Positions 1 to 54,596 of a DNA stretch of 54,596 nt are shown here, piece after piece. Source of the stretch: a virus; IMG/VR virus record IMGVR_UViG_3300017719_000011, positions 1 through 54,596 of that record; one strand, given 5' to 3'. Each line of letters opens with the position of its first letter. The first letter of the stretch is position 1. The notes below the pieces were generated by a model that saw only the letters and a program-made list of their open reading frames with translations, was not told where the DNA came from and did no database searches. Position numbers and translations under genes: made by a program.

Positions 1-375
1 ACATTCTCGTTCTCAGAAGAATTAATTAAACCATATCCTTATGTTGATGCACAAGGTCCCGATGATTTCAAACCCGCTTTAACATCCACTAAGTTTACTA
101 TTGGTGATCAAGTTGTTCAGTTACAGGATGACGGAAAGGGTACAGTTCAAGCAATCATAGCAAATGATTCGCAACGTGCTATATTTAAGAACTCGATTGG
201 CACAATTAACTACTTGACAGGAGAAGTTGTATTACGTGATCTTATCATTCGTTCCTTTGAAGGTAATGCAATTCAGGTCAGCGTGAAGACAAAAAATCGT
301 GACTTCACAGCACCGAAAGATCGAATCTTTAAAATACGTACATCAGATACAGTAATTAACACAAGGCCCGTATAA
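1..375 (+). CDS. Baseplate wedge protein, gp6-like (C-terminal part only)
   Basis: Frame 1 is open from the first base to a TAA at 373-375, so this is the last 124 residues of a gene that begins outside the window. The segment contains GTINYLTGEVVLRDL, a pattern of the type 'G.INY.TGEV' that I associate with the C-terminal region of T4-like gp6 and related wedge proteins, followed by short beta-strand-like stretches and the end KIRTSDTVINTRPV. The order, directly before a gene 7-position protein and a gp8-like protein, fits T4 gene order 6-7-8. In T4, gp6 forms the ring that joins wedges into the baseplate. The stop overlaps the next start (TAATG), so translation is probably coupled. The gp6 assignment rests on one motif plus position and is moderate; another baseplate or tail protein is possible. 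Confidence 0.55.
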   Translation, partial: TFSFSEELIKPYPYVDAQGPDDFKPALTSTKFTIGDQVVQLQDDGKGTVQAIIANDSQRAIFKNSIGTINYLTGEVVLRDLIIRSFEGNAIQVSVKTKNRDFTAPKDRIFKIRTSDTVINTRPV

Positions 376-3113
376 TGCAATATCGACCCAAGTCAATATC
401 AACTAGTATAGCATCGCAATTTCCTGCGTTCTATCGTGATGATGCTCCGGAGTTTATCGAGTTCGTAAAAGCATATTACGAATTTCTTGACGGGTCGAAT
501 GAAAGAAACTTCTCGCAACAACGTGATATTGATTCAACATTCTCACAATTCTATACTTACTATAAAGAAAAGTTCTTAAAGGGTTTGCCTAGACCTGCAG
601 ATGAAGATATCCCATTCCTTATTAAAAACATTGGTGATCTATATTTAAGTAAAGGTACGTCTGAATCACTTGAGTTAATGTTCAAAATGTTTTATAAAGT
701 AGAAGTTGAAACGTATTATCCGGCGTCCTCTATTTTAACATTATCTGATTCTGATTGGTCGTTCAATACCTTCCTTGAATTGAAACCTGTTTCAGACATT
801 ACAGATTATCCTTTACGTAAAGGTGATGTGATTGAAGGGGATACGTCAAAGGCAACTGCGTTTATTGATGAAGTATTATTTTACAATGTGAATGGTCAAC
901 AGATTCCTATAGCATTTATATCAAATGTGTATGGATCGTTTACATCTGATGACGGGTTAAAGGTTACTCGTGATGGGCAACTATTATTCCCGGGTAAGTT
1001 GATTTATGGTTCGATTTCACAAATCGATGTCACAGATGACTCAAGCACCGCAAACAACAATGTCGGTGATCCATTACTACTCAAATCATATGGCAGTGGT
1101 GTTGTAGGTGAAGCGATTGTAACAGGAGTCGATGATGCTCCTACAGGTATTGTTCAATGGGATTTGAAAGATGGTGGTTGGGGATATGATACAGCATCTC
1201 CTACTGTATTCACATCATTGGCTAATGACCCAGCAGAAGCAAACCTTGTTTATATTTCAACACAAGTATTAATTGTTCAAGGCAATGAATTAGATCTTGA
1301 ACCTTACGATGTTATTACTACACAAGTTAACGGAAACCCAATTTTAGGATTTGCGAACAATGGTGCCGATGTATACAATGTTACAACAACTGTACCTGAC
1401 ATAAAAATGTATGGTAAGGGTATGGTGATCAAATATGAACACCCTAACATATTCTTACAATCATTACCTGAAAATGACAACACATTGCACTTAGGAGCAT
1501 TTGTTTGTGTTGATACAATAGATGATAATAATCATGTTAAGACAACTATTCCTAATCCTGTAGACGTTTTCCAACCGCCCAGATCGCTTGATGTGCGTGA
1601 TTTATATTCGACAGCGACCGTTACACGTACTAGTGATGATGGCGGGACATCAACATTTAATATTGAAATAGGAAACCTAAGTCGATATAATGATACCGCA
1701 ACCTTTAAACTTGATTCGTTTACGAACACAGAAGAAGTACGAATCATATCGTCAATTATCGCTGACTTCGTAAATGTTAGACCTTACACAGACGGAGTAA
1801 CAGGTGGGTTGGCTGCTGAGATAAATCCGTTCACAAATGAACCTTGGTATCAAACAAGGATCATTGATGGGTTAGGTATCAAGAATAAAAACTTAGGAAC
1901 GATAAAAGATCTGTTAGTAACTAACTCTGGATCTGATTATAAGAATAGTGTACGAACAATTATTAGGCATTCAGATATTGCAAAATACGGAAAGGGTTTG
2001 ATAGGTTTACAATTCAATAAATCAAACATTCGTATTTCTCCTGGACAAATTTTCGAACAAACGATTAAGGTTCTTGATTTATCTGATGAGTCGATCAACA
2101 AACAACAACTTGATGTGATAGAGTATACTGCTAGAGGGCAATTTGTACGAAGATCAGGAAACACATTCTTTTTCCAACCTTTATCTTTCTATAGTTTTAG
2201 AGTTTACGATGAATCAGATCCTACGTCTGCTCAAGATATACAATATGGTGGTGATGCACTAAGAGTATTGAATATCAATCCTACAAATGATTCACCTGCA
2301 GGTTTAAATGCAGTTGTTGAAGGTAAGGCGAGAAGTGTGACAGGACGTATCACTGATGTTCAAGTTACCAAGTCAGGGTTCAGATATGATAACGGAGAAA
2401 CTGTAGATTTAATAAACAACAAAGTTCCTACCGAGTTGATTCCTAATGACAAATACGAACAAGTTGTTGGTCGTGCAAGAATTGAAGTTGACGGTGCAGG
2501 ACGAACACAAGGTTCATGGAAGACAACAACATCACACATTTCTGATAGCAATAGATTTGTTCGTGACAACAATTATTATCAAGAGTATTCATATGAAGTA
2601 TCGTCTATACTTGATCCTTCTGTGTATGAAGAAACGCTTAAAGAAACTGTTCATGTTGCAGGAACAAAGTTTTTTGGTGCGCCATTGATTGCAACTATCG
2701 ATAATGTGCAACCACAAGTTGATGCTGAAGTTACTGCAGGTACAAATACTATTCTTGTTAAGACAACAGAATCAGGAAACCCATTAGTGATAGAATCAGA
2801 TTCGCCTCCAGGGGCAAGTGGATACGCTAGTATTAGTCATATGATAGTAGCACCTGGCGATTATAAATTTGGAACAAACACGATATATCAGATTATTGAT
2901 TTGGGTGACAAAGCAGGTGACAGTGTTGAATGGAGAAGTGTTGCAGGAGACGCTAATAGCGGGGTAACATATTCACAAGGATCTATATTTACTGCTCATA
3001 ATGACGGTGCCGAGTTAACTGGCGCTTTAGTTATACCTGCTCAATTTGCTGCATTGATTGAAACAGATGTAATAACTAAAGTTCCTTTCAATGAACAATC
3101 TGCATCTGCATAA
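375..3113 (+). CDS. Large baseplate/tail structural protein in the gene 7 position
   Basis: 912 residues, starting at the ATG that overlaps the preceding stop. The N-terminus (about 1-130) reads FPAFYRDDAPEFIEFVKAYY and then GTSESLELMFKMFY, a helical segment I recognise from structural proteins of marine T4-like phages that lie between gp6 and gp8. T4 gp7 is of similar size (1032 residues), but I see no direct T4 gp7 motif, so equivalence is inferred from position. The rest is beta-rich. Residues about 148-220 resemble a 'GD.I.GDTSKATA' module. Several 'I..V.....G..Y' hairpins occur, for example near residues 265, 515 and 660. Residues about 836-890 carry a YQIIDLG...WRSVAG...GSIFTA module that recurs in three other proteins of the window. 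Likely role: wedge or peripheral baseplate subunit. The function is not proven by sequence. Confidence 0.6.
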   Translation: MQYRPKSISTSIASQFPAFYRDDAPEFIEFVKAYYEFLDGSNERNFSQQRDIDSTFSQFYTYYKEKFLKGLPRPADEDIPFLIKNIGDLYLSKGTSESLELMFKMFYKVEVETYYPASSILTLSDSDWSFNTFLELKPVSDITDYPLRKGDVIEGDTSKATAFIDEVLFYNVNGQQIPIAFISNVYGSFTSDDGLKVTRDGQLLFPGKLIYGSISQIDVTDDSSTANNNVGDPLLLKSYGSGVVGEAIVTGVDDAPTGIVQWDLKDGGWGYDTASPTVFTSLANDPAEANLVYISTQVLIVQGNELDLEPYDVITTQVNGNPILGFANNGADVYNVTTTVPDIKMYGKGMVIKYEHPNIFLQSLPENDNTLHLGAFVCVDTIDDNNHVKTTIPNPVDVFQPPRSLDVRDLYSTATVTRTSDDGGTSTFNIEIGNLSRYNDTATFKLDSFTNTEEVRIISSIIADFVNVRPYTDGVTGGLAAEINPFTNEPWYQTRIIDGLGIKNKNLGTIKDLLVTNSGSDYKNSVRTIIRHSDIAKYGKGLIGLQFNKSNIRISPGQIFEQTIKVLDLSDESINKQQLDVIEYTARGQFVRRSGNTFFFQPLSFYSFRVYDESDPTSAQDIQYGGDALRVLNINPTNDSPAGLNAVVEGKARSVTGRITDVQVTKSGFRYDNGETVDLINNKVPTELIPNDKYEQVVGRARIEVDGAGRTQGSWKTTTSHISDSNRFVRDNNYYQEYSYEVSSILDPSVYEETLKETVHVAGTKFFGAPLIATIDNVQPQVDAEVTAGTNTILVKTTESGNPLVIESDSPPGASGYASISHMIVAPGDYKFGTNTIYQIIDLGDKAGDSVEWRSVAGDANSGVTYSQGSIFTAHNDGAELTGALVIPAQFAALIETDVITKVPFNEQSASA

Positions 3114-3116
3114 ATA
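3109..3116 (+). promoter_or_regulatory. Possible variant late promoter (CATAAATA)
   Basis: CATAAATAC differs in one base from the T4-type late promoter octamer TATAAATA and overlaps the TAA stop of the preceding gene. It lies 27 bases before the gp8-like start. The same variant also occurs inside a coding region at 21897-21904, so by itself it is weak evidence. Confidence 0.2.
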
Positions 3117-3143
3117 CAAAACAAATACTAGGAAATATTTTAA

Positions 3144-4991
3144 ATGGCAAAGATTGTAACTGAAAATTTTAGAATCGAAGCGACAAACGATTTTATCGAT
3201 TCGTTTAGCACCAGTGAAGGTAATCATTACTACATGATGGCCTCTACTACTGCGCAGGAAAATGAAATACAGAATACGCAATTATCAAAAAGAGAATTTC
3301 AAAGAAAGGTTATTTTTGGCAATAAAATAACTGGCGATAATGTCAGACATATGTTTCCTATTAACTCATGGCAGGAAGATGTTGTATACGATGCATATGA
3401 TGATACGAAAGATATGTCTAATTCTAATTTCTATGTTACAGTTTTGACGGGTCAAATCAATCAAGCAAATTATAATGTTTTTAAATGCATAAGAAACAAT
3501 AATAACGCTGTGTCAAAATCTAAACCAGTTCCTCCTTCAAGTGACGATAATCAATTTGAAATAACAATGGATGATGGATATGTATGGAAATATATGTTCG
3601 ATGTGACTCCTTCGGATTATATCTTATACGGAACGAGTAGGTTTCTTCCTTGGACAAGAAATGTAACAGTAGAGCAGCAATCAACAGATGGGTTGTCAGA
3701 TATTATAGTTGAATCAGGCGGGGTAGGATTGTTTTCTGATTATTTGTTTGGCGATTCAGCGGCACCTACTAGGGCAACCCTTTCTACTGTAACACAAGGT
3801 CAGGCATTGGTTGATGGGATCACTGAACAAGCGTATACACTTGATGTTATAGCATCTAGAGCAGTCAAAACTACCATTGATTCGTATGTTAATATGTACT
3901 TGCTTATTGACGGTGCATTATATGATATAACTTCTAGTAATCAAACACCTAATTCAAATGTAAGTCAAATGACAGTTGTTACTGATACAAATTTGAAAGA
4001 TTATGAAGGTCAAGATTGCTATGTGGTCCCTAAAATAATTATAAGTGAACCTAATAATGCTGTTGGTGTTCAAGCACAGGCATACGGGATTGTAAATGAT
4101 CAAGGTGATTTGGTGTCTGTTGCATTCAAAACAAAAGGCTCAGGTTATCATTCAGTAGAGACTTCTATTGCAAAACCAAAGGCATTAGAAGAAGACCCTA
4201 CTGCATTATCAACAGTTGTTCGAGGAATACCATCACCTCAAGGCGGACACGCATCAAACTCTCCCATGGAGTTGTTTATGAGTAGATGTGTCGCTGTCAC
4301 TAGTTTTTATTCTGATGTGAACAATAATGTTCCTGCTGTGAATGATTATACAAAGGTTGGATTGATAAAGAATCCGAAATTTGAAAACATAAACACGGGT
4401 AACGGTACTGTAGCATCACTTACAGTTGACGAGCAATATAGAATTATTGATTCGGGTGCTTCAAATAGTTTATCAGATTGGCAATCGGTTGCAGGTAGTT
4501 CATATACCTCATTTGAGCCGGGCACAATATTCACTGCTATTACCACAGGGTTGGGTTTGAGTAATGCAATATTAGAACCTTTACCTGTCACATTTGATAA
4601 TCGTGTTAAAATTACATTGAATGTCAGAAACACGTCCGTCAACATAGGTGATATATTGACACAGCTTGTTGATGATCAAACTGTTACAGGTGTTGTTCAT
4701 GAAGTCAAATATCCTACTGCTACAAAAACAGAATATTATGTTATAAATTCAGATGGGAATTATAATAAACAATTCCAGTCACCTACAGCACAAAATCCTG
4801 TTGCAAATATAGTTGCTAAGGCAAGTATTGATTCAGCATTTTCATCAACTATCACTTCAACAACTATAAATAATATTGAACAAAAGAAATATAGCACTTA
4901 TTCAGGTGATCTTTTACACTTCGTAGATTTCGAACCCATCACGAGACAAGAAGACACCAAAGAAAAAGTAAAACTTATTTTCGACTTTTAA
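3144..4991 (+). CDS. 8: Baseplate wedge subunit gp8-like
   Basis: 615 residues; AGGAAA at 3130-3135 lies 8 bases before the ATG. The N-terminal third resembles T4 gp8: an opening 'F..' strand, INSWQEDVVYDAYDD (T4 has an RRDWGDTRYPDPY-like segment), YNVFKCIRNNNN (T4: WLVYRCLD), and above all DGYVWKYMFDVTPSD at about residues 143-157 (T4: DGYVWEYLFEIPPDV). The protein ends KVKLIFDF, like the ILFTF end of T4 gp8. T4 gp8 has 334 residues, so about 280 extra residues are present, mostly in the second half. They include a GDLVSVAFKTKGSGY hairpin (about 326-340) and a YRIIDSG...WQSVAG...GTIFTA module (about 430-480) that recurs elsewhere in the window. In T4, gp8 dimers link wedge components in the baseplate. 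The gp8 call is strong for the core; the extra domains are surface insertions by inference. Confidence 0.85.
   Translation: MAKIVTENFRIEATNDFIDSFSTSEGNHYYMMASTTAQENEIQNTQLSKREFQRKVIFGNKITGDNVRHMFPINSWQEDVVYDAYDDTKDMSNSNFYVTVLTGQINQANYNVFKCIRNNNNAVSKSKPVPPSSDDNQFEITMDDGYVWKYMFDVTPSDYILYGTSRFLPWTRNVTVEQQSTDGLSDIIVESGGVGLFSDYLFGDSAAPTRATLSTVTQGQALVDGITEQAYTLDVIASRAVKTTIDSYVNMYLLIDGALYDITSSNQTPNSNVSQMTVVTDTNLKDYEGQDCYVVPKIIISEPNNAVGVQAQAYGIVNDQGDLVSVAFKTKGSGYHSVETSIAKPKALEEDPTALSTVVRGIPSPQGGHASNSPMELFMSRCVAVTSFYSDVNNNVPAVNDYTKVGLIKNPKFENINTGNGTVASLTVDEQYRIIDSGASNSLSDWQSVAGSSYTSFEPGTIFTAITTGLGLSNAILEPLPVTFDNRVKITLNVRNTSVNIGDILTQLVDDQTVTGVVHEVKYPTATKTEYYVINSDGNYNKQFQSPTAQNPVANIVAKASIDSAFSSTITSTTINNIEQKKYSTYSGDLLHFVDFEPITRQEDTKEKVKLIFDF
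4865..4872 (+). promoter_or_regulatory. Possible internal late promoter (TATAAATA) upstream of the DUF4815 gene
   Basis: An exact TATAAATA octamer within the gp8-like coding region, 136 bases before the next ATG. T4 late genes are read from this octamer by the gp33/gp55-modified host polymerase. An 8-base AT-only match is expected a few times by chance in DNA this AT-rich, so the distance to the next gene is the only support. Confidence 0.3.
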
Positions 4992-5008
4992 GGGAAAGAG
5001 TAAATTAA

Positions 5009-8000
5009 ATGGGCATCAACACTAATCTAAATACTGCTCCGTATCATGACGATTTTGATTCGACCAAACAGTTCATCCGAGTTCTGTTTAAACCTGGTCG
5101 GGCGGTACAAGCACGTGAATTGACAACACTTCAATCCATCCTTCAAAATCAAATCGAAAGATTTGGTAATAATATCTACCAAGAAGGTACGATCATTGAG
5201 GGTATCAACCCTACTGTTGACAAGGAAATTAACTTTGTTAAGATTCAAGATCAGTCAGGAACTGAAATTGATGATATGACTGCTTACGCATCCACTGATG
5301 ACGTTTCGTATTTCTTGACAGGAACGGTAACAGGTTTGAAGGCAAAAATTATTGCTGGTGCAAACGGGTTCGAAACTGAAGCACCCAACCTTAAAACATT
5401 CTTCATCAAATACTTGTCGTCACAAGAGCAAGCAACTAATCCTACTCTTGACCAAAAAGAATTTAAAAACGGTGAACCCTTAACTATCTCAAGATTATCA
5501 TTACTAGATGATCCTGATGAAGTCACAGGTGAACCAATAGAACAAGATCAATTTACAGTAACAACTGCGAAAACGACAAGTGATTTGAATCCTGATCACG
5601 TAGGTAAATCGTTAGCGGTTCAAGTATCTGATGGCGTAATTTATCAACATGGTGCATTCAACTATGTTGTGCCACAATTGATAATTGCCTCTAAATACAA
5701 TGATTCTCCTGACAATATTTCTGTCGGGTTTGACATTGTTGAATCAGTTATTGACTCTGCTTTAGATCAATCATTACTTGATAATGCACAAGGTTTCAAT
5801 AACCAAAATGCACCCGGTGCAGATAGATTAAAACTAGAACCGAAACTTGCTGTGTATGATACTGATTTACGACCAGAAGATTTCTTTGCATTATTAAGAA
5901 TCGAAAGAGGTGAAACAGTTTTTGTTCGTGGTGATACACAATTTAATTCTATTAAAAAAGAACTTGCAAAAAGAACACAAGACGAGTCGGGTAGTTATGT
6001 CGTTGATGGATTAGAAGTCACTACAGAAAAAGATTATCTTACAGGCGATCTATTTGTTACAGTTGGTGCAGGTAAGGCATATGTGTTTGGGTACGAGATC
6101 AATAATGTCGGCAAGACGAGAGTAAAAATTGATCCTGCAACAACAACAAATACAAAGTCACAGCAGTCGACTGGCGTATATGTCGGATCGTATATTAGAG
6201 TAAATAACCCCACATACACGGGCAATGCATTCCCTAACGCTAGCTTGCAATTTGATTTTGAGATAGGTGAAGAATACAACTTGTATTATCTTGATGCTGT
6301 CCCGATAGGTACTTGTCGTGTAAGAGATGTACGGGTTGATCCGCTTGACTCAACAAAACTTAGAATATATGTTTATGCTATTAAGAAAACATCTTCGGGA
6401 AAAAACTCCCCCATTAAAGGAATAGGCCCAACTTTTGCGGCAATGCTACTAGTTGATTCCGGCGAAAACATTGTGGAATCCAACAATAGCGCAATGATAT
6501 TTAATACTGGACGAGCAGGAATGAAATCAGTTTCTGATGTTAAATTTGTCAGAAGAAATCGATTTACTCGTAATGATTCATCGCAAACGTCAACTGTGAC
6601 ACTAACATCAACAATATCAAACAGTTTTTCTGCTGTTCCGTTGAATCGTCCAGGAATGTTTGCTGTTACAACTACAGGGCAATACTTACCAGTAGATTCT
6701 GCAACAGACGTCAGTGTTAATGGCGATAATCTTGACTTGACATTTGATGCTCAGTATAATATTGAACACGTATATTATGATGAAGAGATTTCTGGTGTTC
6801 AACCCGATACTTTGAGTGTTGCTAAAAACAAGTGGGTCATATCAACTTATGATCCTAATACGAACAATGCTTGGATAGGCGTACCAAACGTACTTAAGTT
6901 ACACAAGGTGTTGATAGGCGAAACAGAAGACGGCGAAGACACTATAGATGTAACTAATAAATTTGTTCTACAAAAAAATATACAAGATGCATATTATGGC
7001 ATTTCATACTTGAATTTGAAACCTGGTGAGTCATTACCTGAAGGTAAGTTCAATGTTGTTGTTCAATTTGACTATCTTGCAAGAAGTGGTGTAGGTGGAT
7101 ACTTATCGCCAAACAGTTACTCGGGCATAAACAAGCCATCAGAATTCTTAGATAATTATACTGCAAAGAATGGGCAAAATTACAATCCATTAAATTCGTT
7201 TGACTTCCGACCATACGCAGATGGCGGAACTATACCTTCCGATGATTTCTCAGGTGCTAGCGCAACTAATGATCAAGACGCCGTTGATGCCCATAAAATT
7301 TATAGTTCTGCAATCAATCTAATTACCGACAGCAGAATATTATCACAACATGAATATTATTTAGGTCGCATTGATAAACTCGCCATTGATAAATCACAAT
7401 CATTCGTAATGGTTAAAGGTCATCCTGCTGAAAAGCCGGTGAAGGTAGTGAATGATTCATTGTTTGGGTTAGCAGACATCACAATTCCTGGGTTCGATAC
7501 GTCCACTATTGGTGCAAATGCTATTAAAGTTGAAAGAAACACTACTCGAAATTATACGATGCGAGAAATAGAACGAATTGAAAAGCGAGTCAATAAGGCA
7601 TATGAATTAATTTCATTAAATATGCTAGAACAAAAAACAAAAGATTTGTTCATTCCTGACGGCAGCGGCAACAACAGATTCAAAAATGGTATTGTTGTTG
7701 ATCAATTCCAGGACACAAGTGTTTGTGATCTGCTTGATTCTAATTATAAAGCATCTATCGATAAGGGTCAAAAAATATTAGCGCCTGCAGTTTCACAGTT
7801 CCCTGTTGATCTTGTAATCGATGATACAACATCATTAAACATATCTTCATATGATGATGTTACTACTCTTGATTCTAGTTCTCAAAAAGAACAATTATTA
7901 GCACAAGAATATGCGACAACATTCAGAAACCTTGCATCTAACTTTTACAAATATAAAGGTAATGTTGCAATGTTCCCAACATTTGATGCGGAATATGATG

Positions 8001-10579
8001 TTACTGCGAATCCTGATGTTACACTCAACATTGATATTGAAACACCTCTAGCAGATCTTGTTGACAATATTCAAGAATTTGTTCCGTTGACAACAACTGC
8101 ACAAACTGGCACTGAAAGCGACACGACAATGGAAGGCAACTTCCGTGTGACATCTATAACTGATACATTCGAAACACAGTCGTTAGAAATGAACTCGGTT
8201 AGTCAAACTCAAGATCTAGGAACATATATCAGTGATTTCTCTATGAAGCCATTTATGGCATCTAAAAGAATTCAAATTGCTGTAGCGGGTTTACGTCCAA
8301 ATACAAGACATCATTTCTTCTTTGATGATGTTCCTGTTTCAGTGTTTGTTGCACCGGGAACAGTTTATAGTGATGACATTGAAGCAGCGCAAAGAAGTGT
8401 CAAAGCAACAGACGTTTTTGCAACAGGTGACATAGGTGATCCTGTTAAGACAGATGAATTTGGTAGATTGTATGCTATATTTGAATTGCCACCAGAAAGA
8501 TTCTTGGTGGGCGATGCCGATTTAATTATTTCAGATTCTGATCAATATGAAAGCATTGAATCTGCAGGCACATCTATTGCAAAATCAACATACCATGCTT
8601 ACAACTTTGCATTGTCAACTACAAGCATAGGGTCAGATGTCAGATCTATTGATTTTGATGTTGGGTCAACGACATTCTCGACTGATCGTGAGATTCGAGA
8701 GTTTGTTCCGCCGCCTCCGCCGCCACCTGCACCTGCTCCAGTCAGACCATGGGTTCCTACTGTACGTTGGACTGGGTGGACAAGAAGATGGTGGTTCAAT
8801 AGCGATCCTTTGGCGCAAACATTTACCATTCAACCCGCACAGGCAGAATACGCTTCAGTTATTTTTGTTGATGAGTTAGATGTATTCTTCAAGCGTAAAT
8901 CTCCAGCAACAAGAAAGAACGGTGTTGTTGCTCACATACGTGAAGTTGAGAACGGATATCCTACTGCAAAAGTTGTACCATTCGGCGAAAAACATATTGA
9001 TTGGAGTTTCATCAATACTTCTGATGACGGAAATACTGCAACTAAAGTTGTATTTGACAACCCTGTTAAATTAGAAGTGGGTAAGGAATACGCAATTGTC
9101 CTTGAACCTGATGCAACAGATCCTGATTTCTTTGTATGGACAGCAAGAGTTGGCGAAAATCAAATCGATAATGATAGCGTTCAAGTATCATCTGACTGGG
9201 GTTCAGGTATGCTGTTTACTTCTACGAACAACAAGGCGTGGCAATCTTATCAAAATGAAGACCTTAAGTTCAAATTGTACAAAACTGTTTTCTCTACTGA
9301 TTCTGGGCACATTGATTTTGTTCCTAACGACATGGAATTCTTTGAAGTTGACAGAGCGTTAGCTGGGCCTGCATACATAACTAATCAAGGTGAAGGTGAA
9401 AGCGAAAATGTGACAATAAATGAAGGTCAATTCTTTAAGAATGATGAATATGCTTACGTCACTACAGGGTTAACTAATACAGCGTATCTTGATACACAGA
9501 CTGGAAAATTAACGTGCAATGATCGAACCTTGGTGTTTGCTGAAGGCGAGATGGTAGAAATTAGTACAACGTCTGGGTCATCAGGCTATAAACACGTTTC
9601 TGTTGTTACAAACATTGCATCCTCGGGCGGCTCTGAAGTAATTACATTGAGAGAAGCGCCCGTACAAATTTCAACAAGTCAAGGAGCTGAGGTACCTGTC
9701 ACTATAGGATCTGCTATTGGTGGCAAGGTTGTATTCTTTAATTCAAAAGACAGAACAAAGCTATTTATCAAAGAAAGTACAAGCACGCAGGATAAGCAAT
9801 ATACAATTAGTGATATACAACCACAAGTTATTACTGGTGCATCAACAGGCGCAACTGCATTGATTACTGGAATTGTTAATCAACCAGTTTCATATATACA
9901 ACCGTTTATAATGGATCAAAATTCTTTGAGAACATCGACAGATTTGTCTTTGATGAAAGGCGCTGTGCCTGAATCCTCATTAGGTGACAACGAACTCGGT
10001 GAAGGTATGGGGTCTTTAGCAACAACATATTTAAGTTCTGATCAAAGAACAATTCCGTCTAAGCAAAATATTTTAAACGAGGCTGTGCCTAATGATGTTG
10101 ACAGATTTAGATTACGATTAAATCTTGACAACTCAGAGTATAGGTTCACATCACCTGTGGTTGATAATACTCTTTCGATGTTGCAAGCGTATAATTACAG
10201 AATTTCAAATGAAGAATCGACAACATCTCAATATGTTTCTAAAAAGTTTGTTCTTGATCCTGGTGTGCCTGCCGCAGGTCTCAAAGTTCTTCTTACTGCG
10301 TTTAGGCCGACAGGAACTATTATTGACGTACAGGCACGATTCTTAAAACCAAGAAATCCTGATGAATATTCAACTTGGGAATCGTTGACTAATAACAATC
10401 CTGATGTGTTCTCGTCTTCAGGTAATATTAAAGATTATCGTGAATTTGTTTATGATCTTGCCCTTGAAGCAGATTACGATGCATTCCAATTGAAAATAGT
10501 ATTGAAACATGAAGATGCAAGTTCAGGATCAAACTTATTCCCTCACGTTTCTAATTACAGAGCGCTAGCGGTAACTTAA
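5009..10579 (+). CDS. DUF4815-type giant structural protein, probable baseplate-to-fibre hub
   Basis: 1856 residues, the longest protein here; an AAGAG purine run ends 8 bases before the ATG. The N-terminus is diagnostic: APYHDDFDSTKQFIRVLFKP followed by GRAVQARELTTLQSILQNQI, the signature of the DUF4815 family seen in T4-like phages of marine bacteria. Residues about 85-165 contain a beta module (LTGTVTGLKAKIIAG...FFIKYLSS...FKNGEPL). A proline-rich hinge (seven prolines, then APAP) lies at about 1233-1243 and is followed by RPWVPTVRWTGW. The C-terminal part starts with DPLAQTF (about 1265-1271), a family marker, and an IREVENGYPTAKVVPFGE segment. Placed directly after gp8 where T4 has genes 9 and 10, it probably plays a comparable role in attaching fibres to the baseplate. 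Family membership is confident; the hub role is inference from position and size. Confidence 0.8.
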   Translation: MGINTNLNTAPYHDDFDSTKQFIRVLFKPGRAVQARELTTLQSILQNQIERFGNNIYQEGTIIEGINPTVDKEINFVKIQDQSGTEIDDMTAYASTDDVSYFLTGTVTGLKAKIIAGANGFETEAPNLKTFFIKYLSSQEQATNPTLDQKEFKNGEPLTISRLSLLDDPDEVTGEPIEQDQFTVTTAKTTSDLNPDHVGKSLAVQVSDGVIYQHGAFNYVVPQLIIASKYNDSPDNISVGFDIVESVIDSALDQSLLDNAQGFNNQNAPGADRLKLEPKLAVYDTDLRPEDFFALLRIERGETVFVRGDTQFNSIKKELAKRTQDESGSYVVDGLEVTTEKDYLTGDLFVTVGAGKAYVFGYEINNVGKTRVKIDPATTTNTKSQQSTGVYVGSYIRVNNPTYTGNAFPNASLQFDFEIGEEYNLYYLDAVPIGTCRVRDVRVDPLDSTKLRIYVYAIKKTSSGKNSPIKGIGPTFAAMLLVDSGENIVESNNSAMIFNTGRAGMKSVSDVKFVRRNRFTRNDSSQTSTVTLTSTISNSFSAVPLNRPGMFAVTTTGQYLPVDSATDVSVNGDNLDLTFDAQYNIEHVYYDEEISGVQPDTLSVAKNKWVISTYDPNTNNAWIGVPNVLKLHKVLIGETEDGEDTIDVTNKFVLQKNIQDAYYGISYLNLKPGESLPEGKFNVVVQFDYLARSGVGGYLSPNSYSGINKPSEFLDNYTAKNGQNYNPLNSFDFRPYADGGTIPSDDFSGASATNDQDAVDAHKIYSSAINLITDSRILSQHEYYLGRIDKLAIDKSQSFVMVKGHPAEKPVKVVNDSLFGLADITIPGFDTSTIGANAIKVERNTTRNYTMREIERIEKRVNKAYELISLNMLEQKTKDLFIPDGSGNNRFKNGIVVDQFQDTSVCDLLDSNYKASIDKGQKILAPAVSQFPVDLVIDDTTSLNISSYDDVTTLDSSSQKEQLLAQEYATTFRNLASNFYKYKGNVAMFPTFDAEYDVTANPDVTLNIDIETPLADLVDNIQEFVPLTTTAQTGTESDTTMEGNFRVTSITDTFETQSLEMNSVSQTQDLGTYISDFSMKPFMASKRIQIAVAGLRPNTRHHFFFDDVPVSVFVAPGTVYSDDIEAAQRSVKATDVFATGDIGDPVKTDEFGRLYAIFELPPERFLVGDADLIISDSDQYESIESAGTSIAKSTYHAYNFALSTTSIGSDVRSIDFDVGSTTFSTDREIREFVPPPPPPPAPAPVRPWVPTVRWTGWTRRWWFNSDPLAQTFTIQPAQAEYASVIFVDELDVFFKRKSPATRKNGVVAHIREVENGYPTAKVVPFGEKHIDWSFINTSDDGNTATKVVFDNPVKLEVGKEYAIVLEPDATDPDFFVWTARVGENQIDNDSVQVSSDWGSGMLFTSTNNKAWQSYQNEDLKFKLYKTVFSTDSGHIDFVPNDMEFFEVDRALAGPAYITNQGEGESENVTINEGQFFKNDEYAYVTTGLTNTAYLDTQTGKLTCNDRTLVFAEGEMVEISTTSGSSGYKHVSVVTNIASSGGSEVITLREAPVQISTSQGAEVPVTIGSAIGGKVVFFNSKDRTKLFIKESTSTQDKQYTISDIQPQVITGASTGATALITGIVNQPVSYIQPFIMDQNSLRTSTDLSLMKGAVPESSLGDNELGEGMGSLATTYLSSDQRTIPSKQNILNEAVPNDVDRFRLRLNLDNSEYRFTSPVVDNTLSMLQAYNYRISNEESTTSQYVSKKFVLDPGVPAAGLKVLLTAFRPTGTIIDVQARFLKPRNPDEYSTWESLTNNNPDVFSSSGNIKDYREFVYDLALEADYDAFQLKIVLKHEDASSGSNLFPHVSNYRALAVT

Positions 10580-10771
10580 ATGGATAATGCATTCAAACGA
10601 TCCACGAACAATATGCTAGTTAATTCTGATGTATCAGGATACGCTGCTGCAAAAATTCGTAAAAACAAAGAACAGGAGTATGCGAACTTGCTCCTTAAAG
10701 TAGAAAAACTTGAAACATGTGTTGACAACCTAAAACGTAGAATAGAAGAGATAGAAAACAATGGCAATTAA
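10580..10771 (+). CDS. Small coiled-coil protein of unknown function
   Basis: 63 residues. The ATG is the first base after the preceding TAA, with no clear Shine-Dalgarno sequence, so it is probably translated by reinitiation. Its 3' end overlaps the next start by 11 bases. The sequence is highly charged. Residues about 25-60 form a heptad-like helix (EYANLLLKVEKLETCVDNL followed by KRRIEEIENN), with hydrophobic residues at a and d positions, predicting a parallel dimeric or trimeric coiled coil. It lies between the DUF4815 hub and the S74 fibre, which suggests a fibre-assembly chaperone, a trimerisation clip or a small connector. I do not recognise a family. It is real by codon frame continuity, tight packing and coherent helix content. 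Confidence 0.6.
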   Translation: MDNAFKRSTNNMLVNSDVSGYAAAKIRKNKEQEYANLLLKVEKLETCVDNLKRRIEEIENNGN

Positions 10772-12293
10772 CGATATAGATCAATTGACGGTTCAGGCAA
10801 CCTTTGGTACGTGGGTTGATTTGACAAATGAAATCATTACTGAATTAGGTAATGTTGTTACAATGGGTCCTGATGCTGACGAAGGAAATGATAATAGTGA
10901 TGGCATTACTCTTGCGGGACCAATTACAACAAAGAATGTTGTTCAAGGTGTCACCACAAATAGGTTGGCACCATTTAGCGGTAACACTATTGAAATTGCG
11001 GCAAATATTGAATTACAAGATTTCGCTAAAGTGTATCTTTCACATACAGGTATTAATGCCGAGGCGATAGAGTTTAACTATATTGATCCTGATCCTGAAA
11101 ATGATACAGAATATGAAACTTGGAGAATGGGTCCACACACATCACAAGACGGCGATAATAATTCATTTTGGCATGATGAGTTTAAGATCATAGGCAGAAA
11201 TGCTGTAGGCGGCGCTAACGAATCACAACTTATTATCGAACAGGCTTCTGGAGCGACTAAAGCAAAAATAACAGGAACAAACATTGTATTAGATTCAGAT
11301 TTAATTGCTGCTGATTATGTTGCTGCTAGCGCAGCAAAATGGAATAATGCAACAAAGGTTAAGTTTGTCAACACTGTAGCCAAACCAGGTGATGTAACTG
11401 GCTCATTTAGCATTGATGGAAACGAAGCATCAGATCTAGAGTGCCAATTAACAATTGTTGGTGAGGTCGGCGATATAACTGATATTAAACTAGGCACAGG
11501 ATTGATAGGCATAGATGCAGACGGTAATACTATTACTGCTGACGGTAATGGCATAACGACAATTGCTAACACACAACAAATTCAACACTATACACCTGAT
11601 GCTGTAACTACCGCCGCAACTGGTGGTACATTCGTATCTAGAGTTGATAAGGATACTTTCGGCCATGTAACTCAAGTAAGAACAGCAAATGCTGATAATA
11701 GATACATCTTACAAAATCCGAGCAGCAACGCCGCCAGAACAGCAATCAGTGGTTCAGGATTAAGTATTAAAAAAGATGTTAAAGTGTCTTTTGGTGATAA
11801 AGCTACTCCTGGTAGTCAAGCGTCACTGATGTACAATGAGATTAGTGGTTCAACTGATCGTTTTGAAATTGTTTCTCCTGTACACATGACACTAGCTGCA
11901 GATGATAAAATTTATTTTGCGAAAGACGATGCGCTCGCAACTAATAAATTTGAATTCGATGTGGGTACAGGCAACTTTATTGCTACAGGTGATGTTACAG
12001 CGTTTGGTACAGCATCTGATAAATCATTAAAAGAAAATTTTGAACCTATTGAAAATGCCCTTGAAAAAGTTGATGCGATTAATGGTTACACATTTAACTA
12101 TATAGATTCGCCAGAAAAAGGACGAGTTCCTGGTGTGATTGCTCAAGAGTTGGAACAAGTGTTACCAGAAGCAGTATATGAAACTACTGATGGAAAAAAA
12201 GCGGTTAGGTATGATAATACAGTTGCATTACTTGTTGAAGCAATCAAAGAGTTAAAACAACAGGTTGAAGAGTTAAAATCTCAAATAAAATAA
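10761..12293 (+). CDS. Tail fibre with C-terminal S74 self-cleaving chaperone domain
   Basis: 510 residues; the start overlaps the preceding gene by 11 bases. Residues 1-60 (AINDIDQLTVQATFGTWVDL) form a baseplate-docking N-terminus. The middle is beta-rich shaft with DADGNTITADGNGITTIA and VDKDTFGHVTQVRTANADNRY, typical of marine phage fibres. The last 100 residues are a clear peptidase S74 / endosialidase-type intramolecular chaperone. SDKSLKENF begins at residue 419, whose serine and the nearby lysine match the family's self-cleavage residues. It is followed by GYTFNYID, RVPGVIAQELEQVLPEAV, AVRYDNTVALLVEAIKEL and a final coiled coil. In this family the domain drives trimer folding and then cuts itself off, leaving a mature fibre of about 418 residues. 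The next gene encodes a glycine-rich adhesin that could cap the processed fibre tip. Confidence 0.85.
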   Translation: MAINDIDQLTVQATFGTWVDLTNEIITELGNVVTMGPDADEGNDNSDGITLAGPITTKNVVQGVTTNRLAPFSGNTIEIAANIELQDFAKVYLSHTGINAEAIEFNYIDPDPENDTEYETWRMGPHTSQDGDNNSFWHDEFKIIGRNAVGGANESQLIIEQASGATKAKITGTNIVLDSDLIAADYVAASAAKWNNATKVKFVNTVAKPGDVTGSFSIDGNEASDLECQLTIVGEVGDITDIKLGTGLIGIDADGNTITADGNGITTIANTQQIQHYTPDAVTTAATGGTFVSRVDKDTFGHVTQVRTANADNRYILQNPSSNAARTAISGSGLSIKKDVKVSFGDKATPGSQASLMYNEISGSTDRFEIVSPVHMTLAADDKIYFAKDDALATNKFEFDVGTGNFIATGDVTAFGTASDKSLKENFEPIENALEKVDAINGYTFNYIDSPEKGRVPGVIAQELEQVLPEAVYETTDGKKAVRYDNTVALLVEAIKELKQQVEELKSQIK

Positions 12294-12302
12294 GGTAACG
12301 TA

Positions 12303-14360
12303 GTGACTATTAAGAATTTCACAGATACTACTCCCGCAGATGGTGTGCCAGACTCACCAGAAAGCAAACTGTCCTTAAAAGGCACTTCAAACGCTAACGG
12401 GATAGCAAGAGAGTATGGCGACAGCAATCCTGTCTCCATGTCTGAGTTTTATTTGCAAAGTCCGAGGGGACTTGTTAAACCAGATCCATATTTTGCTAGT
12501 TTTGATGGCGAGTTTCGAAGAAATAATTATGCTAAATTAACTGGCACTAGTAATGTTTACGATATCTATATTGATAATGTACTCTTGCATGAAGATGTCG
12601 ATGTAGGTTCTGATAAAAAAGCAATAATTGACATGGTTTATTTGAGCTCAGTACAACCTGTAGAAATTACTATTGGGTCAGCGGTTGGTGACAAATATAA
12701 AATTCGAAGGCGAGCTGCAAGACAATTACAAATACCAGCCTATAATAGTGATTCTTCTGTAGAAATTTCTGTAAGCGATTTTTTCAATACGAAAAAGGTC
12801 ACAAATACTGAGCAAATTCATCCTGACACTAAAACAGTTATAATTTATGTATATAATAATCATGAAAATTATAACTTAATAGATGACTTATCTAGGTATT
12901 CTTCATATACCACAAATACAGAATTAGTTAATAAAGTTTTAGTGACTTTTAATAATGTAAATATATACTCTAATGATCCATCAATTCCTGCTGTTAATTT
13001 GTCAGGATTACCTGGTAATGTTCAGGTCGAAGCAAGAGTGGTAAATGACAGTGTTATAAGGGGCGCTGGAGGCAAAGGCGGCAATGCTTTTGTGGGTGAA
13101 CTTGATGGGCAAGCTGGAGGAACAGCAATTGAATTTTTTAATGACCATCCGGATTCCAGTTTAAGACTTGAGGCTAGCAGAGTTTATGGCGGCGGCGGTG
13201 GCGGTGGCGCAGGATTGGCTAATCTTTTTCCCAATGAACAGACAGTCAATAGGTACTATTTTGGCGCAGGCGGCGGCGGTGGCGCAGGTGCAGGAGACGG
13301 CGGTGATGCTCAAGCAAACGGCTTTAGGTTCAACGCTTATAATGCTGAAATGGACGCAGATTTAATAGCCCAAGGTCGTCACGGCAGGTTTGTCACTGCA
13401 CCGGGAGGTGTTTTAGATTACGACACTATATGGACTCCAAGAGCAGCTCATTTGGGCGGCGCCGGTGGCTCTTGCATCACAGATCAATTTGCAAAAGGAT
13501 CCTGCCAAAAGACCGATACGAATAAGTATTCGTATCAGCAAACAGGGTGTTTTGCTGACAAGGATTCAGTCAATCGAAATTTAGTGCGCTGTCTTATGTC
13601 ATATGAAGGACGTACACTACAGAACGTAACCAAGGACCCAAATGTATTCAGAAAATGGGAGTGGTTTTCAAACAAAACAAGCACCGCTGCTAGAACTGCG
13701 AGTGAAATATCACAAGGTATCGACTTCATAGAGTTTAGGCCTGGGAGCGGACAAAGTACCGTTGCACCTGCCTTAGATCGTAGGGCAGTTAGCAGATACA
13801 AGTGTAAAGATGATGGAAGGATTGAGTATGAGTACGGGGTGAATAATGCGTTTGATGTTTGGGTTACCTGTGGCGCTACCGGTGGGTGGACTGTTAATGA
13901 AAGCACCAAAGATGAAGTTAATCAACGAGGGGCTTCAGCGTCCAGGGCACCCAGTCAATGGAATGACCGCATCACGTACAATGGCACTCCAAAATTCAGA
14001 GAAAGTATTAGACCGGGTGGATTTGGCGGTGCGTACGGCGATGCGGTAAGTGATTTCGGAGTGGAAAAATCAGGTGACCGTTACCGCTCGGTGGCCTCCA
14101 TGAAAAGTGGCGGCAATGCAGGCTATGGGCTTTTTGGTTCATCTGCAGATAACAGGGGTATACCTATAGAAATTATTGAGGATGCTTTGGGTGCAGGCGG
14201 CGGCGGCGGAGCTTGGGGTACTTCAGGCGGCGAGGGCAGAGGTACGGGGGGTAACTTTGGTGCTGGCGGCAGAGGCGGATATTCGATCGAATATACATCA
14301 AACATTAGTCGGAGCTTTTTTAACAGTAATACTTTCGGTCGTAGCTTCGTGCATGATTAA
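12303..14360 (+). CDS. Glycine-rich adhesin, probable fibre-tip receptor-binding protein
   Basis: 685 residues with a GTG start, chosen because AAGG at 12292-12295 sits 7 bases upstream and the next ATG would lose 45 residues. The N-terminal 240 residues are beta-rich and unfamiliar. From about residue 252 there are long glycine blocks: about 252-272, 295-303 (GGGGGGGAG), 321-334, 385-391 and 630-660. These resemble the polyglycine helices of gp38-type adhesins of T2/S16-like phages and other glycine-rich fibre tips. Six cysteines lie between the blocks (GSC, GSCQ, GCF, VRC, YKC, VTC), notable because neighbouring proteins have few. The codons in the glycine blocks are largely GGC, locally much richer in GC than the surroundings. 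Position after an S74 fibre mimics the gp37-gp38 pair. Receptor binding is inferred; the receptor is unknown. Confidence 0.65.
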   Translation: MTIKNFTDTTPADGVPDSPESKLSLKGTSNANGIAREYGDSNPVSMSEFYLQSPRGLVKPDPYFASFDGEFRRNNYAKLTGTSNVYDIYIDNVLLHEDVDVGSDKKAIIDMVYLSSVQPVEITIGSAVGDKYKIRRRAARQLQIPAYNSDSSVEISVSDFFNTKKVTNTEQIHPDTKTVIIYVYNNHENYNLIDDLSRYSSYTTNTELVNKVLVTFNNVNIYSNDPSIPAVNLSGLPGNVQVEARVVNDSVIRGAGGKGGNAFVGELDGQAGGTAIEFFNDHPDSSLRLEASRVYGGGGGGGAGLANLFPNEQTVNRYYFGAGGGGGAGAGDGGDAQANGFRFNAYNAEMDADLIAQGRHGRFVTAPGGVLDYDTIWTPRAAHLGGAGGSCITDQFAKGSCQKTDTNKYSYQQTGCFADKDSVNRNLVRCLMSYEGRTLQNVTKDPNVFRKWEWFSNKTSTAARTASEISQGIDFIEFRPGSGQSTVAPALDRRAVSRYKCKDDGRIEYEYGVNNAFDVWVTCGATGGWTVNESTKDEVNQRGASASRAPSQWNDRITYNGTPKFRESIRPGGFGGAYGDAVSDFGVEKSGDRYRSVASMKSGGNAGYGLFGSSADNRGIPIEIIEDALGAGGGGGAWGTSGGEGRGTGGNFGAGGRGGYSIEYTSNISRSFFNSNTFGRSFVHD
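13185..13292 (+). repeat. GGC-type trinucleotide tracts encoding polyglycine
   Basis: Two GC-rich glycine-codon runs, at about 13187-13213 and 13264-13292, of the form GGCGGCGGCGGTGGCGGTGGC. A third similar run lies at about 14193-14290. They stand out in an AT-rich genome and are nearly identical at DNA level, so they could recombine with each other or slip. Confidence 0.75.
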
Positions 14361-14368
14361 TATAAATA
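14361..14368 (+). promoter_or_regulatory. T4-type late promoter (TATAAATA)
   Basis: An exact TATAAATA immediately follows the stop of the adhesin gene, in a 49-base gap, one of the longest non-coding stretches of the window. The next ATG is 42 bases downstream of the octamer and has AAAGG at 14396-14400. No gp32-like or sigma70 -35 element is needed for this class of promoter. It probably drives the gene at 14410 and those after it. Confidence 0.7.
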
Positions 14369-14409
14369 AACATTATACTTTTAACAATAAAGAATAAAGG
14401 CAAAACCTA

Positions 14410-17400
14410 ATGGCAATAAAATTTAGTGACTTACAGTTTATTCAATCGGGCAGTTTAGCATCCGATGATGTGTTTGCGGTGACTGACACATCAGAAAACT
14501 TATCATTCAAGATAAAATTTGAAGAGCTTGAACAGGCACTCATAACTGCAAGTACGTTTACTGATCATGATGCTGATATGGTTACAGCATTGAATGCGTA
14601 TGCCAGCAAACCCGCAGCAAGCACAACGCCATTAAATGCTGGTTCTTTGGGTGGTTCAACACTTCAAGGTATCACAAATGCATATCAACAATATGTAAAA
14701 GATAATGCCGCTTCGAGTTTGTCGCAACTCGCAAACACCAGTCAAAACTACGGAGTCGTGAGTCTTGATACAACACTGCAGACACATTCACTTGCAGTAA
14801 GATACACTCAACCTGCTGCGGTTATTGGCGACCCTCCTGTTCTTCAGGGTTATCAAGCGATCACAACTAAAAACATACCTGAAGATACTTCACTGAACGC
14901 AACAAATTTATATTATAGTGAAGAAAAGGTAACAGATTATTTTGATTTATATTTCGGTTCATATTATAATAGATATGGCACAACATTTGATGAAGGTGAT
15001 TTGACAGATAGTTTCTTTGATACTGTCGCCTATGCAGAAAACAAAACTGGTGAAGACGATCCTTTTGGGTTTTCAGCTGTTCCCGGCACAACTGAACGTA
15101 CTGGTCGATGGCTTACAGTTCATAAGGAAGGTGTAATCCCAGGAACCACACCTGAAATTATAAGAGAACAAGCAAACAGATTCCAATCACTACAAAAAAA
15201 TAAAAGCATAAGAATTTATGGCGCAGAAAACGAATCCACAAATTCTCCGCCAACTGATTCGTTAGTTACAACAATTGATAAGTTTGGATTCACGACTGCA
15301 GTTGGACCTGCAGTTATTGATAGGATTTTTAATGCTGAACAATCAAACCTTATTGCCAACGAAGATAAAATAACTACAGTTGATACTAATGGGAATCCTA
15401 TACCTCACGGATTCGTTGCCGGGGAAGAGATTATATATTCAACAAACGGAACAGCGAACACGCCGTCATCCGCTCTTGTAAACGGTGCAGCATATTTCGT
15501 TATTCCATTAGAAGGTGAACCCAATTCGTTTAAAATAGCATCAAGCAAAACAAATGCAACACCTGTCGGCGAAAATGATCCTATACACATAGTTTTACAA
15601 GAAACAGGTGCTGTGGGATCTGATCACATATTTACTCCGCTTGTTGTGCCTGATGGATCCATTCCATTCCAAAGATTGACATACACATGTGCTGAATTTG
15701 ATTTAACGACAGGAAGAGTTTATCCTGCTGATACGGCGGTGGCATTGAACATAGGTCCTCCTGCAACATTCCAGGATACGACTCAAGATGGCGTTGACGA
15801 CATTGCAAATTACTTGGTCAACGATCAAGACAAAATACTAAAAGATTTTGGTGTTGAGAACTTTATCAAGTTAGATTTCAATCATATTAGCCCAAATGGA
15901 ATAGCAACATCTGGTCCTAGTCCTAATAGAGGCATACTAGTATATCGTAGTGTTGGTCAACCAAACAGTGAAGATCCTGAACTTCAAAGCAATGCAACTT
16001 TGTGTGCTGTCCTCGGGCCAAAAGATTTGGAAACAAATTCATGGATTGATTATTTCAATGATGATATTTTAGATTTTTCTAAGAAGCAACAAGCGGATAA
16101 CACCTATCTTCCTGAATACACTGTTCACTTCAAACCACAAGAAGCGCCGATACAATGGCAATTAGGATGGGTAGATAGAACTATTATACAAGTTGTTGAA
16201 ACTGATAACTTTATTAGAATTAAGTTGAGTTCTGCTATCTATGCAAGAACTGGACAAAAAACTGGCATGTGGATTTCGCATAATGACACTAATTCAATTC
16301 GAAATGCAGTATCAGATAATTCCTTGGGTGGAAGAAAGGCGATTCAATTAAATGCTAAAAATTATATAACTGACACAATTGAAGTTCCTGATAACTTTGC
16401 AATTGCAGGATTTGCTTATAATACTAAATTGACAAGATTGCCTTGGTCGGGGTATGCAGGCAATGAGTCAAAAGCAAATATATTTAATAGAAGAGGCAAC
16501 TCAGGTGCAATGTCAAACGTCAGTCTTGTAGGTTTTGATATTGACGGTAACGCAATTAACTCCATAGCATTTGCTGACTCATCGTTACACGGAGGAACTA
16601 ACTATGCTATTAATTGTGGGACCACATCTGACCAAGTATTGATCGATAAAGTTAGAATCTCGCATCCTATTGGCGGCGGCGTGTATGCCTCGTCAGGATC
16701 AAATTTCCGATTGACAGGATCTGAAATTGTAAACTCTGGCGTAACTGATAGACACGTATTTTCACCCTTGGTTGCAGATGGCGGACAAAGCAGTTTCATT
16801 TCCTCTAACAGATTCCAAAACTTCACCGATGCTGTTGATGCATCTATTACTGATAAGGGTGTTGTTGAAGGTAATATTATTGCGGGGTGTGGATCAGGTT
16901 TAGTCGTGTTCGGGTCAAGGTTCATGGTAACATCACCCAATGTTCTTACAGGGTCAGGTGATGAGTTCTTACCTAACCCAGACGCATATAATTCAGAATT
17001 TGATTCGATCAATATTGACTTAACTGCATCAAGCCTTGATGGCGGCATGTTCTTGTCAGGTCCGATGAAGTATCAAGAAAATGGTGATGTGTATGATTTA
17101 TCAAATGCTGAATTAACTTATAGAGTGTTTGCTATTGAAAAAGGAGATGATGGAGAAGAGACGATTTGGGCTGACAACATTATCGCTCCTACTGTAGGCG
17201 GATTGGATGCAGAACCTCAAGATACGATAACGATACCATTCGATCCTACTCCAAGCGGCGCTACAATAAGTGTCGCACCGATCAATGCAATCACATTTAC
17301 ATCAGATCATGGCCTTACAACTGGCGATCCTGTTAAGTATGTCTCTACGGAAGCGCCTGCTGATCAATATTCTAGCCTCGACCCACTCAAGACATATTAT

Positions 17401-18474
17401 GTGAATGCATTAACGTCAAACGGAATTGCATTATATGAATCGCAAGCAGATGCACTAAATAATGTTACCGGCAATAGGGTAACATTGGCAGCGGATGCAG
17501 GAGCAGGTGCAAACCACTCAATAGTAAGGTCTGTATATTTGAGACTTAAGTCAGGTCTAAACTCTGACAACTTAAAATCTGAAGGAGGATTCTCGTTCGA
17601 CATTTCACCAGAAAGTGTTTCACGAATCAAAAGTTCAGATGGCATATATTCATACAGCTATATGTCAGGTAAAAAACGTGCAGGCGGAATTCAAACTATC
17701 ACTGATGCAACAACCTTTACGCCGATGGGTGCATCAGCATTCGGTAGCGATGGCGCAGTCGATGTAGAAGTTGAAACTAAAGGTTTGGGATCATCTGCTA
17801 AGATAACATTATCATATACAGGTTCTACGGGTGCAGTTGTTGCAACAGTTTCTGACTTCAAAGGAATTGATTATGCGTCTGGCGATACAATATCTATTCC
17901 TCGTCAAACAATAGCAACTGCTTTAGGTGTATCTCTTAGTGATGTTGTCACGACTAACATATTTAACGACTTTGTCGCTAAGGTAAATACGATACAAAGA
18001 AATGTGATTCATCATTTAGATAAAGATGGCAACCCTACTGCAAGTTTAGACAATGTTAATCATGTTGGATTAGGGTGGTCAGCATCTATCAGACAATACT
18101 TATCACCTGCTGGCATCATTACAAGCACAGCGAGTGATATTGATAGGTGGAGCAATCAACAAAGTGATGCTGAAGGATTACATGCAATTTATACCGTTAA
18201 AGTAAAAGACTATAAATACTTAACAACAGGAAGGAAAGTAAAATTCACACAAAGCGGATTAACTCCTCACATACAATTCTCGCCAGGGATAGGTGCCGAG
18301 CAATACGGTGTTATTCAAAATATTACACCAGTAGGCGCTGAAGCTGAACTTGAAATTAGATGGGGTAATGCAAACGCCAATGATGACAGCGGCAACCCAT
18401 CAGCAACTGACGGATTTGGCGGAACATTGGAGATAGAAGACGTTTTTGTAATCGCAACCGGAAGGATTAAATAA
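14410..18474 (+). CDS. Large beta-helix virion protein (spike or fibre-like)
   Basis: 1354 residues. The N-terminus IKFSDLQFIQSGSLASDDVF with AVTDTSENLSFKIKFEEL is a short docking segment of a kind I have seen at the start of marine phage fibre proteins. Two copies of an 'HG...G..V.Y...YYV...FK.A' module occur at about residues 330-385 and 960-1035. Residues about 690-860 look like a right-handed parallel beta-helix: short turns such as NVSLVGFDIDGNAI, VLIDKVRISHPIGGGVYASS, NFRLTGSEIVNSG and KGVVEGNIIAGCGSGLVV. That fold is typical of phage spikes that bind or cut surface polysaccharide, but no catalytic acid pair can be assigned by eye. The C-terminal 300 residues are beta-rich and unrecognised. 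It is the first gene behind the late promoter at 14361. Function: host-surface interaction is inferred. Confidence 0.65.
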   Translation: MAIKFSDLQFIQSGSLASDDVFAVTDTSENLSFKIKFEELEQALITASTFTDHDADMVTALNAYASKPAASTTPLNAGSLGGSTLQGITNAYQQYVKDNAASSLSQLANTSQNYGVVSLDTTLQTHSLAVRYTQPAAVIGDPPVLQGYQAITTKNIPEDTSLNATNLYYSEEKVTDYFDLYFGSYYNRYGTTFDEGDLTDSFFDTVAYAENKTGEDDPFGFSAVPGTTERTGRWLTVHKEGVIPGTTPEIIREQANRFQSLQKNKSIRIYGAENESTNSPPTDSLVTTIDKFGFTTAVGPAVIDRIFNAEQSNLIANEDKITTVDTNGNPIPHGFVAGEEIIYSTNGTANTPSSALVNGAAYFVIPLEGEPNSFKIASSKTNATPVGENDPIHIVLQETGAVGSDHIFTPLVVPDGSIPFQRLTYTCAEFDLTTGRVYPADTAVALNIGPPATFQDTTQDGVDDIANYLVNDQDKILKDFGVENFIKLDFNHISPNGIATSGPSPNRGILVYRSVGQPNSEDPELQSNATLCAVLGPKDLETNSWIDYFNDDILDFSKKQQADNTYLPEYTVHFKPQEAPIQWQLGWVDRTIIQVVETDNFIRIKLSSAIYARTGQKTGMWISHNDTNSIRNAVSDNSLGGRKAIQLNAKNYITDTIEVPDNFAIAGFAYNTKLTRLPWSGYAGNESKANIFNRRGNSGAMSNVSLVGFDIDGNAINSIAFADSSLHGGTNYAINCGTTSDQVLIDKVRISHPIGGGVYASSGSNFRLTGSEIVNSGVTDRHVFSPLVADGGQSSFISSNRFQNFTDAVDASITDKGVVEGNIIAGCGSGLVVFGSRFMVTSPNVLTGSGDEFLPNPDAYNSEFDSINIDLTASSLDGGMFLSGPMKYQENGDVYDLSNAELTYRVFAIEKGDDGEETIWADNIIAPTVGGLDAEPQDTITIPFDPTPSGATISVAPINAITFTSDHGLTTGDPVKYVSTEAPADQYSSLDPLKTYYVNALTSNGIALYESQADALNNVTGNRVTLAADAGAGANHSIVRSVYLRLKSGLNSDNLKSEGGFSFDISPESVSRIKSSDGIYSYSYMSGKKRAGGIQTITDATTFTPMGASAFGSDGAVDVEVETKGLGSSAKITLSYTGSTGAVVATVSDFKGIDYASGDTISIPRQTIATALGVSLSDVVTTNIFNDFVAKVNTIQRNVIHHLDKDGNPTASLDNVNHVGLGWSASIRQYLSPAGIITSTASDIDRWSNQQSDAEGLHAIYTVKVKDYKYLTTGRKVKFTQSGLTPHIQFSPGIGAEQYGVIQNITPVGAEAELEIRWGNANANDDSGNPSATDGFGGTLEIEDVFVIATGRIK
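18211..18218 (+). promoter_or_regulatory. Possible internal late promoter (TATAAATA)
   Basis: An exact octamer inside the coding region (codons for DYKYL), 262 bases before the ATG of the next gene, which has almost no non-coding space or Shine-Dalgarno sequence of its own. It could be a chance match. Confidence 0.25.
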
Positions 18475-18480
18475 AAAAAT

Positions 18481-21400
18481 ATGTCTAGTTTAACGAATAT
18501 CAATAATAATACACGGGTAGTTAATGTAGGTAGAACGACCCCAGTTGCACCAGGACAACAGCCATCATCGAAATCGATACCGGTTGTTCTTGCTAGTGAC
18601 CAAACTGCTATTCCTGTAGAAGAACAGAACAAGGTTCAATCAGAAGTTTCTTTGTCGCTTTTGGGTATTCCACGAGCAGAAGTCGCTCTTGGTATTTTCG
18701 CAGACGTAAATACATATGACGTAAACCCATCAGAGTGGTCGTCAAGTCCTCAATATTATAACACAGGTCATGGTATCAAACATTTGCCTAATGAGGCAGG
18801 TGCATTGGTTGAAGCGCCTCGTGATCAGTTCGCAGTATTGACATCTAAGCGTTTCTTCAGATACCAACCAGGTCGTGTATCTGCTGCTACATTTGGTATT
18901 AAAAGTTCTGTGTCGACTGCTGATTTCGCATTGAATCCTGTAATCAGAAAGTACGGCATTTTTGATAATTTTGACGGTTATTATTGGGAAACAAAACAAT
19001 CAGGACAAGGTGATAACTTTACATGTGTTCGTAGAACGCAATCAATGCTTAAGTTCCCAACATCACCTTTCGGATTGCCATCAGAATTAATGCGCAAACC
19101 TTCAGGTGTGCAACAGGATACACCTGTTCCTTATGAGCAAACTGATGACTATCGTGCTGTCGGTAAAGAGGGCATTGAATTAAAAGGTAAATATTTTGTT
19201 CGTGAAAGACAAATATTGGCAGATTACGGCGCAACTGTTGGCGAAAATGCTTGGGATGCTGCTATTGCTAATAATGGTGCGCTTGATACATATTATCAAA
19301 CACTGTCTGGCGATGCTGCGTATGACTTCAAGGACAAGTGTCATCGTGATGTAACATTCATGTTCAAAATGATCATGATGGATCTTGAGTGGGGCAGTAA
19401 TGCTCACACAAGACTAAACACTAAAAATTATTATACAGGTTTGTTCCCCGCTTATCCTGGCGGCAATGATCCTGCTGAACTTGAAATCGAATTGCACCTT
19501 GAAGCATTAAATATTCTTACTTCTGTTGCAGGATTACCTGCAGGTTCAGGTACCGCAGTCGAAAAAATTGGTACATTGTATGATGTATTCTTAAAGAATA
19601 ATGCTGATTTAGATGCTGCCGTAGGAAGCGATGATGGATTCTTTGTAAGGATTGCAAAAGAGCAACCAGCAACTGGCGGAACAGAATCAAGAACAGGCGC
19701 TACTAGAGTTTTCCAAAACGAAGGGTATAAACTATTTACTGGTAGCGGTACCGGTATGTCCTTTGGTGACAAAAAGGTAATTGACACATTATTTGATGCA
19801 AGGAAGCATTATTGGTCATATTTTGTTTCATCATTTAAACCAACATTTGCTAACATTAACAGTATTTCTGCAGAAGCAAGTATCTACTCCACAGGAATAA
19901 AACAAACATACACGTTCCGTGGTGCAGCTAATTATTTGCCGACTAATACAGACGGTTCACCTGCATATAACGAACAATTGATTGGTCAAGAATTGTCAGG
20001 AGCTGATTATCCGTTTGCACCTGGTGATAATGTTGGCGCCGTATCATTAACCGAAATTGATGCTGTTGCTCTTAATGAGTTTTACAGAAATATCAAATAT
20101 AAGTGTGCAAGGGATCTTGAATATATTATCACTGGTTATAAGAATGATATTGCTGGTGGCGGTAATGCTGAAACAATTTACAATGCTTCAATGTATTATA
20201 AGGCATCTGGATTATCAATCTTTACGCAAACAGACGCAGGAACACCTAGCGATACAACCATTCCTAGGGAAATCGAAAAGCACAAACATTTGCGTAAAAT
20301 GATACATGATGATTTAAGTGAAGCAACCGCTGCTATAGATTTCGGTAATCAATCCGCAGCACGAGAAAGATTAGAAGAATTATCAACTATTATTGTTGAC
20401 AACTTTACGACAGAGACGACAGAAGGTGCTAATTTAGGCAACAGAGGATTTGCGGGCAACATTATTGCATTCCGTGATGGTTTGTTGATGGTTCACGCTG
20501 CTGTGAATGATCCTAATCTGATGAAAGAAAGGAAAAAGATATTAGCAACATATAAGGTTGCACGAACTGATAGTCAACCTACAGTATTTAAACTCGCAGA
20601 GGGTGGCGTAACATTTGGACAGAAGGTTAGGGTTACAACACCTACTGCTGAAACCGAAATTTCAACTAGCACTTCGGCATATAAAAGTTCTGATGGCACA
20701 ATAATAAATCAAAATGAGGCAACAGTACCTTCTGATGCAAAATTAAAAGCACATCCATATGATGCAATATATACTGTTTCACGAGTATATGGCCCAACAG
20801 GTTCAGAATTTAGTTTGCAAGATCAAGACGGAGTTGATGTATACGCACATAGAGACAATACAGATGGAACAGATGGAAGCGGTTCAACTGATCCAGTAAA
20901 CACTTTGAATACAGAAGAAGTTAGAATTGAAACTGTTGTTCCGTTTATAGGTGATAACATCTATAGTTCAGCAGTTTATCGAGATGCAACTACTCGTCCT
21001 GAAGGCACTGTTCAAAACATATCTGGTCAAAGTGTTCAAACACCTTTCACTGAAGGTTCTGACACGTTCCCGATTGGTATGCAATGGCCGTTAAAATATT
21101 CATCGACAGGTGATATTAATGATGGTGTTGCAAACTTCATTGGGCATATCGACACTTCATTAAGTCCTAAGGATTCAAATCAAATTGAAACAATTAGGAA
21201 ACAATATGACACGATAATCTTTAATCCTGAATATATTAACTGGATTAAGAATAATGTTAAGCCAGAGTTCTGGGGTGTTTACGAATATCGTGTTCCACGT
21301 TCACGTTTCAGTCATGATAAACTAGATGGAAAAGTGAGTCGAAGAGTTTACAGTGATTTGGCAACAGGTCCTTCCGGAATTGTACGTCCGGGTATGGATG

Positions 21401-22845
21401 TTGTTGATGAAGCAGGTTTAACTCAGGAAGCTATTTCAGAATATGAATTTGACTTCACTAAAGTAACGATGCTTAAAATTGAATTCTCGTGGTATGGTGC
21501 GGTAGGTGCATTGTTCCTTGCATATGTTCCAATCGGTAACGGTGAAGCACGATGGGTACGAGTACATCACCTAAGAGCATCGAATCAGTTGAAGATTGCA
21601 TCTCTTGGTAACGCAACATTGCCGATCACATACAATGTATTCGGTGGCGGCAGTCCTTTACAATTAGGTGATGGTGAAAATGCACAGCAAAACTATTCAT
21701 CAACAAGTCATAACATTGTTAAGTACGGTGCTTCGTATTACATCGATGGTGGTGACCGTGGTACTGTTCGTCTATACAGTCATAACAATAATGATGTTAT
21801 TCCTGGATATGGTAAACAGTGGGAAGTGTTAGACATTACCGGCAGTCAAGCTACAGGAACTACTACCCCAAGAGGATATGAAATTTCTTTGACAGGCATA
21901 AATACTATTCACGGTGGCGCAATAAACATACCTAATGATAAAGTATATTTCATGGGCGCTGAAGTGAAGACGTCTAACCCATCAGATACAGGCATTAAGG
22001 TTGTGTGGGTTGAAGGTGATGTGATTACTTTAAGTAAGCAACCTACTGGTAACGGATTGATCTTGATTCCTGATCGTGCAAACCTTGTTTACGGTCTTGA
22101 AACTAAAGACGTAATTTACAGCACAGTCCAACAAAACCCTGTAAGAAATAGAGTACAGGTTTATCCTACTAAGTTGTCAACAGCAAACTTACAGGATAAT
22201 CCTGTGCGATTGCGAATGAAAAGGACACCATTGTTCCAAACTAATGTTGTGCCTTCAGGCGGCCCATTGACACTTAATGGTGATTATATAGTTTCTCCTA
22301 CAAATGATCCAATATCAATTGACGCTGGAGATGCCGGGTACTTAGCAAATGGCGAATCTCTTTATGGGTGGTTCAAAGGATTGATAGGTGAAGTTGAACC
22401 TGCTCCGATATTCGGAAGATTGTATAAAGCGTCTGGTCAATACTACTTTGAAATACTAGAAACATATAATGAATCTGTGACATTAATAGATAACTGTAAC
22501 TTCTTGCCTGATGCAAGATTCTTTTATCAATCAGATAGCAATGTTTCGACTACGTCAAATGAAACAGCGCAGTTGCAACCATTAGCGGATACGCTAACAT
22601 CTATTAATGTTGTTGCGAATACGGTTGTTCCGATACCTAACACAGGAACAAATATTGCAACCTTGTATATGACAGGCGGAACAGAGCAAGTAGATCTTAA
22701 TACATACTTTGATTACAACAAAGAATATTTGTCTTACCCATTAACAGATGAAGCAGAAACACTATATTTTGCAATCGACTCGGATCAAAAGATTCAAGAA
22801 GATGAAAATGAAATAGCAATAGGATTGACATGGGAAGAACAATAG
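18481..22845 (+). CDS. Large virion structural protein, first of a tandem paralogous pair
   Basis: 1454 residues; the only upstream purine run (GGAAGGA) is far from the ATG, so initiation may be coupled. Shared landmarks with the next protein are: LSLLGIPRAEVALGIFADVN (about 58-77), FRYQPGRVSAATFG (about 121-134), KIEFSWYGAVGALFLAYVP (about 998-1016), GEARWVRVHHL and ASYYIDGGDRGTV (about 1084-1096). The 'RYQPGR' and 'YYIDGGD' motifs are ones I know from large virion proteins of T4-like marine phages, where the function is undetermined. Between the second and third landmarks lie about 860 residues absent or replaced in the paralogue. They carry two 'KC.RD' modules at about 285-320 (DKCHRDVTFMFKMIMMDLEW) and 539-580 (KCARDLEYIITGYKNDI), which also occur four times in the protein at 38054. 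Likely an external appendage subunit; the function is unknown. Confidence 0.6.
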   Translation: MSSLTNINNNTRVVNVGRTTPVAPGQQPSSKSIPVVLASDQTAIPVEEQNKVQSEVSLSLLGIPRAEVALGIFADVNTYDVNPSEWSSSPQYYNTGHGIKHLPNEAGALVEAPRDQFAVLTSKRFFRYQPGRVSAATFGIKSSVSTADFALNPVIRKYGIFDNFDGYYWETKQSGQGDNFTCVRRTQSMLKFPTSPFGLPSELMRKPSGVQQDTPVPYEQTDDYRAVGKEGIELKGKYFVRERQILADYGATVGENAWDAAIANNGALDTYYQTLSGDAAYDFKDKCHRDVTFMFKMIMMDLEWGSNAHTRLNTKNYYTGLFPAYPGGNDPAELEIELHLEALNILTSVAGLPAGSGTAVEKIGTLYDVFLKNNADLDAAVGSDDGFFVRIAKEQPATGGTESRTGATRVFQNEGYKLFTGSGTGMSFGDKKVIDTLFDARKHYWSYFVSSFKPTFANINSISAEASIYSTGIKQTYTFRGAANYLPTNTDGSPAYNEQLIGQELSGADYPFAPGDNVGAVSLTEIDAVALNEFYRNIKYKCARDLEYIITGYKNDIAGGGNAETIYNASMYYKASGLSIFTQTDAGTPSDTTIPREIEKHKHLRKMIHDDLSEATAAIDFGNQSAARERLEELSTIIVDNFTTETTEGANLGNRGFAGNIIAFRDGLLMVHAAVNDPNLMKERKKILATYKVARTDSQPTVFKLAEGGVTFGQKVRVTTPTAETEISTSTSAYKSSDGTIINQNEATVPSDAKLKAHPYDAIYTVSRVYGPTGSEFSLQDQDGVDVYAHRDNTDGTDGSGSTDPVNTLNTEEVRIETVVPFIGDNIYSSAVYRDATTRPEGTVQNISGQSVQTPFTEGSDTFPIGMQWPLKYSSTGDINDGVANFIGHIDTSLSPKDSNQIETIRKQYDTIIFNPEYINWIKNNVKPEFWGVYEYRVPRSRFSHDKLDGKVSRRVYSDLATGPSGIVRPGMDVVDEAGLTQEAISEYEFDFTKVTMLKIEFSWYGAVGALFLAYVPIGNGEARWVRVHHLRASNQLKIASLGNATLPITYNVFGGGSPLQLGDGENAQQNYSSTSHNIVKYGASYYIDGGDRGTVRLYSHNNNDVIPGYGKQWEVLDITGSQATGTTTPRGYEISLTGINTIHGGAINIPNDKVYFMGAEVKTSNPSDTGIKVVWVEGDVITLSKQPTGNGLILIPDRANLVYGLETKDVIYSTVQQNPVRNRVQVYPTKLSTANLQDNPVRLRMKRTPLFQTNVVPSGGPLTLNGDYIVSPTNDPISIDAGDAGYLANGESLYGWFKGLIGEVEPAPIFGRLYKASGQYYFEILETYNESVTLIDNCNFLPDARFFYQSDSNVSTTSNETAQLQPLADTLTSINVVANTVVPIPNTGTNIATLYMTGGTEQVDLNTYFDYNKEYLSYPLTDEAETLYFAIDSDQKIQEDENEIAIGLTWEEQ

Positions 22846-25800
22846 ATGCCAAGACAGGTAAAAATAGGATTTGATAAGACTCCGTCACCGTTAGTCAAAC
22901 AATTTCCGCAATTAGTAGATATTAGAGGCACCCCTCTTTTTGACACAGCAGGTAATCCGCTTGTGACAGAAGATGGGGCGTCTTTAGCGAGTTTTAATAA
23001 TTCAGAAAATTCATTATCAAGTTTTGTTGCGAACAAAGGTCGTAACGAATTTGTTGCAGTTGAAGAACAATTTCCTAACGAATCCGAAGTAAGTTCTACG
23101 TTACTGGGTGTACCTCGTGCTGAAGAACAATTAAGTTTGTTTTCTGATGTTTCGACATATGGATTAGACAGATCAAACTGGAATTATTACACAGTAAGTT
23201 CAGCCGGTACGCCTTCAACTTGGTATAATAGAAAGCATCCGACTTTCGGAAATCGTGGGCCTGCACGATTCTATGAGTCAACTGACGAGCAGGCACTGTA
23301 TTTAAAATCCTTCCCAACGCAATATACGTATCCTGGTCACCCTAGATCATCATTATTGAATGCACCCGACTATACATCAGGTGGCCCTGCTGGTTATTTC
23401 GGCAAATATCTAAAATTTCTTGCTCTCGGCAGATGGCTGTTTGAAGTATGGAAAGATATTGATTTAAGATTTGCAGAACGAAATTTTATCTCTGATTGTA
23501 TAACATTTATTGATAGTAATCGTGATCCTATACCATTCTACGGACCTGATGGCGGTCCTAATGATGAACCTAATGTATGGAATGCGAATACGGGCACTTT
23601 CAAAACTCAAAGTCAATGGCGTACAGTTATCTACACTTCTGATGAAAACCCTATTCAGGCGAGTCGTAAACATGAAGAAATTGCAATGGCGCAAATTGAA
23701 AATTGGTCATTATTCTATTTAAGAATTAGAAATGATACCGATTCGTATCCGATTTATAAGTACAAAGGATACATGTACGAGTTTAAAACTGAAACCGATC
23801 TAATAGATCCTATTCCTGGAGTGGGACCGTACAGTTTGATGCCAGCATTTTGTGATCAAGATAATAGTAGACCTGGGGGATCAACAAACAACGGAACTAC
23901 AGGTATACTCGAAAGCAGAAAATCTTTTAGATATCAACCTGGTCGAGTTTCAGGTTTCACATTTGGATTGCGATTAAAAAATAATCTTTCATCTAATGCT
24001 GATAAGATTGAATGGGGTGCCGCAAACCAAACTGACCAATACATGTTCCAGGTATCAGGTACAAAGTTTAATATCGTTAGAAGGTCAACATTGGAAATTC
24101 CTGTTGAAGTTCTTGAAGATCCTGCAGGTATGGATTTAACTGAGCAAGATCAAACAGGACCTGAAATTCCTCCTAGTTTGGATGCATCCCAACCAATGTA
24201 CACATTGACAATTCCTCGTGATAAATGGAATGGCGATCCTTTAGATGGTTCAGGTCCTTCAGGTCATATTATAAAACCTGAAAACGTAACCATGTATAAA
24301 ATTGAATATTCTTGGTATGGTGCGATTGGTGCTAAGTTTTATGCATATATTCCTTTAGGCAACGGTGAATGCAGATGGGTAAGAATGCACACTCTTATTC
24401 TTGAAAATAAACTTGCTGCTCCCGTGTTGGCAAATGCTGATTTCAAATTTAGATATGTACTAAACAATGCAGTTACATCAAACCTGACTGAACCAACATA
24501 CATTTACAAATACGGATCATCGTATTATATTGACGGAGGAGATGAAGGTACTGTTACCATTAATAGTGCAACATCGCCAACAAAATTATTTTCTAGTGCT
24601 GCAATTAAAGGTGCAGTATTAGGTATTCATCCCAAAAAGAAACTTTTTAATTCGTTCGGAATAAGCAATAGTGATTCAGCAGGAGCAGATGCATCATATG
24701 ATGGGATTGACAATAATAAGAAATTATATCCCGTAACACTTAACGTACATTCAGACAATGACATTAAGGTTAATATACAAGAGATCACTGTATCGCCTGA
24801 TGGTCATCATGGTTCGAGGTCAGTTGATTTATCGTGCGGCAGTTTATATTCTAATGACTCATTTGCGAAAGATATTACTTTTAATATTATCGAAGGTAAG
24901 TCAAAAATTAGTATAACTGATGATTCGACTAATACACTAAGTTATTTGGATGTCGGCGCAAAGGTTATAGGAGATGGATTGTTTAATGTTTATACAAAGA
25001 CAATTAATTCGGGAACTCAAGAAAGCGAAATCGGAAGAAAAACACGGTATGAATTTTCAGATCAAGAGTTGAATGATTATATCAAAAAAGATGGTACACT
25101 TATTGATTTTTCTAATGAGGCTACGGCATCACAAGTAGTATTTTCTACTAAACTAGATTCGTTCAGAAATATTGTCGCATCTGATGTTCCTATATCAGCA
25201 AACACGTTTAAAGTGCACTTCCTAAACCCAAATTCTTATAGCGGCGGATATTTTAGAGATTTCTGTATAGGTGTGACCCCGGATGTGCCGTCTGAGATGT
25301 CTGATGAAAACGGATCGTTCTTAAATTTTGGTCCTGCAGGTGCAGACGGGCTTAGAGTTTATCCTACAGATGAACCATCAGATCCTACTGGCGTATTCCA
25401 AATAAGAAATACTCTTCACGAAGAGTGGACAAATCATAGCCATATTTTAGATTTAGCAGACGGTGCTGATGTAGCTGAATCTTTTGTGCGTGGGCCTGAT
25501 AGATTTGAACAAGATGAGAGAGTAAGAGGCGCTGATTTGCCCTTTGCATACCAAATTTCACCTGGGCGGTATGCAACTAAAGGCGTTTTAAGCAGTGTTC
25601 TGTTCAAAGTTCGAACTACAGGTTACAGTATAGAATCAATTGATCAACTGAACATTCCTGCTGATTTTGCTGCTGATTCATATAGAGTAGTATTTACAAA
25701 CGGGTCGCAAAACTTTCCTCCGATTGAAGATAAGACAATTCGTGTCGCAGAGGTTGGGGTTGGTGACGTATCTACAGGATATGTATATGCATCTAAACCC

Positions 25801-26529
25801 ACACAAATTTTACTTGACCCGGCCGATACAGAAAGTTCAAGACATGTTGTTTATATTGAACCGCCTGAAGGTTTAACCGATTCACAGTTACAAGCACGAA
25901 CAACTCAGTTGTTGTCAATACAATCAGGTGGAGAGATACAAGGTAAAGTTGTATCAATGGAATCCGATAATGTATTGTATAACCCGGACAATCCGGACAA
26001 TGGTAGACAAAGTGTCTCAAGATTTTTGCGACAAGACGTATTCCAATTTAATGTACAACCATTATATCTGTTCTTTGGCATGATGCATGGAAGTCGAATA
26101 AATAATATTATTGTTGAAGAAATCACTGAGAAAGGCAGATCGACACATGTGCCAAATTTCTTAGGGCATAATTTATCGCCAGGATTTGCTGATAAATCTA
26201 ATGTGACTTTAGTGTCTGATTTAAATGTTTCATCGTCAAATGCTCCTAGCAACTTTCAGAGCGAAGACAGATTATCTAGTGCAAATTATGATACTTCAAC
26301 AACGAATCCTGTCAGTACATTAGGTGAAACACTATTTTCATTTTATGTTGGCGAAAATGAATCTGTTAAGTTTGATTTAGATAATATTTTTGGCGCAGAC
26401 AGAAAATTCTTGACTCCAGGATTGTACAACAATAAAGCGATTTACTTTACAGTTGAACCTCTAGAGGGATTAGATGGCAACAACGAAAATGCTAATGTGC
26501 AAATGACTGTTACAACTAAGGAACAATAA
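22846..26529 (+). CDS. Large virion structural protein, second of a tandem paralogous pair
   Basis: 1227 residues; the ATG directly follows the TAG of its paralogue, with GGGAAGA 11 bases upstream. It repeats the paralogue's landmarks in the same order: STLLGVPRAEEQLSLFSDVS (about 84-103), FRYQPGRVSGFTFG (about 362-375), KIEYSWYGAIGAKFYAYIP (about 485-503), GECRWVRMHTL and SSYYIDGGDEGTV (about 558-570). The distance between the second and third landmarks is only about 120 residues, against about 870 in the paralogue. The C-terminal half is different and beta-rich, with SPGRYATKGVLSSVLFKV and a final VQMTVTTKEQ. The stop overlaps the next start (TAATG). The pair probably arose by duplication followed by module gain in one copy. 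Role: virion appendage or tail decoration, inferred. Confidence 0.6.
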   Translation: MPRQVKIGFDKTPSPLVKQFPQLVDIRGTPLFDTAGNPLVTEDGASLASFNNSENSLSSFVANKGRNEFVAVEEQFPNESEVSSTLLGVPRAEEQLSLFSDVSTYGLDRSNWNYYTVSSAGTPSTWYNRKHPTFGNRGPARFYESTDEQALYLKSFPTQYTYPGHPRSSLLNAPDYTSGGPAGYFGKYLKFLALGRWLFEVWKDIDLRFAERNFISDCITFIDSNRDPIPFYGPDGGPNDEPNVWNANTGTFKTQSQWRTVIYTSDENPIQASRKHEEIAMAQIENWSLFYLRIRNDTDSYPIYKYKGYMYEFKTETDLIDPIPGVGPYSLMPAFCDQDNSRPGGSTNNGTTGILESRKSFRYQPGRVSGFTFGLRLKNNLSSNADKIEWGAANQTDQYMFQVSGTKFNIVRRSTLEIPVEVLEDPAGMDLTEQDQTGPEIPPSLDASQPMYTLTIPRDKWNGDPLDGSGPSGHIIKPENVTMYKIEYSWYGAIGAKFYAYIPLGNGECRWVRMHTLILENKLAAPVLANADFKFRYVLNNAVTSNLTEPTYIYKYGSSYYIDGGDEGTVTINSATSPTKLFSSAAIKGAVLGIHPKKKLFNSFGISNSDSAGADASYDGIDNNKKLYPVTLNVHSDNDIKVNIQEITVSPDGHHGSRSVDLSCGSLYSNDSFAKDITFNIIEGKSKISITDDSTNTLSYLDVGAKVIGDGLFNVYTKTINSGTQESEIGRKTRYEFSDQELNDYIKKDGTLIDFSNEATASQVVFSTKLDSFRNIVASDVPISANTFKVHFLNPNSYSGGYFRDFCIGVTPDVPSEMSDENGSFLNFGPAGADGLRVYPTDEPSDPTGVFQIRNTLHEEWTNHSHILDLADGADVAESFVRGPDRFEQDERVRGADLPFAYQISPGRYATKGVLSSVLFKVRTTGYSIESIDQLNIPADFAADSYRVVFTNGSQNFPPIEDKTIRVAEVGVGDVSTGYVYASKPTQILLDPADTESSRHVVYIEPPEGLTDSQLQARTTQLLSIQSGGEIQGKVVSMESDNVLYNPDNPDNGRQSVSRFLRQDVFQFNVQPLYLFFGMMHGSRINNIIVEEITEKGRSTHVPNFLGHNLSPGFADKSNVTLVSDLNVSSSNAPSNFQSEDRLSSANYDTSTTNPVSTLGETLFSFYVGENESVKFDLDNIFGADRKFLTPGLYNNKAIYFTVEPLEGLDGNNENANVQMTVTTKEQ

Positions 26530-29500
26530 TGGCAATCTTTACAGGTCTTAATTTAGGATTTTATTTAGGTGATGTTAATAACCTAAAGGATTCGCTGTCC
26601 AACCTCGGTTTAGAGTATGATGACTTAGACAGAATTCGTGGGTTAAGTAACCTTATCACTAGAAGACAGCTTCATCTACTTTCAAATCTGGATCGTGATT
26701 ATGAAAAGGCTCACTACAGCAATAGAGTTTGTGCTGAATTTATAAATGGGTATTTGACAGAAATACCCGATGCATCAGAAGGATTATTATCAAACTTGCG
26801 ACTTGATCATCAACTTCGTGCAAGTATGATCAAATATAATTATCTAACGTATAATGCAACAGCAAACGAAGATCAAATAAAAAGCGCCGACATTTCTACG
26901 AGTCGTATTTCATCATGGTCACAAGTTGTAAATCCTGGTCCTGTATTTTATGGCGCTGACGTAAAGATTAACCCATCAAATGCTGCTGGGACATCATATG
27001 GCGATAGTGCCAAGAGTGTTGTTAAAGCGGATACAATAACTTTATTGGGCGGAGTTACTCCCAGAAGATTTGATGCTGAGGTTGCGACTCACGAAGTTGA
27101 AGTCAAAGTCAATGGAGTAACTAGAAAATTATTTGCTATGCGTAACATACCATTGTCGTTTGATGGCAATTTCGCATCTGCATCTTTTAAATACAAAATA
27201 AATCCAAAGAATCCTGTGATTCGACCCGCTGTAGTGTTTGTTGATACTGATCAACGAGATCCTACGGACGAGGGCATAGCTTATTTCGGGTCAGGAACAA
27301 CTAGCTCATTGCAAACAGCATCACACAGCAGTAAAGCAAGTAGTAAGCGAACCGATCTTTATTATCCACCAAATGACATATTCGAATTACAAATAGCACC
27401 TACAGGACTTTCAAAATTTCCAAGTGCTGTTTTGAATAAGTTAAGGGCAGTCACATTTACAAGTAATATTGTTCCCGAGATGCCAGATTTTTTTGCTATG
27501 AATGGGGGCAATGAGGGTAACACATTAAGTTTAAAAACAGTTGATGCATCAGGCAATCAGTTTAAATCAACTTCTTCTAGACCTAAACCCAATGCAAAAA
27601 GACAAGTTCTAAGATTGCCTTATACTATAGAAACATTAAATATAAACGCATGTTTCCAAGATAGCTCACAAATGGATTTGAGCAAACTTAAAGATTCTGT
27701 TGTCGTTAGGTTTAACACTCCTTATGTGTCAGGCGGTAATTTAATAACTAATCAAGATAGTTCGGGGAACGCAACTCCTCACGGATTCGTTGATAATGAA
27801 TTAGTATTATATGAAGGTTCATCATTTTCGGGTTTAACTGACGGACAAAAATATTACGTTCGACTCAATGATGCAAACAGTTTCCGCATTTCAGAATCTT
27901 CAGGTGGTGGCGCAATATCACTTAGTTCATCGAACAATGAGTTCAATTTTATAACAAAACTTCGTGATTCAAATCTAAAAGTATTCAATCAGAGTGTTTA
28001 CCAAGGAAATTTGGGCAATAGGATGACTGCAAATGGGGCAAGTCCTATAGTTAATCCGGAAAAGATTGAAACATATAACATCTATGATCAAAATTATACC
28101 TCATTGCATTCGAGCGTTCAAACATCTAAAACTATACAGAATGTGACTATAAACTCTAGCAATGTGGGAGGAACAATAACACTTCCTAATGAAGATGCCA
28201 ATGGTGTTGTGGGTAATCATCCTATTAAAAAATGGAATGCAAGCGCTAGCCCATCAAAGATAGTTAATATGTCAGGAAAGAAATTCTTGAAAGAGTATTA
28301 TCATACTGATAGTGGAAGCGCTAATCCAAGTGGCGGAATTGAAGGGTATTTTTCAGGATGCTTGTCATTAGAATCATTACACCTCGAATCAACTAATGTT
28401 ACAGGAAGGATTAATGTTGTTATTGCAGGACTACCTTCTCTCAAATCAGCTAGATTGAAATCAACTAGGTTCTCTGGGCGCATGTCAGAAAGCACGTTTG
28501 CAGGAACCACTGCGCTTACAGTGTTTGAGTATAGTGGCGGCGATGCTAATTTTACTGATAGCGGCGGCACAACACTTCAATTAGACTCTGAAAATAACTT
28601 CTTTGACAACAATTTTGAAATTGAAGAAAACGAAATTGATGAGTCCACTCTAAACATAGGCGATGCATTTTACGGTGGGTTTTATGCAGGAAAAATGATT
28701 GATACGCAGGTCGTTCCTAACAAAGAATATTTCTTAATTGTTGCAGATAAAAGTCAAGAGCAGTTGATGGCACGATATTCTGTTATGAATGATCATGATG
28801 GGTCAAGAACAGTAAATACTATGACAGGAAACGGCTGGGTTAATACAGAAAGTGAAATAGTCGGAGGTTCTAGTTATTCTGCCGCAAACTTTACTGACAG
28901 TTTAAATACTGGCGGGTTTAATGATTGGTATTTGCCGGCAAGAGACGAACTTGAGCAGATGTATCGTCTTTTAAAGCCTTCAAGCGAGAATAATGATACC
29001 GGACACCCTGTTCCAAATATTAATTCATCACCCACATTCAATGCTTCATATTCATCAACTAATCCTAGTAGAACATCTGCGGCTGCTTTCACATCTGGAA
29101 ATGCTCAGGCATTTGATGATTCATCATCGACACAACATTTAGGTGGCGGAACATGGACACCCATAGATGTTCCTGCCAGCAATGTTACCGATACTGGTGC
29201 AACGGTGTCTGTTACACAAGATTCTGATGGCGCCGCTGGGGTATCAAAAACTGTAACCTTGCAACCCGGCGTTTACGATTTTTCTGTCGCTGTATCCACT
29301 AATCAATTAGTCGTGCCATCAGGAAGTTTTGCAGTAGGACAAGATTACAAAATTACCAATGTAGGCACATCGCCATCTACATTGTCTAATGTAGCATATT
29401 CTGCAGTTAACTTTACAGGTAACTACATCACTAAAGGCAGTCATGGTTATTTGACGGGTCAAGCAGTAGATTTTTCATACGACTCAGGCGGCAATACACT

Positions 29501-31088
29501 AATAAACAATTTAGTTGATGGTGACACTTACTACATTATCAGAGAAACAGCAGGAAGAATCAAATTAGCATCTAGTTACGCTGATGCAGTTGCGCTTAAT
29601 GCTCTTGATTTAGAACCTGAATCATTAGCAACAACTTATGTTGTCAGCGGTGCGGCTTCAGGATCTGGTTACACATTCACAGGCGAATCAGGAAATAATC
29701 CTACACTTTCTGTAGTTGATGGTGAAGTTGTAACAATTGATAATACGGCACATGATGCCAGTCATCCGATACAAGTTCAAGACTCTTCAGGAAATATTGT
29801 TGGTCAAGGTGCTTCGTTCTCATTTACAGCATCATCTGCTAATGCACCTTACACGTATGTTTGTCAAATTCATAGTTCTATGAACGGGTCAATTAGTGTT
29901 GCTGCTAGAAGCGTAACCTTTGATATTACATATAACAGAAATGCTACATGGAATGAAGTTGGTGTTGTCGGTACCGCAACGTCAGGCACAGTATTTACCG
30001 CAGCGACTGACGGATCTATTATACCTTCAGGCGGTGCAACATTATCGTTATCTGAAAACCAAGAAGAAGTTTTAGTTAAAGTAAATGATGGTGATGCAGA
30101 CGCAATCTCGCAAACAGTGACCACAGAAAATGATACTGTAACAGGAACAATGTACTTACACACTGCAGGTGATGTTGTAGTGTCAGCGCAATCAGCAAAT
30201 CTTAATTTTTCTCTTTCTAGTATTTCGCTTGTAAATCGTTCTGCATATTATTGGTCATCAACAAGTGATAATGTTGTTAATGGTTATGCGCAAAACTTTA
30301 AAACTGGTGAACAAAACATAGATTTATTAAATCACCCATATTTAGTTAGACCTGTGAGAAGGTTATATAGGACAATAGCGGGTGCGGCGACAGAGATTCA
30401 AGGTACATCTGCAACATTGAATGGCCTACGATCATTAACCAGTTTCTTCCTAAAGGGTAAAGGTAATAGTGTAGGTAAAACAAATAATATTAGAGGAAAG
30501 ATGCCTAATATTTCAGGATTGACATCACTAACAACTGTTGAGATACAAAATACAGAATTAGGTGGTTTAATTCCGACATTCCCAGCATCTGGTAACTTAT
30601 CGTCAATGAATTTAGCGAAAAACAGATTTACAGGTGATCTTGCAATCAGAGGTCCTTCATTATCAACAGTTGATGTATCTAACAATCAATTGACATCGTT
30701 TAGTTCTTGTAGCGCACCAAATTTGAAAAAATTAACTGCTTCAAATAACTTATTTGGTGGGACCCTGCCTGATTTTAGTGGTTGTACTAAGTTACAAAGT
30801 GTTTATATAAATGATTGTACATTCACTGAATATTTGTCAGGATTATCAACCGCAACATCATTGGTTATATTACAATTAAAGAACAACAATTTGAGTGCAG
30901 GTGCCGCTGAAAGATTGCTTAGAGATATGTTAGCAAACTATGAAGCTGCGAATCGAGGCGGTGTACAAATTAACTTAAAAGGTAACGCTAAAATATCTCA
31001 AGCAGATTTATTAAGTAACCCAGCGTTAAGAGATATAATTAATACGTTAAGAAAAAATGCAAAATGGAAAATAGAATTAAACCCATAG
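26529..31088 (+). CDS. Mosaic adhesin: leucine-rich repeats, lectin-like domain and cupredoxin-like insert
   Basis: 1519 residues; AAGGA 6 bases before the ATG. Residues 1-250 are a docking region (SSWSQVVNPGPVFYGADV; FAMRNIPLSFDGNF). An HG...YYV module sits at about 417-470. Leucine-rich repeats appear at about 600-675 (LESLHLESTNVTGRI, LKSARLKSTRFSGRM) and again at about 1295-1480 with seven repeats such as LKKLTASNNLFGGTLPDFS. Between them is a domain of the DUF1566/C-type-lectin kind: GGFNDWYLPARDELEQMYR (about 793-811), NPSRTSAAAFTSGNAQAF, then YYWSST (about 1240) and YLVRPVRRL. In relatives the last two segments are adjacent; here about 370 residues intervene. These contain a split YKITNVG/WNEVGVVGTA/FTA module, a second HG...YYI module and a cupredoxin-like segment (His1079, Cys1112, His1115, Met1118). 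Probably a receptor-binding or decorating protein; activity is unknown. Confidence 0.65.
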   Translation: MAIFTGLNLGFYLGDVNNLKDSLSNLGLEYDDLDRIRGLSNLITRRQLHLLSNLDRDYEKAHYSNRVCAEFINGYLTEIPDASEGLLSNLRLDHQLRASMIKYNYLTYNATANEDQIKSADISTSRISSWSQVVNPGPVFYGADVKINPSNAAGTSYGDSAKSVVKADTITLLGGVTPRRFDAEVATHEVEVKVNGVTRKLFAMRNIPLSFDGNFASASFKYKINPKNPVIRPAVVFVDTDQRDPTDEGIAYFGSGTTSSLQTASHSSKASSKRTDLYYPPNDIFELQIAPTGLSKFPSAVLNKLRAVTFTSNIVPEMPDFFAMNGGNEGNTLSLKTVDASGNQFKSTSSRPKPNAKRQVLRLPYTIETLNINACFQDSSQMDLSKLKDSVVVRFNTPYVSGGNLITNQDSSGNATPHGFVDNELVLYEGSSFSGLTDGQKYYVRLNDANSFRISESSGGGAISLSSSNNEFNFITKLRDSNLKVFNQSVYQGNLGNRMTANGASPIVNPEKIETYNIYDQNYTSLHSSVQTSKTIQNVTINSSNVGGTITLPNEDANGVVGNHPIKKWNASASPSKIVNMSGKKFLKEYYHTDSGSANPSGGIEGYFSGCLSLESLHLESTNVTGRINVVIAGLPSLKSARLKSTRFSGRMSESTFAGTTALTVFEYSGGDANFTDSGGTTLQLDSENNFFDNNFEIEENEIDESTLNIGDAFYGGFYAGKMIDTQVVPNKEYFLIVADKSQEQLMARYSVMNDHDGSRTVNTMTGNGWVNTESEIVGGSSYSAANFTDSLNTGGFNDWYLPARDELEQMYRLLKPSSENNDTGHPVPNINSSPTFNASYSSTNPSRTSAAAFTSGNAQAFDDSSSTQHLGGGTWTPIDVPASNVTDTGATVSVTQDSDGAAGVSKTVTLQPGVYDFSVAVSTNQLVVPSGSFAVGQDYKITNVGTSPSTLSNVAYSAVNFTGNYITKGSHGYLTGQAVDFSYDSGGNTLINNLVDGDTYYIIRETAGRIKLASSYADAVALNALDLEPESLATTYVVSGAASGSGYTFTGESGNNPTLSVVDGEVVTIDNTAHDASHPIQVQDSSGNIVGQGASFSFTASSANAPYTYVCQIHSSMNGSISVAARSVTFDITYNRNATWNEVGVVGTATSGTVFTAATDGSIIPSGGATLSLSENQEEVLVKVNDGDADAISQTVTTENDTVTGTMYLHTAGDVVVSAQSANLNFSLSSISLVNRSAYYWSSTSDNVVNGYAQNFKTGEQNIDLLNHPYLVRPVRRLYRTIAGAATEIQGTSATLNGLRSLTSFFLKGKGNSVGKTNNIRGKMPNISGLTSLTTVEIQNTELGGLIPTFPASGNLSSMNLAKNRFTGDLAIRGPSLSTVDVSNNQLTSFSSCSAPNLKKLTASNNLFGGTLPDFSGCTKLQSVYINDCTFTEYLSGLSTATSLVILQLKNNNLSAGAAERLLRDMLANYEAANRGGVQINLKGNAKISQADLLSNPALRDIINTLRKNAKWKIELNP
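29640..29912 (+). other. Cupredoxin-like domain with full type 1 copper-ligand set
   Basis: Encoded within the mosaic protein, residues about 1038-1128. The pattern NPTLSVVDGEVVTIDN, SHPI, a following GASFSFTA strand, YTYVCQIHSSMNG and SISV matches the plastocyanin-like fold, in which the copper ligands are the His of the HP segment and the C..H..M of the last loop. All four are present: His1079, Cys1112, His1115 and Met1118. Copper binding is inferred; the same fold in phage structural proteins may only be a stable beta domain. Confidence 0.6.
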
Positions 31089-31098
31089 GAACAGATTA

Positions 31099-32523
31099 AT
31101 GGCAACAGGATTCGCAAGACCCGCAAATTTAGTAGAGTCGGAAGGTGTCGCATCAGGTCGAGGTATTTTAAATAACCTTGGCGGTGAAGGCATTGCGAGT
31201 GATGTTCAACTCTTTTTAAACAATCTGCTACGCACCGAAACTGTAAGTTGGAATCTTGCAAATATTCAAGGAAGCACGTTACCCGTAAAGGTTCCAGGTG
31301 AGGTGACATGGGATAAAAAGGACTCATCGATTGCAGGTTACACCTACGGAGAATTGTTTAATTATCAAGGACATTCTGATGCTGCATATTATGCAAGTCC
31401 TCAGTTAGGATATGTTTGGAACTTTGATTTTCCTGACGGAGACCCATTAAATTCAACACCATCAGAAAGGGAAACTATAGCAGACGCTATCATTGATGAT
31501 GCAAGATTAGAAGCACAAGATTACACATATTTTGTTGTTCCTACAAATCAACTTGAATATGCTCCACTCATGAATAATACCATTTTGTATATTCTTGACA
31601 GGTTCAATAATAAACATTATTATAAAGTTGGCGATAGTAATCTTGCTGACAGGTTTAGATTGTATCCGAGGTTGCCTAATCAATCATATTCTCAAACACC
31701 CATTAATTATGATCAATTAAAATTTAGAAGTTGGGGCATCAAACTTGATGGCAGAAGAGGATATGATGTTGCATTTGATGCATTTGTTTTTCCTCAACCT
31801 GTGTCTCAACAAAATTTATTCAACTTGTCTCGTGACAGAATTGTTCTTGATGATCTTACTTCTGATTACGATACGCTGAATGATATTAATTTAGATCAAC
31901 CTGACAAACAAATTACTTTTTTGAAAAGTGTGGCAATTAATCAGTATGATTCTGAAATTGATCTTACTGTTAGTTTGGCAAGGACAAGAGCAACAAAGAG
32001 TCTTACTTCGTATAGGGAAAACTATTTGAATGCTCCGTTAGAAATAATGGGACAAACCTTAATATCAAATGATCAAGATGTTTCTGCTGCCACATATCCC
32101 GAAACTGTTCCGGGATTGTACATCAAAGCACCCGGCGAAGAACCCGCTAGGGCATTTTCTAAGTTAGATAATCCGTGGATTGAATCCCCCGCAGGAGGAT
32201 TCTCTTCAGCATCAAACGAAACAGACAATAACGGTGTTGTAGGATATAACAATTTAAACTGTTTGTCAACCACAATTAATTTAGGTGCAGGACAAACACC
32301 TCAAGATCAACCAAGTAATTGGTATGGCGGTCAAGACGCAGGTGTATATAATCTGATATTCGAAGGACCCAATCCGTCTTTTGTTGTTAAAAGCACATCT
32401 GTAAAACAAAAGAACGGTGGCTTAAATGTCGAAGAAAATTGGACACATAAAGTCGCTGTAGAAGTTGACGGCGAGTTCTATTATCTTTTATTAACCGATG
32501 ACGCCACCAAGTTGCCAGATTAA
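31099..32523 (+). CDS. Virion structural protein of unknown function
   Basis: 474 residues; AGGAA lies 7 bases before the ATG. I recognise no family. The N-terminus (RPANLVESEGVASGRGILNN) is helical, with GIASDVQLFLNNLLRTETVS. The middle is aromatic-rich and beta-like, with GYTYGELFNYQGHSDAAYYA, YFVVPTNQLEYAPLMNNTIL and SQTPINYDQLKFRSWGIKLD. The C-terminus has a strand-rich end, THKVAVEVDGEFYYLLLTDD. There is no signal peptide, membrane segment or catalytic motif. It is the last plus-strand gene before a minus-strand gene, and its TAA (32521-32523) abuts that gene's stop without a single base between them. By location among fibre and appendage genes it is probably a virion component; an assembly chaperone is the main alternative. 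Confidence 0.5.
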   Translation: MATGFARPANLVESEGVASGRGILNNLGGEGIASDVQLFLNNLLRTETVSWNLANIQGSTLPVKVPGEVTWDKKDSSIAGYTYGELFNYQGHSDAAYYASPQLGYVWNFDFPDGDPLNSTPSERETIADAIIDDARLEAQDYTYFVVPTNQLEYAPLMNNTILYILDRFNNKHYYKVGDSNLADRFRLYPRLPNQSYSQTPINYDQLKFRSWGIKLDGRRGYDVAFDAFVFPQPVSQQNLFNLSRDRIVLDDLTSDYDTLNDINLDQPDKQITFLKSVAINQYDSEIDLTVSLARTRATKSLTSYRENYLNAPLEIMGQTLISNDQDVSAATYPETVPGLYIKAPGEEPARAFSKLDNPWIESPAGGFSSASNETDNNGVVGYNNLNCLSTTINLGAGQTPQDQPSNWYGGQDAGVYNLIFEGPNPSFVVKSTSVKQKNGGLNVEENWTHKVAVEVDGEFYYLLLTDDATKLPD

Positions 32524-35454
32524 CTACTTCATTAATGCCCAATAATCTTTTATTGTTGCCGTTCCATTAAGACTAAATGTTTTATTCTTTAACAGTAATC
32601 CGTGAGTTGCTGTGTTCGATGTGCCATCAGGTATTGCATCAGCTGTCATCACATCATTATTATTTGTTGGCGCATTAAACTTCAATGCTGTAATATCTAA
32701 GTTGCCTCCGACAACCAAATGTGGTCGTGTCGAAGTCGTTGCCAATCCCAAATCTGTACCTTCAAACGGAGGTGCTGTGTTTAATGGAATCACACAAGGC
32801 TCTTTATTGTCATTGACAGTAGTACTAGGCGGAGCAAAAATGATCGTTGATGCAGCGTTAAGTGATTTTCCTGACCTGACAACCTTTTCGCCTGCAGGTG
32901 GTCTTAGAGTTATCGATGTTGCATTAGGTATAGCATGAACTGTTGTGCCGATTGAGATGACTGCATCCGCTTCATTAAGCATCCAACCAAATTGAACATA
33001 GTCACCTATATTAATACCTTCACTGCTTAACACATCAATGTCTACGTCTACGCCTGCGCCGGGGGTATCGTCTTGTGTTGTTGTAACTTCTGTTGCATAT
33101 ACGCCAATACATTGATTGTACAAAGATTTATCTACTAATCCTCTATGAGCGTAAACAAGAACTATCGTATCAACCGAAGTTGTTGTGGCAGGTGTTGCTC
33201 CGGTGAATCTTGTCGTTTCTAATTGAAGTTCTCCTGTAACGCCGTTGTGATCAACAGATATTTCTTTAACCTTTCTAAATCTCGCAGAATGCCCAGGTGA
33301 TGCACTAGTGCTTTGTTCTAATTCAATTATTAAGTCACCTTTAACAATGTCCGTTTGTTTGAAATTATATGCATCTGCATCTGCTAGAGGTGATAAATCA
33401 TAAGTTAAAACCTGATCACCGTTTTCTGTGTTTGCTGATGTGCTATGAAACGCACCTACAAGGCCGTCAGGTTTTATGATGTATGCATTCTGCGAGGTTC
33501 CTGGTATCGTATAACCTGCATCATTTAGTGTCGATTTAATAAATGCATCAGAAGCAGATTCAGTTCCTTTAACCGTTCTTGCGTATTGCGGATCAATCGC
33601 TACCCTATTACTATATCCTGGTATATATTCATAGATCTGAAACATTCTTTGTGTGCCTGAATATTCCGTGTAGTCAGCAGGCCATATAATATAATCACCT
33701 ACTGCTGTTGATGACGGCACACCGTAGAATTGAATTCCTCCGCCCCATCCTATAGAAATTGTTTTAGGTCTTGGGGTTGAAGATGTGTTTGATCTTGAAA
33801 TATTATTTGTGCTTAATGTCGGTTCATATCTGACATATACAGGAAAATCTGCTTGAATTAAATTTTCTGATTGATTGTTTGCATGGAAAATTCTATTGTT
33901 TCTAAAAAACTCGAATGTTGATTCTGAATCTCCTTCTTGCGATCCTGCTAACTGCTGATCTTCATACCAATAATAATAGTTTGTCATCCTGTTCCTGCTG
34001 CCATCATCAACATCAAATCTAAGCGATGCCGTCCCGTAATCAAGGACATCTTTTGGTTGCAAGAATGATGTGGGTTCAGGATACCACCAAATAATTCTAG
34101 ATTCAGTGTTTTCACCTTGCAGTGTCGGAGACGTCTTAATATCTCTGATAGTTAAAGTAGTTCCTATATTCCATTCGATATTAAGGGAACCGCTACTTAT
34201 ATTCGGTTCACCCGAATACGATATCCATCCTGTGCTGTCAGGGAAATCATAATCAGAAGTAGATTGAATATTAAATTTATTGCCATCATTGTCAATAAAT
34301 GACTGCCCTCGAGCCACACGTTTTTTATTATATGCATCTAAGTATATTCTATTTGTTGCCGTATCATGTGAAGTATATTCGATAGTATATTTTTCTGCAC
34401 TAATTTGTATTAACGGCACAAATTCTCCTGTTTCCTTATCTCTTTGCTCAAAGATAAAGAAACCGTTAACCGTCACATGATGATCTGCTCTCCGAGGGTT
34501 TGTCAGAAACCCTTGCCATTTTATTGCACCGAAATTATCTTGAAATGTTGGAAACAATCCTGTAGAAAAATGAAAGTCACCCGTATGCCAATATTCATCA
34601 GTTATCTGAGTTTCAGGATTTTCTATATCGAAAATTAATGGCAGTCCAGAATCACCCAAGTTCATGTCAATTGGTATTTCAGAACACGTTCTAAACAATC
34701 TCCAATCTATTACTGAAGTCAAATTTGTGTGCAAAATTGCGGCATCATCCAAAGTTACAGTTGTGCCATCTATTAACTCTAAGTTTACTCGGAATGTATC
34801 TCCTGTGACCGGTGCAACAGATGTTACTCTATATAGCACAACATCATCATCTGTTGCACCTGCAGGTCTAGTTAGCGTTAAAGCAACATCAACACCTGAA
34901 ACCGCTAAAATATCACCCTTAAGCGCATTTGTATATCCGCTATTATTGGTTCCAGCGTCATCACCAAATTGAATGGCTACTTGATCACCTGCCGTTAATA
35001 CTACATATTGATCGGGCGTTATTTGTTGTCTTGAAGCATGTGGGATTTTATTGTCGTTTCTTAATGCATCTGAGGGTGCAACTACTGCCCTGGGCCCGCT
35101 TCCGCCGATTGCGTAAGGAGGTTCGCCAAGAAGAACTCTTTGTCCCTCTATTCCGTCAGTTATTGTTTGCAATGGTCGAATTATTTGAGGAATATCAGAT
35201 GCTACTTTAACACCATCTTCATTAACTATAGTTGGCGTATAGTATCTTTCAGCATTTCCTATTTGCGAAAAATCGTTTGCATCTATTCCAGTGTTTCTGA
35301 TGCCGTCAATGACTTTTATGTCTTCAGGAGTAAATTTATCGGCGTCTGTGTCGAAGTCGTTTAATATATTTCCTAATGCGGCATTTGAATCCGGCAAATC
35401 GCTTAAGTTCTTATCTGCACGTAATCCAAACCTTGTGTATTTTGAAATTGCCAT
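32524..35454 (-). CDS. Large virion structural protein, the only minus-strand gene
   Basis: 976 residues read from 35454 down to 32524. The N-terminus SKYTRFGLRADKNLSDLPDS, with NAALGNILNDF and then DIKVIDGIRNTGI, is a signature I know from virion proteins of marine T4-like phages, there also of unknown function. A middle block, WHTGDFHFSTGLFPTF, IKWQGFL and VNGFFIFEQRD, faintly resembles a PA14-like beta-barrel. The aromatic segment YYYWYEDQQL and the final LKNKTFSLNGTATIKDYW are distinctive. It is convergent with the gene at 31099 (stop codons abut) and divergent from the gene at 35526, with which it shares a palindromic promoter. A GAGGAAAA purine run precedes its ATG. I see no matching inverted repeats at its borders that would make the segment an obvious invertible element. 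Role: virion protein, inferred. Confidence 0.65.
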   Translation of the reverse strand: MAISKYTRFGLRADKNLSDLPDSNAALGNILNDFDTDADKFTPEDIKVIDGIRNTGIDANDFSQIGNAERYYTPTIVNEDGVKVASDIPQIIRPLQTITDGIEGQRVLLGEPPYAIGGSGPRAVVAPSDALRNDNKIPHASRQQITPDQYVVLTAGDQVAIQFGDDAGTNNSGYTNALKGDILAVSGVDVALTLTRPAGATDDDVVLYRVTSVAPVTGDTFRVNLELIDGTTVTLDDAAILHTNLTSVIDWRLFRTCSEIPIDMNLGDSGLPLIFDIENPETQITDEYWHTGDFHFSTGLFPTFQDNFGAIKWQGFLTNPRRADHHVTVNGFFIFEQRDKETGEFVPLIQISAEKYTIEYTSHDTATNRIYLDAYNKKRVARGQSFIDNDGNKFNIQSTSDYDFPDSTGWISYSGEPNISSGSLNIEWNIGTTLTIRDIKTSPTLQGENTESRIIWWYPEPTSFLQPKDVLDYGTASLRFDVDDGSRNRMTNYYYWYEDQQLAGSQEGDSESTFEFFRNNRIFHANNQSENLIQADFPVYVRYEPTLSTNNISRSNTSSTPRPKTISIGWGGGIQFYGVPSSTAVGDYIIWPADYTEYSGTQRMFQIYEYIPGYSNRVAIDPQYARTVKGTESASDAFIKSTLNDAGYTIPGTSQNAYIIKPDGLVGAFHSTSANTENGDQVLTYDLSPLADADAYNFKQTDIVKGDLIIELEQSTSASPGHSARFRKVKEISVDHNGVTGELQLETTRFTGATPATTTSVDTIVLVYAHRGLVDKSLYNQCIGVYATEVTTTQDDTPGAGVDVDIDVLSSEGINIGDYVQFGWMLNEADAVISIGTTVHAIPNATSITLRPPAGEKVVRSGKSLNAASTIIFAPPSTTVNDNKEPCVIPLNTAPPFEGTDLGLATTSTRPHLVVGGNLDITALKFNAPTNNNDVMTADAIPDGTSNTATHGLLLKNKTFSLNGTATIKDYWALMK

Positions 35455-35487
35455 TTTTTCCTCGAGTTAATAAGGTAGTGTTTATGT

Positions 35488-35499
35488 TATTTATAAATA
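35488..35499. promoter_or_regulatory. Palindromic divergent late promoter (TATTTATAAATA)
   Basis: The 12-base palindrome TATTTATAAATA contains TATAAATA on both strands: 35492-35499 on plus and 35488-35495 on minus. It lies in the 71-base gap between the minus-strand gene (start 35454) and the plus-strand gene (start 35526), so one site can serve both. The plus ATG is 26 bases beyond the octamer and the minus ATG 33 bases. Because the two octamers overlap, polymerases should not be able to occupy both at once. Confidence 0.75.
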
Positions 35500-35525
35500 C
35501 TAATTAACATTAATTGGAGAAAATG

Positions 35526-35924
35526 ATGGCTGTTAAAGCAAATATAACAATAGATCAAGGTACAGATTTTGATGCAACAATCGATCTAGCGAACAGCGCA
35601 GGCGAACCCATAAACCTTACAGGATACACTATTAAGTCGCAAATGCGAAAAAATTATGCATCTGAATCTGCTACTGCAACATTTCAAACTTCTCACAACA
35701 GTGAGGGGGGACAAATAACATTAGTATTACCGAAAACCTCTTATGACGAGACGACAGGTTCGCCTCCCAATGAGGTTGTAACTACACATCCAGGAACAAC
35801 ACTACTTGAACCAGGAAGATATTTATATGATGTCGAGATTACACAACCTGTATCAGATGGAGGTAAAACGACTCGAGTTGTTCAAGGCACCGCAACGGTG
35901 TCACCTGGAATAACAAGGATTTAA
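35526..35924 (+). CDS. Small beta-sandwich virion protein, possible BppU-like fold
   Basis: 133 residues from the second of two adjacent ATGs; GGAG at 35516-35519 is 6 bases from this one but only 3 from the ATG at 35523, so 35526 is preferred. The pattern ANITIDQGTDFDATIDL, LTGYTIKSQMRKNY, ITLVLPKTSYDE, GRYLYDVEI, TRVVQGTATVSPGITR is typical of small marine phage structural proteins. It resembles the N-terminal domain of the lactococcal phage upper-baseplate protein BppU (a 'dol of the kind I.QGD.. ... L.G......R' sandwich). It heads the plus-strand operon driven by the divergent late promoter. Likely role: a short connector or collar at a fibre or baseplate joint. The BppU comparison is from pattern memory, not a search. 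Confidence 0.6.
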   Translation: MAVKANITIDQGTDFDATIDLANSAGEPINLTGYTIKSQMRKNYASESATATFQTSHNSEGGQITLVLPKTSYDETTGSPPNEVVTTHPGTTLLEPGRYLYDVEITQPVSDGGKTTRVVQGTATVSPGITRI

Positions 35925-35925
35925 A

Positions 35926-36150
35926 ATGTCTAACATAAAAGCAACTTTAACGCCACAAAACAGATTACTAGTAACAAACTATGCTGTAGGTGAAACTGCA
36001 GGTAGTATTCGTGTTCAGGATTTATTCGATGTAGACGCATCTGGTCTTGCTCATGGTGCTGTGCTTGTTTACAATGTAAATCAAACACGATGGGAAGCGA
36101 CTGTTGAGTTAGACAACGAAGCAACTGTGCTTGAAGGAGGCACATTCTAA
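35926..36150 (+). CDS. Small virion-associated protein of unknown function
   Basis: 74 residues; AAGGA lies 6 bases before the ATG and the stop overlaps the next start (TAATG). The pattern RLLVTNYAVGETAGSIRVQD, LFDVDASGL, HGAVLVYNVNQTRWEATVEL, DNEATVLEGGTF recurs in small genes of marine T4-like phages beside fibre genes. The 'L.DVD...L..G.VL.Y......W' portion resembles the docking repeats seen at the N-termini of fibre proteins, here as a free-standing protein. No membrane segment or catalytic motif. It lies between a small beta-sandwich protein and a fibre, which suggests a fibre connector. I cannot give a proven function. Confidence 0.55.
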   Translation: MSNIKATLTPQNRLLVTNYAVGETAGSIRVQDLFDVDASGLAHGAVLVYNVNQTRWEATVELDNEATVLEGGTF

Positions 36151-38021
36151 TGAGTACAATTAAATTAAGAAGATCTGAGAATACAGGACAACCGCCCAAT
36201 GGTGCACTAAAAAAGGGTGAAGTTGCATATTCTTATTATAATCAAGCAGGCGGTAGTAAATTATATATAGGTTCAGGCGATTTACAAACTGATCCTGCAG
36301 TTGCAATCGGCGGTCAATTTTATACAGCAATGCTTGATCACACTCCTGGCGCATTAACCGGCAGTAGTGCAATTATAACTGATGCTAATAGCAAATTAAA
36401 TCAAATCATTCTTGGTGGCGCTTCAGCGAGTGATCCTGCTGTTGATCTTGTATTAACGAATCGAACCCTTGCAGTTCCTGCAAATATTCCTGGCGTAAAC
36501 GATAATCCAGATACCCCAGGATTTACTATTAGCGGCGGCGACATTTCATTAACAAATCAAAGAATTACAGGTCTTGCTGCTCCGACAAATAATAGTGATG
36601 CTGTAACTAAAGCATATGTTGATACTGCTGCATCAGGTTTAAATGTTAGAGATGCTGTTGACGGATTAGTGGGAAACATTGCAAGTGGCGAAAATTTAAC
36701 AGTTTTAGGTTCTGATGGCGTAACAACAACATTTGCTGACGGCAATAATACGCTTACAATCGGATTATCTCAAAGTATTGAAACTGATTCAGAAATCGAA
36801 TTCAAGTCAGTAACTATTGGCGAAAATGAAAACAAAATCAAGATATCAGATGATACGATAGAGCAAGTCACACCTCAAATTTATGTGCAAACGGGTGCGC
36901 CTGATTATGCAACGGGTGTATTCACTATCACAGATAATGGGTTTGCTAATCTTGATGCAGTTACATATGTTGCATCTGATCCTTCAACAAAATTAGCAGA
37001 ACTGACTGACGGCGAAACATATTATATCGTAAGTGTTGATGTTGCAACACACACATTTAAACTTGCAACAAACAGTGACGGTTCTGGTGCTATTGTATCA
37101 TATACAGGGTCAAGTGGTAACGGTGACGATATACTAAAAACCGCTTCAAACCCAGTTGCTTTATTAGCAACTTCTGATTCAGTTACGATTGGTTCGGCTA
37201 CAAATAGTACAGTTGCGATACAAAACAATTTAACTGTCGGCGGAAGCACGATTATTGCTGGCAACCTAACCGTAAACGGAACAAGCACAACAGTTAATTC
37301 GACAATAGTTCAAGTAGATGATCCTGTCATGGAGTTGGGCGAAGGCACTAATGATTCATTTGATCGTGGTATCAAATTCCATTATTATGATAATACTGCT
37401 GAAGCCGCAACATTAGGTTTCATGGGTTTTGATAAATCTGAATCTAAATTCACCTTACTTTCAGCGGCAACAGAAGATTCAACAGGAAGTCAAACATTTA
37501 CTGGAACAAAAGGTCTTCTTGTAGCGGATATCGAAGGTGATGCTACAGGAAATGCAGGAACAGCAAGTGCATTTGATGGCAACAGAACAATTACAATTGA
37601 AGGTGATGTTGTTAGTGTTGTGAACACCGCCAGTGAAGGTGAAAGCCCAGTATATGCAGAAAGTGGCGTAACCTGGGACGGATCAGGCGCTTTAACAATT
37701 CGCACAGAACTTAAAGATACAGTAAGCGCTTTATTAGGTGATTACACTCTTAGGGTTCAAGCAGATCCTCTCACACCAATAACAGTAGCAAATGTTCAAA
37801 CTGATAGTGACGGCGATAGCCTTCCTGATACTGAAGCAGCAATCTTTCAGGTAGGCGTAGGAGTAGCAGGTACAAGAGCAACCAATTACGCTGATACACC
37901 TGTTACTGCGCAAGACCCATCAAACTTAGGTGTTGCTTCGTTTAGCTCAACAGCGTTTACTGTCACTAATGGGTGGGTAGATTTAAACATCGTAGATGGC
38001 GGAAGTTACGGCACCCCATAA
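36150..38021 (+). CDS. Tail fibre-like protein
   Basis: 623 residues with a strong Shine-Dalgarno sequence (GAAGGAGG at 36133-36140). The N-terminus STIKLRRSENTGQPPNGALK, GEVAYSYYNQ, SKLYIG is a docking domain like that of the protein at 38054 and of the Mtd N-terminal type. Then comes ISLTNQRITGLAAPTNNSDA followed by VTKAYVDTA, a classic marine fibre shaft repeat. An FTITDNGFANLDAVTYV...YYIVSV...FKLATNSDG module lies at about 250-330. The segment NLTVNGTSTTVNSTIVQVDD (about 364-383) has a counterpart in the fibre at 42572. The end LNIVDGGSYGTP is short, with no S74 chaperone domain. Together these support a trimeric fibre. The receptor and exact attachment point are unknown. Confidence 0.7.
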   Translation: MSTIKLRRSENTGQPPNGALKKGEVAYSYYNQAGGSKLYIGSGDLQTDPAVAIGGQFYTAMLDHTPGALTGSSAIITDANSKLNQIILGGASASDPAVDLVLTNRTLAVPANIPGVNDNPDTPGFTISGGDISLTNQRITGLAAPTNNSDAVTKAYVDTAASGLNVRDAVDGLVGNIASGENLTVLGSDGVTTTFADGNNTLTIGLSQSIETDSEIEFKSVTIGENENKIKISDDTIEQVTPQIYVQTGAPDYATGVFTITDNGFANLDAVTYVASDPSTKLAELTDGETYYIVSVDVATHTFKLATNSDGSGAIVSYTGSSGNGDDILKTASNPVALLATSDSVTIGSATNSTVAIQNNLTVGGSTIIAGNLTVNGTSTTVNSTIVQVDDPVMELGEGTNDSFDRGIKFHYYDNTAEAATLGFMGFDKSESKFTLLSAATEDSTGSQTFTGTKGLLVADIEGDATGNAGTASAFDGNRTITIEGDVVSVVNTASEGESPVYAESGVTWDGSGALTIRTELKDTVSALLGDYTLRVQADPLTPITVANVQTDSDGDSLPDTEAAIFQVGVGVAGTRATNYADTPVTAQDPSNLGVASFSSTAFTVTNGWVDLNIVDGGSYGTP

Positions 38022-38024
38022 ATA
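38017..38024 (+). promoter_or_regulatory. Possible variant late promoter (CATAAATA)
   Basis: A one-base variant of the late octamer that overlaps the TAA stop at 38019-38021 in a 32-base gap, 29 bases before the next ATG. The same arrangement occurs at 3109. Weak evidence by itself. Confidence 0.2.
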
Positions 38025-38053
38025 TAATTGTATTATATACAAGGCGATCATAG

Positions 38054-41000
38054 ATGTCAACTATTAAGTTAAAAAGAAGTTCTATTCAAGGAAAACGGCC
38101 TATAGTTAGTAATGATATTACTAATGAATTAGATCTGGGCGAAATCGCAATTAATACGCATGACGGCAAAATGTTCATGCGTAGAGATGAAGGCGGAAAT
38201 GTTTCTTTGCATGAAGTGGGAAATCCTGGTGAAACACGAAATGTGTTATATGTTTCTTTGTCAGGCAAACTAGGAAATAGTGGTAAATCATTGGCTGATG
38301 CTGTTGATACGATTGATAAAGCGCTTGAATTAGCAACCCCAGTAACAGTTTCTATAGTTTTCGCAAACATTGACGTCTCAACTTCATCGTTTTTAAGCGT
38401 TGGTCATCCTTTCGTCACAGGTGATGCATTAACATATTCTAGAGGTGTTGGTGGATCTTGGGCATCATTAGTTGATGAGCAAACATATTATGTAAGAAAA
38501 TTATTCGATCATCCGACATCTGATCACATGTTTCAATTATATGAAACAGAAGCAGCGGCATTCGAAGGTAATCCAGCAAACGCCAAATCGCTTGACCCTG
38601 CAACCCCATCAGGGACTAATCACACATTAACAAGAAAAACAGAACAAACAACTATTTTTGTTAAAAGCGGAACATATGAGTTGGATAATACACCTCGTTC
38701 TGGCGCACCAATGGGCGGTTTACTTGTTCCTAAGAATGTATCTATTGTGGGAGATAACTTAAGAACAACGAAAGTAAAGGGTAAAATAGCGGGCAATGAT
38801 TTATTCTATGTTCAGAATGCATCATACCTTACAAATATGACTTTCATCGGCATGCAAGCAAGCTTGGGTGTTAATCCTCGGCCCCCTGCTGCCGCATCGT
38901 TTCCCCCTATTGCACTACAGGAAGGTCAAGTTCCTCAAGTAATATCAACAAGTCCTTATGTTGAAAACTGTACAGCGTTTAATACAACAGCAACAGGTAT
39001 GTTAATTGACGGAAGTTTGACCCGTGGATTAAGGTCGATGGTATCAGATTCGTTTACGCAAATTAATGCAGGCGGAACAGGCGTTCACATTCTTAATCGT
39101 GGATATGCTCAACTTGTTTCTATTTTCACAGTTTCATGTGAACATGCTGTTTTATGCGAATCGGGCGGACAATGTTCGTTGACAAACTCAAATGCATCGT
39201 TCGGAACATTTGGGTTGAAAGCGACAGGAGCATCAGAAAACCTTTATTCTGGCATAACAACAGATAATGCCGAACCGTTTGGTGAGTATTTTGAAGTGTC
39301 ATCACCATCATCACCAAAATACGGTGATGCATTTTATGTTGAAGGCGTAAGTCGTAAATTAGTCACTAAATGTAGTCGTGATGTTGGTATTATTGTTAAT
39401 GCTGTTGCTAACGACTTAGTTTTAAATACAAACTATAATTCATCGTATGCGGGAATCGCCTATCAACGAGCAGATGCTTTGCCGTCAGGTCAAGTTTCAC
39501 CGACTGCCGCTGCTTTATCTGAAACAAAAAGATTAGTTGGCGAGTTATCGAATGTTCAAGCACATGGTGCTTCTAAAGCAACACTAGATGCAAATTTCGA
39601 TTCGATAATTAATATAATTAATAACGGCACAGTCAGCACAAGTGAACCTGGTGATAGTGTTGTTCCTGCATTAACACTTAATAACACTTTAGGTCGTGCC
39701 ACGAAATATGTTGACGGGGCAGGACTTTTAGTTGATAACAGAAGTGCATTAGCGACACATTTGCAATCAAATATCGCTGCAACCAATCCAGGATTAACAT
39801 ACGATCAAACCAAATGTGAAAGAGATGTCAAATACATAATAGATGCATTGTCCTACGACTTAATTTATGGCGGAAATTCTGCAACACGAACTGCTGCAAA
39901 AAGTTATTTCGTAGGTGCTGTGAGTGAATTGCCTACGCAAGCACAGAAAGATGCGACAGCAACCGCTTACACAGCATTAGCAAATTTTGTTGAAGATGTT
40001 GTCACAGGAAATGCACCCAATCCTGATTATGGATTAACGGCATCATTTGTGTTTAATTATACAGGCCATTCAGATGTTGCACTTGAAGCAAAAAACCTTG
40101 TATTAATTATTCAATCAGTAATAGAAGACGATGATCTTGGAGGATTGCCGACTGAAATATTACCTGATTTTTCTGCAGCGTCAGATACAACAAAGAAAGA
40201 CATTAGAACACAAATTATTTCTGCTGAAAGAGATCTTAGATTAGGGACAACAGATTTTGTTGTTGCAAATACTGATATAGGCACAAACGCTCATTATTCT
40301 ATAGAATCATTTAAATCGTCTATAAACTTCACAGAAAAAGATTATAACGGATACGATTTATTACAAATAACTGATATTCCTAATAATGTGTCGGTTGCGA
40401 ATAGTACGATTTCTGGTTTGCAACGCACTTTAACTGATGATGCAGGGAATGTCGATTCGTCATTGAATATAGGGCATGGATTGGTTCAAGGACAACCTGT
40501 GAGATATAATGTCAGTGTCGGCGGAACACCGATACCGGGATTGACAGCGGGACAAGTTTACTATGTTGTATATGTCGATGATGAAACAATTAAACTTGCA
40601 ACAAATCCTGAAGCAACAGCAATTGAAACATTGAGTAGCGCATCAGGAACAGGAACACATACGTTTACGCCGAAATTCTTTTATAATGCAACTAAGTGTC
40701 AACGAGATGTGGGATTAATAGTTGATGCTGTTGCAGACGATGTTCTTTTGAATACTAATTTTAATTCTATTTACACAGGTGTGTCATATCAAAGAGCAAG
40801 TGCGTACGCTACTGTAACAAATACTGATCAAAAGAATCCTACATTATCATCAATGCTTGATGTTAAGCGTCAGTTGACACAAATTGATGATGTGAATGAG
40901 GCATCTGTTAATGCTATCAAATCATCAATTGATAGAGTTGTGGGAATATTCCTAAATGGGACAGGCACAGGTGAAAGCGTTTTAGATAAACTTCTTTTCC

Positions 41001-42247
41001 CAAATAGTTTAAATCGTCCATCAAACTATGTCGATGCTGTTAATATATTAAGAGAGAAAAGATCATATATTGAAGAAAGTGTTATTAGTGATATAAATTC
41101 AGCGATACAAACGGATAGCAATAATCCTTCAGGTACATGGTATCAGTTTACGTATGATGAAAACAAATGTCGTAGAGATTTGGGTTATTTGATTGATGCA
41201 TTGTGCTATGACCTTATGTATAATAACAATGCAGGATTGATTAGAGCAGCAAATAGTTATCGTGTTGATGGCACACTTCAATTAGGAAACACAACAAATC
41301 AAACAATTGAAGCATATGATGTATTTTTAAGAAATGCTGTTCTTTTTCAACTTAACACGCTATCAAATGTAAATTCAATTATTAATTTTGATCACACAGA
41401 CATTGCAGATCAAGAAACTGTAACTTCAAATAGTCATGGGTTCAACACAGGTGATAGTGTCGTGTACACTGAAGTATCAGGCGGCACGATGCCCGGTTTA
41501 CAAAACGGTGACACATTGTTTGTAATTAGGGTTGATGATGATACCTTTAAACTAGCAAGTTCTTTAAAGAATGCGTTAGCATCACAGGAACTTCAATTAG
41601 TTCCTACTACTATGGGTGATTTCCGTGTAACTGGTGGCATTAATACAACAGTGTCTGAATCTATTACCGAGATTGTTGCATTTATTACTGCGGGATCACA
41701 TGCCCTTCCAGAATTAGCACCGTTAAAGACGACTAATGATTCTGGAGCAACACATTCTACTCTTGTTCCTGGATTTGTTGTTGCAAGTTCCTTGATAGCT
41801 GACAACAAAGCAGAAGTGCAAAATACTGCAGGTCAAGGTATAGACATATATAGAATTAATCCACTTGAAACAATAACAACAAATTATGTCACAAATGCAA
41901 ACATTGATTTTAAAAAGCGTAGTTTGATTGCTGCTAGTTCGATGACGTTTGAATACGTAGGGACAGGTACAGAAATTCAAGGATTAACTGACGGTGGTGC
42001 AGGCACAGATGATTTATACAATACACCACGAAATGATGACTTCCCAAAAACAGAAAATGAAGTCATACAAGATTCAACAACAAACTTAGGCGCTGTTTAT
42101 TTCACATCGACAGATCACAAAGGTGATTTCAGAATCGGAACTGAAATGAACATAAATAGAACTGCAGGTAGAATTGAAGGAGATGCGTTTAATAGATCGC
42201 TATTCTCTGTCATGACACCATACATATTAGCAATCGAAGGCAACTAA
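38054..42247 (+). CDS. Large multi-domain fibre/spike protein with internal duplication
   Basis: 1397 residues. The N-terminus STIKLKRSSIQGKRP, LDLGEIAINTHDGKMFMRRD is a docking domain shared with the preceding fibre. Residues about 190-420 look like a beta-helix: TTIFVKSGTYELDNT, LVPKNVSIVGDNLRTTKVKG, YLTNMTFIGMQASLG, GGTGVHILNRGYAQLVSIFT. This is the 'expanding tableau' start of pectate-lyase-like spikes. Three HG...YYV...FKLA modules lie at about 116-195, 800-875 and 1125-1185. A two-part block is present twice: part A (TKCSRDVGIIVNAV at 438; TKCQRDVGLIVDAV at 880) and part B (TYDQTKCERDVKYIIDAL at 582; TYDENKCRRDLGYLIDAL at 1033), with alignable spacer sequence between. The C-terminus RKSLIA... 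FKKRSLIAASSMTFEYVGTG and IGTEMNINRTAGRIEG is typical of marine fibre-like proteins. Adhesion is inferred. Confidence 0.7.
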   Translation: MSTIKLKRSSIQGKRPIVSNDITNELDLGEIAINTHDGKMFMRRDEGGNVSLHEVGNPGETRNVLYVSLSGKLGNSGKSLADAVDTIDKALELATPVTVSIVFANIDVSTSSFLSVGHPFVTGDALTYSRGVGGSWASLVDEQTYYVRKLFDHPTSDHMFQLYETEAAAFEGNPANAKSLDPATPSGTNHTLTRKTEQTTIFVKSGTYELDNTPRSGAPMGGLLVPKNVSIVGDNLRTTKVKGKIAGNDLFYVQNASYLTNMTFIGMQASLGVNPRPPAAASFPPIALQEGQVPQVISTSPYVENCTAFNTTATGMLIDGSLTRGLRSMVSDSFTQINAGGTGVHILNRGYAQLVSIFTVSCEHAVLCESGGQCSLTNSNASFGTFGLKATGASENLYSGITTDNAEPFGEYFEVSSPSSPKYGDAFYVEGVSRKLVTKCSRDVGIIVNAVANDLVLNTNYNSSYAGIAYQRADALPSGQVSPTAAALSETKRLVGELSNVQAHGASKATLDANFDSIINIINNGTVSTSEPGDSVVPALTLNNTLGRATKYVDGAGLLVDNRSALATHLQSNIAATNPGLTYDQTKCERDVKYIIDALSYDLIYGGNSATRTAAKSYFVGAVSELPTQAQKDATATAYTALANFVEDVVTGNAPNPDYGLTASFVFNYTGHSDVALEAKNLVLIIQSVIEDDDLGGLPTEILPDFSAASDTTKKDIRTQIISAERDLRLGTTDFVVANTDIGTNAHYSIESFKSSINFTEKDYNGYDLLQITDIPNNVSVANSTISGLQRTLTDDAGNVDSSLNIGHGLVQGQPVRYNVSVGGTPIPGLTAGQVYYVVYVDDETIKLATNPEATAIETLSSASGTGTHTFTPKFFYNATKCQRDVGLIVDAVADDVLLNTNFNSIYTGVSYQRASAYATVTNTDQKNPTLSSMLDVKRQLTQIDDVNEASVNAIKSSIDRVVGIFLNGTGTGESVLDKLLFPNSLNRPSNYVDAVNILREKRSYIEESVISDINSAIQTDSNNPSGTWYQFTYDENKCRRDLGYLIDALCYDLMYNNNAGLIRAANSYRVDGTLQLGNTTNQTIEAYDVFLRNAVLFQLNTLSNVNSIINFDHTDIADQETVTSNSHGFNTGDSVVYTEVSGGTMPGLQNGDTLFVIRVDDDTFKLASSLKNALASQELQLVPTTMGDFRVTGGINTTVSESITEIVAFITAGSHALPELAPLKTTNDSGATHSTLVPGFVVASSLIADNKAEVQNTAGQGIDIYRINPLETITTNYVTNANIDFKKRSLIAASSMTFEYVGTGTEIQGLTDGGAGTDDLYNTPRNDDFPKTENEVIQDSTTNLGAVYFTSTDHKGDFRIGTEMNINRTAGRIEGDAFNRSLFSVMTPYILAIEGN
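39365..39930 (+). repeat. Internal duplication, copy 1 (A-B block)
   Basis: Encodes part A (TKCSRDVGIIVNAV, LNTNYNSSYAGIAYQRA), an alignable spacer with LVGELSNVQ and NNTLGRATKYVDG, and part B (TYDQTKCERDVKYIIDAL, YGGNSATRTAAKSYFVG). Copy 2 lies at 40691-41285 in the same gene. Similarity is at protein level. Confidence 0.75.
40691..41285 (+). repeat. Internal duplication, copy 2 (A-B block)
   Basis: Encodes part A (TKCQRDVGLIVDAV, LNTNFNSIYTGVSYQRA), spacer with LDVKRQLTQIDDVN and PNSLNRPSNYVDAVN, and part B (TYDENKCRRDLGYLIDAL, YNNNAGLIRAANSYRVDG). An HG...YYV module lies between the two copies, at about 40455-40680. Confidence 0.75.
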
Positions 42248-42249
42248 AA

Positions 42250-42579
42250 ATGGCACAATTAAATACATTTAAATCGTTACAATACGAATTTAAAGCTCAA
42301 GAAGAACTTATTTATACCGCACCTGTTGGTTATACTGCTATCATACTAAATGCTCAGTGTGCAAATAAGCATACTACTGATGTTTCTGTCACACTCAAAC
42401 TTAGAAAAGGTGCAAATGATTCCGTGTTGGTTGATGATTTAACAATACCCGTCAATGATGCAGCAAACCTTGCAACAGGTAAATTAGTTTTACAGCAAGG
42501 TGACTCAATAGTCGGAATTGCAAGTGATACACAGAAACTCGATTTAACTCTCAGTTTTTTGGAAACTTTAGATGCGTAA
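42250..42579 (+). CDS. Small beta-rich structural protein
   Basis: 109 residues; GAAGG at 42236-42240 is 9 bases before the ATG. The pattern EELIYTAPVGYTAIILNAQC, ANKHTTDVSVTLKLRKG, LVDDLTIPVNDAANLATGKL, VLQQGDSIVGIAS, LDLTLSFLET is a compact beta-sandwich. I know it as a small, common structural protein of marine T4-like phages, usually beside fibre genes. Its 3' end overlaps the next gene by 8 bases, so the two are probably co-translated. Such jelly-roll proteins often decorate or connect fibres. No enzymatic motif is present, and the exact location in the virion is unknown. Confidence 0.6.
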   Translation: MAQLNTFKSLQYEFKAQEELIYTAPVGYTAIILNAQCANKHTTDVSVTLKLRKGANDSVLVDDLTIPVNDAANLATGKLVLQQGDSIVGIASDTQKLDLTLSFLETLDA

Positions 42580-45538
42580 ATTTGCTGGCAATTATTTGTC
42601 TGGTCGTGTAAAAACGACTCCTCCCGCCGATGTAACTGACGATAGATACCTTTATCTCGGGTTAGATCAAGCGGAACCAAATCTCGGCAAACCCACAGGC
42701 GAATTAGAAGCTTTGGGTGACGAGTGTTTTGTGATGTCAAATACTGATGGGACACGACTTCTTGTTTCTCTTGGTGATGATTTAGATCTTGTTGATATTC
42801 TTGATGACCAACAGCAACCGTCAGGATTTAAACGAATCGATTTAAGCGGCACAGCAGAACAAACCTTTACGACAAACACAATTAGCGCTGTTAATTTGCA
42901 ACAAGTATTAGATACTGGAGCAAAGGCACAAACTGCAATGTTAATTGCAAACATAGATCGTGTCGACCACACTACCATTCTTGTTGCATCCCAAGGATTT
43001 GGTAACGGCACGCCTGTTGCAGGTAAGATATATAGAATAGTTTCTGCAGGTTCTGGCGTAAACTGGGAGTCATTAGATGATGCTGCTGATGTTGTAAAAA
43101 ATAATAAAAGTTATAGCACGGGAGCGCTAATAAAGTTAAAGAGTGGCGTTCAACCTCTAGGTACTAGCGGTTCAATGCGGCTGCAACCATCAATTGAAAC
43201 ATTTGGCGGTGCACAGATAGGGAAAGATTTAGTTTTAAGCGGTATTACGAGTCCTGCCCAGTTAACTGGTGACACCAATGGAATATATTTCCGAGATGGT
43301 TCTGGTACACAAAAAGTAAACAGGATTCGAGCTTATCATGCTCAAGCTTCAGGTCAAACTTACATGGAGTTGGGCCCAACAGGTGTAAGTACATCATTTA
43401 AAATATATGAAAATAGTGCTACTATGTCGGCGCCTAATTACACCACAATAGATTATACCACTAGTAAAATTTCATTGAGTGATGATACTGATTCAGATGC
43501 GAAATCAATTATACAAGGTGCTGCAACTATTGAGATAGATCCTTATCCTCATGCTAATATTGGTGGGAAAGTTGTAATCAATGGTGATCTCGATGTTCAA
43601 GGCACACAAACAACTATTAATTCGCAAACTTTAGATGTTGTTGATAATGTCATTACGGTCGCATCAAATGTAGATTCTAGCGCAAACACATCAGGTGCAG
43701 GATTGCAATTTGGTGGCACATGGACAACAGGCACAAATCCTACAATCACATGGTTCGATAATAGCACTGTTGCTCGTGTAAAAGTAAATAAAGATTTTGA
43801 AACTTCGGGTATTTACATAACAGGAAGGACTGCTGTAACAGAAGATCCTGCAACAACAATAGGATATCTGCGAAGCGATGGCACAATTGATACAAACAGT
43901 TATGTAGATCTTGATGATAATGAAAACACCACATATGGTTTAGATACTGATACAAAATCTACAAGTGATAATGACGGAAAGATTATATTAACAGGTTCAG
44001 ATAATACAGTAAATAATATCATAATTCAAGGTGACAATGGTATTACTGTATCAACACAAGCGTTTCGACCTGCGGGCACCGATCTGGGTCAATCATCTGA
44101 TTTAGATGCAATTATCACAATTGACGGTGCAAGCGTAACGCCAAGAACATACACAATGGCAACTGAAGATGTTGTTGATGAGACACGAGTTAATATTCGT
44201 CTCGACTCTAGTTCAGACACTGATGCTGATGACTCATTAGTCGGATTAGACGCATCGGGTAACATCTCTATTACAAGAGATGGAACTTCAGGCGTAATCA
44301 CATTCGGTGATGATTTGACGCCAACATATTCAGGTGCTGATGCAGTATTAACAATAAACAATACAACTCAAAATGATTTTGATGTTGCATATCAAACTGC
44401 TGATTCAGGACAATTTACAGACGGCATCGCACTAGATGTAAACAGTAACACGCCAGGCATCGTTGCTAGATTTTCTCGAGATAATACAAGCGCATATAGT
44501 GGCGGTGGAGTGGTTCAAATTGAAGCGCCTGCAACAAGTAATTCTACACAGCATCGAGCAGACCCTTGGTTGACTTTTAGAAATTCAACTGATTCGATTT
44601 TAGATCCTGCTGATACACCTTCTACTGGTGCAACCAATACAATGGATAACACCGATAGAACAATAATGGGTGAAATAACAAATAGGGTATGGCACAGTTC
44701 TACTGATTATCCAAATTACTCCGGCATTCTTGGTGGTGATACAGGACGCAAAAGCGGTATTCGTATTTGGGGTCACAGTCAAATTGACTTTGCTGTTGCG
44801 ACTACCAGAAACCACGCCGGCGGTGATAATAGCAATGGCGGCAGATCAGCAAACGACAATGCAGTAAGTATTGTACCCGAAGGATTAGTTATCTGGGATG
44901 GATACGCTGAAACAGGAAATCAGATCACAGCGGCCAGGCGAATTGGCGGGTCAACTGACGATATATACACTTTAACTTTAAAGTTTACTAATCCAGGGAG
45001 CCCGAACAATACTATCTTATTGCCGGATGTAGACGGCACTTTAGCGACTCTTGATGATGTTGCATCTGCGGGTATAAATGTCACGGACGAAGAATCATCA
45101 ACCTTTGAACACAATATATTGTTTACAAACGGAACAGGCAATGATAAAACAGCATTAGGTTCTAGTGAACTTAGGTTCAATCCTAACACAGGAACATTAA
45201 GTGCGACAGCAAAATCTTTTGTGATTGATCATCCCACAAAACAGAGCATGAAATTACAATATGCTTGTCTCGAAGGACCTGAAAACGGTGTATATGTGCG
45301 TGGAAGATTGCATGATGATGATACTATTGAACTTCCTGATTACTGGACGGAATTAGTTGATGAATCAACAATCACAGTTAATCTTACGCCTATGGGTTGC
45401 TCTCAACAATTATATGTTCAAGAAATTATTGACAATAAAGTTATTGTTGGTTCTGATTCGCAAATAAATTGTTTCTATACAGTATTCGCTGAACGTAAAG
45501 ATATCGAAAAACTGGTAGTAGAATATGAGGATAAATAA
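42572..45538 (+). CDS. Long tail fibre-like protein with conserved C-terminal HPTK...CLEGPE domain
   Basis: 988 residues; the start overlaps the preceding gene by 8 bases. N-terminal docking segment: KFAGNYLSGRVKTTPPADVT. The shaft has VVINGDLDVQGTQTTINSQT (about 332-351), paralogous to a segment in the fibre at 36150, and many short beta repeats such as ITIDGASVTPRTYTMA. The C-terminal 110 residues (KSFVIDHPTKQSMKLQYACL, EGPENGVYVRGRL, IELPDYWTELVDESTITVNL, TPMGCSQQLYVQEI, INCFYTVFAERKDIEKLVVE) are a widespread ending of marine phage fibres. There it takes the place that the S74 domain occupies in other fibres, so a folding or tip role is plausible. The stop overlaps the next ATG. Fibre call is good; receptor specificity is unknown. 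Confidence 0.75.
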   Translation: MRKFAGNYLSGRVKTTPPADVTDDRYLYLGLDQAEPNLGKPTGELEALGDECFVMSNTDGTRLLVSLGDDLDLVDILDDQQQPSGFKRIDLSGTAEQTFTTNTISAVNLQQVLDTGAKAQTAMLIANIDRVDHTTILVASQGFGNGTPVAGKIYRIVSAGSGVNWESLDDAADVVKNNKSYSTGALIKLKSGVQPLGTSGSMRLQPSIETFGGAQIGKDLVLSGITSPAQLTGDTNGIYFRDGSGTQKVNRIRAYHAQASGQTYMELGPTGVSTSFKIYENSATMSAPNYTTIDYTTSKISLSDDTDSDAKSIIQGAATIEIDPYPHANIGGKVVINGDLDVQGTQTTINSQTLDVVDNVITVASNVDSSANTSGAGLQFGGTWTTGTNPTITWFDNSTVARVKVNKDFETSGIYITGRTAVTEDPATTIGYLRSDGTIDTNSYVDLDDNENTTYGLDTDTKSTSDNDGKIILTGSDNTVNNIIIQGDNGITVSTQAFRPAGTDLGQSSDLDAIITIDGASVTPRTYTMATEDVVDETRVNIRLDSSSDTDADDSLVGLDASGNISITRDGTSGVITFGDDLTPTYSGADAVLTINNTTQNDFDVAYQTADSGQFTDGIALDVNSNTPGIVARFSRDNTSAYSGGGVVQIEAPATSNSTQHRADPWLTFRNSTDSILDPADTPSTGATNTMDNTDRTIMGEITNRVWHSSTDYPNYSGILGGDTGRKSGIRIWGHSQIDFAVATTRNHAGGDNSNGGRSANDNAVSIVPEGLVIWDGYAETGNQITAARRIGGSTDDIYTLTLKFTNPGSPNNTILLPDVDGTLATLDDVASAGINVTDEESSTFEHNILFTNGTGNDKTALGSSELRFNPNTGTLSATAKSFVIDHPTKQSMKLQYACLEGPENGVYVRGRLHDDDTIELPDYWTELVDESTITVNLTPMGCSQQLYVQEIIDNKVIVGSDSQINCFYTVFAERKDIEKLVVEYEDK

Positions 45539-48500
45539 TGGCTGCAGTTATATATGGGACTCCGCCTCCGCCAAGAATTGATGATTTGACGATTTGGGTC
45601 GATCCTGCGAATAAAAAGTGCACTAATATTAATTATGAGACGCTATATCCTCGAGGTGAAGAACCTGCTTCGATAGCAAATACAATAACTTGCTTGAAAT
45701 CCGGATTAACTAATCTAAACAACGACAGCACTAAAGGGTTTGAAGCAAGATTAGGTGTTGTAAATGCTTTTCATAGTAAGTGGCATTACTCTTTCGGGAC
45801 AGGATATAATCCACCTCAGTCAGCGTCTAATGAATCAACCGCCGACTTTCAATATAATCCTAGCACTAAGCATCAATATCCTACACAACCAAAATCCTGG
45901 GCTTCTTATTCAAGTGGAACTTACAATTTTTACGGATTCACCTCACCGGGACATTTTCAAGTCCCGTATCCTTTAGTGTTACCAGAAACGAGCACTTCAG
46001 GTTCATCAATGAACGAAAAAGGCATCAATGCAGTTGATGACTTGTATTTTAATAATGTAAACCCGAATAGCAGTAGTGACAGAAAAGGATTTTTTTCTAG
46101 ACCATCAAAAACTTCAGAGGCCCATGGCGTATCTCCTGAGATAGATGGTAATTCTAATAATGAACCAGGGCAATTGTTTCCAACGTCCTTAAACTCTTCT
46201 CATGGTCCCGCCGCAGGCACACAGGGATCATTTAAGAGATTGATGACTGAAACTGTTGACAGGAAATTTACATCTCATTCAATTCCATCGTTCAATTCAG
46301 GATTTCATTTAAAAGTTGCTAGAAATATGCCCCAGTTGTATGCAACATCGCCTATACTATTCCAAAGAGGTGGTCATTACCACACTAAGGTTTGGGACGA
46401 CAATGCGCCATTCTCTCGTCCTCATGAAAACCATATCGATCTTGAGGGGCAGATCATAAACTTATCAACTTTTAATGAATTAGACTACGTTGACTTTATT
46501 GCTGACTCAGATAGAGAGAATATAGGAGAATTATTCGAAGTTGGTCCAATTATTGATTCAGATTCTGAGTATTTTTATCACGGCGTACGCCCAGCGAATA
46601 TGCAAACAGGGGTTACAGCAACTCGTACAGACACACCAATTCCGACCTGGGCGTTTGATGCCTATAGAAATCCTGTATTGCCGCTAGAGTTAGATGATGC
46701 CCTTAAAGAAAACCCATTTAACAAAGATCCTGCACCCGCAAGAATGTTCACATTAACATATGCTGGGGTTATCACCAGTGATCATGAAGAATGGGACGGA
46801 AACACATCTGGGGGTGAGTATGATTATCATAATGAAATAGCAGATGTAGGAACATTTAATTTTTGGCACGGCGATGCTGCAGTGAGTAGTCGGGACGGAA
46901 ATATAAACACATTGTTTATGCACAGTGAGGGTGACTCTCCGAGCGACCAAGCACATGGGATATACAACGACATGTTCAATAAGTGGGCAACTGATAGGAT
47001 ACTTCTTAACAAAGAAGATTGCGATTTTAATAATCCTACAGTGAATGATAATATTGTTCCTCCGAGAACATTGTACATATATAAAAAGTCGACTGGTGAG
47101 CTGATGACTATAATAAGAAGGTCTCATGATTCTAGTCGGTTGTGGGGATATGATGACAAAGAGTATAATACCTTTCCTCGAGCAGCAGACGGGTTTGCCA
47201 CACCTAATAGAGATGTTCAAGGTTGCGAATTGACAGGATTTGAAGCAGGTGAAAATAATATACCTGGTGGCGATTTTAGATTACTTAAAATGTTTAGAAG
47301 TTCTTCTGGGTATAATATAGGAGAAGAATATGTTTTTGTTGAAATGATTGATGGGTACGGAAGATCAGGGCACAGCAGGAAAAGAAATTTTATGATTTCT
47401 CCTATAAAACATCATCAACCAGATTTTTATCCAGGGGCATTCAGATTCTTCGGTTCAAGCATTTCTAATTCTCAAAACCATAACGGCAAGGGCATTGAAT
47501 TTGATTACAACATTCTTGAGCCGCAACAGCACGACCTTCGAATTTTCACAATATCTCAATGGATAAGAACGAATTGGCAAAAAGGTCAACAAGTTACTCC
47601 TGCAACCACACATCCTGTAACTGGTGAAGATGTTATAAACTTTAAACGTGTAGACGGCAATACCTCGAGCAGTCGATTGATGCCATATAACGAATGGGAT
47701 CATATGCCTACAACATTTTCTATAGGCGAGGAGTTGATGTGTTTTCCTGCACCATATGGAATCAATGGATTTCCTAGTAACGGCGGGAATGATAGGGTCA
47801 CATACTATGGTGGCTCGAGTGGCTCGAATAACAATTATCCGTATGCCTTAAGCCCATATTTAACACTGAGTCAACAGCGTCAGCTTGCTGCAAAACTAAT
47901 TGTATTAAAAGCAGTAGAGAACCCCGGTGATGGTCCGGACGGGGTCATATTTGATAAAATGTATGTAAGCAAGCACCCAACATTTGACGAAAGGATTTGC
48001 TGGGGACAGGGTAACTCTGGTAAAGACTTCGCTATCATTAATGATACAGATTCAGCATCTGAAATTGATACTGTGATTACTAGTTTAACTTTAGCAAAAT
48101 TAACATTTCCAGGAATGTTTAATGAATATATTACTGATGACGGTCAACCAAGGATAGATATATCTGTCATGCAAGACACAGAGATAAAGATAGTTTACGA
48201 ACGACTAACTAGTGATTATCCAGTCGAAACCTACAACGGCCAACCAAGGAAATACACCCATATTGATGTTTGTCATCGCAGTAAAAAGTTCACACCGTCT
48301 GGAGATCGAATCCCAGGATATTCATACCCTATAACAAGTGATAATACCTTAGATGGGTATGACCACGGGACGATTACTGAAGGAAACGGCGATACCCCAG
48401 GTATTCGCCTTGATAGATCAGACAAACTTTATATAGGTAGATCAAGTGGCGGATATCCTTACAACGGAACATTGACTGAAGATCAGATTTTCGCCACACT

Positions 48501-49137
48501 CACTTATAATTTATTGGGAGGCGAAGATGACACCGTTTCTAAATCAGGATGCTTTTGTATTCAGTTAGCATCTGCTGATGGAGCGGGTACAGGACCTAGT
48601 AATTATCCTGTTGTTGATAAGTACACATTCACAAATACACCTGAAAACACAGCACCAAATCCGCAATGGCGACATTTTAGTAATACAAGGATTGCTGACA
48701 ATAATTGGCATCATGTTGTTGTAACTTATGCAAAAGCTAATCATGGCGTGAATCTCGTGCCTAATGGCAGCTGTAAAATTTACATTGATGGTAAATTAGA
48801 TGCTGAATACGGATCTTCTTCTTATCCTAATGTTGGGTGGAATGGTAATGTCAACTCCAGCAATGGCGCAATTAATAGAAATTTACGCATAGGTGGAGTT
48901 CCGGCAAGCTATAAAAAGGATCTTGATACACCGATATGGTATGCAGGGGCCAATGAGTCAGCTAATCATCAGTGGTATGTAATAGCGTCTGGAGTTCCAG
49001 CAAGTAGAGCCAATGCCGTCCAGGGGTTTAGAGGTGAAATAGGACCTACTCACTTTTATGAGGATGCTTATCTGGATGAATCTGAAGTTGCTCAATTGTA
49101 TCAATCTTTAAAGTCGAGGTATATTTTTAATGATTAA
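45538..49137 (+). CDS. LamG/concanavalin A-like virion protein, first of two
   Basis: 1199 residues; GAGG at 45527-45530, 7 bases before an ATG that overlaps the previous stop. The opening IDDLTIWVDPANKKCTNINY matches the first strand of LamG/ConA-type lectin proteins ('L...LDP.N..'). A second LamG start, LRIFTISQWIRTNW, occurs at about 667-680. The domain's second half is KSGCFCIQLASADG (about 1002-1015), NNWHHVVVTYAK, CKIYIDGKLDAEYG and EIGPTHFYEDAYLDESEVAQ (about 1163-1182). These halves are about 320 residues apart, more than a normal LamG domain, so an insertion is likely. The region around 400-650 is unfamiliar. Carbohydrate binding at the virion surface is the family expectation; the ligand is unknown. 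Confidence 0.65.
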   Translation: MAAVIYGTPPPPRIDDLTIWVDPANKKCTNINYETLYPRGEEPASIANTITCLKSGLTNLNNDSTKGFEARLGVVNAFHSKWHYSFGTGYNPPQSASNESTADFQYNPSTKHQYPTQPKSWASYSSGTYNFYGFTSPGHFQVPYPLVLPETSTSGSSMNEKGINAVDDLYFNNVNPNSSSDRKGFFSRPSKTSEAHGVSPEIDGNSNNEPGQLFPTSLNSSHGPAAGTQGSFKRLMTETVDRKFTSHSIPSFNSGFHLKVARNMPQLYATSPILFQRGGHYHTKVWDDNAPFSRPHENHIDLEGQIINLSTFNELDYVDFIADSDRENIGELFEVGPIIDSDSEYFYHGVRPANMQTGVTATRTDTPIPTWAFDAYRNPVLPLELDDALKENPFNKDPAPARMFTLTYAGVITSDHEEWDGNTSGGEYDYHNEIADVGTFNFWHGDAAVSSRDGNINTLFMHSEGDSPSDQAHGIYNDMFNKWATDRILLNKEDCDFNNPTVNDNIVPPRTLYIYKKSTGELMTIIRRSHDSSRLWGYDDKEYNTFPRAADGFATPNRDVQGCELTGFEAGENNIPGGDFRLLKMFRSSSGYNIGEEYVFVEMIDGYGRSGHSRKRNFMISPIKHHQPDFYPGAFRFFGSSISNSQNHNGKGIEFDYNILEPQQHDLRIFTISQWIRTNWQKGQQVTPATTHPVTGEDVINFKRVDGNTSSSRLMPYNEWDHMPTTFSIGEELMCFPAPYGINGFPSNGGNDRVTYYGGSSGSNNNYPYALSPYLTLSQQRQLAAKLIVLKAVENPGDGPDGVIFDKMYVSKHPTFDERICWGQGNSGKDFAIINDTDSASEIDTVITSLTLAKLTFPGMFNEYITDDGQPRIDISVMQDTEIKIVYERLTSDYPVETYNGQPRKYTHIDVCHRSKKFTPSGDRIPGYSYPITSDNTLDGYDHGTITEGNGDTPGIRLDRSDKLYIGRSSGGYPYNGTLTEDQIFATLTYNLLGGEDDTVSKSGCFCIQLASADGAGTGPSNYPVVDKYTFTNTPENTAPNPQWRHFSNTRIADNNWHHVVVTYAKANHGVNLVPNGSCKIYIDGKLDAEYGSSSYPNVGWNGNVNSSNGAINRNLRIGGVPASYKKDLDTPIWYAGANESANHQWYVIASGVPASRANAVQGFRGEIGPTHFYEDAYLDESEVAQLYQSLKSRYIFND

Positions 49138-52030
49138 GAATAAAATACCGAGAAGATTACCTTGCAGTGACAGGTTGACTGCACTAGTTGACCCCAGAAA
49201 TTCTAAATGTGTTGGAGGATCATCTCCCGGAACTTATGTATATGATGCTATTTCAGGAATGACAGGAAGCGTATCGCATATTGATGTAAAAAGATTCGCC
49301 GAGGCAGGTTATTTCGATTTTGGGTCTGCAGCACCTTCTGATACAAACCTAAAAGGTCGTGAGTACACATTACAATCTAATTTTGAAGGAAATGCGTGGA
49401 TGAGTTTCCCACATGAATTTGGCGGTGATGCATTCAGTAATCCTGATAAGGGATACGAAGGCACATTTATGATGTGGTTTTGGGTGCCACCTAATAACGG
49501 CACAGATGATTATATAGAAGCCAGTGCAGAGAATCATACTGGAGAATATCTTACATGGCTTGCAGGCAGCCAAGTTAGTCGAACAGGTGATACTGATGTG
49601 TTTGCGCCGATTTTAACTCTTAATCCGATGTCTTCGACAAGAGCAGGTGATTTAATTGAGAGTCAAACAAAAACTCTATACGGTTTTGACTTCAAGCAAG
49701 ATAACATAGTTAACCGCATTTATGATTCAACTCCTACTAAAACCAACGGGTTTTATAATAATGCAAGAACCAGGTTTCCGGCCATCAATGGTAATAACCC
49801 TGAACTTGTTAAAGGAAGGTGGCAGTGCATCGTATTTAAAGCTAAGACTTTTACAGGAGAACACAATGACGATGCGCCGAGTTATTCATATAACTTTGAT
49901 CAGGCACCTCCTTTCTTAACAGAGAACATGAGAGGTGTAATGTATTCCTGCTATCACAATGGTAAGCCGCACCAGTCATCAGATATCAATAGAGTTATAT
50001 GGGGTGATGAAACTGACCGATTCAATGAATTGCGAAATGATGATGAAAAAATTAAATTTAATGCATTTGGTTCTGGCCCAATAAGGTTTACCACAGGTAC
50101 ATATTCTGATAATAATATAACAGACACAGACGATGTTTTTAACAGAATACCTCGAGCATTTAGAGGGCGCATAGGGTTAATAGCGATATGGGATAAGGGA
50201 CTATCGGATAAAGAAATTGAACAGGCATACACCGCATATAAAGATTATTATATAGATACGCCTAGGTTTGAATACGATGGACCTTTGTTTATTGGTATTG
50301 ACGAAACAACTTCAGCAAACGATGCGCTTTTAACAATAAAAGAAACTTTGCCGGCGCTGGATGAATATTCTCTGCCACAGGTAGGTACCGTTATTCCTAA
50401 AATTCAACAATTAAATGCAGAAGTACAATTAGAAATAGAAAACACAGATGATTACGATAAGTTTACATTAACAAGAACATCGGGATCAGATATTGTTTCA
50501 GTTGATATATTAGAAGATTATGATTCAGCAACAAAATCGATATATAAGGTTAATCTTTCAGCTAAGGTTAATGATATTCCTGATTTAAACACTGACGATT
50601 ATCTAGAAGCAATAAATTATCAACACTCTCTAGGAGGGACTAGAGATATTGCGGATTATGTAAGATCTGTTACTTCGATTCCTCTTACATTCTATTCAGT
50701 GGCATTCTTAGATGATGCAGGCAATGTATTAACACAAGATGAAACAATTGATAACTTAACGCAAGCGCAATTAGTGCAGAAAACTAAAGCTAATAATGAT
50801 CCTTTCTATACCGCAAAAACAAACCTTACTAATCAGGTAGATGGTGTACAAATTTACTATTATATAGGAAATGATCAGCAATCGAGCACTTATTTTGACA
50901 TAGATCAAGACGGAAATGTATATTGGGATGCGAATAATTTTATTGGGGTAACAACATGGCTTGTTGATATTAGAGCGATTATACTAGGTGCTGCAGGGCA
51001 AACATTCCAACATAAAGTATTTGTTGATCCTATACCAACCTCTGATATATTTCTTCCAAGCCGAGGGAATACATATGATTCCTCATATGAATACAATGAA
51101 CTTATAGCCAGAGATTTCAGCGGGTGTACTGCATCAACCCTCCCTAATAAGTCATTCAACTATTTGACTGACAAATTTTATGATATTGATGGCATTAACA
51201 CTAACTTTTTTGAATTAGTGCCGAGTACTCATGGTGTTCATAATCAATATTTTGAAATTAACAAAGCGACAGGTGCATTATTTATTGATCATCAACCTAA
51301 CCCCGGGCTGTTAAGCGCTTATGATGTTACAATACGGGCAACAGAATTTGAACAGCGCAAGATTACCTCATCAGGCAGTGTTCAACCAGATTCTGGTGAA
51401 TATTATGAAATTGTACACCTCGGAGAAGATGTTCCCAATAACCCAAGAACTGTACAGGATGTTTGGAATGATATTGTAGGAACCACCGGCATTACTTATA
51501 GTGTAGGGTCTACATTCTATTTGACAAATGGTCTTAATGCAACAAATATAGCATATTTCGCTGCCCAGCATGCGAATCCTCCAGTATTGAATCTGTTAAG
51601 CTCCCAAATCTCGAGAATTGAAACGGCACAGTCAACAACAATAGATATTAGGTTTATAGTACAATGTGTAAGGCAATCCATAATAACACCCGCAAATGAC
51701 TTGCAAGATGTTACAGGTCTCGGCGGCACGGTTGGCACATTTACATTCACGCCTGAAATAATAAATTCTCCGAACGGTCAGTTCACAGTGAAATGGGAAT
51801 ATAAAATACCTTCAACTTCTGGTCTTGGGGCAACAACATCGCAACCTACTGATACCTGGATAGGATTCTCGACTGTTGTCTACAGTGCCACCAACAATGA
51901 CACTGCCACTTTTCCGATATATTTGAATATCGCTTATGACAGAATTCAATTTAGGGCACGGGTAATTGCACCAGAAAATTTAGTCGGCGATACAAGCAGT
52001 AGAGAGGCAACGCTTTATGTGCCATTCTAA
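49130..52030 (+). CDS. LamG-like virion protein with cadherin-like region, second of two
   Basis: 966 residues; overlaps the preceding gene by 8 bases, with GAGG at 49116-49119. The opening SDRLTALVDPRNSKCVGGSS parallels the preceding protein's 'LT..VDP.N.KC'. Residues about 15-373 form one LamG/ConA-like domain: YEGTFMMWFWVPP, RWQCIVFKAKTF, FRGRIGLIAIWDKGLSDKEI. Residues about 420-500 are Ig-like (AEVQLEIENTDDYDKFTLTR). Residues about 690-745 read like a cadherin repeat (FFELVPS, QYFEINKATGALFID, YDVTIRATEFE). Then YYEIVHLG...VWNDIVGTTG...VGSTFYL (about 758-810) repeats a module found in three other proteins of the window. The C-terminal 130 residues are beta-rich. Tandem placement suggests duplication of a lectin-like adhesin gene and later divergence. 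Ligand and position in the virion are unknown. Confidence 0.65.
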   Translation: MIKNKIPRRLPCSDRLTALVDPRNSKCVGGSSPGTYVYDAISGMTGSVSHIDVKRFAEAGYFDFGSAAPSDTNLKGREYTLQSNFEGNAWMSFPHEFGGDAFSNPDKGYEGTFMMWFWVPPNNGTDDYIEASAENHTGEYLTWLAGSQVSRTGDTDVFAPILTLNPMSSTRAGDLIESQTKTLYGFDFKQDNIVNRIYDSTPTKTNGFYNNARTRFPAINGNNPELVKGRWQCIVFKAKTFTGEHNDDAPSYSYNFDQAPPFLTENMRGVMYSCYHNGKPHQSSDINRVIWGDETDRFNELRNDDEKIKFNAFGSGPIRFTTGTYSDNNITDTDDVFNRIPRAFRGRIGLIAIWDKGLSDKEIEQAYTAYKDYYIDTPRFEYDGPLFIGIDETTSANDALLTIKETLPALDEYSLPQVGTVIPKIQQLNAEVQLEIENTDDYDKFTLTRTSGSDIVSVDILEDYDSATKSIYKVNLSAKVNDIPDLNTDDYLEAINYQHSLGGTRDIADYVRSVTSIPLTFYSVAFLDDAGNVLTQDETIDNLTQAQLVQKTKANNDPFYTAKTNLTNQVDGVQIYYYIGNDQQSSTYFDIDQDGNVYWDANNFIGVTTWLVDIRAIILGAAGQTFQHKVFVDPIPTSDIFLPSRGNTYDSSYEYNELIARDFSGCTASTLPNKSFNYLTDKFYDIDGINTNFFELVPSTHGVHNQYFEINKATGALFIDHQPNPGLLSAYDVTIRATEFEQRKITSSGSVQPDSGEYYEIVHLGEDVPNNPRTVQDVWNDIVGTTGITYSVGSTFYLTNGLNATNIAYFAAQHANPPVLNLLSSQISRIETAQSTTIDIRFIVQCVRQSIITPANDLQDVTGLGGTVGTFTFTPEIINSPNGQFTVKWEYKIPSTSGLGATTSQPTDTWIGFSTVVYSATNNDTATFPIYLNIAYDRIQFRARVIAPENLVGDTSSREATLYVPF

Positions 52031-52052
52031 CTCTATTGCACATTAGCTAGAA

Positions 52053-52060
52053 TATAAATA
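52053..52060 (+). promoter_or_regulatory. T4-type late promoter (TATAAATA)
   Basis: An exact TATAAATAC in the 59-base gap between the second LamG gene and the small fibre gene; the next ATG (52090) is 29 bases downstream. It probably gives the neck genes gp13-gp14-gp15 a late promoter of their own, independent of the adhesin cassette. Confidence 0.75.
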
Positions 52061-52089
52061 CTTAAGTAAACTAATTTTAAGAGAATAAT

Positions 52090-52617
52090 ATGGCAGATTC
52101 TGATAAAAACATTTTGATAACACCAAGAACTGACAGTTCTGAAACTCCTAGTATTGATTTCACAGGTGATAATGATTCGCCTATGAAAATGCAAATATTC
52201 GACTCGGGTGATTTAGTATTCACAGGATCTTCTGGCACTTTATTTACGATCTCTAACGATGTTTCTGATGCATTATTTCAAGTCAATGATGTTTCAGGAA
52301 TATCCTTAGTAGATGTAAATGACTCTGGAGCAATTAGAATGGCGCCAAATTTATCAGGCGGGCATCTCTTAATAGGGTATGGCCAGCTGAGCACTCTTCA
52401 TTCAATTGCAAATCAGAGTGATAGATTTCAGGTTAATGGATCGATATATGTTGATGGTGATATTAAAACTGCAACTGGTGTCACAATCAAACCATTAGGT
52501 TCAGCGCTTGCTAATAATGCGACAGGTAATCCGGGCGACATAAAGGTTGATGCAGATTACATATATGTTTGTACCGCCACAGATACTTGGAAACGAGCTG
52601 CTCTGCAAGCTTGGTAA
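52090..52617 (+). CDS. Small fibre-like virion protein upstream of the neck genes
   Basis: 175 residues; AAGAGAA just before the ATG, behind the late promoter at 52053. The N-terminus DSDKNILITPRTDSS, followed by PSIDFTGDND and then LFTISNDVSDALFQVNDVSG (about 56-75), matches short fibre proteins I know from marine T4-like phages. The end GNPGDIKVDADYIYVCTATD, TWKRAALQAW is a conserved fibre terminus. A FQVNGSIYVDGDIKTATG shaft segment lies between. It occupies the position of T4 wac (fibritin), immediately upstream of gene 13. There is no coiled-coil repeat like that of fibritin, so it is not a sequence homologue, but it could play an analogous neck-whisker role. That last point is inference. 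Confidence 0.7.
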   Translation: MADSDKNILITPRTDSSETPSIDFTGDNDSPMKMQIFDSGDLVFTGSSGTLFTISNDVSDALFQVNDVSGISLVDVNDSGAIRMAPNLSGGHLLIGYGQLSTLHSIANQSDRFQVNGSIYVDGDIKTATGVTIKPLGSALANNATGNPGDIKVDADYIYVCTATDTWKRAALQAW

Positions 52618-52633
52618 TTAATCGGAGACAATA

Positions 52634-53587
52634 ATGGCACAGCCAACAACTAAAAAAGAATTCAAAGAATGGTGCCTCAGGAAACTAGGTAAACCAGTCA
52701 TTGAGATTAATGTTGACCAGGATCAAGTTGATGATCGTGTTGAAGAGGCATTGTCTTATTATTGGGATTATCATTTCGATGGTGCTGAAAGAATTTATTA
52801 CAAACACGAATTGAAAGGATCTTACCTTACTGTTGCAGATGCGACAGGTTTTGCTGTTGACGATACTGTAACAGGCGCAACAAGTGGCGCTGAAGCAAAA
52901 ATCATTTCAATTGAAGGTAACAATATTTACTACAAAGATTTGATTGATAGTGATGTGCCATTTCAATCAGGTGAAGATGTAACAAGCACAAGTCAAAGCA
53001 CGCAAACTGCAATCAGTTCAATATACAAAGGATTGCATGAAGCAGGTTATATCACAATGCCTGAAAACATCATTGGAGCAGTTAAGGTTTTCGAGTTAGG
53101 ATCTAACATCACTGCAGGTTCAGGTATGTTTAATGTTCAATACCAATTTGTTCTAAATAACTTACATGATATTGTCAACTATAATTTAACACACTTTTAC
53201 ATGTCAATGCAAAACCTGCAATTTATGGAAGAGCTTCTAGTTGGCATGACACCTATAAGATACAACAGACATGTGAACAAGTTGTATTTAGACACAAAGC
53301 ATGATCGGTTAGCGATAGGAAAATTTGTCGCAGTCGAGGCTTACAAAATCGTTGATCCTGAAGTTTATCAAGATGTTTACAAAGATCGATGGTTACAGAA
53401 TTATGCATCAGCGAAGATCAAGTATCAATGGGGTTCAAACCTCACTAAATTTAATGGCATGACATTACCCGGTAATGTGCAGTTTAACGGCGAACAAATT
53501 TTAAACGATGCTAGAGAGGAAATACAACGGTTGGAAGAGGATATGATTACTTCATACTCTTTGCCCGTTATGGACATGATAGGATAG
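52634..53587 (+). CDS. 13: Neck protein gp13-like (head completion)
   Basis: 317 residues (T4 gp13: 309); GGAG 6 bases before the ATG. The N-terminus KEFKEWCLRKLGKPVIEINV, DQVDDRVEEALSYYWDYHFDG matches T4 gp13 ([32 protein letters not shown]). The C-terminus DRWLQNYASAKIKYQWG, MTLPGNVQFNGEQILNDARE matches RWVKDYATALAKELNG and MMLPGGVTIDGQRLIEEAR. Residues about 66-130 hold a beta insertion (TGFAVDDTVTGATSGAEAKI, GNNIYYKDL, FQSGEDVTS) that I do not see in T4. In T4, gp13 and gp14 form the neck that closes the filled head and accepts the tail. Regulated with gp14 and gp15 from the late promoter at 52053. Assignment is confident. Confidence 0.92.
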   Translation: MAQPTTKKEFKEWCLRKLGKPVIEINVDQDQVDDRVEEALSYYWDYHFDGAERIYYKHELKGSYLTVADATGFAVDDTVTGATSGAEAKIISIEGNNIYYKDLIDSDVPFQSGEDVTSTSQSTQTAISSIYKGLHEAGYITMPENIIGAVKVFELGSNITAGSGMFNVQYQFVLNNLHDIVNYNLTHFYMSMQNLQFMEELLVGMTPIRYNRHVNKLYLDTKHDRLAIGKFVAVEAYKIVDPEVYQDVYKDRWLQNYASAKIKYQWGSNLTKFNGMTLPGNVQFNGEQILNDAREEIQRLEEDMITSYSLPVMDMIG

Positions 53588-53591
53588 CGTC

Positions 53592-54587
53592 ATGGCTAAA
53601 AATTATTATTTCGAAAATTTTGAAAACTCGATGGAGCAGTCTCTTGTTGAAGACCTTGTTATCGAGTCGATTAAAATTTTCGGGGTTGATTGTTATTACA
53701 TACCCAGAGTAACACAAACAAAAGTTCCTGCGCCAAGAGAAACAGCGAATGCTGTTATCGCTCCTGATAACATTACAGGTGGGGAGATCACAGGCGTCAC
53801 ATTTTTGAACAGAGGGTTCGGATATCTTTCTGTGCCAACAATAACAATCGGCGATCCTGCATCTGGAACAACAGCAACTGCAGAGGTTAATCTTACAAAC
53901 GGTGTAGTTTCTGGCGTGACTATTACAGATGGCGGCTCGGGTTATGATGTTAATAATCTGCCGTCTGCTGACATTCAAGAGGTTACAGAAACTAATGTAG
54001 GGCAACTCGCTTATATTGATAGTGGATACGATGATCTTTTAAATGAGGATTCGCTTCCGTCATATAATTCATCATATGAAGTTGAGATGTATGTTAAAAA
54101 TGTTGATGGGTTTGAGGGTGAAGGTGATTTCTTATCAAAATTTGGTTTACAGATACGTGATTCAATGACTTTGACAGTTGCGATGAGAACCTGGGAAGAA
54201 GAAGTGGCGTTCAATGTTGAAGATGAACGTGTGAGACCTTTAGAGGGTGATCTAATATTCTTCCCGCTAAATAAAAAGATATTTAAGATTATGCATGTTG
54301 AACACGAAGCAATATTCTATCAAATGGGATCATTACAATCATATGATCTTAAATGTGAACTATTTGAATACAGCAACGAAAGATTTGACACAGGTATTAG
54401 TGAAATTGATGACTTGTATGACAGATACAAAACAGTCGTTTCAAACACTGACAATAAACTAGAAGATGCTGTTGACATTGTGACACAAGATGTAGGTGAA
54501 AACGCTGATAACTTTGTTATAGAAAATACAGGTGATAACATCCTTGACTTTAGTGAAGGCAATCCATTTGGGGAGAAATTCTGGTAA
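53592..54587 (+). CDS. 14: Neck protein gp14-like (head completion)
   Basis: 331 residues (T4 gp14: 256); AGGA 8 bases before the ATG. The core matches T4 gp14: LVIESIKIFGVDCYYIPR (T4: LVAESIQMRGVECYYVPR), FLSKFGLQIRDSMTLTV (T4: FFSNFGMQVQDEVTLSI), EGDLIFFPLNKKIFKIMHVE with FYQMGSLQ (T4: [26 protein letters not shown]), and a final NPFGEKFW. Residues about 56-132 are an insertion of a beta-hairpin pair (GGEITGVTFLNRGFGYLSVP, TITIG, GVVSGVTITDGGSGY) that accounts for most of the extra length. It probably points outward from the neck ring. The stop overlaps the start of the next gene. In T4, gp14 is part of the neck/connector complex. Confidence 0.92.
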   Translation: MAKNYYFENFENSMEQSLVEDLVIESIKIFGVDCYYIPRVTQTKVPAPRETANAVIAPDNITGGEITGVTFLNRGFGYLSVPTITIGDPASGTTATAEVNLTNGVVSGVTITDGGSGYDVNNLPSADIQEVTETNVGQLAYIDSGYDDLLNEDSLPSYNSSYEVEMYVKNVDGFEGEGDFLSKFGLQIRDSMTLTVAMRTWEEEVAFNVEDERVRPLEGDLIFFPLNKKIFKIMHVEHEAIFYQMGSLQSYDLKCELFEYSNERFDTGISEIDDLYDRYKTVVSNTDNKLEDAVDIVTQDVGENADNFVIENTGDNILDFSEGNPFGEKFW

Positions 54588-54596
54588 TGTTCGGGA
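54587..54596 (+). CDS. 15: Start of a gp15-like tail terminator gene (partial)
   Basis: Only ATG TTC GGG A is inside the window, overlapping the gp14 stop (TAATG), with GGGGAG about 11 bases upstream. MFG is the first tripeptide of T4 gp15 (MFGYFYNS), the tail-sheath terminator, and T4 gene order is 13-14-15. Three codons are too few for proof; the call rests on position. Confidence 0.5.

Follow-up and report, generated by a model that had tools for sequence, protein, structure and literature searches.

Gene and genomic setting

The window analysed here is a virus record of 54,596 bases without annotation, a fragment from which most of the phage genome is absent. It was affiliated with the T4-like marine phages through matches of its open reading frames (ORFs) to T4-like proteins. 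ORFs 375 and 3144 match baseplate wedge subunits, the product of ORF 10761 matches tail-fibre families, and a protein of 1856 aa belonging to phrog_358 occupies the place of the vrlC-like protein of Sinorhizobium phage phiM12. ORF 52634 encodes the neck protein gp13 (phrog_211, best match the DLP6 neck protein) and ORF 53592 the neck protein gp14, for which the T4_neck-protein profile scored above its cut-off. The gene under study is a single open frame between the gp8/vrlC-like gene and gp13, and its product carries leucine-rich repeats (LRRs).

26529 to 31088, + strand: whole gene, predicted virion/tail-fibre protein of 1519 aa
27378 to 28538, + strand: N-terminal LRR-like units (aa ~284-670), with gaps, from a motif scan
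27726 to 27953, + strand: first copy of the HG module (aa ~400-475), situated among LRR-like units
30426 to 30968, + strand: C-terminal LRR block (aa ~1300-1480), from Pfam LRR_1 and the motif scan

The same gene order is found in phiM12, where a putative tail fibre gene stands between the vrlC-like gene and gp13, and since the present gene lies in that interval a virion-fibre role for its product is likely by position. The initial annotation called the protein an adhesin, a putative description that draws on domain types and gene position. Its motif positions agree with those found here (GGFYAGK at aa 716, GGFNDWYLP at 795, NPSRTSAAAF at 845, YKITNVG at 940, HG at 971-972, TWNEVG at 1140, SAYYWSST at 1238 and LVRPVRR at 1272). 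LRRs do flank the lectin-like domain, as it had proposed (LRR_1 scored 22.9 bits in the C-terminal block against a cut-off of 20.6), but their extent was understated, with further LRR-like units at ~284-345 and ~536 and a second HG module, beyond the one that it had recorded, at ~405-475. Searches of phages by tblastn with the LRR and N-terminal parts gave no match.

A lectin-like domain split by an insert

The central feature of the protein is an Lcl_C/DUF1566 domain in two separated parts.

28650 to 29123, + strand: Lcl_C/DUF1566 lectin-like domain, first part (aa 708-865)
29124 to 30239, + strand: in-frame insert of 372 aa (aa 866-1237), absent from relatives
30240 to 30368, + strand: Lcl_C/DUF1566 domain, second part (aa 1238-1280)

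A profile was built from 86 IMG/VR relatives of 188-212 aa, none with an insertion and with the window excluded. The first part matched profile positions 4-158 with 136 bits, and the second, tested alone, positions 157-198 with 24 bits. When the insert was excised at the optimal cut (864-867/1236-1239) the two became a single match of 174.8 bits across positions 4-198. With Pfam Lcl_C the joined halves gave one stretch of 43.5 bits, against 27.3 and 19.9 for the halves alone, and the intact protein scored 35.7 bits with PF07603, above the curated cut-off of 34.9 bits. Contiguous proteins of Pseudomonas phages could also be aligned with the joined halves over their full length. The separation of about 370 residues first noticed between the NPSRTSAAAF and YYWSST halves thus measures 372.

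Because searching with the joined sequence might bias the hits towards contiguous copies, the search was repeated with the first half only. All 80 unique copies selected in this way were contiguous and none was split, as had been asserted of the relatives at this point. In 79 of the 80 the domain ends 25 aa or less from the C-terminus; that of the window protein is both non-contiguous and non-C-terminal, its second part ending at ~1280 of 1519. Searches of bacterial and archaeal genomes found 70 DUF1566 loci. Apparent splits among the bacterial ones were mostly tandem arrangements of independent domains, every one having a second part of its own nearby, and were set aside. Many of the bacterial and archaeal copies are without profile positions ~108-153, the stretch directly ahead of the insertion point, from which it follows that the insertion site adjoins a length-variable loop.

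Residues 700-1296 were modelled by AlphaFold2 from an alignment of 57 rows. A MAFFT alignment with all relatives had put YWSST at about 868-871, which was judged a misplacement. The rows used were picked to keep the alignment supported by the profile, a choice that presumes the split, so that the model is not fully independent of it. Residues 700-865 have pLDDT values mostly of 80-95 (68 in the lowest 10-residue block) and residues 1240-1279 of ~94, with the insert mostly below 50. In Foldseek searches each part separately matched Lcl or DUF1566 structures; the second superposed on the C-terminal domain of Legionella Lcl (8q4e) over 40 aa with an rmsd of 0.6 A, and in a viral structure library one match covered 119 columns with an rmsd of 2.3 A and several DUF1566 proteins were matched too. 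Both halves are thus placed at high confidence within one model, and their packing into one fold may be inferred from pLDDT. Taken together, the profiles, the unsplit relatives and the AlphaFold confidence strongly support a DUF1566 domain interrupted by a 372-aa in-frame insert.

Modules within the insert

The insert is itself composed of several recognisable segments.

29148 to 29303, + strand: possible beta-sandwich (jelly-roll-like), first half (aa 874-925), tentative, from the joined DUF5013 match
29322 to 29387, + strand: YxI module, first half (aa ~932-953), from excision tests
29391 to 29678, + strand: HG module copy 2 (aa ~955-1050)
29679 to 29903, + strand: cupredoxin domain (aa ~1051-1125)
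29943 to 30017, + strand: YxI module, second half (aa ~1139-1163), from excision tests
30054 to 30230, + strand: possible beta-sandwich, second half (aa 1176-1234), tentative, from the joined DUF5013 match

HG module copy 2 (pLDDT mostly 72-87) and the cupredoxin (about 77-93) were modelled as two separate domains. The latter matched amicyanin and rusticyanin with a Foldseek probability of 1.00 and has H1079, C1112, H1115 and M1118 as candidate copper ligands; the Cys and His are kept in 53 of 55 related copies of the motif. Pfam Copper-bind reached 19.5 bits at best, below its cut-off of 21.2, and the domain is a putative copper binder. An assignment of the HG module to E1_FCCH was not adopted, a window copy at 41366-41623 scoring 22.7 bits against a cut-off of 29.5. 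HG is directly followed by a cupredoxin in tail-region proteins of phage S-H9-1 (QPB08160) and of three IMG/VR records (L091, L092 and L093) as well. In these proteins neither DUF1566 nor LRRs were recognised, and the cassette, unlike that of the window protein, lies outside any lectin. Since the pair is joined in other marine phages it is treated as one cassette rather than as another level of insertion, and HG and cupredoxin probably travel together. In the cupredoxins of L092 and L093 (YISQLDSNM) the Cys and His ligands are gone, and there the domain may persist without copper.

This cassette would account for an interruption of ~186 residues in the YxI module. Unbroken copies of the module were found in three window ORFs (375, 3144 and 42572), with a weak fourth in 49130, which agrees with the original remark that the other copies in the window are contiguous. 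Rejoining 954 to 1140 gave 15.3 bits with a profile of three copies, for which none of 13,255 excisions made in the other proteins of the window was reported with the HMMER filters on; with a four-copy profile the score was again 15.3 bits, the cut lying close to the first. A provisional 47-aa YxI-like query matched phage sequence at no better than E=5 and was discarded.

It could be argued that the lectin loop received just a single-level insertion, a linear string of small modules in which the YxI "halves" are a chance resemblance. The YxI cut was searched over hundreds of choices, and both YxI segments have pLDDT below about 50 in both AlphaFold2 models. One excision in an unrelated S-H9-1 phage protein reached 16.4 bits, above the YxI score; it was, however, the only one of 39,483 random excisions to reach 15.3 bits with the four-copy profile, and contiguous copies of the module are present in other proteins of the same phage. 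A single-level insertion is accordingly regarded as somewhat unlikely. That the YxI module is split is moderately supported by these scores, which are good but not decisive; the split by about 190 residues first described thus stands on its excision score and gains nothing from the structural models. Of the insertion levels, the first is firm and the second moderate.

A further level, absent from that earlier account, is only suggested by sequence. The segments flanking the YxI module, when joined, gave a weak DUF5013 match (E=3.8e-4, or 6.1e-3 with a slightly different cut, the cut point being set by eye), whereas the halves alone, the halves in swapped order and a joined sequence with a scrambled second half gave no match. 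Their pLDDT is mostly below 50. The YxI module might therefore lie within a split beta-sandwich.

Origin of the split

Two other explanations concern the split lectin itself. In one, the halves are two truncated DUF1566 copies left by duplication, one lacking its C-terminal part and the other an isolated tail of 42 aa. Tandem DUF1566 domains exist in bacterial relatives, and AFDDSSST, encoded at the left edge of the insert, is similar to AYYWSST at its right edge. The DNA at these edges, 29109-29128 and 30243-30262 (GCATTTGATGATTCATCATC and GCATATTATTGGTCATCAAC), is identical at 14 of 20 positions, a level that ~1% of random pairs reach and that was one among nine comparisons made. The lectin halves nevertheless meet at profile positions 157/158, with hardly any position shared or missing, and both have high pLDDT within one model, so that duplication appears improbable. 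An assembly artefact fusing different phage tail genes is highly improbable: the protein comes from a metagenomic contig and a second contig with its architecture was not found, but all junctions are in frame inside one ORF of 1519 aa and restore complementary flanks, gene GC varies between 0.34 and 0.44 without a sharp step, and no repeat of at least 20 nt joins the insert edges. DNA repeats were looked for at the edges of the inner insertions too and none was found, the outermost level having its weak similarity only. In IMG/VR, queries with the whole protein, the lectin region, the YxI module and the beta-sandwich found no relative, and the architecture, shared by no other contig, is known from this one.

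Retroelement context and possible diversification of virion proteins

The second part of the lectin (aa 1238-1280) occupies the position equivalent to the variable region of relatives that carry diversity-generating retroelements (DGRs). Three contiguous relatives have a downstream repeat whose mismatches with the variable region are nearly all at template adenines (19/20, 7/8 and 15/15). Within the 54.6-kb window, outside which most of the genome lies, no second copy or template of the variable region was found, and no reverse transcriptase was identified among the listed ORFs. A reverse transcriptase is encoded close to the DUF1566 gene of Pseudomonas phage Cruim01 (L002, 3677-4837), and no template repeat turned up when 3400-3700 was searched without gaps.

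Two neck proteins of the same phage contain inserts relative to DLP6 and phiM12, with 51-59% identity over the aligned parts. In gp13 an in-frame insert of ~70 aa (aa 66-135; window 52829-53038) is absent from both homologues, to which the identity over 246 aligned aa is 59% and 53% respectively. In gp14 the in-frame insert is of ~92-102 aa (window ~53754-54029) and has GITGVT/GYxxxPTITI-like repeats, a part that matches baseplate and tail fibre families. As gp13 and gp14 also carry such inserts, in-frame insertion of modules is suggested to be frequent in this phage and a habit of its lineage. A broader proposal is that the lineage diversifies its virion proteins by inserting small beta modules in frame, one after another, into loops that tolerate them, with the loop beside the lectin's DGR-variable face used in place of point hypermutation, cassettes nested there and gp13 and gp14 treated likewise. 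This is speculative and, as a whole, unlikely. The general scheme for stacking domains advanced in the initial annotation is unproven, the architecture being shared by no relative.

Proposed architecture and comparison with known systems

The reading that we favour, and hold to be probable, is that of a marine T4-like phage receptor-binding protein in which an LRR scaffold carries a lectin whose loop bears a nested insert. The product would be a virion protein, most likely a receptor-binding protein of the tail-fibre region, with receptor binding presumed from this context. Its LRR scaffold would bear one Lcl_C/DUF1566 C-type-lectin-like domain, of which the length-variable loop, just before the stretch hypervariable in relatives that carry DGRs, took up the 372-aa insert in frame, presumably by recombination. 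The insert would be nested in turn, the HG-cupredoxin cassette having opened the YxI module, perhaps within a split beta-sandwich. Folding of the lectin should be preserved and the insert would project from the loop, giving several binding surfaces on one protein. If this is true, a lectin family known for targeted point mutation also tolerates insertion of whole domains beside its variable face. New binding specificity in phage attachment proteins could then arise by a second route, one open to test, and nested insertion would have a clear example beyond cellular enzymes.

DUF1566 is the commonest target domain of DGRs (PMC6642488), and the DUF1566 target proteins of phage DGRs (PMC6642488, PMC4159848) are the closest sequence relatives of the window lectin. 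Those targets are contiguous and 79/80 C-terminal, whereas the window copy is split and has its variable-region equivalent at aa ~1240-1280 of 1519. The C-terminal domain of Legionella Lcl (8q4e, PF07603; PMC11162425) is a C-type-lectin-like adhesin domain of the same family, and its fold is that of the second part. It is contiguous and trimeric, lies C-terminal to a collagen-like stalk and binds glycosaminoglycans; the window lectin is split and flanked by LRRs. Domain shuffling in phage proteins is well studied (PMC10684548). Nested domain insertion has been documented to a depth of five in Si3 of cyanobacterial rpoC2 (PMC13114784), following the same recursive A1-B1-C-B2-A2 domain-in-domain scheme, but the examples in that study are cellular enzymes and the present one is an adhesin-like phage protein. 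Nested insertion as such is thus already known; the novelty lies in the domain that hosts it, in the order of nesting and in its occurrence in a phage.
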